From Eubacteriales bacterium (GTDB lineage Bacteria > Bacillota > Clostridia > UBA1381), in NCBI GenBank assembly GCA_018384175.1, contig JAHAZB010000069.1, positions 1-45,853 of the forward strand: a stretch of 45,853 nt of DNA, in the 5' to 3' direction. A model generated the notes under the pieces. That model searched no databases, was not told the origin of the DNA, and saw only the letters and a program-made list of their open reading frames with translations. The position numbers and the translations under genes are program-made. This document shows positions 1 to 45,853 of the stretch, in pieces. Numbering within the stretch: the first letter of the stretch is position 1; the number at the start of each line of letters is the position of its first letter.

Positions 1-109
1 CTGATGTTAAAATGTTCATGGGAAAATGACTCCTTTGATATATGTTTTTTGTGGTTATTAAACATTATATCATATTTAGAGTTCATTTTCCTTTTGATTT
101 GTCACCCAT

Positions 110-196
110 CAATTGTATCACAACAAAAATTCATTTTTCTTGACGTGTTTTGTACAATTGTATCACAACAAAAATTCATTTTTCTTGACGTGTTTT
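110..196. repeat. Tandem duplication upstream of the ECF/coaX promoter
   Basis: Two identical 42-nt copies lie at 110-151 and 155-196 (period 45). Each runs from CAATTGTATCACAAC to TTGACGTGTTTT. The second copy contributes the -35 hexamer of the promoter at 185-213. The first copy has the same TTGACG at 140-145 but no -10 at the right distance, so only the second copy can form a promoter. The duplication therefore doubles the upstream promoter DNA, possibly an operator. The identity is seen directly; any regulatory role is inferred. Confidence 0.9.
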
Positions 197-213
197 CTGA
201 TTTGGTGTATAAT
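185..213 (+). promoter_or_regulatory. Sigma-A promoter of the ECF transporter-coaX operon
   Basis: TTGACG (185-190) and a perfect TATAAT (208-213) are separated by exactly 17 nt. The predicted transcription start is near 220, about 34 nt ahead of the ATG at 254. An AGGAGG ribosome site sits at 240-245. Confidence 0.85.
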
Positions 214-253
214 ATAAGCATAGATGGATAATTTTACATAGGAGGTTTATTTT

Positions 254-838
254 ATGAACAGCTCAAATTCACAATTAACTAAAAAACTGGTCATTACAGC
301 AATGCTTACTGCGCTTGTTGTTATACTTCAGTTTGCAAGTATGAATTTGCGTTTTAGTATGTTTTCAATAACTCTGACTCTTGTACCAATCGTTTTAGGT
401 GCGGCTCTTTGTGGTGTATCTGCAGGTGCTTGGTTAGGGTTCGTATTCGGTGTAATTGTACTTTTGACAGGTGATGCTGCTGCATTTCTTGCCGTAAATA
501 TACCGGGAACAATTATAACCGTTTTGGTAAAGGGAACTGCTTGCGGACTGTTTGCAGGCCTTGTTTATAAAGCACTTTCACGTTTGAACAAATACTTGGC
601 AGTTGCTGCAGCAGCATTGGCATCACCGATTGCAAACACAGGCATTTTCCTTATCGGTTGTAAAATATTCTTTATGCCCACAATAACCGAATGGGCATTA
701 GGCCTCGGATTTGGTGATAACGTAGGCAAATATATGATAGTCGGCTTAGTCGGCATAAACTTCCTGATTGAGCTTGGAATAAATGTAGTGCTTAGCCCTG
801 TCATTGTAAGACTGATTAACATCAGAAATAATTACTAA
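254..838 (+). CDS. ECF transporter S component (probably pantothenate, PanT-like)
   Basis: A 194-residue, strongly hydrophobic integral membrane protein with about five to six membrane segments and a short charged N-terminus. Length and composition fit the substrate-binding S component of energy-coupling-factor vitamin transporters, which associates with shared EcfA/A'/T subunits encoded elsewhere. The start is firm: AGGAGG lies 8 nt before the ATG. The gene ends 15 nt before coaX, so the two are co-transcribed. CoaX phosphorylates pantothenate, so pantothenate is the most likely substrate; that is inference from context. Other S-component specificities (other B vitamins, queuosine precursors) cannot be excluded by eye. 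Confidence 0.75.
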   Translation: MNSSNSQLTKKLVITAMLTALVVILQFASMNLRFSMFSITLTLVPIVLGAALCGVSAGAWLGFVFGVIVLLTGDAAAFLAVNIPGTIITVLVKGTACGLFAGLVYKALSRLNKYLAVAAAALASPIANTGIFLIGCKIFFMPTITEWALGLGFGDNVGKYMIVGLVGINFLIELGINVVLSPVIVRLINIRNNY

Positions 839-853
839 GAGAGGAATACTCAT

Positions 854-1630
854 ATGATACTTGCACTTGATGTCGGGAATACGAATATAGTATTTGGTTG
901 CATTGATGATGGAAAAATACTCTTTGAGGGCAGAATTTCTACCGACAGAGGTAGAACAGAGATAGAATACGCCGTTATTCTGAAAAACAGTCTTGAGATA
1001 CAGAACATTGATATTTCAGCCTTTGATGGTGCAATAATTTCATCCGTTGTCCCACCGATAGATGGAGTTTTATCCCGTGCAATCAAGATGGTAGTCGGCC
1101 ACGAGCCGTATATTGTAGATGTAAAATCGAACCACGGTCTTGTAATAGATATAGACCGACCTGAAACCTTGGGCAGCGACCTTTTAACCGGCGCTGTTGC
1201 AGCACTTTCAGAGTACCCGGCACCGCTTATTATCTTTGACCTCGGCACAGCTACTACCATTTCTGTCATTGACAAAAATTCGCATTATGCCGGCGGTATT
1301 ATCACAACAGGTTTAAGGCTTTCGCAGCAGACCTTGTCAGCGAACGCATCACAACTTCCGGGCATAAGTCTTAAAGCTCCCGAAACAGTAATCGGCAAAA
1401 GCACAGAACACGCAATGCGAAGCGGTATTATAATCGGTTGTGCGGCAATGATGGATGGGATGATTGACCGTATAGAAAAAGAGCTTGGTGAAAAAGCAAC
1501 CGTTGTAACAACCGGCGGATTCGGTGCGGTAGTAACAGACCTTCTCACACACAAAGCAAGCTATGATAAAGACCTTTTATTGAAGGGATTATGGGTTATT
1601 TATAACAAGCAAAAGGGATTGTCTAACTAA
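854..1630 (+). CDS. coaX: Type III pantothenate kinase CoaX
   Basis: A 258-residue protein with the N-terminal phosphate-binding motif DVGNTN at residues 6-11, typical of the ASKHA-fold type III pantothenate kinases. A second conserved stretch, FDLGTATT, lies in the middle, and glycine-rich ATP-binding segments (TTGGFGAVV) lie near the C-terminus. The enzyme phosphorylates pantothenate, the first step of coenzyme A synthesis, and this type is insensitive to feedback by CoA. Length is normal for the family. The ATG follows a GAGAGGA ribosome site. It is the second gene of the operon behind the promoter at 185-213. A palindromic repeat lies just downstream (1655-1680). Confidence 0.93.
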   Translation: MILALDVGNTNIVFGCIDDGKILFEGRISTDRGRTEIEYAVILKNSLEIQNIDISAFDGAIISSVVPPIDGVLSRAIKMVVGHEPYIVDVKSNHGLVIDIDRPETLGSDLLTGAVAALSEYPAPLIIFDLGTATTISVIDKNSHYAGGIITTGLRLSQQTLSANASQLPGISLKAPETVIGKSTEHAMRSGIIIGCAAMMDGMIDRIEKELGEKATVVTTGGFGAVVTDLLTHKASYDKDLLLKGLWVIYNKQKGLSN

Positions 1631-1654
1631 ATAGAGTGCATTATACTACGTCTG

Positions 1655-1680
1655 CGGGACGTTCGCGAACGTCCCCTACG
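1655..1680. repeat. Small palindromic repeat, CCCCTAC family (single unit)
   Basis: A perfect 20-nt palindrome at 1656-1675 (arms GGGACGTTCG and CGAACGTCCC) is followed by CTACG, giving the 3' flank CCCCTACG. The same design, a G-rich variable stem flanked by CCCCTAC(A/G), recurs at 29025-29086 and 38490-38563. There is no T-run, so it is not a standard terminator, although it lies directly behind coaX. Confidence 0.75.
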
Positions 1681-1717
1681 AACGTAACCATTTTTGCAGA
1701 AAATCTTTATTTAGGTA

Positions 1718-1746
1718 TTGACAAAAACGTTTCTTTCCTTTATAAT
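1718..1746 (+). promoter_or_regulatory. Consensus promoter of tRNA-Thr
   Basis: TTGACA (1718-1723), a 17-nt spacer and TATAAT (1741-1746) form a perfect sigma-A promoter. The tRNA begins 14 nt after the -10 box. Confidence 0.9.
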
Positions 1747-1760
1747 GTTTATGTTGTTTC

Positions 1761-1836
<76 letters not shown>

Positions 1837-1841
1837 CAACT

Positions 1842-1872
1842 AAACACCCACTCAATTGAGTGGGTGTTTTTT
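1842..1872 (+). terminator. Intrinsic terminator of tRNA-Thr
   Basis: Stem AAACACCCACTC/GAGTGGGTGTTT with an AATT loop, followed by a run of T (1867-1872). It starts 6 nt after the tRNA CCA end. The symmetrical A/T flanks may also let it act on transcripts arriving from ispE on the minus strand. Confidence 0.92.
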
Positions 1873-1882
1873 ACTATACTTA

Positions 1883-1987
1883 TTACTGCACAAAGCAGGT
1901 TTTCTTTTGTGTCATAGCTGACATTGGCTCTGTTATATTCCAGAGAACTACAAAAGTAACAAATATACTTCTTACTTTTGTCTTCAA
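1883..1987 (-). CDS. Possible short membrane or signal-like peptide (34 aa) after ispE
   Basis: An open frame of 34 codons starts at TTG (1987), with GAGGT about 8 nt upstream. The product has a basic N-terminus (MKTKVRS), a hydrophobic core (IFVTFVVLW) and ends FVQ, so it looks like a signal peptide or a one-segment membrane peptide. It follows ispE by 30 nt on the same strand and precedes the hairpin at 1842-1872. It may be the decayed start of a secreted protein, or chance. The inverted repeat at 1950-1981 lies inside it. No family is recognised. Confidence 0.22.
   Translation of the reverse strand: MKTKVRSIFVTFVVLWNITEPMSAMTQKKTCFVQ
1950..1981. repeat. 10-bp inverted repeat downstream of ispE
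   Basis: Arms ACAAAAGTAA (1950-1959) and TTACTTTTGT (1972-1981) pair perfectly around a 12-nt loop. No T-run follows on either strand, so a terminator role is weak. It lies in the roughly 150-nt gap between tRNA-Thr and ispE. Confidence 0.4.
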
Positions 1988-2017
1988 AATAAATACCTCT
2001 GTTAATTTAGACTTTTC

Positions 2018-2902
2018 TTAATTATATGTTCTTGTAAGATAAACTTCTTTATACGGATTATAGAAGTTATCGGCACTTGTTTTTGCCTTGGCATCATCGT
2101 CAAATATACCGAACACTGTCGGTCCGGAGCCGCTCATAACACAGCCTATGGCTCCATCTCTCATCATCATTTCCTTGATTTTTGTTATAATGGGATTTTC
2201 CCTTTCGGTTACCGCTTCCATAACATTTGAAAGATTTGCGGCTATTGTTTTTATATCACCTTTATTGATTGCTTTTATCACCTTATCGGTATCGGGGTGT
2301 TTCAAATCCTCGCACGAGTCAATTTTCTCATAAATCTTTGCAGTTGAAATATTGATTGGCGGTTTTACAAGAAGTACAGTTGTTTTCGGCATAGGTGTAA
2401 GCTCTGTAAGCTGCTCGCCTATTCCTTCGGCAAGCTGTGTTCCGCCAAGAATACAAAATGGCACATCTGCACCTAATTTAGCACCGATTTTGCAAAGGTC
2501 TTCATCGGAAAGATGTGTGTTATAAAGCTTATCAAGCGCACATATTACCGCAGCAGCATTACCGCTACCACCTGCAAGACCTGCTGCAACAGGAACATTT
2601 TTATGTATAAGCATTTTAGCACCGCCCCTGATATTGCAATACTCAAAAAATGCAGATGCAGCTTTCCATGCAATGTTCTTCTCGGCAGGCGGAAGGTATT
2701 TGAGGTTGGTTGTAACAGACAAGCCATACGGTTCTTTATCCACAATCAGTAAATCAAAAAGGCCCGTAGTCTGCATTATCATTTTAACATCGTGATAACC
2801 GTTTGGTCTTCTGCCAAGCACGTCAAGTGTAATATTTATCTTGGCATATGACCTTGCAATTGCCCTCTCACCATTTAAGACTATATCATCGTACAAACGC
2901 AA
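2018..2902 (-). CDS. ispE: 4-diphosphocytidyl-2-C-methyl-D-erythritol kinase IspE
   Basis: A 294-residue GHMP-family kinase of the non-mevalonate isoprenoid pathway, which phosphorylates CDP-ME to CDP-ME-2-phosphate. The family opening (SYAKINITLDVLGRRPNGYH) lies at residues 18-37. The glycine-rich ATP loop AAGLAGGSGNAAA lies near residues 106-118, and the C-terminal GHMP motif SGSGPTVFGIF is present. The chosen start is TTG at 2902, preceded by GGAGTGGAG at suitable spacing; this gives a roughly 10-residue longer N-terminus than many homologues. It is the last gene of valS-dxs-tlyA-ispE, 18 nt after tlyA, and shares its pathway with dxs. Confidence 0.93.
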   Translation of the reverse strand: MRLYDDIVLNGERAIARSYAKINITLDVLGRRPNGYHDVKMIMQTTGLFDLLIVDKEPYGLSVTTNLKYLPPAEKNIAWKAASAFFEYCNIRGGAKMLIHKNVPVAAGLAGGSGNAAAVICALDKLYNTHLSDEDLCKIGAKLGADVPFCILGGTQLAEGIGEQLTELTPMPKTTVLLVKPPINISTAKIYEKIDSCEDLKHPDTDKVIKAINKGDIKTIAANLSNVMEAVTERENPIITKIKEMMMRDGAIGCVMSGSGPTVFGIFDDDAKAKTSADNFYNPYKEVYLTRTYN

Positions 2903-2920
2903 ATTACTCCACTCCCAACA

Positions 2921-3724
2921 TCAAAGCTCATTATGCGACCTTGCCACCGTTTCTTCTATCAAATCCTCGCCAATTTCTATACCGGCAATATTTTTCTTCA
3001 AATATATCAGATACTCAATATTCCCCTCAGGACCTTTGACCGGCGAAAAGGACAATCCATGCACGCCAAAGCCAAGCTCTTTCGAGATATTGACTACCTT
3101 TACTATAACATCTTTATGTATAGCAGCATCACGAACAACACCTTTTTTGCCCACCTGTCCTTTACCCGCTTCAAACTGCGGTTTGATAAGTGCAACTACA
3201 CCGCCGCCCTCTTTTAACAGGTTGTAGGCTACCGGCAACACAAGTGCAAGTGATATGAAAGACACGTCAATTGAAGCAAAATCAAGCTCCTCACCGATAT
3301 CCTCCGGTGTAACATAGCGGATGTTTGTTCTTTCCATATTGACTACCCTGCTATCACTCCGAAGCTTCCACGCAAACTGACCGTAACCGACATCGACTGC
3401 AAATACCTTTGCCGCTCCATTTTGGAGCATACAATCGGTAAATCCGCCGGTGGAGGCTCCAATATCCATAGAAACTGCACCGTTTAAGTCGATAGGAAAC
3501 TCCTTCATTGCCTTTTCAAGCTTCAAGCCTCCACGGCTTACATATTTAAGAGTTTCACCGCGTATTTCAGGCTTTGCAGTCCTTAAAACCTGCTCGCCCG
3601 CTTTATCGTATTTGACATTATCTATATAAACCTGTCCTGCCATTATAAGTGCCTTTGCACGTTCTCTGCTTTCGCAAAGACCGCTCTCGTGCAAAAGCAC
3701 GTCAAGACGTACCTTATCGCTCAT
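2921..3724 (-). CDS. tlyA: TlyA family rRNA 2'-O-methyltransferase
   Basis: 267 residues. An N-terminal S4 RNA-binding domain (about residues 4-60) is followed by an FtsJ/RrmJ-like Rossmann methyltransferase domain with the SAM-binding motif DIGASTGGFTDCML near residues 87-100. TlyA proteins methylate ribosomal RNA cytidines with S-adenosylmethionine; the older name hemolysin A is misleading. The start overlaps the end of dxs by 11 nt, with AGGAG inside the dxs tail, so the genes are translationally coupled. Presence between dxs and ispE matches the usual clostridial neighbourhood of dxs. Confidence 0.9.
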   Translation of the reverse strand: MSDKVRLDVLLHESGLCESRERAKALIMAGQVYIDNVKYDKAGEQVLRTAKPEIRGETLKYVSRGGLKLEKAMKEFPIDLNGAVSMDIGASTGGFTDCMLQNGAAKVFAVDVGYGQFAWKLRSDSRVVNMERTNIRYVTPEDIGEELDFASIDVSFISLALVLPVAYNLLKEGGGVVALIKPQFEAGKGQVGKKGVVRDAAIHKDVIVKVVNISKELGFGVHGLSFSPVKGPEGNIEYLIYLKKNIAGIEIGEDLIEETVARSHNEL

Positions 3725-5555
3725 TTAATTTCTCCTCTGCAGAAAGTGCAATACTCTCCGCGTCCATTTTGAACATTCTGTCAAGCTCCGAAACAGTACC
3801 GTGCGGTACCGGTTTGTCAGGGAATGCCTTTACCAATACATCAGGCATATCCTTACAATTTAACGTTGCAGAAACTGCCGCACCGAAGCCACCGTTTTCC
3901 ACGCCGTCCTCTATTGTCATAGCAAGCTTTTTGCCCTTAGAATTCTTATTTATGAACTCACTATCCAACGGCTTAATTGTAGGCAAAACATATATTCCCG
4001 TATCAATGCCTTTTTCTGCAAGGATTTGTGATACCTTAACGGCAGTTTTTATCATTCTGCCGGTAGTAAATATTGCAATATCAGCACCATCCTTTAATAT
4101 ATAGCCCTTTCCAAACTCAAACTGAGCTACAATATTTTCCGTATCCTCTGTTCCGCGCGGATACCTGATTGCAATAGGACCTCTATGCTCATTAACTGCA
4201 TAACGCAACATCTGCGAAAGCTCTGTGTAGCAGGACGGTGAGAGTATGGTCATATTCGGCATTGCATAAAGGAATGAAATATCGAACATTCCCTGATGCG
4301 TTTCACCATCTGCACCTACAACACCAGCTCTGTCAATCGGAAATACCATGTGCAGATTTTGCAGACATACATCGTGTAGCACTTGGTCATACGCCCTTTG
4401 CAAAAATGATGAGTAGATAGGTACAACCGGAATCATACCCGATATCGCCATTCCTGCAGACATAGTTACTGCATGCTGTTCCGCTATTCCGACATCAAAG
4501 TATCTGGCTTTGAACCTTTCTCGGAAATTATCAAGTCCCGTACCAATCGGCATTGCTGCTGTTACTGCAACAACCTTATCGTTCTTTTCGGCAACATCAA
4601 CAAGGCTTTCTCCAAAAGCTGCCGAAAAGTCCTTTTTCTTAACCGAACCACTTGCAGAAATTCCGTGAAACTCCTGCGGATTGCCCTCAGCAAGAGCATA
4701 ACCCTTACCCTTTTTGGTAAGAAGGTGTATAAGAACTGATTTTTTACTCATTTTCGCCTGCTCAAAGGCAGTAAACAAGAGCTCAAAATCATGTCCGTCA
4801 ATCGGACCGTAATAGTCAAAGCCCAAATCCTCAAAAAGTGTGGTTGGCAATACAGTTGCACGAATTATACGTTTTATATGACGTATACCCCTCGCCATCC
4901 CTGCACCGCCGTATGGTATTTTCGCCAGAAACTTCAAAACCGCTTCCTTAGACCTGAAATACATCGGCTTCTGCCTTAATGCACGCAGATACTTTGAGAT
5001 TGCACCTACATTTTTTGATATGGACATCGCATTATCATTAAGAATATAAATGACTTTGGACTTTCCTCTGCCGGCATCATTCATTGCCTCATACATCATT
5101 CCGCCGGTAAGTGCTCCGTCGCCGAAAACTGCAATAACGTTGTTCTTGCCGCCTGACAAATCCCTCGCTCTCGCCATTCCGAGCGCTGCTGATGCAGAGG
5201 TTGAGCTATGACCGGTATTGAAGGAGTCGTACTCACTCTCTTCTGTCTTCGGGAAACCACTCATTCCGCCAAATTTTCTGAGTGTCTTGAACCCATCCTT
5301 TCTGCCGGTTAAAAGCTTATAGACATATGACTGGTGTCCGACATCCCATACCACCTTATCCCGCGGCATATCAAAAACCGCAAGAAGTGCTATGGTAATC
5401 TCTACTACGCCCAGATTAGATGCCAAGTGTCCTCCCGTTTCGGTAACGCTGTCTATTAAAAACTCTCTTACCTCGCCTGCAAGCTTTTTAAGCTCGTCCA
5501 CCGTCAGCTTTTTAATTTCCTGCGGCGAGGTAATTCTATCGAGATATTCAGGCAT
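3714..5555 (-). CDS. dxs: 1-deoxy-D-xylulose-5-phosphate synthase Dxs
   Basis: A 613-residue transketolase-like enzyme that condenses pyruvate with glyceraldehyde-3-phosphate to DXP using thiamine diphosphate. This is the entry step of the non-mevalonate isoprenoid pathway and also feeds thiamine and pyridoxal synthesis. Visible signatures are GGHLASNLGVVE near residue 41, the ThDP/Mg motif GDGALTGG followed by NDN near residues 145-175, and the catalytic-glutamate segment DVGIAEQHAV in the pyrimidine-binding domain. A C-terminal transketolase domain follows. Length is normal. The start has AAAGGGGATGGAG upstream, and the gene lies 29 nt behind valS in the same operon. Confidence 0.96.
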   Translation of the reverse strand: MPEYLDRITSPQEIKKLTVDELKKLAGEVREFLIDSVTETGGHLASNLGVVEITIALLAVFDMPRDKVVWDVGHQSYVYKLLTGRKDGFKTLRKFGGMSGFPKTEESEYDSFNTGHSSTSASAALGMARARDLSGGKNNVIAVFGDGALTGGMMYEAMNDAGRGKSKVIYILNDNAMSISKNVGAISKYLRALRQKPMYFRSKEAVLKFLAKIPYGGAGMARGIRHIKRIIRATVLPTTLFEDLGFDYYGPIDGHDFELLFTAFEQAKMSKKSVLIHLLTKKGKGYALAEGNPQEFHGISASGSVKKKDFSAAFGESLVDVAEKNDKVVAVTAAMPIGTGLDNFRERFKARYFDVGIAEQHAVTMSAGMAISGMIPVVPIYSSFLQRAYDQVLHDVCLQNLHMVFPIDRAGVVGADGETHQGMFDISFLYAMPNMTILSPSCYTELSQMLRYAVNEHRGPIAIRYPRGTEDTENIVAQFEFGKGYILKDGADIAIFTTGRMIKTAVKVSQILAEKGIDTGIYVLPTIKPLDSEFINKNSKGKKLAMTIEDGVENGGFGAAVSATLNCKDMPDVLVKAFPDKPVPHGTVSELDRMFKMDAESIALSAEEKLNER

Positions 5556-5584
5556 TTTGCTCCATCCCCTTTAAGAAATGCATA

Positions 5585-8221
5585 TTACATATTCTCCATT
5601 GCCTTGATTGATGCTTCTACCTTTTCGAGCATTTCGCGGTATTTTTCTCCCTTTGCTCGTTCTTCGTCTACAACCTTCTGCGGAGCCTTTGCCACAAAGC
5701 CCTGATTGGAAAGCTTTCCTTCTACTCTCTTTATTTCGCCCTCAAGCTCTTTCTTTTCTTTATTAAGACGCTCAAGCTCCTTATCCTTATCAACAAGCTC
5801 AGAAAGCGGCAGGAAGAGTTCAGCGCCCTCTACTACTATATTAACCGCATTTGCAGGTACAGTTCCTCTGTCTGCTGCAATCTCAACATCACTTGCTGAT
5901 GCAAGCTTCTGGAAGAATACTTCTCCGCCCTTAAATACGTTCTCTTTTTCGGTTACAATTATAAGCTTTGCCTTCTTTGACGGCGGTACATTCATTTCTG
6001 CACGGCGATTTCTTACGGCGCTTATTGCTGACATTATAAGCTCCATTTCCTTTTCTGCCTCAGGGAAATTAAGTGCAGCATCATATTTCGGGAATTCCGA
6101 AATCATAATGCTTTCTCCCTCGTGCGGAAGATGCTGCCATATTTCCTCTGTGATAAACGGCATAAACGGATGCAAAAGCTTCATTGTGTTTGAAAGTACG
6201 TATGTCAGTACATACTGTGCAGATATTGCACTTTCACTTCCCTTATCAAACAATCTCGGCTTTACAAGCTCGATATACCAGTCGCAGAAGCTATCCCATA
6301 TAAAGTCGTAAAGCTTTGAAACGGCAATTCCAAGTTCAAATTTATCCAAGTTTTCAGTAACCTCTTTTACAAGGCTGTTATACTTCGAAACAATCCACTT
6401 ATCTTCTAAGCTTAAGTTCTCAGGCAACTTATTCTCTGTTATATCAAGGTTCATAAGTGTAAATCTTGATGCATTCCATATCTTATTAGCAAAGTTACGG
6501 CTTGCCTCAACACGCTCGATATAAAAACGCATATCGTTACCAGGCGCATTACCGGTTGCAAGTGTAAACCTCAAAGCATCGGCACCATACTGACTGATAA
6601 TCTCCAACGGGTCAATACCGTTACCGAGAGACTTACTCATCTTTCTGCCCTGCGAATCACGTACTAAGCCGTGTATGAATACATGTTCAAACGGAGCTTT
6701 TCCGGTATGCTCCAAAGCAGAGAAAATCATTCTTGATACCCAGAAGAATATAATATCATAGCCTGTAACAAGTGTGCTTGTCGGATAGAAATAATCCAAA
6801 TCTTCTGTTTTTTCCGGCCAACCGAGAGTTGAGAATGGCCAAAGTGCTGAAGAGAACCATGTATCAAGTACATCCTCATCCTGCTTAACCTTACCACCAC
6901 AACGGGGACAGGTAACTATATCCTCTTTAGAAACAGTTGTTTCGCCGCAATCCTGACAGTAGAACGCAGGAATTCTGTGTCCCCACCAAAGCTGACGTGA
7001 AATACACCAGTCAAATACATTCTCCATCCAGTTCATATATGTCTTGGAGAAACGTTCCGGAACGAATTTTGTGTCCCCATTTTTAACCGCCTTGATTGCC
7101 GGTTCTGCCAGAGGCTTCATTTTAACAAACCACTGCTTTGAAATAATCGGTTCAACAGTTGTTCCGCAACGGTAGCATTGTCCTACATTATGCGAATGGT
7201 CTTCTGTCTTAACAAGAAGTCCCATTTCTGCCAAATCAGCAAGCATCGCCTTACGGCACTCATAGCGGTCCATTCCTTCATACTTGCCTGCATACTTGTT
7301 CATTGTAGCATCATCGTTCATTACCTTAATCTGTTCAAGATTATGACGCATACCAACCTCAAAGTCATTCGGGTCGTGCGCAGGTGTAATCTTAACGCAG
7401 CCGGTACCGAACTCCTTATCAACATATTCATCGGCTATTACCGGAATTTCTCTGTCTGTAAGCGGCAGGAGAAGTGTTTTTCCTACAATATGTGTGTATC
7501 TTTCATCCTCAGGGTTTACAGCTACCGCAGTATCACCGAAAAGTGTTTCGGGACGTGTTGTTGCAATAATTACAAACTCGTCGCTGTCCTTTACCTGATA
7601 TTTGATATGCCAGAAATGTCCTGCCTGCTCCGCATGCTCAACTTCAGCATCAGAAAGAGCTGTAATACAATGCGGACACCAGTTGATAATTCTTGAGCCC
7701 TGATAAATAAGTCCCTTATTGTAAAGGTTTACAAAAACCTCTCGTACTGCCTTTGAACAGCCCTCGTCCATAGTAAAGCGCTCTCTGTCCCAGTCGCAGG
7801 ATGAGCCTATTTTCTTAAGCTGGTTTATAATTCTATTGCCATAGAGATTTTTCCAGTCCCAAACACGCTCCAAAAACTTCTCACGTCCGAGGTCATAACG
7901 AGTTTTACCCTCTTTAACACGAAGCTCCTCCTCAACCTTAATCTGTGTTGCGATACCGGCATGGTCGGTTCCCGGAACCCACAAAGCGCAATATCCCTGC
8001 ATTCTTTTATATCTGATTAAAATATCTTGTAATGTTTCATCAAGAGCATGTCCCATATGAAGCTGTCCGGTTACATTTGGGGGCGGGATTACTATTGTAT
8101 ACGGCTTTTTATCAGGCGATGGTGTTGCGTGGAAATATCCCTTCTCGCACCACTCGTTATAAATTCTGTCCTCAAAACCTGAAGGGTCATATGTTTTTGC
8201 AATGTTTTTGTTGTCTTCCAT
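5585..8221 (-). CDS. valS: Valyl-tRNA synthetase ValS
   Basis: An 878-residue class I aminoacyl-tRNA synthetase. The HIGH-type motif is HMGH at residues 55-58 within [14 protein letters not shown], and the KMSKS loop ([11 protein letters not shown]) lies near residue 525. A zinc-ribbon-like pair CQDC/CPRC lies before it. The editing (CP1) domain, the anticodon-binding domain and a C-terminal coiled-coil arm rich in Lys and Glu (about residues 810-878) are all present. Full family length. It leads the operon valS-dxs-tlyA-ispE from the promoter at 8296-8324. The leader is only about 70 nt, too short for a T-box, which many Firmicutes synthetase genes have. Confidence 0.97.
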
Positions 8222-8295
8222 TTATCTTAATTCCTTTCGATTTAGTATCATTATTAGTTGCAAAACCCATTTTTACTTACAACATTTCAACGTAT

Positions 8296-8324
8296 ATTAT
8301 CCCACCAAACAATCAATTTGTCAA
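8296..8324 (-). promoter_or_regulatory. Promoter of the valS operon
   Basis: On the minus strand TTGACA (8324-8319), a 17-nt spacer and GATAAT (8301-8296) precede valS by about 75 nt. An overlapping TTGTCA on the plus strand (8318-8323) could serve as -35 for the divergent SSB-like gene, but its -10 (TAATCT, 8341-8346) is poor. Confidence 0.8.
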
Positions 8325-8400
8325 GTGGATTAAGGCATAATAATCTCTCCTTGTGAATATGCTATAAAAAAGGACAAAAACAGAAGGGATGGTCAAAAAT

Positions 8401-9015
8401 ATGGAATTTACAGACAGCAATAACCGCGCTGAGCTTATAGGCACAGTAGAAAGTGAGCCTCAGTTCAGCCACGAAATATACGCAGAAGCATTCTACTTAT
8501 TTATATTGAATGTTCCAAGACTTTCGGGAGTGAGCGACCATATCAGGATAATTGCATCGGAAAGGCTTTTAAGCGATTTTAATATCTCATTAGGCGACAG
8601 ACTTATGGTAGAAGGGCAGTTCCGCTCGTATAACTCCTCCGATAACGGTTCTAATCATCTGATTTTAAGCGTCTTTGCACGCGATATAAAATATGCCGAG
8701 GAGAAAGAAAACAAAAATCCTAATACACTCTTCTTGAATGGCTACGTCTGCAAAGAACCCGTTTATCGAACTACACCCTTTGGTCGTGAAATATGCGATA
8801 TTCTGCTTGCAGTAAACCGCACCTACAACAAATCGGACTACATCCCCATTATCACATGGGGTAGAAATGCTCGTTTTTGCAAACATATCGGTATTGGCAG
8901 TAACCTCAAAATCTGGGGTAGAATACAGTCAAGAATATATCAAAAACGCACCGAGGACGATGACTATATCGAAAAGACAGCTTACGAAGTGTCGGTATGC
9001 AGAATGGAAATGTAG
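8401..9015 (+). CDS. SSB-like protein with two OB folds
   Basis: A 204-residue protein (from the ATG at 8401) with two similar halves. Each has the layout of a single-stranded-DNA-binding OB fold: 'NNRAELIGTV.S.P.FSHE...FYLFILNVPRLS' in the first half and 'NTLFLNGYVCKEPVYRTTPFGREICDILLAVNR' in the second, followed by YIPIITWGRNARFC. Proteins of this kind, usually annotated as SSB or PriB-like, are common in Clostridia in addition to the canonical Ssb. The DNA-binding role is inferred from the fold. The upstream ATG at 8389 sits directly on the purine-rich AGAAGGG and has no room for a ribosome site, so 8401 is preferred. It stands alone, divergent from valS. Confidence 0.7.
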   Translation: MEFTDSNNRAELIGTVESEPQFSHEIYAEAFYLFILNVPRLSGVSDHIRIIASERLLSDFNISLGDRLMVEGQFRSYNSSDNGSNHLILSVFARDIKYAEEKENKNPNTLFLNGYVCKEPVYRTTPFGREICDILLAVNRTYNKSDYIPIITWGRNARFCKHIGIGSNLKIWGRIQSRIYQKRTEDDDYIEKTAYEVSVCRMEM

Positions 9016-9126
9016 CATATATCGGTATTTTGTGGAAAAAAACAGATTTTATAAGCTCTTAAATACTATATATTGGTATAATATTTGTGCAAATGTTACA
9101 ATATTTCTACAAATTCAAAACAAATA

Positions 9127-9155
9127 TTGAATAAGACGGTTATTTATGCTATGAT
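9127..9155 (+). promoter_or_regulatory. Promoter of the SLH-domain surface protein
   Basis: TTGAAT (9127-9132), a 17-nt spacer and TATGAT (9150-9155) lie about 38 nt ahead of the ATG at 9193. The 177-nt gap after the SSB-like gene is otherwise AT-rich without a clear terminator. Confidence 0.65.
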
Positions 9156-9192
9156 TACTGTATGAAAAACTAGTTTGTTTGGAGGAGTGGAA

Positions 9193-11031
9193 ATGAAGAA
9201 AATATTAAAAGGGTTAGTTGTTTCAGCCGCTTTGTTGTCTATGACAGCAACAGCGTTTGGTGCAACCTTTACCGACGTGGAAGGTACATCATATGACTGG
9301 GCATCACCTTATGTAGAAGATATGGCTGAAAAGGGCCTCATCAGCGGTTATAACGAGGACGGTGTTCTTAAATTCAAGCCGGAAAATACCGTATCAAAAA
9401 TTGAGGCAATTTCACTTTTTGCCCGTGCTATGGGTTCTAACAGCGAGCTCAACAAGCCGGCTATCGAATATGCAATGGCGCAATACGGCGATGTTATTGA
9501 TACATACGAGCTCAAATTTGGTCAAAAAGATGTTGCTTTTATGCTCTATCGCGGTGTTCTTACCGAAGAAGAGGCAGCAGCATACCTTACCGGAGATGTT
9601 AAGAATCAGCCTATGCTCCGTTACGAGGCAACTACTATCATAACAAAGGCTATGGGCGGAGAATCCGAGGCTAAGAAGAATATGCTTCTCGACCTTGAGT
9701 ACACAGACGTTGCTGATATCCCGTCAGCTGCTAAGAAATATGTATACTACGTTTCAGAAAAGGGCATAATGAGTGGTACCGGAGATGGTAGCTTCTCACC
9801 GAATACCGGAGTTCTCCGTTCTGAGATTGCAGTAATGCTTTCAAAGACTGTTGATGTTATGAACGCTTCCTGCAACGAAGTTAAAATTGGTGCAATTGAC
9901 TCCGAAGCAATGACCTTTACCGTTATTGATTCAGGCAACGAAAGCGCTACATACAAGTATACCGACAACACAGTATTCTATATTGAAGGCGTTAAGGTTC
10001 CTGCAAGCAATATTGAACCGGGTGTCAGAGCAATTGTAACAGACTACGACGGCAATGTTCAGTGTGTTGATATCAACTCAGCAGAGCCTGACCGTGTTGT
10101 AAAGGCTGTTTACAGCAATTATCAGAATGTTGAAGGTTCTCTTTATATCAGCGTTACCAACCCCGCTACAAACAAAGCAGAAACATATGCTTGTATAAGC
10201 AATATAAACAACATCTCAAAAAGCGGCAAGAGTGCTACAATACGCGATTTTACAACCGGCGATTATGTTATTCTCTCTCTCTCCGGCGGTAAAGTAGAAA
10301 AAATCGTTGGAACAGACAAGAGCCAAACTATAAAGGGCGCTACAATAGAAGCCATCAATCACAATACAGAAATACCGACAATAGTAATAAGCCATTCAGA
10401 TCCGGCATATGACGGTATGGAGCTTTTGGTAGGAAGCAACGTTTACGTCTTAAAGGACGGCGCTGATTCTGATATGAATTCAGTTTACCGTGGCGACAAA
10501 ATAACAGTTACTCTTGATTACGGTGTGATTTCAAGAATCACCGCAATCTCACTCAAAAGAACTGTTGACGGAACAATCCGTTCAATTACAATTGCGCAGA
10601 ATCCTACTATGACCGTTCTTGCAAACAACAAGGAAACTGTTTACGACGTTGCTAATGATGTTGCAATCACAGTTAACGGCGAAGCTGCAACATTGTACGA
10701 TTTCAGAGTAGGTGATAAAGTTTCTATCGCACTTGAAAGTGAAGCAGTAATTAAGATTTCTACAGTAAGCAGTCAGGCAACAGAAGGAAATCTCACAGGT
10801 ACAGTTGTTTCAGCAAATGCCGCTTATAAGTTCATTAAGATTCTTATATCCGACGCTAACGGCAACACATACGAAGAAACCGTATATTGCACAGACTCCA
10901 AAACAACATTCATTACTGCATCGGGTAATTCAAAGCAGTTCCGCGACATTAAAGAAGGCAATATTGTAAACGTTTACGGAACATACAACAACGGTGCATT
11001 CTCTGCAACAACTGTAATTATAGTAAAATAA
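9193..11031 (+). CDS. Secreted S-layer-homology domain protein
   Basis: 612 residues from the ATG at 9193, which follows GGAGGAG by 5 nt. A signal peptide (MKKILKGLVVSAALLSM..., cleaved near residue 24 after AFGA) is followed by three SLH-type modules at about residues 25-80, 95-155 and 165-225. They carry the family features FTDV, DWASPYVEDMAEKGLISGY and FKPENTVSKIEAI. SLH modules usually anchor proteins to secondary wall polysaccharide. The remaining 385 residues are beta-rich and contain several repeats ending in patterns such as FRVGDKVSI, FTTGDYVIL and IKEGNIVNV; I do not recognise the family. Monocistronic, with a terminator behind it. Function beyond a cell-surface role is unknown. Confidence 0.85.
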   Translation: MKKILKGLVVSAALLSMTATAFGATFTDVEGTSYDWASPYVEDMAEKGLISGYNEDGVLKFKPENTVSKIEAISLFARAMGSNSELNKPAIEYAMAQYGDVIDTYELKFGQKDVAFMLYRGVLTEEEAAAYLTGDVKNQPMLRYEATTIITKAMGGESEAKKNMLLDLEYTDVADIPSAAKKYVYYVSEKGIMSGTGDGSFSPNTGVLRSEIAVMLSKTVDVMNASCNEVKIGAIDSEAMTFTVIDSGNESATYKYTDNTVFYIEGVKVPASNIEPGVRAIVTDYDGNVQCVDINSAEPDRVVKAVYSNYQNVEGSLYISVTNPATNKAETYACISNINNISKSGKSATIRDFTTGDYVILSLSGGKVEKIVGTDKSQTIKGATIEAINHNTEIPTIVISHSDPAYDGMELLVGSNVYVLKDGADSDMNSVYRGDKITVTLDYGVISRITAISLKRTVDGTIRSITIAQNPTMTVLANNKETVYDVANDVAITVNGEAATLYDFRVGDKVSIALESEAVIKISTVSSQATEGNLTGTVVSANAAYKFIKILISDANGNTYEETVYCTDSKTTFITASGNSKQFRDIKEGNIVNVYGTYNNGAFSATTVIIVK

Positions 11032-11048
11032 TTCGTAAAAGACTTTTA

Positions 11049-11086
11049 GGGGGTCGCTTTTATACCAAAGGGCGACTCCCTTGATT
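11049..11086 (+). terminator. Terminator after the SLH protein
   Basis: Stem GGGGGTCGC/GCGACTCCC (one G-U pair) with a loop of about 12 nt, followed by TTGATTTTT. It lies 18 nt after the stop codon and 30 nt before the next start. Confidence 0.7.
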
Positions 11087-11115
11087 TTTAACATTAACAA
11101 AGGAGAAATTTTTTG

Positions 11116-12243
11116 ATGAAGCAGAAGTATTCAAACTGGTTTTTGGCTTTTATTTTTCTGTCAGGTATTATAATAGTGTACAAGACAGTAGACAATTTTA
11201 ACTTTATATTCGATTATATCGGTAAAATTATAAGCACATTAAGTCCGTTTATAACCGGATTTATAATTGCATACTTATTGAATACTCCAATAAAAAAATT
11301 TCAGGGTGTTGTAGCAAAGTCTAAATCATCCTTTCTTATAAAGCATTCAAAGGGTGTCTCAATTACAGCAATATATCTCATACTCCTGATAGCTATCACA
11401 ATCATATTAAGACTTATTGTTCCGGCAATAAGCAAAAACCTCGTAGACCTATATTACAGTATTCCGGGGTACTTAAGCGATATACTTCAGAAGCTTACTG
11501 CACTTCAGGAGCGCTTTGATATAAATATCCTGAGCTTTAACAAAGAAGATACAATAGCCGCAATTCAAGGATTTATCAAGAATTTCAATCTTTCCGAGGT
11601 AGGAAAATATGCGCAGGGTGTAATAACTCTTACCTCCGGTGTTATAGCAACCTTCATCGCCATTATTGTTTCGGTATATATGCTTGCGGACAAACAAATT
11701 ATTGCTGCCGGTATTAAACGTGTTTTGAATGTATTTCTCCCTCACGAAAAGGTGGACAAGTTCACAGAGTATGCCGCTCGCACCAATGATATATTCTCAA
11801 AATATATATTCTCGGTTGTTATGGACGGACTTATTATCGGAATTCTAAGCACAATACTGATGAGTATTCTGCGTGTTAAGTATTCTTTTGTCCTCGGTCT
11901 TTTGATGGGTGTTTTAAGCCTTATTCCATACTTCGGTGCTATTGTTGCCGTTGCGTTATGTATCATTGTTACCTTGCTTACAGGCGGATTTTTCCGGGCA
12001 TTATGGGTAGCAATTGCTTTAATTATACTCCAACAGATTGACGGGAACTTTATCGGGCCGAAAATTATGGGCAATATGCTGAAGGCAAGACCGCTTTTGA
12101 TAATCTTTGCCGTAACCTTAGGCGGCGGATTATTCGGAATATGGGGCATGCTTCTTTCCGTCCCGATTGTAATGGTTATAAAAATGTTGCTCAGCGATTT
12201 TATATCAGCAAAGGAAGCAGAAAAGGCGGTTAAAAATGAATAA
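11116..12243 (+). CDS. AI-2E family transporter (YdiK/PerM type membrane protein)
   Basis: 375 residues from the ATG at 11116 (AGGAG at 11101-11105; a TTG one codon earlier is less likely). About eight membrane segments. Family features include an N-terminal 'LSPFITGFIIAYLLNTPIKK' region and a C-terminal block with FVLGLLMGVLSLIPYFGAI and GPKIMGNMLKARPL. The family was named for TqsA, an exporter of autoinducer-2, but members also act in ion antiport and others are uncharacterised, so the substrate is unknown here. The 3' end overlaps the next gene by 8 nt, giving a coupled operon with two FAD-dependent enzymes. Confidence 0.88.
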   Translation: MKQKYSNWFLAFIFLSGIIIVYKTVDNFNFIFDYIGKIISTLSPFITGFIIAYLLNTPIKKFQGVVAKSKSSFLIKHSKGVSITAIYLILLIAITIILRLIVPAISKNLVDLYYSIPGYLSDILQKLTALQERFDINILSFNKEDTIAAIQGFIKNFNLSEVGKYAQGVITLTSGVIATFIAIIVSVYMLADKQIIAAGIKRVLNVFLPHEKVDKFTEYAARTNDIFSKYIFSVVMDGLIIGILSTILMSILRVKYSFVLGLLMGVLSLIPYFGAIVAVALCIIVTLLTGGFFRALWVAIALIILQQIDGNFIGPKIMGNMLKARPLLIIFAVTLGGGLFGIWGMLLSVPIVMVIKMLLSDFISAKEAEKAVKNE

Positions 12244-13447
12244 AAGAATAGCAATTATAGGCGGTGGTGCAGCAGGACTTGCCGCCGCTTGTGCTCTTGG
12301 AAAAGGATCAGATATAACAATATATGAGCGAAATGACCGTGTAGGTAAAAAGCTGCTTTCAACCGGTAACGGCAGATGCAATATTGTGAACACTAACCTT
12401 TCGCCAAAACAGCTACACTCAAAGAATAACGAAATGGTTTCTGAAATACTCGGCACATCACCGGTTTCGGAGATTATGACCTTCTTTGAAAACCTCGGAC
12501 TCTTAATGCGGATAGAATACGAGGGCAGAGTTTATCCGCTATGTAATCAGGCATCCGCTGTTCTGGATGTTCTTCGTTATGAAGCTTGCGAAAAGGGTGT
12601 TAATTTCCGCTATAATTTCTGTGTAACAGATATTAAGAAAACTACAGATGGTTTTATGCTTAAGTCAGGAAACGAAAGCGCAATAGCTGACATTGTAATT
12701 CTTGCTTGCGGCGGTATGGCTGCACCAAAAACAGGGTCTGATGGTATTGGCTACAACCTTGCAAAGGCATTCGGGCACAGCATTAACAATCCTTTGCCCG
12801 CCCTTGTTGCACTTAAATCTGATACATCATTTACTGCACCATTAAAAGGTATTCGCTGCAAAGTAGCGGTAAAGCTTGTTGCAGGCAAAGACGTTATCAC
12901 CTCCGAAAGCGGAGAAATACAGTTCGCCGATTACGGGATAAGTGGCATTGCAGCAATGCAGCTTTCAAGACATCTTGCAAAGGGTTGCCGTATTATAATT
13001 GACTTCGCAGAGCTTTACAACGAAGACTATATACTCTATCGCCTTAAAGAAGCGGTAAAGAAATACCGTGAGGCGCAGGATATAATGACAGGCATAGTCC
13101 AAAAACGTGTGGCTCAGAGCATATTAAAGCATACTCTGGCAATAGCTCCGTCTACACCTGCCGGCAAGCTCAGCGAGCAGGACTTAAATAAGCTTACAAA
13201 GGCAATAAAAGGTCTTGAGCTTGATATCAACGGAACACTGAAGTGGGACAACGCACAGATAACCTCCGGTGGAATTCCTCTTAGCGAAATAACTTCTTCT
13301 ATGGAATCAAAGCTTGTAAAAAATCTATACATAACAGGCGAAATGCTCGACTGCGACGGCGAATGTGGCGGATATAATCTCGGTTGGGCATGGATTTGTG
13401 CCTTGCGCGCAGCAAACAGTATAAACAAGGAGCTGTCATTATGCTGA
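12236..13447 (+). CDS. FAD-dependent oxidoreductase, HI0933/BaiN-like family
   Basis: A 403-residue flavoprotein with an N-terminal dinucleotide fold IAIIGGGAAGLAAA (residues 5-18) and the family motif KKLLSTGNGRCNIVN near residues 37-52. The C-terminal segment TGEMLDCDGECGGYNLGWAWICA also matches the family. Members are annotated as NAD(P)/FAD-dependent oxidoreductases; BaiN of bile-acid-metabolising Clostridium belongs here, but most, including this one, have no proven substrate. It overlaps the permease gene upstream by 8 nt and the next gene downstream by 7 nt, so the three are coupled. Confidence 0.85.
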   Translation: MNKRIAIIGGGAAGLAAACALGKGSDITIYERNDRVGKKLLSTGNGRCNIVNTNLSPKQLHSKNNEMVSEILGTSPVSEIMTFFENLGLLMRIEYEGRVYPLCNQASAVLDVLRYEACEKGVNFRYNFCVTDIKKTTDGFMLKSGNESAIADIVILACGGMAAPKTGSDGIGYNLAKAFGHSINNPLPALVALKSDTSFTAPLKGIRCKVAVKLVAGKDVITSESGEIQFADYGISGIAAMQLSRHLAKGCRIIIDFAELYNEDYILYRLKEAVKKYREAQDIMTGIVQKRVAQSILKHTLAIAPSTPAGKLSEQDLNKLTKAIKGLELDINGTLKWDNAQITSGGIPLSEITSSMESKLVKNLYITGEMLDCDGECGGYNLGWAWICALRAANSINKELSLC

Positions 13448-15000
13448 GAATTACAAATTTTCGTGCCGGACTTGATGACGGCAACGCTGAAATAGAAAAT
13501 AGACTTAAAAAGCTACTCGGCATAAGTGATTTCTCCTTCAAAATTGCAAGACGTGCAATTGATGCAAGGAAAAAATCCGATGTTCACTATGTTTTAAGCA
13601 TTGATATAACAACGAATAACGAGTCTGTCCTTTTGAAAAAGAATATCCCAAATCTTTCGAAAGCCATGGACAAGCTGTACTCTTTTCCTGAAGCCAAACC
13701 ACACGGCAAAAGACCACTTATTGTCGGTATGGGACCGGCTGGACTTTTTTGTGCGCTTTATCTTTCACGTGCAGGCTTTCGTCCGATAGTAGTAGAACGC
13801 GGTGCAGATGTTGATTCACGTACCAAAGCCGTTGAAAGCTACTGGTCAGGCGGTGATTTGGACGAAAACACCAACGTTCAGTTTGGCGAAGGCGGTGCCG
13901 GCACATTTTCTGACGGAAAGCTTAATACCGGAACTAAAGATATCCGAATTTTTGCCGTACTGTCCGAGTTTGTAAAATTCGGTGCAAAAGATGATATTTT
14001 AATTAACAACAAGCCACACATAGGAACAGATATATTACGCACCGTTGTAAAAAATATGCGTAATGAAATTATCAAAAACGGCGGCGAGGTCAGATTTCTT
14101 ACCAGACTTTGCGATATAAAAACAGAAAACAACAGAGTTGTCGGAGCAATTCTTGAAAGCTCTGACGGACAATATGAACTTGAAACAGACAAAATAGTTC
14201 TTGCCATCGGACACAGTGCCAGAGATACCTTTCAAATGTTAAAGGATATAGGTGTTAAGATGGAGCAAAAGCCATTTTCTATCGGTGTAAGAATTGAGCA
14301 TACGCAGGAATTTATATCAAACGCAATGTATGGTGATGCAGCAAAAAAGCTTCCGCCTGCCGACTACAAGCTTGCCGTTCATCTTGGAAACGGACGGTCT
14401 CTTTATACCTTTTGTATGTGTCCGGGCGGTTATGTTGTTGCAAGTGCATCGGAGAAGAATACAATCGTTACCAACGGTATGAGTTACTCCGACCGTAGCG
14501 GCAAAAACGCCAACAGTGCAATTTTAGTCAATGTTACTCCTGACGATTTTGGAAGTGATGATGCGCTTGCAGGTATGTACCTGCAACGTGAAATAGAAAA
14601 GCAGGCATTTATTGCAGGAAAAGGAAAAGCCCCTTGTGAAACGGTTGCAAGCTTTTTAGGAAAAACGGATATAAATAAATCAACATCCGTTCTTCCCACC
14701 TATAAACCTGGTGTAAGCTTTACCAGACTTGATGACGTTCTTCCGGCATTTATCGCAGATTCTATGCGTGAAGGGCTTTTGCTTATGGACAAGAAAATTC
14801 AGGGCTTTGCATCGGATGATGCACTCTTGACGGCACCCGAAACCAGAAGCTCGTCTCCGGTACGACTTGTAAGGGATGAGAACCTTGAGCTATCGGTAAA
14901 AGGTCTTTTCACCGCAGGCGAAGGCGGCGGCCACGCAGGCGGAATTACCTCCTCTGCAGTAGACGGTATTAAGGCTGCAGAAGCAGTTATAAGAAAGTAA
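13441..15000 (+). CDS. FAD-dependent dehydrogenase (COG2509-type)
   Basis: 519 residues from the ATG at 13441, which has AAGGAG 8 nt upstream inside the preceding gene. An N-terminal region of about 95 residues (RITNFRAGLDD...) precedes a Rossmann FAD site, VGMGPAGLFCALYLSRAGF. The family motif GEGGAGTFSDGKLNTG comes next, and the C-terminal FAD segment is TAGEGGGHAGGITSSAVDG. These are marks of the uncharacterised FAD dehydrogenases of COG2509. The substrate is unknown. Co-location with another flavoprotein suggests a joint redox role, which is inference. It ends the operon at a shared terminator. Confidence 0.85.
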   Translation: MLRITNFRAGLDDGNAEIENRLKKLLGISDFSFKIARRAIDARKKSDVHYVLSIDITTNNESVLLKKNIPNLSKAMDKLYSFPEAKPHGKRPLIVGMGPAGLFCALYLSRAGFRPIVVERGADVDSRTKAVESYWSGGDLDENTNVQFGEGGAGTFSDGKLNTGTKDIRIFAVLSEFVKFGAKDDILINNKPHIGTDILRTVVKNMRNEIIKNGGEVRFLTRLCDIKTENNRVVGAILESSDGQYELETDKIVLAIGHSARDTFQMLKDIGVKMEQKPFSIGVRIEHTQEFISNAMYGDAAKKLPPADYKLAVHLGNGRSLYTFCMCPGGYVVASASEKNTIVTNGMSYSDRSGKNANSAILVNVTPDDFGSDDALAGMYLQREIEKQAFIAGKGKAPCETVASFLGKTDINKSTSVLPTYKPGVSFTRLDDVLPAFIADSMREGLLLMDKKIQGFASDDALLTAPETRSSSPVRLVRDENLELSVKGLFTAGEGGGHAGGITSSAVDGIKAAEAVIRK

Positions 15001-15046
15001 TAATGCTGAAGCTCCTGCATTTTAATTTTAATGAACCACAAATAGT

Positions 15047-15083
15047 AAAAAGATGGCTGTCGCTAATGTTCAGCCATCTTTTT
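15047..15083. terminator. Bidirectional terminator
   Basis: Stem AAAAAGATGGCTG/CAGCCATCTTTTT around an 11-nt loop between two converging genes (stop codons at 15000 and 15125). It has A and T runs on both sides and so can serve both strands. The rest of the 124-nt gap shows nothing. Confidence 0.9.
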
Positions 15084-15124
15084 ATTATACAGAAAAATCC
15101 ACCTTATTCCTAAGCCAAAGTCTT

Positions 15125-16873
15125 TTATATGTTGTATAAGTGATAATAAAGTCCCTTTTTCTCCAATAACTCATCGTGTTTGCCGCTTTCTTCTATGCCA
15201 TCTTCGGTAAGGACAAGAATATTATCGGCATTTTTAATTGTGGTAAGGCGGTGAGCAATCGTAAACACCGTTCTGCCCTTTGCAAGCTCATCAAGAGATT
15301 TCTGGACTATTCTCTCGCTCTCATTATCAAGTGCGGAGGTAGCCTCATCGAGTATGAGTATAGGCGGATTTTTAAGGAATACCCTTGCGATTGAAATTCG
15401 CTGTTTTTGTCCACCCGAAAGCTTCACTCCTCGCTCGCCAACATACGTGTCGTATCCGTCGGGAAGCTTTTCGATAAACTCATCTGCGCCTGCCTTCTTA
15501 GCCGCCTCCTTAATTTCCTCAAGAGTCGCACCCGGTTTACCGTATTCGATATTATCACGAACCCTGCCCGAGAACATATAAACATCCTGCATTACAACAC
15601 CAATCTGATTCCTGAGTGATGACATAGTAATATCGTTGACGTTTACACCATCTATCAGAATTTCGCCGTCGGTAACCTCATAAAACCTCGGAATGAGATT
15701 ACAAAACGTGGTTTTTCCTCCGCCGGACGGGCCGACCAGAGCAACACTCTCCCCTGCATTTGCGGTAATGGAAATATTCTTTAAGACATATTCCTCATCA
15801 TCGGGATAATGGAAGCTTACATTACGAAACTCAATATTTCCATCAAATTTTTCCATCTCAACCGCACCCGGTTTATCGACTATATCCGGCTGCGTGTCCA
15901 TAATTTCGAGAAATCTCTCGATACCTGTCATACCCCTTTGGAACTGCTCACTAAAGTTTACAATAACCCTTATTGATGCAAGCAGAGTTGAAATATACAA
16001 AAGATACGCCATCAAATCCGCCGCATTTATCTTGTCATAGATAATAAAAATTCCGCCTGCGGCTACTGCTGTTATATACATCAGACCGTCAAACAAACGT
16101 GTTGTCGACTGGAATGCCGCCATATACAGATAACCTCGTCTCTTTATCCTTTTGAATTCTGCGTTTCCGTCCTCGAATTTCGACCTTTCAATATCTTCAT
16201 TCGCAAAGGATTTTACTACACGAATACCCAAAAGGCTATCTTCAACCTGTGCATTAAGCTCACCTATCTGATGTCTTTGTTTCTTGAATGCATCACGCAT
16301 TTTCCCGCGCCAGCTGAGAGAGCATACAAGCATTATGGGAATGAGCACGAATATTATGCCGGTTAAAGGTAGGTTTACATTGGCAAGTATGAGAAACGAT
16401 GCAATAACCTTAACCCCAACTATAAACAGTTCCTCAGGTCCGTGATGTGCAAACTCTGTTATATCAAAAAGGTCGGAGGTGATTCGTCCCATAATCTGAC
16501 CGACTTTTGTATTTGAGTAGAAGGAAAAGGAGAGCTTTTGCAGGTGCGAAAACAAATCACGTCTCATATCCGTTTCAATCTTTACACCCATAACATGACC
16601 GTTATATGCCATATAATAATTCGCCGCCGTATCAATCACGCGAAGTATCAGGTAAAAAACAGCTATCTTTCCTATGTACCCTACTGTAAGCGATGCACTG
16701 TCATAAATAGCCGCATTGGAAATTTCTCTTGCAATTAGCGGGAATATAATCTCACAAACTGCCGTCAGCGATGCGCACAAAAGGTCAAGAATTAACGTAA
16801 CTTTATATCTCGTAAAGTACGGAATAAATCTTTTCAGCATATACCAGACGGACATCTTTTCTTCTTTCTTCAT
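15125..16873 (-). CDS. ABC exporter, fused permease and ATPase (MsbA/LmrA type)
   Basis: A 582-residue half-transporter with six predicted membrane helices in about residues 20-310, then a nucleotide-binding domain. Visible motifs are Walker A (GPSGGGKTT, near residue 378), the Q-loop region (GVVMQDVYMF), signature LSGGQKQR, Walker B ILILDEATSALD and the H-loop AHR. It would work as a homodimer exporting lipids, drugs or peptides; the substrate cannot be told from sequence. The ATG at 16873 is used (GAAAGGACG upstream); MSVWYM at residue 7 is an alternative. It is single and divergent from the Mrp gene. Confidence 0.92.
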   Translation of the reverse strand: MKKEEKMSVWYMLKRFIPYFTRYKVTLILDLLCASLTAVCEIIFPLIAREISNAAIYDSASLTVGYIGKIAVFYLILRVIDTAANYYMAYNGHVMGVKIETDMRRDLFSHLQKLSFSFYSNTKVGQIMGRITSDLFDITEFAHHGPEELFIVGVKVIASFLILANVNLPLTGIIFVLIPIMLVCSLSWRGKMRDAFKKQRHQIGELNAQVEDSLLGIRVVKSFANEDIERSKFEDGNAEFKRIKRRGYLYMAAFQSTTRLFDGLMYITAVAAGGIFIIYDKINAADLMAYLLYISTLLASIRVIVNFSEQFQRGMTGIERFLEIMDTQPDIVDKPGAVEMEKFDGNIEFRNVSFHYPDDEEYVLKNISITANAGESVALVGPSGGGKTTFCNLIPRFYEVTDGEILIDGVNVNDITMSSLRNQIGVVMQDVYMFSGRVRDNIEYGKPGATLEEIKEAAKKAGADEFIEKLPDGYDTYVGERGVKLSGGQKQRISIARVFLKNPPILILDEATSALDNESERIVQKSLDELAKGRTVFTIAHRLTTIKNADNILVLTEDGIEESGKHDELLEKKGLYYHLYNI

Positions 16874-16896
16874 TCAGTCCACGTCCTTTCACTATA

Positions 16897-16926
16897 ATTG
16901 TAACACAAAAAAGCCAACTTGTTCAA
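16897..16926 (-). promoter_or_regulatory. Promoter of the ABC exporter
   Basis: On the minus strand TTGAAC (16926-16921), an 18-nt spacer and TACAAT (16902-16897), about 24 nt upstream of the start codon. It is back to back with the mrp promoter. Confidence 0.65.
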
Positions 16927-16934
16927 TAGTAATC

Positions 16935-16962
16935 TTGACTTTTCAGAAAAAAAGTATATACT
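16935..16962 (+). promoter_or_regulatory. Promoter of the Mrp/NBP35 gene
   Basis: TTGACT (16935-16940), a 16-nt spacer and TATACT (16957-16962), about 40 nt before the ATG at 17002. Confidence 0.65.
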
Positions 16963-17001
16963 ATTAAGTAAGAATACAAACAGAAAGGTTATGAACAGAC
17001 A

Positions 17002-17829
17002 ATGGAATGTAATCACGATTGCGGTAATTGCTCCGCAAACTGCGAAAGCCGTGAAGCAGAAAGCTTCCTCGCTCCGCAGAACCCAAACAGTAATATAAAA
17101 AAGGTAATTGGTATCGTCAGTGGCAAGGGCGGTGTTGGTAAGTCTTTGGTTACTGCACTTTCTGCCGTTACTGCAGCAAGACTTGGATATCAGGCTGCTA
17201 TTCTTGATGCTGACCTTACAGGCCCGTCTATCCCGAAGATGTTCGGCTTAAAGAAAAAGGCACAAGGCTCTGAGCTTGGTATTCTTCCCGAAAGCTCTAA
17301 GACTGGTATTAAAATTATGAGTCTTAATCTTCTTCTTGAAAACGAAAGCGACCCTGTTATATGGCGCGGTCCTGTTATTGCAGGAACAGTTAAGCAGTTT
17401 TGGACAGATGTTGTATGGGAGGACGTAGACTTTATGTTCGTGGATATGCCTCCTGGTACTGGTGATGTGCCGCTCACCATATTCCAGTCTTTGCCGGTTG
17501 ACGGTATTATAGTTGTAGCATCTCCGCAGGAGCTTGTTGGAATGATAGTTGAAAAGGCTGTCAAGATGGCAACTATGATGAATATTCCCATACTCGGTTT
17601 AGTTGAGAATATGAGCTATGTTAAATGCCCTGACTGTGGCAAGGAAATTAAAATCTTCGGCGAAAGTCATATTGACAAGGTTGCAATGGAGCATCATCTC
17701 CCACTTCTGGGCAGAATTCCTATTGAGCCTAAGCTCGCTGCCGCTTCCGATGCCGGTATGATTGAGCTTTTCGAAGGCGACTGGCTGGATGCCGTAGGCA
17801 AGAAGCTTGAAGAAATGATGGATGAATAA
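17002..17829 (+). CDS. mrp: Mrp/NBP35 family Fe-S cluster carrier ATPase
   Basis: A 275-residue P-loop ATPase of the MinD/ParA superfamily. The deviant Walker A GKGGVGKS lies at residues 41-48, DADLTGPSIPKMFG follows, and the Walker B region is VDMPPGTGD. Two cysteine sets are visible. The N-terminal set C3-C7-C10-C14 resembles the cluster-binding N-terminus of NBP35. The CPDC near residue 210 is the pair that bridges a [4Fe-4S] cluster between subunits in Mrp/ApbC. The role is therefore scaffolding or delivery of Fe-S clusters; client proteins are not known. The ribosome site AAAGG is rather distant (13 nt) from the ATG, but no better start exists. Monocistronic. Confidence 0.9.
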   Translation: MECNHDCGNCSANCESREAESFLAPQNPNSNIKKVIGIVSGKGGVGKSLVTALSAVTAARLGYQAAILDADLTGPSIPKMFGLKKKAQGSELGILPESSKTGIKIMSLNLLLENESDPVIWRGPVIAGTVKQFWTDVVWEDVDFMFVDMPPGTGDVPLTIFQSLPVDGIIVVASPQELVGMIVEKAVKMATMMNIPILGLVENMSYVKCPDCGKEIKIFGESHIDKVAMEHHLPLLGRIPIEPKLAAASDAGMIELFEGDWLDAVGKKLEEMMDE

Positions 17830-17832
17830 ATC

Positions 17833-17867
17833 AAAAAATCAGAACGTATAAACGTTCTGATTTTTTT
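17833..17867. terminator. Bidirectional terminator
   Basis: Stem AAAAAATCAGAACG/CGTTCTGATTTTTT with a TATAAA loop, immediately after the mrp stop and against the stop of the converging XRE gene (17869). Strong T-runs on both strands. Confidence 0.92.
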
Positions 17868-17868
17868 G

Positions 17869-18240
17869 TTACTTATCTGTGTTCTTCACAAACTCCTCAC
17901 GTCTTAAAAGCATATGATAGAACTCGAACAGCATATCAACACCCTTTTCATTAAGGCGGTTAATATCAAGCTTATCCGAGAAGCTTCTGCCCTTAAACAC
18001 TCTATGAGTGCTTGCACCGCATATATAATCGCACGAAACCTCGAAGAAGGTCGCAAGCTTTATCCACGAATTGACATCGGGGAGTCTGTCGCCACATTCC
18101 CACTCCGATATCAGTTCTCTTGACACATTTATCTCTTTTGCAAGCTCGTGTTGGAGAAGTCCTCTCTCATTTCTGAGTCCGGCAATTCTCTCACCTACCA
18201 GCTTGGCTGATTCTCTTTCAAGAGCAGGCATTTTCTTCAT
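17869..18240 (-). CDS. XRE family helix-turn-helix regulator
   Basis: A 123-residue protein with a Cro/C1-type helix-turn-helix at about residues 20-72 (GERIAGLRNERGLLQHELAKE, then VSRELISEWECGDRLPD). It ends in a short helical tail (LLRREEFVKNTDK). The start codon overlaps the stop of the upstream SLH/YcdB-like gene as ATGA, so it is translated by coupling with that gene. A transcription factor as the second cistron of a surface protein operon suggests autoregulation or control of surface genes, but no operator is evident. Target unknown. Confidence 0.85.
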   Translation of the reverse strand: MKKMPALERESAKLVGERIAGLRNERGLLQHELAKEINVSRELISEWECGDRLPDVNSWIKLATFFEVSCDYICGASTHRVFKGRSFSDKLDINRLNEKGVDMLFEFYHMLLRREEFVKNTDK

Positions 18241-20324
18241 CCCTTTCTGTATGTAAAGTATTTATAAATCATCATCGCACATTCCGCACGTGTAATTTCA
18301 TTTTTAGGTCTCAGGTTTTGTCCGTTACCGGACACAACACCAAAGCCGGAAAGAATCGCCGCATATCCGATTTTATCCTTCGAAAGCTCTGCAGAGTCTG
18401 TATATTCGCAGGTATATATTCCCTCAAGCTGTGCCACACGTTCAAAGCCCATAAACTTTATCATATACCTGAATGCATCTTCACGCAAAACAATTTCACT
18501 CGGATTTTTCTCCTCCATGCTCATATACCCACATCTGTCGAGCATTTCATAGAAACTATCCTCATCATATTCCCAATAATAGCGACCCAAAAATGCACTT
18601 GCAAGATATACTAAAAGCTCCTTTTGTGTCATCTTCTCATTCGGCTTAAATGTTGATACTGCCTCGCCTATACCTGCATCTGCAAGAGCTCTGACAGCCT
18701 GCTCAGACCAATGACCGCCTATATCAGAATAATTGATATTCATTCTTTCTTGGGGATAGCTTTCGTATATTACTTTACCTGTTACGGCATCTATATCGGC
18801 CTGTCGCTCAGTCTTTGAAATTGTGTAACAAAGTCTGTACTTTCCGCCATTTGGTATATAAATAGTCTTAAGCGGTGAGTGTTCAAGAATTCTTTTCTCC
18901 GCTTCTTTTATTTCCATGGCCTGTTTCGGTTCGGTAAAGTCGGTATATTCGTCCCACTCCAAGTCATAGCTGCTTATTCTCGAATATTCTTTACTGTAAC
19001 TGTATCTTATACCATTATTGCTGTAAGGAACTCCGTTTACAATACGGCGCAAATTTGCACTTATACCGTATTCGTCCTCATTAGTTACCTCAGCTTCACA
19101 TTCTGACAGCTTTTCCGGTGCAACTGCTTTAACAAAGGCATCAATTTCCGCCTTGGCATTATTCCCCTTCTTTTCCTCGCCACCATAGCGGTAGATATTC
19201 TTAACCTCGCCACTTTCGGCATCTGCTGTCATATTTACATTCTCGCCCCTTTCCTCATCACGAAGCGATATGCTAATCATAAATTTCTCATCATCAACAT
19301 TACTTTTATCTGTCAGATACCACGGTCTTTGCCTGTAAACACGAACACTTTTTACTGTCATTTTATTTGTAAGAGAGAGTGATGGAATACTTCTTAAAAG
19401 CTTTTCCGCCTCTTCCTTTGTCATAAGGCCGTCTACACGCTCAAGCTCTGCCATCTCCTGCTCGGTAAATGCCATATCTGCCGCTTGCTCCTTCATAGCT
19501 GTATTTGCACCACCGGAGCCACCAATCAGCCTGTATTCATCGTCAATTTCTAATTCAAGAACCTTTCCGTCAACAGCGGAAATATATCCTGCACCGTCTT
19601 TGAAGCCGTAAAGGAGAACTACATCATCAACAATCTCTGTTCCGTCTGCAATAGTCTTGATTATATTCTCATATGTACGCTCATATCGAAGCTCAATCGG
19701 GTATGCATTATAGTATGCTGCTTCAGGGTTTTCAAGTGTTGCTGCGTCATCCGAAAACGAAGTATCATAATTCCACTCGATACCGACATCAGAAACATAT
19801 GCCACACCATCATATGCCGTTACTGTTATATGCGCATTGTTATTAAGCACTTCTGAGGCATTATGCTTTCTGTAATATGTAAAGCCGTAATATGTAATAC
19901 TTCCCGACTGCTCGGCTGAAGTTGATTCAAGATACAGCTTGTCTGTATCATTTTCTACCAGCTCGGGTGCTGACCTTTGTAAGAATTTGTCCGCAAGTAT
20001 CCTTGCTTGCTCACGACTTAGCTCGGGCAGCGACGGATACTGGGCATTTGGTGTTTCCTTGCTAAGATCATAGCTCATTATCCTGCCCTCAGAATCAGTA
20101 TGAACAGACAGACTTCCGCTACCTTCTTCACTCCAGTGAAAATAATAGCTTTCCTTGCCGTATTCGGTCATACTTGAACGGAAAGTTGTATATCCGTCCG
20201 GAATATCAATTCTTTCTTTTACTCCTGCAAGTGCTTTTTTCATAGTCTCATTCTCTGCACTTACAGTTACCGCCAAGCTTAGCAAAACCGCAATTACCAG
20301 CATAATCGAAATAATCTTTTTCAT
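18237..20324 (-). CDS. Secreted YcdB/YcdC-like repeat protein with C-terminal SLH domains
   Basis: 695 residues. A signal peptide (MKKIISIMLVIAVLLSLAVTVSA, cleavage near residue 23) is followed by two related PepSY/YcdB-like halves (about 25-280 and 300-520). They show repeated features such as LSREQARILADKFL, EAEKLLRSI, AEIDAFVKAVAPEK and AVTGKVIYESYP, where peptide-like strands alternate with helices. The C-terminal 170 residues hold SLH modules (YSDIGGHWSEQAVRALADAGI, then FGVVSGNGQNLRPKNEITRAECAMMIYKYF). It is probably attached to the cell wall; similar proteins are of unknown function and have been suggested as protease inhibitors or chaperones. First gene of a two-gene unit with the XRE regulator. 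Upstream is a GGCAGGA ribosome site. Confidence 0.82.
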   Translation of the reverse strand: MKKIISIMLVIAVLLSLAVTVSAENETMKKALAGVKERIDIPDGYTTFRSSMTEYGKESYYFHWSEEGSGSLSVHTDSEGRIMSYDLSKETPNAQYPSLPELSREQARILADKFLQRSAPELVENDTDKLYLESTSAEQSGSITYYGFTYYRKHNASEVLNNNAHITVTAYDGVAYVSDVGIEWNYDTSFSDDAATLENPEAAYYNAYPIELRYERTYENIIKTIADGTEIVDDVVLLYGFKDGAGYISAVDGKVLELEIDDEYRLIGGSGGANTAMKEQAADMAFTEQEMAELERVDGLMTKEEAEKLLRSIPSLSLTNKMTVKSVRVYRQRPWYLTDKSNVDDEKFMISISLRDEERGENVNMTADAESGEVKNIYRYGGEEKKGNNAKAEIDAFVKAVAPEKLSECEAEVTNEDEYGISANLRRIVNGVPYSNNGIRYSYSKEYSRISSYDLEWDEYTDFTEPKQAMEIKEAEKRILEHSPLKTIYIPNGGKYRLCYTISKTERQADIDAVTGKVIYESYPQERMNINYSDIGGHWSEQAVRALADAGIGEAVSTFKPNEKMTQKELLVYLASAFLGRYYWEYDEDSFYEMLDRCGYMSMEEKNPSEIVLREDAFRYMIKFMGFERVAQLEGIYTCEYTDSAELSKDKIGYAAILSGFGVVSGNGQNLRPKNEITRAECAMMIYKYFTYRKG

Positions 20325-20416
20325 AGTATTTCCTGCCTTTCAAACTGAATTTTGTGCCTTATATTACCAAAGACGTAATTTTTGGAAGAAAAGTTCCCTT
20401 ATTTACCTCAAATTAT

Positions 20417-20445
20417 TTGACCTTTGATTTATTTTCTGTTATAAT
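20417..20445 (+). promoter_or_regulatory. Promoter of the rmuC-metF-metH operon
   Basis: TTGACC (20417-20422), a 17-nt spacer and TATAAT (20440-20445), 20 nt before the ATG at 20466. A ribosome site AAGGTGG follows. No SAM or B12 riboswitch fits in the short leader. Confidence 0.85.
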
Positions 20446-20465
20446 GCAGTTAAGGTGGTGCTTAT

Positions 20466-21704
20466 ATGTATATTATACTACTATCTGTTGTAATTGCAAT
20501 AGAAATAATTCTGCTTATATTTATATTAACTAAAAAAAGCAATAACGAAGTATTGAAAAATGACATCGCACGTCAAAACGAGTCAGCGATAGAAACATTT
20601 AAGGCTATCGGAGACGGAATAACAAAAGCGCAGACTGCATCAGGAGATTTTCAGCGTGAGAGACTTGAACAGATACAAAAAAGTGTATCAAGCTCACTTG
20701 CACAACAGGAGCTGCGTTTTAAGACATTTGAAAGCGAAACAAGAGAAAAGCTTGAAAATATCCGCTCGGTTACCGAAAAACAGCTTCTTGAAATCAGAAA
20801 CGACAACAGCAAACGTCTCGACGAAATGAGACAGACTGTTGACGAAAAGCTGCAAAAGACACTGGAAGAAAAAATGAACGAATCCTTTCGCCTTGTATCA
20901 GAGCGATTGGAGCAGGTTTACAAGGGACTTGGCGAAATGCAGACCTTAGCAACCGGTGTCGGAGATTTGAAGAAGGTTCTCTCAAACGTAAAGACAAGAG
21001 GTATTTTAGGCGAAATTCAGTTAGGCTCAATACTAAAGGAAATACTCTCCCCACAGCAGTACGACGAAAATGTTGTTACAGTTCCAAACAGCCGTAACCC
21101 CGTCGAATTTGCTGTCAAGTTCCCGCATGATGACGGCGGCTTTACGTATCTTCCAATCGACTCAAAGTTTCCGCTTGATGCTTACTCTGCGCTTCAGGAG
21201 TCATATGAAAACGGAGATGCGGAGGCTGTCAAATCAGCATCCAACACACTTTGCTCACGTCTTAAGCAGTTTGCAAAGGACGTTCACGAAAAGTATGTTT
21301 TATCGCCATATACAACCGAGTTCGCAATTATATTCCTGCCTGTCGAAGGTCTTTATGCCGAGGTTGTAAACCGTGGTATGGTTGAAGTTCTCCAAAGAGA
21401 ATACAAAGTAAACATAACAGGTCCAAGCACTATGGCGGCTTTACTCAACTCTCTGCAAATGGGATTTAAGACTCTTGCCATAGAAAAGCGGTCTGCGGAA
21501 GTATGGACACTTTTGGGTGCAGTTAAGAAGGAATTTGATACATTCGGCAAGGTTTTAGACTCTGCACAGAAGAAAATTGAGCAGGCAAACTCTGAGCTTG
21601 ACAAATTGGTCGGAGTCAGAACGAGAGCAATAGAGCGAAAACTAAAGAATGTTGAAAGTCTGGACGAGGAAAGTGCCAGAACTATGCTGGAAATAGAGGA
21701 ATAA
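20466..21704 (+). CDS. rmuC: RmuC family DNA recombination protein
   Basis: 412 residues. An N-terminal membrane anchor (YIILLSVVIAIEIILLIFIL) is followed by a long coiled coil (about residues 30-160, rich in Gln, Glu and Lys). The RmuC nuclease-like domain comes last, with its conserved motif TRGILGEIQLGSILKEILSPQQY and IDSKFPLDAY. RmuC limits inversions at short repeats in E. coli and is thought to be a nuclease of the restriction-endonuclease fold. It is the first gene of an operon with metF, 3 nt apart; the functional link to methionine metabolism is not obvious. Confidence 0.92.
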   Translation: MYIILLSVVIAIEIILLIFILTKKSNNEVLKNDIARQNESAIETFKAIGDGITKAQTASGDFQRERLEQIQKSVSSSLAQQELRFKTFESETREKLENIRSVTEKQLLEIRNDNSKRLDEMRQTVDEKLQKTLEEKMNESFRLVSERLEQVYKGLGEMQTLATGVGDLKKVLSNVKTRGILGEIQLGSILKEILSPQQYDENVVTVPNSRNPVEFAVKFPHDDGGFTYLPIDSKFPLDAYSALQESYENGDAEAVKSASNTLCSRLKQFAKDVHEKYVLSPYTTEFAIIFLPVEGLYAEVVNRGMVEVLQREYKVNITGPSTMAALLNSLQMGFKTLAIEKRSAEVWTLLGAVKKEFDTFGKVLDSAQKKIEQANSELDKLVGVRTRAIERKLKNVESLDEESARTMLEIEE

Positions 21705-21707
21705 GAA

Positions 21708-22580
21708 ATGAAAATAAAAGATATTTTAGCAAATGGCAAAGTAAATGTATCCTGCGAGCTAAGCCCTCCCAAAGAGCTTACAAGCCTTAACAACACCGCA
21801 GAAATCGTAGCTGAGCTTGCAAAGCTTAATCCTGCATTTATAAGTGTTACATACGGTGCAGCAGGAACAATAGCTACTGCCGAAAAAACAATAGAGGTCG
21901 CAAGACAAATCCAGTGCGACAACAAGATAACAGCACTTGCGCATCTTACCTGCATCAACGCTGAAGACGAGATAATTGACCATACTCTTAATACCCTTCA
22001 CGCAGACGGTATCGAAAACATACTCGCCTTAAGAGGCGATATCCCCGAAGGGTACGAAATTAACCCAAACGCAAAATACCGCCACGCAAGCGACCTTGCC
22101 GCAAAAATCAAAGCAAGGGGCGATTTTTGTATAGGCGGTGCGTGTTATCCGGAAGGACACGTCGAGTCAGAAAACAGAGCAAATGACATAGAAAACCTAA
22201 AAATAAAGGTAGATGCAGGCTGCGACTTTCTCACTACACAGATGTTTTTTGACAACAATATTCTTTACAGCTTTATGTTCAGGTTACTAAAATCAGGCAT
22301 TGACGTACCTATCGTTGCCGGTATTATGCCTGTTGTAAATGCAAAACAGATAGAGCGAATCTGCCACCTTTCAGGAACTGCACTTCCTCCGAGATTTGCT
22401 GCAATTGTAGACCGCTTTGGTTCTAATCCTGCATCTATGCGACAGGCCGGTATTGCGTATATGACAGAGCAGATAATTGACCTTGTTGCAAACGGCGTAA
22501 CCAACATACATATCTATACAATGAATAAACCCGATATTGCAAAGAGCATTATGGAAAATCTGTCGGATATTATAAATTAA
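21708..22580 (+). CDS. metF: Methylenetetrahydrofolate reductase MetF
   Basis: A 290-residue TIM-barrel flavoprotein that reduces 5,10-methylene-THF to 5-methyl-THF, the methyl donor for the downstream MetH. Recognisable segments are CELSPPKE at the N-terminus, FISVTYGAAG, LALRGD (folate/FAD region), FCIGGACYPEGH and FLTTQMFFDN, and a C-terminal GVTNIHIYTMN. Length matches bacterial MetF. GAGGAA before the ATG comes from the end of rmuC. Adjacency to the MetH activation protein and MetH defines a methionine module. Confidence 0.95.
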   Translation: MKIKDILANGKVNVSCELSPPKELTSLNNTAEIVAELAKLNPAFISVTYGAAGTIATAEKTIEVARQIQCDNKITALAHLTCINAEDEIIDHTLNTLHADGIENILALRGDIPEGYEINPNAKYRHASDLAAKIKARGDFCIGGACYPEGHVESENRANDIENLKIKVDAGCDFLTTQMFFDNNILYSFMFRLLKSGIDVPIVAGIMPVVNAKQIERICHLSGTALPPRFAAIVDRFGSNPASMRQAGIAYMTEQIIDLVANGVTNIHIYTMNKPDIAKSIMENLSDIIN

Positions 22581-22600
22581 AACAGATAGAGGGACAGTAA

Positions 22601-23233
22601 ATGGAAATGGAAATTGATATTGGTGAGGTTCTTCGATATATGGGGAGCGGCAAGGGTGATATTAAAGAGGAGATATTGTCAGAAGTTATTTCGGTTTGCG
22701 AAATGCTCAAAAGTTCAGTTTCACCTCAATATGTGTATCGTATATTCCCCATTACCGTTACAAAGGATACTGTTCAAATAGATAATATCTCTTTTGCAAG
22801 CAGTCGCCTTGCAAAACATCTTAAAGACTGTAAAAAGGCAGCAATTCTTGCCGCCACACTTGGTATTCAGGCAGACAATGCAATAAGACGCTCTGCGATT
22901 TTAGGGACAGTAAATGCTTCTGCCGCCCAAGCTGCCGGTACGGCTATAATTGAGCAGGTAGCAGACCTTGCCACGGATGCTATTGAAAAGGAAAGTAGAT
23001 TAAAAGCGATACCAAGATTTTCCCCCGGCTATGCCGACTGGCATCTTTCAGCACAAAGAGATATGCTTAATCTCTGCGATGCACAAAGACGTATAGGAAT
23101 AACCCTTACCGACTCATTGATGATGGTACCCACTAAGTCGGTAACGGCAATAATAGGACTTAACAATAAAGGCTGCACTAAGAAGACTAACTGCAGTCAA
23201 TGTGATAAGAAGGACTGTGATTACAGATTATGA
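22601..23233 (+). CDS. Stand-alone MetH activation (SAM-binding) protein
   Basis: A 210-residue protein resembling the C-terminal activation domain of cobalamin-dependent methionine synthase. RFSPGY at residues 139-144 corresponds to the S-adenosylmethionine-binding RxxPGY of MetH, and MMVPTKSVTAIIGL to the segment that follows it. It would bind SAM and support reductive remethylation of the cobalamin of MetH, whose own gene here lacks that domain. The last 20 residues carry four cysteines (192, 198, 201, 206; CX5CX2CX4C), which may bind zinc or an Fe-S cluster. Its stop overlaps the metH start as ATGA. Confidence 0.82.
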   Translation: MEMEIDIGEVLRYMGSGKGDIKEEILSEVISVCEMLKSSVSPQYVYRIFPITVTKDTVQIDNISFASSRLAKHLKDCKKAAILAATLGIQADNAIRRSAILGTVNASAAQAAGTAIIEQVADLATDAIEKESRLKAIPRFSPGYADWHLSAQRDMLNLCDAQRRIGITLTDSLMMVPTKSVTAIIGLNNKGCTKKTNCSQCDKKDCDYRL

Positions 23234-25599
23234 ACGATTTTTTGAGCCGTTTAGGTAAGGAATTACTCTTTTTCGACGGAGCAATGGGAACCATTCTTCA
23301 GGAAAAGGGGCTAAAAGCAGGAGAGCTTCCTGAGTTATGGAACATAACTCACAGCGAAGATATTTTTGACGTACATAAAAGCTACGTCGATGCCGGCGCT
23401 GATGTTTTAACCACAAATACATTTGGCGCTAACCCCATTAAATTAAATGGGGACATAAAACTTCTTGAGGATATAATTACAAATGCTGTGTCCATTGCAA
23501 AAAGAGCGAGTCCAAACGGTTTTGTTGCTCTTGATATAGGGCCTTTGGGCAAGCTTTTGGCTCCTTATGGCGATTTGCCTTTTGACGATGCATATAACGC
23601 CTTTGCTGAGGTTGTAAAAATCGGCAAAGATGCAGGCGCTGACCTTATAGTGATTGAAACTATGAGTGATGTTTATGAGGCAAAGGCGGCTGTTCTGGCA
23701 GCTAAGGAAAACTCAGAGCTTCCCATAGTTCTTACCTTTGCATTTAATGAAAGCGGAAGACTTTTAACCGGTGCCGATATTGAAACTGTTGCACATATGT
23801 TTAACGGACTTGGCATTGATGCGCTTGGCTTTAACTGCGGTTTAGGCCCACGCGAGATTTTGCCATTTGTAAATGAGCTTACAAGCTTAACCGGTCTTCC
23901 CGTTGCAGTTAATCCAAATGCAGGTCTGCCGGTATCGGTAAACGGCAAAACTTTATTCAATGTAGATGCAGACGAATTTGCAAAGTTGCAGGAAAAGGTA
24001 TATGAAAGCGGTGCGGCAATTCTTGGCGGTTGCTGCGGAACAACACCGAAGCACATAGCAAAAACCGCAGCTCTTCTGAAAGACAGAAAGCCGGTTTTGC
24101 ATACTCCCGAAAAGGTTACCGCTGTTACATCTTCATCAAGGACCGTAAAGCTTGGAAACAAGCCTGTTATAATCGGAGAAAGAATAAACCCGACAGGCAA
24201 AAAGCTTTTGAAAGAGGCATTAAGAAACAACGATATTGATTACCTTCTTCGTGAAGCTGTTTCCCAGACCGAAAAGGGTGCAGACATCCTCGATGTGAAC
24301 GTAGGACTTCCGGAAATAAACGAGCCGGAAATGATGAAGTCTGCAATTATTGCTATACAAGGCATATCAAATCTGCCACTCCAGATAGACACTTCTGACA
24401 CAAATGCTATGGAAAAAGCACTCCGTTACTATAACGGAAAGGCTCTTGTTAACTCTGTAAACGGCAAAGAGGAATCTATGAACACCGTTCTTCCCCTTGT
24501 CAAAAAGTACGGTGCTGCAGTTGTATGTCTTACTTTGGATGAGAACGGTATTCCCGACACGGCTGAGGGCAGAATTGAAATTGCAAAGAAAATAGTCAGA
24601 CGTGCCGAAGAATACAGTATTTCCCGTGAAAATCTGGTAATCGATGCGTTGGCAATGACTATATCAACCGGTGCTGACAATGCGAAAATCACACTTGATA
24701 CCATAGACTATGTAAGAAACAAAATGGGACTTAACACCGTGCTTGGTGTTTCGAATATCTCATTTGGTCTTCCGGCAAGAGAGAATATCAACTCGATATT
24801 CTTCGCAAATGCTCTTGAACGTGGTTTGTCGGCAGGTATTATCAACCCTCTGTCCGACAGTATGATGACAGCATATAAAGTATTTTGTGCACTGCACGGT
24901 TATGACAAGGACTGCGCAGACTATATCGCTGCATTTTCTGATATAACCTCTGTTCCTGCAAGTACAAATACAACTCTTACTCTAAGGGAAGCAGTTGTAA
25001 AAGGGCTTTTGGAGGACTCGTACAATGCCGCAAAAGCATTGCTTACGGAAAATGCACCATTGGATATTATAAATAACGAGCTTATTCCTGCTCTTGATAC
25101 CGTCGGTTCCGGGTTTGAACAGAACAAGATTTTTCTGCCACAGCTTTTAATAAGCGCTGATGCCGCTAAACGTGGATTTGATGCTATAAAAGAATATATG
25201 ATAGAAACAAACACTGCCAGCGAATCGCGTGGGGATATCGTTCTCGCAACCGTTAAAGGCGACATACACGACATCGGTAAGAACATCGTAAAGGTGCTTC
25301 TGGAGAACTACGGCTACAATGTAATTGACCTCGGCAAAGATGTTCCGCCAGAGACAATAGTTGACACCGTTGTTAAAAACAATATAAAGCTTGTGGGCTT
25401 AAGTGCACTTATGACTACTACCGTATGCAATATGGAAGAAACAATAAAACTGCTTCGCGAAAAAGCCGACTGCAAGGTAATGGTAGGCGGCGCAGTGCTG
25501 ACCGAAGATTATGCTAAGTCTATCGGCGCGGATTATTATGCCAAAGACGCTTTAGGCGCAGTAAGAACAGCCAACAAATTGTTTGGCTATGAAAATTAA
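23230..25599 (+). CDS. metH: Cobalamin-dependent methionine synthase MetH (no activation domain)
   Basis: 789 residues in four modules. The homocysteine-binding barrel (about 1-285) has zinc ligands C203, C268 and C269 (FNCGLG, GGCCGTTP). The pterin-binding barrel (about 310-570) starts IGERINPTGKK. A B12-binding cap (about 570-660) follows. The cobalamin domain (about 665-789) carries DIHDIG with lower-ligand H680. It transfers the methyl of 5-methyl-THF to homocysteine through methylcobalamin. The roughly 300-residue reactivation domain of E. coli MetH is absent; the preceding gene supplies it. Translationally coupled to that gene by a 4-nt overlap. Confidence 0.96.
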   Translation: MNDFLSRLGKELLFFDGAMGTILQEKGLKAGELPELWNITHSEDIFDVHKSYVDAGADVLTTNTFGANPIKLNGDIKLLEDIITNAVSIAKRASPNGFVALDIGPLGKLLAPYGDLPFDDAYNAFAEVVKIGKDAGADLIVIETMSDVYEAKAAVLAAKENSELPIVLTFAFNESGRLLTGADIETVAHMFNGLGIDALGFNCGLGPREILPFVNELTSLTGLPVAVNPNAGLPVSVNGKTLFNVDADEFAKLQEKVYESGAAILGGCCGTTPKHIAKTAALLKDRKPVLHTPEKVTAVTSSSRTVKLGNKPVIIGERINPTGKKLLKEALRNNDIDYLLREAVSQTEKGADILDVNVGLPEINEPEMMKSAIIAIQGISNLPLQIDTSDTNAMEKALRYYNGKALVNSVNGKEESMNTVLPLVKKYGAAVVCLTLDENGIPDTAEGRIEIAKKIVRRAEEYSISRENLVIDALAMTISTGADNAKITLDTIDYVRNKMGLNTVLGVSNISFGLPARENINSIFFANALERGLSAGIINPLSDSMMTAYKVFCALHGYDKDCADYIAAFSDITSVPASTNTTLTLREAVVKGLLEDSYNAAKALLTENAPLDIINNELIPALDTVGSGFEQNKIFLPQLLISADAAKRGFDAIKEYMIETNTASESRGDIVLATVKGDIHDIGKNIVKVLLENYGYNVIDLGKDVPPETIVDTVVKNNIKLVGLSALMTTTVCNMEETIKLLREKADCKVMVGGAVLTEDYAKSIGADYYAKDALGAVRTANKLFGYEN

Positions 25600-25613
25600 T
25601 GGAGGTGGCTATA

Positions 25614-27056
25614 TTGAAAAAGATATTATTAATTTTATCTGTATTGCTTATGCTTGCACCCACAGCATTTGCAGATTGTGAGATGGAAGAGGTCTTTACC
25701 GATGTTCCGGAAAGACTCTATACTCCACCTGCTGTCAACTTCTTCTCAACTCCTTCTGTTGACGAGATTCTCTACAACCGATTTGAAACCGCAATTCTTG
25801 CCAATATTGAAAATGGCGCTTTACAAAAGGATATATCTATTTCTCTTTTGAATGTCGGTGTTGATTTTTATACCGATGCCGAGGTATACAATCTCAATTA
25901 TGTCCTTGATATTTACTCAAATGTTGTATATAATCATCCGGAAATAGGAAATTTGAAAACCGGCTTTACTCCTTACGTAGAATACCAAGGCAGTACTCAT
26001 TTAGTTAGTATTGTACCATCTTACCGCAAAATTTACAAAGAAGCAGAGTATCAGGCTTTAACCACACAAGAGGAAAAAGCTGCTTATATTGCTAAAACGC
26101 ATAATATAGACGAGTATAACAAAGCAATCGACTATGCCTTTTCAAAAGCAGTTTCGTCCGATATGTCTGATTTGGAAAAGCTTATTTCAATACATGATTA
26201 TTTAGCCGATTCAGCCAGTTATTCATTAGTCATTGCAAGCGGTACAGATGCCGAACAAGACGCATACAATCTCGCAAATGACAACCTTGTATATTCACCT
26301 TACAGCGCACTTGTAGGCGACAGGATTACAGTTTGTCAGGGATATTCCCTTGCGTTTAAGCTACTTTGCAATATAGCCGGAATAGAGTGCGGATATGCCT
26401 TATCCGATGCGATAAATCATATATGGAATGTTGTAGAATATAACGGAAACTATTATCACATAGACGTTACCTGGGACGACCCTCTGGTAAATAACGGTAA
26501 TTTTCATGCAGTTCTATTCCGGGATTTTATGATATCAGAAGAACGCAAAGCTGAACGAATCAGCCAAACCTATCCTTCTCTTGATAATTTTGATATTATA
26601 ACCCCATACGAATCTCAGACAATACTAATTCTTCCGTTCAGAGATAAAATTAATCCATTCTACTGGTATGACGGAAGCTTCTACTATAAGCGCAACGGCT
26701 CAATTTCGGCTAATGGAATTACCCTTTTCAGAGAGCCAGTATATTATAAAATTGATAGTTTAAGAGCTTGTGAGATACCAGAAACCGAATATCTGCCCGA
26801 TTTACAAATGGGTTCACAAATGTATAATGTTCTTACACGCAATAACAGAAACTGGCTTGCAATTGATGGTGCACCAAATACCTCCGTCGATTTGTATGCT
26901 GTAACATACGATTCTGACGGCAGACTGGTAAATACCGAAAAGACAGATGTACGTTTTAATGCTTACGGTGAAACGGTAGCAGTTTTTGACGGAAGCTTCT
27001 CAAAGCTTATGCTTTTTGGCGATGGAAGCATAAACCCACTCGCACTCTCAAAATAA
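25614..27056 (+). CDS. Secreted transglutaminase-like protein
   Basis: 480 residues from the TTG at 25614. The nearby ATG at 25599 overlaps the metH stop and lies on the ribosome site GGAGGTGG itself, so TTG is the likely start. A signal peptide (KKILLILSVLLMLAPTAFA, cleaved near residue 20) is followed by a transglutaminase-like core. Its Cys-His-Asp triad is visible as C241 (VCQGYS), H269 (INHIWNVV) and D284 (HIDVTWDDP). Such secreted proteins in Firmicutes act as cysteine peptidases or cross-linking enzymes; the substrate is unknown. The C-terminal 150 residues are beta-rich without a clear family. Though it follows metH closely (15 nt), a functional link is doubtful. Confidence 0.83.
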   Translation: MKKILLILSVLLMLAPTAFADCEMEEVFTDVPERLYTPPAVNFFSTPSVDEILYNRFETAILANIENGALQKDISISLLNVGVDFYTDAEVYNLNYVLDIYSNVVYNHPEIGNLKTGFTPYVEYQGSTHLVSIVPSYRKIYKEAEYQALTTQEEKAAYIAKTHNIDEYNKAIDYAFSKAVSSDMSDLEKLISIHDYLADSASYSLVIASGTDAEQDAYNLANDNLVYSPYSALVGDRITVCQGYSLAFKLLCNIAGIECGYALSDAINHIWNVVEYNGNYYHIDVTWDDPLVNNGNFHAVLFRDFMISEERKAERISQTYPSLDNFDIITPYESQTILILPFRDKINPFYWYDGSFYYKRNGSISANGITLFREPVYYKIDSLRACEIPETEYLPDLQMGSQMYNVLTRNNRNWLAIDGAPNTSVDLYAVTYDSDGRLVNTEKTDVRFNAYGETVAVFDGSFSKLMLFGDGSINPLALSK

Positions 27057-27071
27057 ATATGAACAAAATGT

Positions 27072-27109
27072 AAAAATTAGCACTCTCTGTTAAAGAGTGC
27101 TAATTTTTT
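27072..27109 (+). terminator. Terminator of the metH operon, overlapping CIRCE
   Basis: A 15-bp stem (AAAAATTAGCACTCT with AGAGTGCTAATTTTT) with a 7-nt loop and a T-run at 27104-27109 has the form of an intrinsic terminator 15 nt behind the transglutaminase-like gene. Its core is exactly the CIRCE operator. Confidence 0.65.
27077..27103. promoter_or_regulatory. CIRCE operator (HrcA binding site) upstream of htpG
   Basis: TTAGCACTC (27077-27085), a 9-nt spacer and GAGTGCTAA (27095-27103) match the CIRCE consensus at all 18 positions. CIRCE is bound by the heat-shock repressor HrcA, usually ahead of groESL and dnaK operons. Here it ends 7 nt before the -35 box of the htpG promoter. Confidence 0.93.
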
Positions 27110-27110
27110 G

Positions 27111-27139
27111 TTGACAAACGTGAAGAATAGGGCTAAAAT
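27111..27139 (+). promoter_or_regulatory. Promoter of htpG
   Basis: TTGACA (27111-27116), a 17-nt spacer and TAAAAT (27134-27139). An imperfect 18-nt palindrome (GGTATA...TATACC, 27142-27159) covers the predicted transcription start region just ahead of the AAGGAG ribosome site (27160-27165). Confidence 0.85.
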
Positions 27140-27141
27140 AA

Positions 27142-27159
27142 GGTATAGTAAATTATACC
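27142..27159. promoter_or_regulatory. Operator-like palindrome at the htpG transcription start
   Basis: GGTATA and TATACC arms surround GTAAAT; seven of nine opposing positions pair. It starts 2 nt after the -10 box, where a repressor would block transcription or a small hairpin would sit before the ribosome site. No known operator is recognised. Confidence 0.4.
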
Positions 27160-27174
27160 AAGGAGTTGAATAAA

Positions 27175-29001
27175 ATGGCAACAGGTAATATTACCGTCAG
27201 TTCGGAAAATATTTTTCCGATTATAAAAAAGTGGCTTTATTCGGACAAGGATATCTTTCTTCGTGAGCTTGTATCCAATGGTTGTGATGCAGTTACAAAA
27301 CTAAAAAAACTCTCGTCTTTAGGCGAGGCAAGCTTTGATGCTGAAGAAAAGTTTGCTATCACCGTTACAATCGACAAGGACGCAGGTACACTCTCCATTT
27401 CCGATAACGGTATCGGTATGACCGAGGAGGAGATTGAAAAGTATATCACACAGATTGCTTTTTCGGGTGCTGCTGATTTCCTTGCCAAATACAAGGAGGA
27501 AGAGGACAAGGGCTCACAGATTATCGGACATTTCGGACTCGGCTTCTATTCTGCATTTATGCCCTCCGACAAGGTCGAAATAGATACGCTCTCCTATCAG
27601 GACGGTGCAAAAGCTGTTAGATGGAGCTGCGACGGAAGTATGGAATACGAAATCTCCGACAGCGACAGAACATCAAGAGGAACTACTGTAATTCTTCATA
27701 TCGCAGAGGACAGCAAGGAGTTTTTAGAGGAGTTTACTGTAAGAGGTATTCTTAACAAATACTGTGCATTCCTGCCCGTTGAGGTTTTCCTTGAGGTTTT
27801 GCCTAAGGAAGAAAAGGAAGATGCTCCCGCACCCAAGCCGATAAACGACACTACACCGCTCTGGACAAAGCTGCCCAAAGATTGCACAGACGAGGAATAC
27901 CGCGAATTCTATACAAAGGTTTTTGCAGATTTCACACCTCCCCTGTTCTGGATACATCTCAATGTTGATTTCCCATTCAACTTAAAGGGTATCCTCTACT
28001 TCCCGAAAATCAACCACGAGTTTGCGGCGCAGGAGGGACAGATTAAGCTATTTAACAATCAGGTATTTGTTGCCGATAACGTAAAAGAGGTTATCCCCGA
28101 CTTCCTGATGCTCCTAAAAGGTGTTATTGACTGTCCTGACCTTCCGCTTAACGTTTCGAGAAGCTTTTTGCAGAATGATGGCTATGTTAAGAAGATTTCT
28201 TCACATATTACCAAGAAGGTTTCAGACAAGCTCGGTGAGCTGTTCAAAAAGGAAAGAGAAAGCTTTGAGCAGTACTGGGATGATATAAATGTATTTATCA
28301 AGTACGGCTGTCTGCGTGATGAGAAGTTCTATGACAGAGTAAAAGACTATATCATCTACAAGGATTTGGACGGCAAGTATCTGACACTAAGCGAGCTTAC
28401 CAATGACGGCGAGAAGAAGACTGTCTATTATGTAACCGACGAGAGCATACAGTCGCAGTACATCAACATTCTTCGTTCTCAGGGCGAGAATGCTGTTATG
28501 CTCCCTGCTGTGATGGATACTCACTTTATTTCCTTCCTTGAAATGAAGAATGAAGGACTTAAATTCAAGAGAATTGACTCGGCGATTTCCGATTCTCTCA
28601 CCAATTCAGATGCAGACAAGGACAATAACGATGGTATTATTGAGCTGTTTAAGACCACTCTTAATATTGAGGAACTTAAGATTGAGGCTCAGGCACTAAA
28701 GGCTGAGGATATGCCGGGTGTTATGCTCGTTTCTGAGGAGTCAAGACGTATGAGGGAAATGTACCGCTCTTACGGTCAGCAGTTTGCAGGTATGAGCGAA
28801 ATGTTCAAGGACGAGTGTACTCTTGTTCTTAATACCGCAAATCCCTTAATTAAAAAACTGCCAGATTTGGACAGCGAAAAACAAACTCTTATTATAAATC
28901 ACATCTACGACCTTGCATCACTTTGCAACAAGCCGCTCTCACCCGAGCAGATGACTCGATTTGTTGAAAGAAATAATCAGATTATGCAGATGGTGATATA
29001 A
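27175..29001 (+). CDS. htpG: Molecular chaperone HtpG (Hsp90)
   Basis: 608 residues from the ATG at 27175 (AAGGAG 9 nt upstream; the TTG at 27166 touches the ribosome site). The N-terminal GHKL ATPase domain shows ELVSNGCDA (residues 31-39, with catalytic E31 and Mg-binding N35), DNGIGM near residue 80 and the lid glycine motif GHFGLGFYS. The middle domain (PLNVSRSFLQND) and C-terminal dimerisation domain are present. It is an ATP-driven chaperone of the cytoplasm. Heat-shock control by HrcA is suggested by the exact CIRCE site; B. subtilis htpG is not controlled that way. Confidence 0.96.
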   Translation: MATGNITVSSENIFPIIKKWLYSDKDIFLRELVSNGCDAVTKLKKLSSLGEASFDAEEKFAITVTIDKDAGTLSISDNGIGMTEEEIEKYITQIAFSGAADFLAKYKEEEDKGSQIIGHFGLGFYSAFMPSDKVEIDTLSYQDGAKAVRWSCDGSMEYEISDSDRTSRGTTVILHIAEDSKEFLEEFTVRGILNKYCAFLPVEVFLEVLPKEEKEDAPAPKPINDTTPLWTKLPKDCTDEEYREFYTKVFADFTPPLFWIHLNVDFPFNLKGILYFPKINHEFAAQEGQIKLFNNQVFVADNVKEVIPDFLMLLKGVIDCPDLPLNVSRSFLQNDGYVKKISSHITKKVSDKLGELFKKERESFEQYWDDINVFIKYGCLRDEKFYDRVKDYIIYKDLDGKYLTLSELTNDGEKKTVYYVTDESIQSQYINILRSQGENAVMLPAVMDTHFISFLEMKNEGLKFKRIDSAISDSLTNSDADKDNNDGIIELFKTTLNIEELKIEAQALKAEDMPGVMLVSEESRRMREMYRSYGQQFAGMSEMFKDECTLVLNTANPLIKKLPDLDSEKQTLIINHIYDLASLCNKPLSPEQMTRFVERNNQIMQMVI

Positions 29002-29113
29002 AAAAGCTGTAGCAATATATTTTTCGGGACGTCCGGGAGGCCGTCCCCTACATATTATGTGTAGGGTTCGGCGCCCCGATGAACCGTTTTTTATTTGCTA
29101 CAGCTCTATTTTA
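29001..29113. terminator. htpG/purF terminator stem with a palindromic repeat in its loop
   Basis: Outer arms AGCTGTAGCAA (29005-29015) and TTGCTACAGCT (29095-29105) pair over 11 bp. They are flanked by A5 on the left and CTATTTT on the right, as in a bidirectional terminator between converging genes. The loop is unusually long (79 nt) because it holds two CCCTACA-type palindromes (29025-29086). Confidence 0.65.
29025..29086. repeat. Two palindromic repeat units, tail to tail
   Basis: Unit 1 (29025-29052) has stem GGGACG-T-CC/GG-C-CGTCCC and ends CCCCTACA. After a short TATTATG, unit 2 (29059-29086) starts TGTAGGG and has arms GGTTC/GAACC. The CCCTACA flanks face each other. The family is the same as at 1655 and 38490. 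Confidence 0.7.
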
Positions 29114-29117
29114 ATGC

Positions 29118-30515
29118 TTAGGATTTCTTCGAATCTTCTTCTATATCAAGCGGATACTTACCTGTAAAGCAACCGGTACAGAAGCCACAGTTAGCTTTTG
29201 GTGCAATCTTGGCAAGGGCTTCTACACTCAAGAAGCCTAAGCTATCCGCACCAATCAGTTCACAAACCTCTTCGTTTGTTCTGCCAACCATTACAAGCTG
29301 GTCTCTCGACGGAACATCTGTTCCAAAGTAGCAGGGCCAGAGGAACGGGGGTGCTGATGAACGAACGTGAACTTCCTTTGCACCTGCCTTACGAAGAAGA
29401 CTTACAATTCTCTTTGAGGTAGTACCTCTTACGATAGAGTCATCTACCATTACAACTCTCTTGCCCTCAACTGTGCTCTTTAGTACATTAAGCTTAATTC
29501 TTACTGAATTTTCACGCATTGACTGCAATGGCTGAATAAAGGTTCTGCCTATATACTTATTCTTGATAAATCCGAGTCCGTAAGGTATTCCGGATTTTTC
29601 TGCATAACCCATAGCTGCAGAGATTCCAGAATCGGGGACACCGATAACAACATCTGCATCAACAGGATGCTCTTCTGAAAGGTATGCTCCGGCAAGCTTT
29701 CTTGACTCGTGCACCATCTGCTGTTCAATTACACTATCGGGACGTGCAAAATAGAGATACTCAAATATACAAAGTGAAGTCGGTCTGGAGTTTACATATG
29801 TATCAATAGATGTTATCTCGCCATCCTTTACAACGACAACCTCACCCGGACGAACATCACGCACATACTCTGCGCCTACGCTGTCGAGTGCACAGGTTTC
29901 CGATGCGATTATTACAGCCTTACCTCTTTTTCCTATACAAAGAGGCTTAAGTCCCCACGGGTCGCGGCAGGCAATAATCTTCTGTGCAGACATTACCACA
30001 AGTGCATATGCGCCGTAAAGATGCTTTATACTCTCCTCAACTGCACGTTCAATTGACGGAGTTGTAAGTCTTTCTTTTGCAATAGTGTATGCAAAAGCCT
30101 CGATATCGGTTGAAGTCTGGAATATTGAGCCACCCTTTGTCAGCTCCTGCAAAAGAGTTTCGGAATTAACAAGGCATCCGTTATGTGCAACCGCAATATT
30201 TCCCTTTACATATCTGATAACCAACGGCTGTGCGTTTTCCATCTTAGACTCGCCCTGAGTTGCGTAACGGACATGACCGAGTGCCATAGTACCGTCAAGA
30301 CTCTCTAAAAGGTCGTCATTAAACACCTCATTAACAAGTCCCATACCTTTATAATGAGAAATGTCCTTATTCTTGCAAACTGCTATACCGCAGCTTTCCT
30401 GACCTCTGTGTTGAAGCGCATACAGTCCGTAGTAGGCGCTACGTGCAACCTCACCATCAGGGTCGTATATGGCGAACACACCACATTCCTCGTGTAATCT
30501 CTCTGCTTGACTCAT
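29118..30515 (-). CDS. purF: Amidophosphoribosyltransferase PurF
   Basis: 465 residues from the ATG at 30515 (AAAGGA upstream). A 10-residue propeptide precedes C11 (EECGVF), the N-terminal nucleophile of the class II glutaminase domain. The phosphoribosyltransferase domain shows VMVDDSIVRGTTSKRIV. Cysteines typical of the oxygen-sensitive [4Fe-4S] PurF of Bacillus are present: SLCIFEYLYFARPDS, LWPCYFGTD and ANCGFCTGCFTGKYP. It makes phosphoribosylamine from PRPP and glutamine, the first step of purine synthesis. Unlike the usual situation it stands alone, outside a pur operon. Confidence 0.95.
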   Translation of the reverse strand: MSQAERLHEECGVFAIYDPDGEVARSAYYGLYALQHRGQESCGIAVCKNKDISHYKGMGLVNEVFNDDLLESLDGTMALGHVRYATQGESKMENAQPLVIRYVKGNIAVAHNGCLVNSETLLQELTKGGSIFQTSTDIEAFAYTIAKERLTTPSIERAVEESIKHLYGAYALVVMSAQKIIACRDPWGLKPLCIGKRGKAVIIASETCALDSVGAEYVRDVRPGEVVVVKDGEITSIDTYVNSRPTSLCIFEYLYFARPDSVIEQQMVHESRKLAGAYLSEEHPVDADVVIGVPDSGISAAMGYAEKSGIPYGLGFIKNKYIGRTFIQPLQSMRENSVRIKLNVLKSTVEGKRVVMVDDSIVRGTTSKRIVSLLRKAGAKEVHVRSSAPPFLWPCYFGTDVPSRDQLVMVGRTNEEVCELIGADSLGFLSVEALAKIAPKANCGFCTGCFTGKYPLDIEEDSKKS

Positions 30516-30551
30516 ATAATCAGTCCTTTCCCGAAGTAAAATACCAATATA

Positions 30552-30580
30552 ATTATACATTACACTCCGGTGATTTTCAA
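30552..30580 (-). promoter_or_regulatory. Promoter of purF
   Basis: On the minus strand TTGAAA (30580-30575), a 17-nt spacer and TATAAT (30557-30552), about 37 nt upstream of the ATG. No purine riboswitch fits in this leader. Confidence 0.8.
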
Positions 30581-30626
30581 CAAATTTTTTTAATTTCATA
30601 TAATTTGATAAAACATAGGTCTTATA

Positions 30627-30675
30627 TTGACAAAAATATAATCACATTGACAAAAATCAGCATTCGTGATAAGCT
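30627..30675 (+). promoter_or_regulatory. Possible promoter region of the RNase M5-like gene
   Basis: ATTGACAAAAAT occurs twice, with TTGACA at 30627-30632 and at 30647-30652, 20 nt apart. The second can pair with TAAGCT (30670-30675) at 17 nt, but that -10 is weak. The exact promoter is uncertain. Confidence 0.35.
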
Positions 30676-30698
30676 TTTATAAGCAAGGAGGCGGGGAA

Positions 30699-31295
30699 AT
30701 GTATCGTGTAAAAGAGGCAATAATCGTAGAGGGTGTTTATGACAAGATAAAGCTATCCTCGTTTATAGACGGAATAATTATGACAACAGGCGGTTTTTCC
30801 ATTTTTAACAATAAAAAGGCTCAAAGTACAATCCGTACCCTCGCAGAAAAAACAGGTATTGTAATTTTATCCGACTCCGATTCAGCAGGAATAAAAATAC
30901 GAAACTTTATCAAGCAATTAGCGCCCGACAGTATTATTCTGCACGCATATGTACCGGAAATCAAAGGACGTGAGAAACGCAAGGAAAAGGACAGTGCAGA
31001 AGGTCTTTTGGGTGTCGAGGGTATGACCGAGGATATTATAATAGATGCCATAAGGAAATCAGGTGCAACGGTTGATGATAAGGCAGGTGTTATTAGGTCT
31101 GCAAGAGAAATAACCAAAGCAGATATGTTCTTGTTAGGTCTTTCCGGCGGCAATGATTCGTCGTTACTACGACAGGAAATATCAAAAAAGCTCGGACTTC
31201 CGTCCAAGCTTTCAGCTAATATGTTGCTTGATTGTATTAACAGACTTTTGACCTTTGATGAGCTTTCTTCTCTTGTAGAAGATATTAAGCAATAG
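30699..31295 (+). CDS. Toprim-domain RNase M5-like protein (RnmV family)
   Basis: 198 residues from the ATG at 30699, which has AAGGAGG 7 nt upstream. The N-terminal half is a Toprim domain: IIVEGVYDKIKL with the catalytic Glu, TTGGF, and the metal-binding ILSDSDSAG. The C-terminal half (KADMFLLGLSGG...) resembles the DUF4093 region of clostridial RNase M5 homologues. RNase M5 cuts precursor 5S rRNA together with ribosomal protein L18. In Bacillus the gene sits beside ksgA; here it does not, so the assignment rests on sequence pattern. It is divergent from purF and converges on the DUF5662 gene with only 17 nt between stops. Confidence 0.75.
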   Translation: MYRVKEAIIVEGVYDKIKLSSFIDGIIMTTGGFSIFNNKKAQSTIRTLAEKTGIVILSDSDSAGIKIRNFIKQLAPDSIILHAYVPEIKGREKRKEKDSAEGLLGVEGMTEDIIIDAIRKSGATVDDKAGVIRSAREITKADMFLLGLSGGNDSSLLRQEISKKLGLPSKLSANMLLDCINRLLTFDELSSLVEDIKQ

Positions 31296-31312
31296 CGATA
31301 TAACGGTACAAT

Positions 31313-31837
31313 CTAATAGTCTTTAAGGTTTTTAATATAGCGGAAGGTAGCATCTTCCCCTTCCTCAGCAAGCATCATAAGCAGTTTTTCGAGCAATGCC
31401 GCAGTTTCTGGGTGCATTGCTTTTTTCGCGTTACCTCTTTGGAAATACTGAAGTGCCGCAACTCTGTTATAATTCTCGCCCTGATAAACCTTTGTTGCCG
31501 CAACTCTGTCGCAGAACATCTCTTTTACAAATCTAAGCGGCATTTTAACAGGCGACATAAGCTTCGTCTGTGGGTTATAGTCGGTCCAGTATTCAAAATG
31601 GTGGCGGTTTCTGCCCTTATGGTGTATCCATGCTTCCGAATACCCTTTCTCGGCACGCGCAGCCTCGTTGGGACTGCGAGTGCCCTGATAATACCTAAAT
31701 CCCTCGCGTAGCTCGGTCGGGGTGTATTTGGATAAATCGTGGCGAAGTCCCTGCCAGAATATTCCGCACTTGGCACAATGCACTATTACCTTATGCCGAT
31801 GCTTTGTAATCGTTTTTAAGTGTCCTATAAAATTCAA
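31313..31837 (-). CDS. DUF5662-like conserved protein
   Basis: A 174-residue soluble protein with many His and charged residues: HLKTITKHRHKVIVHCAKCGIFWQGLRHDLSKYTP near the N-terminus, then HHKGRNRHHFEYWTDYNP and KMPLRFVKEMFCDRVAA. The pattern fits the uncharacterised DUF5662 family, whose conserved His/Asp motifs (RHDLSKYTP, H(K)GRNRHH) look like a metal-dependent hydrolase of the HD type; that is inference. The start overlaps the ftsY stop by 4 nt (ATGA), so it is coupled to ftsY. No known function and no terminator in the 17-nt gap behind it. Confidence 0.65.
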   Translation of the reverse strand: MNFIGHLKTITKHRHKVIVHCAKCGIFWQGLRHDLSKYTPTELREGFRYYQGTRSPNEAARAEKGYSEAWIHHKGRNRHHFEYWTDYNPQTKLMSPVKMPLRFVKEMFCDRVAATKVYQGENYNRVAALQYFQRGNAKKAMHPETAALLEKLLMMLAEEGEDATFRYIKNLKDY

Positions 31838-32754
31838 TTTTCCTGCTCCTCAAAAAGTGCCCTGCAAAACTCGTATGGCACAAATTCCTGCAAATCGTCT
31901 ATACCCTCGCCCACACCGATAAACTTAACCGGCAGGCTCTGCTCCTTCATAATAGGAACTATTACACCGCCTTTGGCAGTACCGTCAAGCTTGGTTAAAA
32001 CTATGCCCGTAATATCCGCAACCTCAGAGAACAGCTTTGCCTGAGAAAGTGCGTTTTGACCTGTTGTTGCATCAAGGACTAAAAGCACCTCTCTTGAACA
32101 TTCAGGCAGTTCTCTTTCTATAACACGGTTGATTTTCGCAAGCTCCTCCATAAGATTCTTTTTATTATGAAGTCTGCCTGCGGTATCACAAATGAGTACA
32201 TCACAGTTTCTTGCCTTTGCCGCAGCACAGGCATCAAATATTACAGATGCAGGGTCGCTGTTTTCCTGATGCTTGATTATATCGCAGCCACTGCGCTGTG
32301 CCCATATATCAAGCTGATCAATTGCTGCAGCACGGAAGGTGTCCGCCGCCGCCAAAATCACCTTTTTACCCTGTGATTTATAGTGCGCTGCAAGCTTACC
32401 TATGCTTGTGGTCTTGCCAACACCGTTTACACCGATGACAAGAATTACCGACGGTGCGGTATCAAGCTTCATCCGGCAGTCGCGGCGTGTTAAGATATAA
32501 CGTATAACGTCCGAAAGCTCTGCTTTGACACGATCTGCCTCTTTAAGTCTTTTAGCTGTTACACGGTCTCTTAGTTCTTCTATAATGTAGCTTGCGGTAT
32601 ATGCGCCCATATCCGCCATAATGAGTGCCTCTTCCAGTTCGTCAAAAAAGTCGTCGTCGATTTTAGATGTGGTTTTGAATACATCATTTACCTTTTCTGC
32701 AATAGATGCACTCGTCTTTGATAGCCCTTGTTTTAATCTGTCAAAAAAGCCCAT
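31834..32754 (-). CDS. ftsY: Signal recognition particle receptor FtsY
   Basis: 306 residues. A short N-domain (about residues 1-95) is followed by the SRP-GTPase domain: P-loop GVNGVGKTT at 108-116, AADTFRAAAIDQL, DTAGR near residue 190, and TKLDGTAKGG. FtsY docks ribosome-nascent chain-SRP complexes at the membrane; the long acidic A-domain of E. coli is missing, as usual in Firmicutes. It has a strong AGGAGG ribosome site. About 410 nt of structured DNA separate it from smc, unlike the tight spacing elsewhere in the cluster, so it probably has its own transcript. Confidence 0.95.
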   Translation of the reverse strand: MGFFDRLKQGLSKTSASIAEKVNDVFKTTSKIDDDFFDELEEALIMADMGAYTASYIIEELRDRVTAKRLKEADRVKAELSDVIRYILTRRDCRMKLDTAPSVILVIGVNGVGKTTSIGKLAAHYKSQGKKVILAAADTFRAAAIDQLDIWAQRSGCDIIKHQENSDPASVIFDACAAAKARNCDVLICDTAGRLHNKKNLMEELAKINRVIERELPECSREVLLVLDATTGQNALSQAKLFSEVADITGIVLTKLDGTAKGGVIVPIMKEQSLPVKFIGVGEGIDDLQEFVPYEFCRALFEEQEN

Positions 32755-32778
32755 TTTTATTCCTCCTGTATGGGATTT

Positions 32779-32809
32779 GTTATAGTTTAATATATAATAA
32801 TTTCGACAA
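32779..32809 (-). promoter_or_regulatory. Possible promoter of ftsY
   Basis: On the minus strand TTGTCG (32809-32804) and TATAAC (32784-32779) lie 19 nt apart, 24 nt upstream of ftsY. It is a weak match in AT-rich DNA. Confidence 0.35.
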
Positions 32810-32862
32810 AGAAGTTTCCATTTGTTCTTGTGTTAAAATTTATATTCGTCTTTGCTCTTTCC

Positions 32863-33169
32863 GTTCTTTTGCACGTGCAAAAGAACCAAAGCAGTAACTG
32901 TCAACCAATCGTGCGTTGCACTCTTGGGACAGTCTTGCATAGGTGCTGTTACCAAATCACAGATTTGGACAGACACCGTGATCCGCTGGGGGATACCAAG
33001 ACGTTTGTATTTACTATATTACAAACTTTACTTAATGATAAAAATTAGTTGCTCTCAAACTAAGGCTGAGGGAAAATTTCGTAGATTGCTGCCCAAAGGT
33101 AAAGGAGCTGTACGAAGGTACTGCCCTTTGCCTTTGGGTAGTGAGATGCGGAATTTTAGCCAGCCGACT
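32863..33169 (+). repeat. Large structured intergenic element, copy A (smc/ftsY gap)
   Basis: Modules in plus-strand order: (1) the perfect palindrome GTTCTTTTGCAC/GTGCAAAAGAAC (32863-32886) followed by CAAA; (2) hairpin ACTGTC..GACAGT with inner CCAA/TTGG and GTGC/GCAC stems (32897-32933); (3) hairpin GGTG..CACC with inner CCAAAT/ATTTGG (32942-32977); (4) ATACCAAGA (32993-33001); (5) hairpin GTTTGTA/TACAAAC (33003-33026); (6) CTAAGGCTGAG (33060-33070), a long 27-bp imperfect hairpin (33073-33157) with a small inner hairpin GTAC-GAAG-GTAC, then CCGACT. The end coincides with the smc stop codon (33168-33170). Copy B at 42892-43249 repeats modules 1, 4, 5 and 6, with different hairpins at 2 and 3. 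No coding frame is supported. It is either a structured RNA or a non-autonomous mobile element. Confidence 0.75.
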
Positions 33170-36100
33170 ATGATAACATTTCGTCGCTTACGTCATCTAT
33201 TGCCAGGGATAGCATTTTTGTTACACCTTTTTCCTGCATGGTAACACCGTAGAGGACGTTGGCGGCTTCCATTGTACCGCGTCGGTGGGTGATTACGACA
33301 AACTGCGTATCCTCAAGGTAGTTCTTAAGGTAGGTAGCAAAACGTGATACGTTTACGTCGTCAAGTGCGGCATCAATCTCGTCAAGGACACAGAATGGTG
33401 TCGGCTTAACTGCAAGGATTGCAAAGAGGAGTGCCGTTGCAATCATAGAACGTTCTCCACCTGAGTAAAGACTCATATTCTGCAAAGTTTTACCCGGTAG
33501 CTGTGCCTCAATTTCTATACCGCTTTCAAGAACATTTTCGGGGTCGGAGAGATAGAGTCTGCCTCTGCCGCCGCCAAAAAGCTCGGTAAATACCCGTTGG
33601 AAGCTTTTATTAATCTCTGCAAACTGCTTATTGAAATGCTCCTCCATAAGCTCTTGTGTTGAAGATATAATCTTATTAAGGTTCAAAATAGCTGCTTCAA
33701 GGTCTGCTTTCTGAACGCTCAGGAACTCAAATCTTTCCTTTACCGCCTTATATTCCTCTATCGCATCCATATTTACGCTACCCAGAGCCTTGATTTTGCC
33801 CTTAAGCTCCAAAACTCTTTTTGCCGCTTCCTTTTCGTCAGGGATTTCCTGCTTGACCTCTTCTGCCGACGATACTGTAAGCTCATAATCCTCCCACAAG
33901 CGTGTAATTATATTCTCGCTTTCTGTGGAAATCTTTTCACATTTTGTTTCAGCGCGCGAATATTCCTGTTGCAACAAAACAAGTCGGTCGGTAAACTCTT
34001 TATTTGACTCCTGTATTTTACGCTGTTCCTCCGCTATCTTATCCTTTTCTGCATCAATTTCCGAAATAGCAAGCTTTATAAGCTCCATACGGCGTTTTAC
34101 TTCTTCAATCTTTTCGTTACTCTCGTCTATTTCAAGAGTAAGACGTTCATTATCAGCAAGGAATGCCGCCTTTTCTTCAAGCTTCGACCTTTCCTCTTCA
34201 GTAAAGGCAGCTATACTTTCAAGCAATGATGTTATCGCATTCTGCTCAGCTTCTGTTTCGCTTGTAAGAGAACGGATTTTGAGTGTTTCCTCCATTACCG
34301 ATGCCGTCGCATTTTCCTTTTCCATTTCAAGCTGCTCGAGCTTATCTTCGGTCTCAGAAATAGCTGTTTCAAGCTCCGATGCCTTGCGTTCATACGTTCT
34401 CTGCTCGCCTATAAGTCTTGCAACCTCATCGCCCGATTTTGAAAGGTGCTCCTCAATAGTTGCGAGCTGTTCTGCTAAGCTTCTGCCGCTCTCATCACTC
34501 GAAAGCATACTCGCTTTCAGATGTTCGGCATTATTTTTAGCAAGCATTGCATCATTTTCATACTCTCGCAAAAGAGGAAGATACGAATTTAGTCTTGTTT
34601 CAAGATTTTTAATCTCTGTGTCCTTTTCCTCTCTGGCCTTAGCAAGCTCTAAAAGACGTCTTCCTGCCTTAGAAATATCCTCAGCAAGCTCTTTTATCTC
34701 ATTTGCACGAGACAAAAAGCCGCTCTGTTTATTTACACTACCACCGCTTATTGAGCCGCCTGCATTAAATACTTCACCTGCAATAGTAACGGTGCGGAAT
34801 TTGTAGCCGAATTTCTTTGAAAGTGTAATTGCGTTGTCGATATTATCTGCAACAACAGTTCTGCCGAGCAGATTTTCCACAATCCCTCTGTACTTCCTGT
34901 CGCATTTTACCAAATCTGATGCAATGCCGATTACGCCGTCTGATGATACGACCTCACGTTCATTATCCAGTCTGCGTGATTTTACAGACGAAATAGGCAG
35001 GAATGTAGCTCTGCCGCCGTGTTGCTCCTTCAAAAATCTGATAGCAGCCTTGGCATCATCCTCGTCCTCAACTACAATATTCTGCAATGCTCCTGAAAGT
35101 GCAGTTTCAATTGCAACCACATATTCCTTATCAACCTCAACAAGACCTGAAAGTGTGCCATAGATTGAACGGTTTTTAAGCTCCTGCGCCTTTAAGACAA
35201 GCTTTACACTTCTTGCAAAGCCCTCATACTCATTCTCCATACCCTCAAGAATTCTCTTCTTCGAGGTCATGGAATTATTGCTTACAGTAAGCTCGGACTG
35301 TTCTGCTATTACCTTTTGAAGCTCGTCATTCTTACTGCCAATATCAGCATTTACTGAGTCCACTCTGCCTTGCATAGATATCCGCTTTTCTTCTGCATCC
35401 TTGGCAAGCTTTTCGTTTTCTGCAATACGCTTTGAAATCTGCTCGGTATTTGCTTCTTTTGCAGAAATTTCTGCAGTTATTTCTTCACGGCGTGAAATGT
35501 ATTCCGAGCGCATCTGTTCTGCGCCTTCAATGTTTGCTTTCTTCGCGGTCGCCGTTTCCTTTGCAAGCGACATTTCCTCACGAAGCTTGGAAAGTCTTTC
35601 TTTCTGCTCATTTACCGCATCAAATACCGCCTTATTCCTATCGCTGACATCAGCAAAGCCTGACTCCATTTCAGCAACCGTCTTTTTGTTTTCTTCTATC
35701 TTTTCCTTTTTAGCGGCAATCTGTGAGTGCATTTCTGCAGTACGCTTTTTGGAAAGCTCTATCTCACGGTCTATACGTTCTGCGTTTTTGGTGTTATTTG
35801 CAATATTATTATTAGCAATGGTAATATCATTAAGAGCGCCGAGCCTTTGTTCCTCACAAGCAGACAGGCTTCTGTTTCTTTCTTCCTTTTCCTCGTCCTT
35901 TTCTTTTGAAAGAGTAATCAGTTCCTCTACTCTCCTTGTAGTTTCGTCGCCCTTTGCCCTTAAATCCTCCATCTCGGCTGTTACCGTTTCAAGAGCCTCT
36001 TTAGCCTTTTCTGCAAGCTCGGTATTCTTCTTCAAGGTTATAACGCTCATACTAACGTCAAGACCTTTGTACTCTTCATAGTATTCAAGGTATTTTTTAG

Positions 36101-36734
36101 CCTTTTTCGACTGATTCTCAAGAGGACCAATCTGCGACTGGAGCTCGGCTGTAATATCATTGACACGTGTTAAATTATCGTTAGTGGTTTCAAGCTTTCT
36201 CTCCGCTTCTTCCTTTCGATGCTTATACTTCGACACACCTGCCGCGCCCTCGAAGAAATCACGTCTGTCTTCAGCTTTTGTAGAAAGTATCTGTGCGACG
36301 TTACCCTGACCAATCATAGAGTAGCCGCCTCTGCCGATACCTGTATCCATAAACAACTCCTGCACATCACGAAGTCTGCAGGTGGCATTGTTTATCATAT
36401 ATACACTTTCACCCGAACGAAATACACGTCTTGTTACAACAAGCTCGTCAAAGTCTATCGGGAAGGCTCTGTCTGTGTTGTCGAGCACAAGACTTACCTC
36501 CGCAAAGTTAAGCGGTTTTCTTGCCTCTGTTCCTGCAAAGATTATCTGCTGCATATTCGCACCACGAAGTGTCTTTGCACTCATTTCTCCCATAACCCAA
36601 CGCAGTGCATCAAGAATATTACTCTTTCCGCTGCCGTTTGGTCCTACTATCGCTGTTATGCCGTCTTCAAAATCGACTACCGTCTTATCTGCAAAGGACT
36701 TGAAGCCCTGCATAATAATCTTTTTCAAATACAA
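33168..36734 (-). CDS. smc: Chromosome segregation protein SMC
   Basis: 1188 residues from TTG at 36734, which gives the family-typical opening (M)YLKKIIMQGFKSFADKT and places GGAAGGA 11 nt upstream, 7 nt after the preceding gene; the open frame extends further but without family similarity. The Walker A motif is GPNGSGKSN (31-39). Coiled coils run to about residue 1000, interrupted by the hinge near 510-680 (GTLSGLVEVDKEY..., GGSISGG). The ABC signature LYSGGERSM and Walker B FCVLDEIDAALDD are near the C-terminus. SMC homodimers with ScpA and ScpB compact and segregate chromosomes. It sits in the usual rnc-smc-ftsY order. Confidence 0.96.
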   Translation of the reverse strand: MYLKKIIMQGFKSFADKTVVDFEDGITAIVGPNGSGKSNILDALRWVMGEMSAKTLRGANMQQIIFAGTEARKPLNFAEVSLVLDNTDRAFPIDFDELVVTRRVFRSGESVYMINNATCRLRDVQELFMDTGIGRGGYSMIGQGNVAQILSTKAEDRRDFFEGAAGVSKYKHRKEEAERKLETTNDNLTRVNDITAELQSQIGPLENQSKKAKKYLEYYEEYKGLDVSMSVITLKKNTELAEKAKEALETVTAEMEDLRAKGDETTRRVEELITLSKEKDEEKEERNRSLSACEEQRLGALNDITIANNNIANNTKNAERIDREIELSKKRTAEMHSQIAAKKEKIEENKKTVAEMESGFADVSDRNKAVFDAVNEQKERLSKLREEMSLAKETATAKKANIEGAEQMRSEYISRREEITAEISAKEANTEQISKRIAENEKLAKDAEEKRISMQGRVDSVNADIGSKNDELQKVIAEQSELTVSNNSMTSKKRILEGMENEYEGFARSVKLVLKAQELKNRSIYGTLSGLVEVDKEYVVAIETALSGALQNIVVEDEDDAKAAIRFLKEQHGGRATFLPISSVKSRRLDNEREVVSSDGVIGIASDLVKCDRKYRGIVENLLGRTVVADNIDNAITLSKKFGYKFRTVTIAGEVFNAGGSISGGSVNKQSGFLSRANEIKELAEDISKAGRRLLELAKAREEKDTEIKNLETRLNSYLPLLREYENDAMLAKNNAEHLKASMLSSDESGRSLAEQLATIEEHLSKSGDEVARLIGEQRTYERKASELETAISETEDKLEQLEMEKENATASVMEETLKIRSLTSETEAEQNAITSLLESIAAFTEEERSKLEEKAAFLADNERLTLEIDESNEKIEEVKRRMELIKLAISEIDAEKDKIAEEQRKIQESNKEFTDRLVLLQQEYSRAETKCEKISTESENIITRLWEDYELTVSSAEEVKQEIPDEKEAAKRVLELKGKIKALGSVNMDAIEEYKAVKERFEFLSVQKADLEAAILNLNKIISSTQELMEEHFNKQFAEINKSFQRVFTELFGGGRGRLYLSDPENVLESGIEIEAQLPGKTLQNMSLYSGGERSMIATALLFAILAVKPTPFCVLDEIDAALDDVNVSRFATYLKNYLEDTQFVVITHRRGTMEAANVLYGVTMQEKGVTKMLSLAIDDVSDEMLS

Positions 36735-36741
36735 CTTAAAC

Positions 36742-37737
36742 TCAATCCTTCCGTACAATTTCACCCTGAGGTACTTTGTCATCCTGAACAAATATTACTT
36801 TACATCCACTTTCCTCAAAGCGTTTTATGTTTCTGCGGCAGTTTCCGACAGCTTTTGAAATATCTTTCGGATTTATTGCGATTTCTGCTGTTTTACGATC
36901 ATCTAACTCCGCTTGTATTTTGTTATAGAAAACCTCGCCCTCGGCAAGCTCTCCGAAGGCACTGTGATATGGGCCTGCAACAAGTGCACCGCCCGGTGAT
37001 ATTTCATCCGTTGCTGCAAGTCCTGCCCTTATCACTGCTATGTTATTACTTTTGAACATTTCCATAAGCTTTGCCGCAAGCACAACAGCGCTGTCCAGGC
37101 TTTGTGGCTTGTAGTCTCCGCTTTCATACATAGAGCACAGCTTTGTATCCCTGATAACAAGTGTCGGATATATCCGTACAAAATCAGGCTTTAAGGCGAT
37201 TATTCTGTTCGCCGTTTCTATCGAGCGTTCATCAGTGTCTTCAGGTAATCCTGTCATCATCTGAAGCCCTAATTTGACTGGGTATTCTCTTATAATTCCA
37301 ACCGCCTTTTCCACCACCCCGGCAGTATGTCCTCTGCCGCTTGCTGTAAGCACATTATCATTCATAGACTGAACTCCAAGCTCAACGGTTGTTACTCCGT
37401 ACTTAACAAGACGTTCCATTATCTTTTCATCAATGAAATCCGGTCTTGTAGAAAGGCGAATACCATCAATTTCACCATTTTTGACAAATTCATATGCTGC
37501 CTGCAAAAGCTCAAGCTGTAGGCTTTCATCGACCGCCGTAAAGCTGCCGCCGAAGAAGGCTGCTTCTATCTGTCTGTCTTTTTCAGGCAAAGTTTCAAGA
37601 TATTCTCTGATTATATTTGTTGTACGTGCTCCGCACGGGATTTCCTCCTCGCCCGTTATATGCTTCTGATTGCAGAACACACAATCAAACGGACAGCCGT
37701 AATGCGGAACAAATATCGGTATATTATAATACTTCAT
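36742..37737 (-). CDS. Elp3-like radical SAM protein
   Basis: 331 residues with a radical SAM cysteine triad C15, C19, C22 (YGCPFDCVFC) near the N-terminus. The glycine-rich FFGGSFTAVD, RLSTRPDFID and VELGVQSMNDNVL follow, as in the radical SAM half of Elp3-type enzymes. The C-terminal third lacks an obvious acetyltransferase domain, unlike true Elp3, so the tRNA-modifying reaction of Elp3 cannot be assumed. Genes of this type are common between rnc and smc in Clostridia. Its start overlaps the rnc stop by 4 nt (ATGA), and it ends 7 nt before smc. Confidence 0.83.
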   Translation of the reverse strand: MKYYNIPIFVPHYGCPFDCVFCNQKHITGEEEIPCGARTTNIIREYLETLPEKDRQIEAAFFGGSFTAVDESLQLELLQAAYEFVKNGEIDGIRLSTRPDFIDEKIMERLVKYGVTTVELGVQSMNDNVLTASGRGHTAGVVEKAVGIIREYPVKLGLQMMTGLPEDTDERSIETANRIIALKPDFVRIYPTLVIRDTKLCSMYESGDYKPQSLDSAVVLAAKLMEMFKSNNIAVIRAGLAATDEISPGGALVAGPYHSAFGELAEGEVFYNKIQAELDDRKTAEIAINPKDISKAVGNCRRNIKRFEESGCKVIFVQDDKVPQGEIVRKD

Positions 37738-38399
37738 AGTTTTTCTATCGCCTCACGGGCGGCACTTTGTTCTGCATCCTTTTTACTTGAGCCGATTGCT
37801 TTACCTATTACCTTGCCATCGAGAACTGCCTCTATCTCAAATCGTTTATCGTGGTCGGGGCCGCTTTCTGCAGCCACGCGGTAATTTACTCTGCCAAGAC
37901 GTTCTCTCTGGAGATATTCCTGCAATTCGGTTTTATAATCACGGTTCCTATTTCCCGAAAGTGCATCTTCAAACGCATCACTCATAAGGTTTAACAACCA
38001 CTTACGTGCAAAATCCAAACCTGCATCAAGATAAATTGCCGCCAAAACTGCCTCAAATGCGTCAGAAATAACCGACGGTCTCTCTCTGCCACCTGAGATT
38101 TCTTCTCCGTGCCCTAAAAGAATATACTTTGAAAGCTCTATCTTTTTAGATATATCAAACAGCGACTGTTCGCACACAAGCGATGCTCTTAATTTTGTAA
38201 GGCTGCCTTCGTGCTGATTTTTTAGGCTCTTGAACAGATACTCCGCCGTTATCAGGCCCAAAACAGAGTCTCCGACAAATTCAAGTCGCTCGTTATTGCC
38301 TATTTTTCGTTCATTGGCATACGAACTATGCGTAAGTGCACGTGAAATCAGACTTTTGTCCTTAAACTCATATCCTATCTTTTTTTCAAATTCTGTCAT
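37734..38399 (-). CDS. rnc: Ribonuclease III
   Basis: 221 residues from the ATG at 38399 (AAGGAGTGAGG upstream; the frame extends 28 codons further but through hairpin DNA). The RNase III signature NERLEFVGDSVL lies at residues 36-47, a second catalytic region SDAFEAVLAAIYLDAG near 110, and the C-terminal double-stranded RNA binding domain (about 150-221) ends GSSKKDAEQSAAREAIEKL. It cleaves double-stranded RNA in rRNA and mRNA processing. The leader contains hairpins (38417-38438 and 38490-38563) that could be its own substrates. Confidence 0.95.
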   Translation of the reverse strand: MTEFEKKIGYEFKDKSLISRALTHSSYANERKIGNNERLEFVGDSVLGLITAEYLFKSLKNQHEGSLTKLRASLVCEQSLFDISKKIELSKYILLGHGEEISGGRERPSVISDAFEAVLAAIYLDAGLDFARKWLLNLMSDAFEDALSGNRNRDYKTELQEYLQRERLGRVNYRVAAESGPDHDKRFEIEAVLDGKVIGKAIGSSKKDAEQSAAREAIEKL

Positions 38400-38416
38400 T
38401 TTGTCCTCACTCCTTA

Positions 38417-38438
38417 AGGGGTAAGCTTGCTTCGCCCT
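38417..38438 (-). other. Hairpin immediately before the rnc ribosome site
   Basis: On the minus strand AGGG-CG-AAGC-AA-GCTT-AC-CCCT forms a short hairpin with one internal loop. It ends 2 nt before the AAGGAG that starts rnc translation. It may affect initiation; not a terminator (no T-run). Confidence 0.45.
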
Positions 38439-38489
38439 AAACAAGTAAACATCTCGTACACGGCGAAAGAAGCTCTTTTGCAAATAAAT

Positions 38490-38563
38490 TGTAGGGGTCG
38501 ATGCCTACATCGACCCGCAAAATATAAAATCCATCCGGGCGGATGTGGACATCCGCCCCTACA
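38490..38563. repeat. Two palindromic repeat units, head to head
   Basis: Unit 1 (38490-38517) starts TGTAGGGG and has arms GGGTCGATG/CATCGACCC. Unit 2 (38536-38563) has arms GGGCGGATGT/ACATCCGCCC and ends CCCCTACA. The TGTAGGGG and CCCCTACA flanks face outward, so the whole block is an interrupted inverted repeat. It fills the fabF-rnc gap of 175 nt. Confidence 0.8.
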
Positions 38564-38574
38564 AGATAGAAATT

Positions 38575-39813
38575 TTAATCTTCGTATTTTTTGAATGCAA
38601 GAGTTGCATTATGTCCGCCGAAACCAAGAGAGTTGGAAAGCGCATATTTAATATCCGCTTTTCTTCCCACGTTGGGAACAATGTCAAGGTCGCATTCGGG
38701 GTCAAGGTTCTGATAGTTGATTGTAGGCGGAATAAATCCCTCCTGAAGTGCAAGCGCACATACAATCGCCTCAACACCGCCTGCCGCACCAAGAAGATGT
38801 CCTGTCATTGACTTGGTCGAGCTTACTGCAAGCTTTTTGGCATGCTCGCCAAAAACAGATTTGATTGCAGATGTTTCAAAGCTGTCATTGTACTTTGTAG
38901 ATGTGCCGTGTGCGTTGATATAATCTACATCCTCTACACTGATGCCTGCATCCTCTACTGCAAGGCTCATAGCCTTTGCACCGCCCTCGCCGCCGGGGAT
39001 AGGACTTGTTATATGGTATGCATCATCAGTTGCGCCGTAGCCTACTACCTCACAGATAATATTCGCACCACGTTTTTTAGCATGCTCAAGCTCCTCAAGC
39101 ACAACATATGCCGCACCCTCGCCCATCACAAAGCCGTCTCTTTCAGCATCAAACGGTCTTGATGCAGTTGCAGGGTCATCATTTCTTGTAGAAAGTGCTT
39201 TCATATTACAGAAGCCTGCAACTGAAAGAGGTGTGATAGCTGCCTCTGCACCGCCTGCAATAATGATATCATTTGTTCCATACTGAATCTGTCTGTACGC
39301 ATCGCCGATTGCATGAGTGCCTGATGCGCACGCAGAAACCACGTTATAGTTTATACCACGCATTCCATACTTAATAGCAACCTGAGCAGCACCCATATTC
39401 GAAATCATCATCGGAATAAAGAATGGGCTTACCTTCGAAGGCCCTTTTTCCATAATAGCAGTATGCTGTTCATTGAAGGTTTCCATACCACCTATACCTG
39501 AGCCGGTGATGATACCAATGCGCCAAGCATCTTCCTTTTCCATATCTATCTTGGCATTTTCAACAGCTTCACTTGCAGCAACCATTGTATACTGTGTATA
39601 AAGGTCCATTCTGCGTGCTTCTTTTTTATCAATATATAAAGCAGGGTCAAAGTCTTTAACCTCTGCAGCAATCTGACACTTCATTTCAGAAGCATCAAAT
39701 CTTGTCAGCTTTCCAACACCGTTTTTGCCTGCCTTTATATTCGACCAGAACTCCTCGCAATTATTACCAATCGGTGTTATAGCTCCAAGTCCTGTTATAA
39801 CAACTCTTTTCAT
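38575..39813 (-). CDS. fabF: Beta-ketoacyl-ACP synthase II FabF
   Basis: A 412-residue thiolase-fold enzyme that elongates acyl-ACP by condensation with malonyl-ACP. The catalytic triad is visible: C162 in [14 protein letters not shown], and two histidines in [11 protein letters not shown] and [12 protein letters not shown]. The N-terminus [16 protein letters not shown] is typical. Full family length (usually about 410). It follows acpP across a 118-nt gap containing a hairpin (39884-39913). GAAGGGAG precedes the ATG. Confidence 0.97.
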
Positions 39814-39883
39814 AGGATTTTCTCCCTTCGGTTTATATATGTATCTATTATAAATAGTAAATGTTCAATTAAAAGCAAACCTT

Positions 39884-39913
39884 TGTGCGCCGCAAGTTTT
39901 CCTGCGACGCACA
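39884..39913 (-). other. Hairpin between acpP and fabF
   Basis: On the minus strand TGTGCG-T-CGCA pairs with TGCG-G-CGCACA around an 8-nt loop, with a T-G wobble in the middle. It lies 18 nt after the acpP stop. Downstream is AAAGGTTTGCTTTTAATTG, a poor T-run. It may stabilise the acpP message 3' end or attenuate transcription into fabF. Confidence 0.5.
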
Positions 39914-39931
39914 TCAACTTGCAAATCCGGC

Positions 39932-40159
39932 TTATGCTCTTTCCTTAATGTAGTTAACAGCATCGCCAACGGTCGCAATCTTCTCTGCGTCCTCATCGGG
40001 GATTTCAATATCGAACTCTGTCTCCAATCCCATAATCAACTCAACAATATCCAGCGAATCTGCACCAAGGTCATCTACGAAATTCGCTTCCATTGTTACA
40101 TCGCTCTCGTCAACACCAAGCTGATCAACGATAACACCCTTTACCTTTTCAAATTCCAC
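39932..40159 (-). CDS. acpP: Acyl carrier protein AcpP
   Basis: 75 residues from the GTG at 40159: the family-typical start (M)[13 protein letters not shown], with AGGAGG 8 nt upstream. A second GTG three codons earlier lies within the ribosome site and is rejected. S35 in [10 protein letters not shown] is the phosphopantetheine attachment site. The sequence is acidic and helical throughout. It carries acyl chains for FabD, FabH, FabG, FabK and FabF and for PlsX. The gene lies 36 nt after fabG. Confidence 0.97.
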
Positions 40160-40195
40160 TATTGCCACCTCCTTTCAGTTGTTACTACCATTATA

Positions 40196-40936
40196 TTACA
40201 TAACAAGTCCGCCGTCAACATTTATTACCTGACCGGTAACATAAGATGACATATCGCTTGCTAAAAACGCAACTACGTCAGCAACATCTTCGGTGCTGCC
40301 GAACTGTCCCAAGGGTATTGATTCAAAGTATTTCGTCTTAACATCATCTGATAATTTGTCTGTCATCGCTGACGATATAAAGCCCGGTGCAACCGCATTG
40401 GCACGGATACCCTTTTTCGCAAACTCCTTGGCAGTTGTTTTGGTAAGACCTATAAGTCCTGCCTTTGATGCAGAATAGTTTGCCTGTCCTGCATTCCCCA
40501 TTTCACCTACTACCGAGGCGATATTTATAATTGAGCCTTTTTTCTGTTTCATCATCGGTCTTACAACCGTTTTGATACAGTTAAATGCACCTTTTAAGTT
40601 AATATCGAGCACCAAATCCCAGTCTTCTTCACTCATCCTGAGCATCAGGTTATCTCTTGTAACACCTGCATTATTTACGAGTATATCAACCGTTCCGAAC
40701 TCGCTTACTGCAGTATCTACCATATTTTTCACATCTTCGATATTTCTGACATCGCCGAGAACTGCAACAGAATTGACTCCCAGAGCTTTAATTTCCTCAA
40801 CAGTTTTTGCCGCATCCTCAGATGACGGAATATCATTTACTACAATATTTGCACCAAGCGACGCAAGCTTTAAGGCAATAGCTTTGCCTATTCCTCTTGC
40901 CGAACCTGTTACAATCGCTGTTTTTCCTTTTAACAT
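40196..40936 (-). CDS. fabG: 3-oxoacyl-ACP reductase FabG
   Basis: A 246-residue short-chain dehydrogenase. NADPH motif TGSARGIG (10-17), NNAG near residue 88, and catalytic S141, Y154 and K158 (YSASK). It reduces 3-oxoacyl-ACP to 3-hydroxyacyl-ACP. The ATG at 40936 overlaps the fabD stop by one base (TGATG) and has AAGGAG 8 nt upstream; a GTG one codon earlier is less likely. Confidence 0.96.
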   Translation of the reverse strand: MLKGKTAIVTGSARGIGKAIALKLASLGANIVVNDIPSSEDAAKTVEEIKALGVNSVAVLGDVRNIEDVKNMVDTAVSEFGTVDILVNNAGVTRDNLMLRMSEEDWDLVLDINLKGAFNCIKTVVRPMMKQKKGSIINIASVVGEMGNAGQANYSASKAGLIGLTKTTAKEFAKKGIRANAVAPGFISSAMTDKLSDDVKTKYFESIPLGQFGSTEDVADVVAFLASDMSSYVTGQVINVDGGLVM

Positions 40937-41877
40937 CACATTCTCTCCTTCAATCCCTCAAGTGTCTTTTCAAGGGATGCCATATCCTCTACATTGTAAA
41001 CTGCAACTTCCTTGTCTATCTTCTTGATAAAGCCGGAAAGCGCCTTACCCGGTCCTACCTCTACAAATGTATCAACTCCGTCGGCTATCATCTTTCTGAC
41101 ACTGTCTTCCCACAAAACAGAGTTTGAAACCTGCTTTACCAAAAGTGGCTTAATATCTTCCTTCGACTGAACATAATCTGCTGTTACGTTTGTTATAAGA
41201 GGAATTTTCATTTCGCCGAATACGACATTTTCCATTTCCTTTTCAAGCTTTTCACCTGCTCCGATTAGCATTGAGCAATGAAATGGTGCTGATACCGCAA
41301 GCGGCAGTGCTCTTTTTGCACCCTTTTCCTTACATATCTCACAGCATTTTTCAACCGCCGCCTTTTCGCCTGAAATTACAATCTGTCCGGGGCAGTTAAA
41401 GTTTGCACTTTCACATATTCCCACAGATGATGCTTCCTCACAAGCTGCTTTTACATCATCACTACCCAGAGCGATTATTGCAGCCATTGAGCCAATGCCC
41501 TCCGGCACTTCCTCCTGCATATACTTACCACGTTTTTTGACAAGTCTTACCGCATCAGCAAAGTCAAGAGAGCCTGAGCAGATATGTGCTGTATACTCTC
41601 CAAGACTAAGTCCTGCCACAACATCCGGCTTTATAGCCTTCTCTTTAAGAACTGCCAATGCCGCCGCACTCATTGTAACTACTGTCGGCTGTGTGTTTTC
41701 GGTTATCATAAGTGTATCCGAATCGCCGTTCCAAACCATTTCCTTTACATCAAAGCCAAGAGCCTCCGATGCTGTATTAAACACATCGTCTGCCACCCTG
41801 AAATTCTCACAAAGCTCTTTTCCCATTCCGACAGCCTGTGCGCCCTGACCTGAAAATACAAATGCAAGCTTTCCCAT
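40936..41877 (-). CDS. fabD: Malonyl-CoA-ACP transacylase FabD
   Basis: A 313-residue alpha/beta hydrolase-like acyltransferase. GQGAQ lies at residues 10-15, nucleophile S91 in GLSLGEY, and the catalytic His in SAPFHC near residue 198. It loads malonate from CoA onto ACP. Its gene ends at fabG with a 1-nt overlap and begins 11 nt after fabK. Confidence 0.96.
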   Translation of the reverse strand: MGKLAFVFSGQGAQAVGMGKELCENFRVADDVFNTASEALGFDVKEMVWNGDSDTLMITENTQPTVVTMSAAALAVLKEKAIKPDVVAGLSLGEYTAHICSGSLDFADAVRLVKKRGKYMQEEVPEGIGSMAAIIALGSDDVKAACEEASSVGICESANFNCPGQIVISGEKAAVEKCCEICKEKGAKRALPLAVSAPFHCSMLIGAGEKLEKEMENVVFGEMKIPLITNVTADYVQSKEDIKPLLVKQVSNSVLWEDSVRKMIADGVDTFVEVGPGKALSGFIKKIDKEVAVYNVEDMASLEKTLEGLKERM

Positions 41878-41888
41878 ATTATTTCTCC

Positions 41889-42830
41889 TTATCCTATTTT
41901 AGCTGATATCTTTTCAGCTTTTTCCGCTATACCACTAAACAAATCACGAACTATGTCAGCACATGGCTCAATTTTATTCACCATTGCTGCAACCTGACCT
42001 GCCATCAATGAGCCCATTTCTACATCTCCGTCCTGAAACGCACGGCGTAATCCGCCTATGCCAAGAGCCTCAATTTCTTCAAAGGGAGCGCCCTCTTTTT
42101 CAAGTCTTTCATACTCACGTGTGAGCTTGTTCTTAAGCGCTCTTACAGGAGCTTTCGTTGACCTTCCCGTTACAACTGCATCTCTGTCCTTTGCCTTGAT
42201 AACGGCATTTTTGTAGTTTTCATGAGCGATACATTCTTCGGAACAGATAAAACGTGTTCCGACCTGAATGCCCTCTGCACCAAGCGCAAACGCCGCAAGA
42301 GTTCCTCTCGAATCAACTATACCGCCTGCCGCAATAACGGGTATTTCAACTGCATCTGCAATCTGCGGAACAAGCGCCATTGTGGTTATCTCACCTATAT
42401 GTCCGCCCGCCTCTGTACCCTCTGCAACTATCGCATCTGCACCTGCTTTTTCCATTTTCATAGCAACGGCAACGCTCGCAACTACGGGGATAACTTTAAT
42501 CCCTGCCTCTTTCAATGACGGAATATACTTAGACGGATTTCCGGCACCTGTTGCAACAACTGCAGGCTTCTCCTCCAAAAGCATATTCATAATGTCCTCT
42601 GCATAAGGCGACATCATCATTACGTTTACACCAAACGGCTTGTCGGTAAGCGTACGTGCCTTTTTAATCTGTTCTCTTACAATATCAGCAGGAGCACCGC
42701 CGGCTGCAATTAGTCCTAAACCGCCTGCATTTGATACCGCTGCCGCAAGCTCTGCTGTTGCAACCCACGCCATACCACCCTGTATGACAGGATATTCTAT
42801 GTTCAAAAGTTCTGTAATTCTTGTTTTCAT
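41889..42830 (-). CDS. fabK: Enoyl-ACP reductase II FabK
   Basis: 313 residues from the ATG at 42830 (AAAGGA 11 nt upstream; ATG at 42839 is too close to it). An FMN-dependent TIM barrel of the nitronate monooxygenase/FabK family: YPVIQGGMAWVA at the N-terminus, GLGLIAAGG, EGTEAGGHIGE, IPVIAAGGI and GAEGIQVGTRF. It carries out the final reduction of each elongation cycle and replaces FabI. The 409-nt gap upstream separates it from fabH and holds structured element copy B. Confidence 0.94.
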   Translation of the reverse strand: MKTRITELLNIEYPVIQGGMAWVATAELAAAVSNAGGLGLIAAGGAPADIVREQIKKARTLTDKPFGVNVMMMSPYAEDIMNMLLEEKPAVVATGAGNPSKYIPSLKEAGIKVIPVVASVAVAMKMEKAGADAIVAEGTEAGGHIGEITTMALVPQIADAVEIPVIAAGGIVDSRGTLAAFALGAEGIQVGTRFICSEECIAHENYKNAVIKAKDRDAVVTGRSTKAPVRALKNKLTREYERLEKEGAPFEEIEALGIGGLRRAFQDGDVEMGSLMAGQVAAMVNKIEPCADIVRDLFSGIAEKAEKISAKIG

Positions 42831-42891
42831 ATTTCTCATTTCCTTTTTTATGTTCTTTTGACTAATTAAATTGTTTTAGTTTATCACTATT

Positions 42892-43249
42892 GTTCTTTTG
42901 CACTCAGGCAAAAGAACCAAAAACTGCTCGGGGGTTCCGATTCCCCCGAACCCCTAAACGACCTCGCAGGGGCGACAAATCATACCAAGATACACAGATT
43001 TTAGTTTTACTTTTTTATTTCTCTGCTTTTCGGCACTCCAAACCGAAAAATCATCGAAATCCGAATAAGTGCAAATAAGTTTTGTATGTTACAGCATACT
43101 ACAAATATTATTTATTAAAAAACAATCTCTATTTTTTCACCTAAGGCTGAGAAAAAATTTCGCAGATTATTACTTCGCAACGAGAGAGCGGTACGCAGGT
43201 ACCGCCCCGAGCGAGAAGTGATGAGACGCGGAATTTTAACCAACCGACT
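42892..43249 (+). repeat. Large structured intergenic element, copy B (fabH/fabK gap)
   Basis: Plus-strand order: (1) hairpin GTTCTTTTGC/GCAAAAGAAC (42892-42917) followed by CAAA; (2) CGGGGG/CCCCCG (42929-42948); (3) CCCCT/AGGGG (42951-42972); (4) ATACCAAGA (42982-42990); an extra hairpin TTTTCGG/CCGAAAA (43027-43049); (5) TTTGTA/TACAAA enclosing GTATG/CATAC (43081-43105); (6) CTAAGGCTGAG (43141-43151), long hairpin (43154-43237) with inner stem GCGGTAC/GTACCGC, then CCGACT. The end touches the fabH stop codon (43249-43251). About 50 nt longer than copy A. No coding frame is supported. Confidence 0.75.
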
Positions 43250-44217
43250 TAATACTCAATAAGCGCTGCTGCCCATGTAAGTCCTCCGCCAAAGCCAACT
43301 AATACGGCTTTATCACCCTTTTTAAGCCTTCCTGCATCACGTGCTTCACAAAGTGCTATGGGGATTGATGCACCCGATGTGTTGCCATAGCGGTCAAGGT
43401 TCACGAACATTCTGTCGGTAGTTATACCCATACGTTTTGCAGCACTTTCTACAATTCGCATATTTGCCTGATGCGGAATAATAATATCTACATCATCCCA
43501 CGTAAGACCTGCATCGGCTACTACCTTTTCTGCCGCTTCTGCCATAATCTTAACGGCAAATTTCATAACCTCGCTACCTGCCATCCATACGGTAGATTTA
43601 TCATGAGATACTCTCTTTTCCACTTCCTCTGCATCTTCACGGTAGGCAAGGCTTGTAAGCTTGTCGCCACCTTCACCCCTTGCACCTATCCATGTACTTA
43701 AAATGCCGCCTTTTTCGTCGCTTAAAACCACTGCACCTGCACCATCACCAAAAAGAATACATGTGCCTCTGTCCGCATAATCAGTAGCTTTCGAAAGTGC
43801 ATCGGCACTTACAACAAGTATCTTTTTATATGTTCCGTTTGAAAGAAACTGGTCTGCAACAGTCATTGCGGTAGCAAAGCCCGAACAAGCTGCATTAAGG
43901 TCAAACGCCGCCGCATTTACCGCACCAATATTCTTCTGCACCACACATGCGGTAGACGGTGTAAAATAATCAGGAGTAACTGTTGTGAGTATTATAAGGT
44001 CTATCTCTTCTGCCGTAATTCCCGCATCCTTAATTGCATTAAGAGCCGCCCTTGTAGCAAGGTCTGAGGTGAATTCATCATCAGCCGCAATATGACGTTC
44101 TTTTATGCCTGTTCTTTGTGTAATCCATTCATCACTCGTTTCAACAATTTTTTCCATATACGCATTGTCATACACTTTATCAGGTGCGTAATAGCCAAGT
44201 CCTATAATTCTACTCAT
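43249..44217 (-). CDS. fabH: Beta-ketoacyl-ACP synthase III FabH
   Basis: 322 residues from the ATG at 44217 (MSRIIGLGYYAP); the ATG two codons earlier is also possible and both share the GGGAG ribosome site. Catalytic C111 in DLNAACSGF, His in IIPHQAN and Asn in NTSGASIP. It starts fatty acid synthesis by condensing an acyl-CoA with malonyl-ACP; chain preference cannot be read from this. It overlaps the end of plsX by 8 nt. Confidence 0.96.
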   Translation of the reverse strand: MSRIIGLGYYAPDKVYDNAYMEKIVETSDEWITQRTGIKERHIAADDEFTSDLATRAALNAIKDAGITAEEIDLIILTTVTPDYFTPSTACVVQKNIGAVNAAAFDLNAACSGFATAMTVADQFLSNGTYKKILVVSADALSKATDYADRGTCILFGDGAGAVVLSDEKGGILSTWIGARGEGGDKLTSLAYREDAEEVEKRVSHDKSTVWMAGSEVMKFAVKIMAEAAEKVVADAGLTWDDVDIIIPHQANMRIVESAAKRMGITTDRMFVNLDRYGNTSGASIPIALCEARDAGRLKKGDKAVLVGFGGGLTWAAALIEY

Positions 44218-45220
44218 CGTCATTCTCTCCCTTTTCTGTTTTTGCAAGTTCCTTTATAAGTGTTGCTTCGTAATTCTTACGCGTAAATACTATCGCCTGA
44301 TTTATTGCCGCCGTAACGGCCTTTGCATCCGACGAGCCGTGTCCTTTTATAACAGGCTTTTTCACTCCCAGGAAAGGCGCTCCGCCATACTCACGGTAGT
44401 CCATAGTCTTTTTGAACTCGGTTATGCCCTTTTTGGTAAGCAAAGCCCCCAGCTTAGTGAATATATTTTTAAGGAAAATCTTCTTTAGTGCATTGCCGAA
44501 AACTGCTGCCATTCCTTCAATTGATTTGAGTATCACATTCCCGACAAACCCGTCGCAGACTATTACATCCGCTTTGCCGTACATAACGTCTCTGCCCTCA
44601 ATATTACCGATAAAGTTAAGGTCTGCATCCTTTAGCAGTGGATATGTTTCCTTGACAAGAGCATTACCCTTGCCCTCCTCCTCGCCATTTGAAATAAGAC
44701 CTACCCGTGGCGATTTAATATCAATATAATCACGCATATAGATATTACCCATAATTGCAAACTGAACAAGATTTTCCGGCTTACAACCGGTATTTGCTCC
44801 GGAATCCATCAGTATAACCGGTCCCTTTTCGCTCGGCAACAAGGTTGCAAGCGCAGGGCGCTTTATTCCTTTTATTCTGCCAACAATCAGCAGTGCCGCA
44901 GTAAGTATCGCACCGGTAGAGCCGCAGGACACAAGTGCATCCCCATCTCCTTTGCTTAGCATCTCAGCCGCAACTACAAGTGAAGAATTTTTCTTGGTCT
45001 TTATCGCCTTTACCGGTTCTTCATTATTAGTTATAATTTCATCCGCATTTTTTATTGATATGTTATCGAAAGTTCCGTATCCGTCAAGCTCAGCCCGTAC
45101 TTCCGCTTCCCGTCCGACGAGCACCAGCTCAACATCCGGTATCCTGCTGCACTTTGCCGCAGCCTCACATACCGCACCGGGCGCATTATCACCGCCCATA
45201 GCATCTATAACAATTCTCAT
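44210..45220 (-). CDS. plsX: Phosphate acyltransferase PlsX
   Basis: A 336-residue protein with the family start MRIVIDAMGGDNAP and GALVSCGSTGA-like, LMDSGANTGCKPENL and CDGFVGNVILKS segments. PlsX makes acyl phosphate from acyl-ACP for PlsY, the first step of phospholipid synthesis in Gram-positive bacteria. Its start overlaps the fapR stop by one base (TGATG). Together with fapR and fabH it forms the head of the lipid cluster. Confidence 0.95.
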   Translation of the reverse strand: MRIVIDAMGGDNAPGAVCEAAAKCSRIPDVELVLVGREAEVRAELDGYGTFDNISIKNADEIITNNEEPVKAIKTKKNSSLVVAAEMLSKGDGDALVSCGSTGAILTAALLIVGRIKGIKRPALATLLPSEKGPVILMDSGANTGCKPENLVQFAIMGNIYMRDYIDIKSPRVGLISNGEEEGKGNALVKETYPLLKDADLNFIGNIEGRDVMYGKADVIVCDGFVGNVILKSIEGMAAVFGNALKKIFLKNIFTKLGALLTKKGITEFKKTMDYREYGGAPFLGVKKPVIKGHGSSDAKAVTAAINQAIVFTRKNYEATLIKELAKTEKGENDDE

Positions 45221-45771
45221 CAGCTGTCCCTTTCATCCATAACCGAAAGATTGAATTTTGCACGGAACATCTCGGTCATATCCTTTTTAATTCTTACCCA
45301 TACAACATATTCATTATTCTTGATACGCATAACCTCATATTTCGCAACAAGTCTGTCTCCACGGTGTACTTCTTTTAGGTACTTGATGTTTGCCACCCTC
45401 ACCAGAGCAGAGCGAGCATTTATAACAGACATAGCAAGATTTTCGGCATAGCCATACATTGCCTGTCCTTTTATTACCGTTCCGCCATCAAAGACTGCTG
45501 CATCAAGGGTATTAAGCACCGATATTCCGTCATGATACATATTAAAATCCAACACTTCGCCACAGTCATTAACTCCGTTGGCTTTTGTCTTGGCTACATC
45601 ACGAACTCTTTCACGGTATTCGCCTATACCCAGTTCTGTGCGGTCAAGGCGGACTGTAGCGACACTTACCTTCAGCCTTTTAGCAAGCTCGTCATCTTTC
45701 AAAAAAGGATTTTTCCCGATTTCACGAACAAGCCTTTCCTGTCTTGAACGCTTTTTTTCAGTTCTTACCAT
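45220..45771 (-). CDS. fapR: Fatty acid biosynthesis regulator FapR
   Basis: 183 residues. An N-terminal helix-turn-helix (about 8-60: LVREIGKNPFLKDDELAKRLKVSVATVRLDRTELGI) is followed by a hot-dog fold effector domain (about 80-183, including VFDGGTVIKGQAMYGYAENLA). FapR represses fatty acid and phospholipid genes and is released by malonyl-CoA. As in Bacillus, it leads plsX and fab genes. The GGCGGAGGCG ribosome site precedes the ATG. Its own operator is probably at 45810-45826. Confidence 0.93.
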   Translation of the reverse strand: MVRTEKKRSRQERLVREIGKNPFLKDDELAKRLKVSVATVRLDRTELGIGEYRERVRDVAKTKANGVNDCGEVLDFNMYHDGISVLNTLDAAVFDGGTVIKGQAMYGYAENLAMSVINARSALVRVANIKYLKEVHRGDRLVAKYEVMRIKNNEYVVWVRIKKDMTEMFRAKFNLSVMDERDS

Positions 45772-45809
45772 GTTAGCGCCTCCGCCATTATATTAGTTAA
45801 GAATTGTTC

Positions 45810-45826
45810 TTATGACCTACTCATAA
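45810..45826. promoter_or_regulatory. Probable FapR operator
   Basis: A 17-bp palindrome TTATGA-CCTAC-TCATAA with perfect 6-bp arms. Size, 6-5-6 layout and CCT centre resemble Bacillus FapR sites, although the arm sequence differs. It lies 39 bp upstream of fapR, just after the -10 candidates. Confidence 0.6.
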
Positions 45827-45839
45827 ATACGATATATTT

Positions 45840-45852
45840 ATTATACATTATA
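45840..45852 (-). promoter_or_regulatory. -10 candidates of the fapR operon promoter (truncated)
   Basis: TATAAT occurs on the minus strand at 45852-45847 and again at 45845-45840. The matching -35 hexamer would lie beyond the window edge. Transcription from the second would put the FapR palindrome at about +7 to +23. Confidence 0.5.
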
Positions 45853-45853
45853 G

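Follow-up and report, generated by a model that had tools for sequence, protein, structure and literature searches.

The htpG gene of an uncultured clostridial lineage appears to carry a genuine HrcA operator of an already known kind in an unusual and strictly spaced position: a perfect CIRCE ends exactly 7 nt upstream of the -35 element, and the same geometry recurs before htpG in at least 13 families. The operator very probably keeps htpG off at normal temperature, which would place the htpG of this lineage in the HrcA regulon. The window is the whole stretch analyzed, contig JAHAZB010000069.1 of Eubacteriales bacterium assembly GCA_018384175.1 (45,853 nucleotides; Table 1).

Table 1. Features around the htpG promoter (positions in the window; ".", no strand assigned)
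Feature	Position	Strand	Sequence or arrangement	Evidence
Transglutaminase-like ORF, co-directional, last gene of the metF/metH cluster	25599-27056	+	hairpin follows 15 nt after its stop codon	
Second element, probable (putative) factor-binding site	27058-27074	+	TATGAACAAAATGTAAA; consensus TRTGAA-N5-TRTRAA, direct repeat, 11-bp period	
Extended palindrome, possible intrinsic-terminator-like hairpin	27072-27109	+	AAAAATTAGCACTC...GAGTGCTAATTTTTT	15-bp fold
CIRCE, predicted HrcA operator	27077-27103	.	TTAGCACTC-N9-GAGTGCTAA; in full TTAGCACTC-TCTGTTAAA-GAGTGCTAA	pattern match, 0 mismatches to consensus
Spacer from CIRCE to -35, fixed at 7 nt	27104-27110	+	TTTTTTG	spacing counts across htpG sites
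htpG promoter, sigma-A type	27111-27139	+	TTGACA (27111-27116), 17 nt, TAAAAT (27134-27139)	hexamers matched at the same place in relatives
htpG (Hsp90 chaperone)	27175-29001	+		NF003555 HtpG, E=1.6e-195, 651 bits, cut-off 371

The inverted repeat matches the CIRCE consensus at every defined position, and the chance expectation for the whole window, with up to 3 mismatches allowed, is ~0.04 matches. It belongs to the promoter region of htpG, which encodes a chaperone. The earlier note had described an exact CIRCE upstream of htpG, followed 7 nt later by the promoter and thus located before the -35 element; all of this holds, and the upstream position proves to be general for htpG, while within the same family hrcA and groES have differently placed sites. 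At other genes CIRCE commonly coincides with the transcription start or lies downstream of it, a position that does not define the element and is not the one seen here. Judged from the -10 box, htpG transcription would start near 27146, and therefore CIRCE would fall outside the htpG mRNA. A ribosome-binding site (aaggag) follows near 27160, ahead of the ATG at 27175. No Rfam element coincides with the CIRCE site, the single Rfam match of the window being a tRNA at 1761-1833.

Both the repressor gene and a further CIRCE, which the earlier note had proposed looking for, are present in the genome. The assembly (1.98 Mb, 88% complete) encodes one hrcA (PF01628, E=2.1e-53; TIGR00331, E=2.3e-92), followed by grpE, dnaK, and dnaJ. 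This hrcA has its own perfect CIRCE between the -10 box and the start codon, and the htpG and hrcA sites are the only two CIRCEs in the assembly. CtsR is encoded as well. groEL was not found in the 88%-complete assembly, but given that groES follows a CIRCE in a congener (L133), a gap in the assembly is the most likely cause.

The spacing between CIRCE and the -35 element was examined by a gene-independent scan of 391 Clostridia genomes for CIRCE followed by TTGAC within 25 nt. TTGAC accumulates at 7 nt (or 8 nt): outside the family of the window (f1), 36 of the 61 tabulated sites in the 0-25 nt range have a gap of 7 nt and 6 have a gap of 8 nt. All fetched scan loci with a gap of 7 or 8 nt encode HtpG (21/21), whereas all those with other gaps encode HrcA (9/9). 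In a larger htpG set, which admitted only gaps of 6-8 nt and contains some genomes twice, the gap is 7 nt at 77 of 84 sites and 8 nt at the remaining 7. The geometry spans at least 13 families, as counted from the family labels of the scan rows, and places the center of CIRCE 21 bp before the -35 element, i.e., two helical turns. Culturable clostridia that share the 7-nt gap include Ruminiclostridium papyrosolvens (L052) and Anaerotignum neopropionicum (L107). In the window's family, unlike at htpG, the hrcA and groES CIRCEs lie downstream of the -10 box. In named clostridial genomes, CIRCE (up to 3 mismatches, within 350 nt) is present in 44 of 79 htpG upstream regions. Nearly all htpG genes of the window's family have it, and it is missing in some relatives (L007, L009, L025). 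In Peptostreptococcaceae (Romboutsia, Paraclostridium, Intestinibacter), TTGACA lies inside the CIRCE spacer before htpG, so that the htpG promoter is served by a different layout there; the window's family has this layout too, at some of its hsp20 genes (L164, L167).

Two further CIRCE sites were observed in relatives. A CBASS-like operon of a family relative (L230, G017:C147:6000-18500), which encodes the SAVED endonuclease Cap4, an oligonucleotide cyclase, E1-E2, and JAB, has a perfect CIRCE between the -10 box and the start codon, and the second element described below upstream of -35. By its promoter sequence, the operon looks as if it were under HrcA control. A search for Cap4 in the 391 genomes returned, besides this copy, a single partial match with 35% identity, and among the papers searched none links CBASS with HrcA. 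In L122/L231 (G012:C36 near 40172), a 2-mismatch CIRCE lies downstream of a TTGACA promoter, before the gene of a 230-aa protein that matches nothing in Pfam or PADLOC.

HrcA bound to CIRCE at htpG would sit right against the -35 element, centered 21 bp upstream of it, and may hinder RNA polymerase from taking the promoter, either by occlusion or by direct contact. Upon heat shock, GroE would be titrated away and HrcA lost from CIRCE, so that htpG would be induced together with hrcA-grpE-dnaK-dnaJ and groESL. The operator, the hrcA gene, and the conserved geometry come from the present analysis, and the HrcA/GroE thermosensing from published work. CIRCE is otherwise seen mostly on or behind the point where transcription begins, and repression from a site ahead of -35 is something we infer from the promoter layout. 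HrcA on CIRCE could instead act as a road-block or insulator, stopping polymerase that arrives from the upstream operon, so that htpG would need no terminator to be protected from read-through at low temperature. A co-directional upstream gene does end within 120 nt of CIRCE at 62 of the 84 sites, some of which lack a T-run. However, the CIRCE geometry is unchanged at the 13 sites with a divergent upstream gene, and we consider a road-block unlikely. Repression at the htpG promoter is the preferred reading.

The surroundings of the site invite another explanation. As the earlier note had it, the palindrome stands right behind the metH operon, the last gene of which is a transglutaminase-like ORF overlapping the metH stop. 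The CIRCE arms are extended by AAAAA (27072-27076) and TTTTTT (27104-27109), and as RNA the extended palindrome (27072-27109) can form a hairpin of 15 bp (dG -17.1 kcal/mol, z -7.5). The hairpin could therefore be a dual element, serving as intrinsic terminator of the metH/transglutaminase operon while the same palindrome binds HrcA. Its T6 run and its position behind the only nearby stop codon fit this proposal, as does the frequent occurrence of T-runs 4 to 6 nt long in the window's family. So does the make-up of a bidirectional-looking terminator between convergent ORFs elsewhere in the window (17833-17866), which resembles the CIRCE hairpin in having 15 pairs, only 4 of them GC, and A6/T6 flanks. 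Nevertheless, an A-run replaces the T-run at several htpG sites (form AAAAGTATTGAC; L022 and L026 in the window's family, L099, L103, L222, L224, L225), in L026 despite a co-directional gene 29 nt upstream. With neighbor orientation called from ORF length only, the leading T residues average 2.7 at sites with a co-directional upstream gene no more than 120 nt away (n=62) vs. 3.3 at sites with a divergent neighbor (n=13; P=0.43). Moreover, a simple terminator scan made no call at the hairpin on the + strand, and the neighboring TGTAAA element accounts for the A5 arm, most of which belongs to the tail of the second element and is not independent sequence. Because the T-run is neither conserved nor tied to a co-directional upstream gene, termination was rejected as a conserved, selected function, and the dual role as a whole appears rather unlikely. 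Of the earlier note's proposal, the 15-bp stem with its T-run stands locally, but a selected terminator role does not. Local termination in this one genome is possible, but it would then be incidental to the operator role in this lineage. A CIRCE with A/T-run flanks can thus resemble a terminator and yet not be kept as one.

In the window's family, CIRCE has a conserved companion. With the scoring threshold applied, the second element (TRTGAAYAWWTTRTRAAA in the family comparison) lies 1-2 nt upstream of 26 of the 28 htpG CIRCEs of the family and precedes every one of the 22 hrcA promoters; in other families it was found at 0 of 53 htpG sites under a stricter threshold. Its end is separated from the -35 element by 35-36 nt at htpG and by 14-15 nt at hrcA, so that the two distances differ by 21 bp. 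The ctsR promoters of four genomes (L254, i.e., G000:C149; L253, L255, L256) carry a reversed, weaker copy 20 nt before -35. Further promoters of the family also have the element, 10-40 nt ahead of -35. Summed over 70 family genomes, the element plus -35 pattern gave ~193 matches vs. ~14 for a reversed-pattern control. Many matches are at hrcA, htpG, and groES, others at polA (L305-L309, L323), transporters, and regulators. A heat-shock-specific meaning, to which hrcA, htpG, and the reversed ctsR copy had initially pointed, was therefore dropped. A further match in the window, at 8351 near valS, is regarded as weak or due to chance. The element was also rejected as a CtsR box, as the ctsR promoter has a separate perfect one. 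The 11-bp direct repeat recalls the sites of OmpR/PhoB-type regulators, and we infer a possible relationship; a self-regulating factor of this type was not supported, as no score came near the training range at any of 16 loci with OmpR-type DNA-binding domains from two congeneric genomes. The half-sites are similar to the B. subtilis CssR box TTTTCACA (PMC6749698), which is a lead only. Taken by its distribution, the second element is best described as a promoter-upstream element of this family with a putative binder. Alternatively, CIRCE might persist simply as an inherited sequence while another regulator, acting through this element, controls htpG. Its adjacency to the htpG and hrcA promoters of the family and its helical phasing would suit such control, but CIRCE is better conserved and far wider in range, and promoters with no heat-shock link, such as that of polA, carry the element too. 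This is very improbable, and HrcA acting through CIRCE is retained as the probable regulator of htpG.

Combining both features, clostridial HrcA may repress htpG by contacting RNA polymerase from an operator two helical turns upstream of -35, a geometry unlike that of groE and dnaK and present in at least 13 families, while in the window's family a putative DNA-binding protein would read the phased second element common to hrcA, htpG, and other promoters. This combined model is tentative, and we put it at somewhat less than an even chance. The htpG geometry as such suggests a second, strictly spaced mode in which HrcA sits on promoters.

In B. subtilis, htpG is a class IV gene and is not controlled by HrcA; it is likewise a heat-inducible chaperone gene, but it has no CIRCE and is positively regulated by another route. 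The classical CIRCE at groE and dnaK of Firmicutes such as B. subtilis shares with the htpG site the inverted repeat and the repressor. However, the classical element begins just downstream of the transcription start and not upstream of -35, where it would be absent from the mRNA; in L. plantarum, CIRCE at groESL and dnaK lies in this usual position, a few nt after the start (PMC1676014). Closer parallels are found within the clostridia. A passage on C. acetobutylicum places htpG in the HrcA regulon and reports its upregulation by butanol and butyrate stress (PMC3828012), and a passage on C. cellulovorans assigns a CIRCE to hsp90 (PMC8336468). As described in these passages, the class I regulons have an HrcA site before htpG (hsp90), with CIRCE also at hrcA-grpE-dnaK-dnaJ and groESL. 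The "lineage-specific wiring" assumed by the earlier note is contradicted by these published or predicted links, as well as by the frequency of CIRCE at clostridial htpG genes and the family range of the -35-proximal geometry. The same passages describe the regulons without promoter geometry (PMC3828012, PMC8336468), whereas here it was measured and is fixed at 7 nt before -35. The link between HrcA and htpG is thus already known in clostridia; what is added here is the strict htpG-specific spacing and the family-specific companion element.
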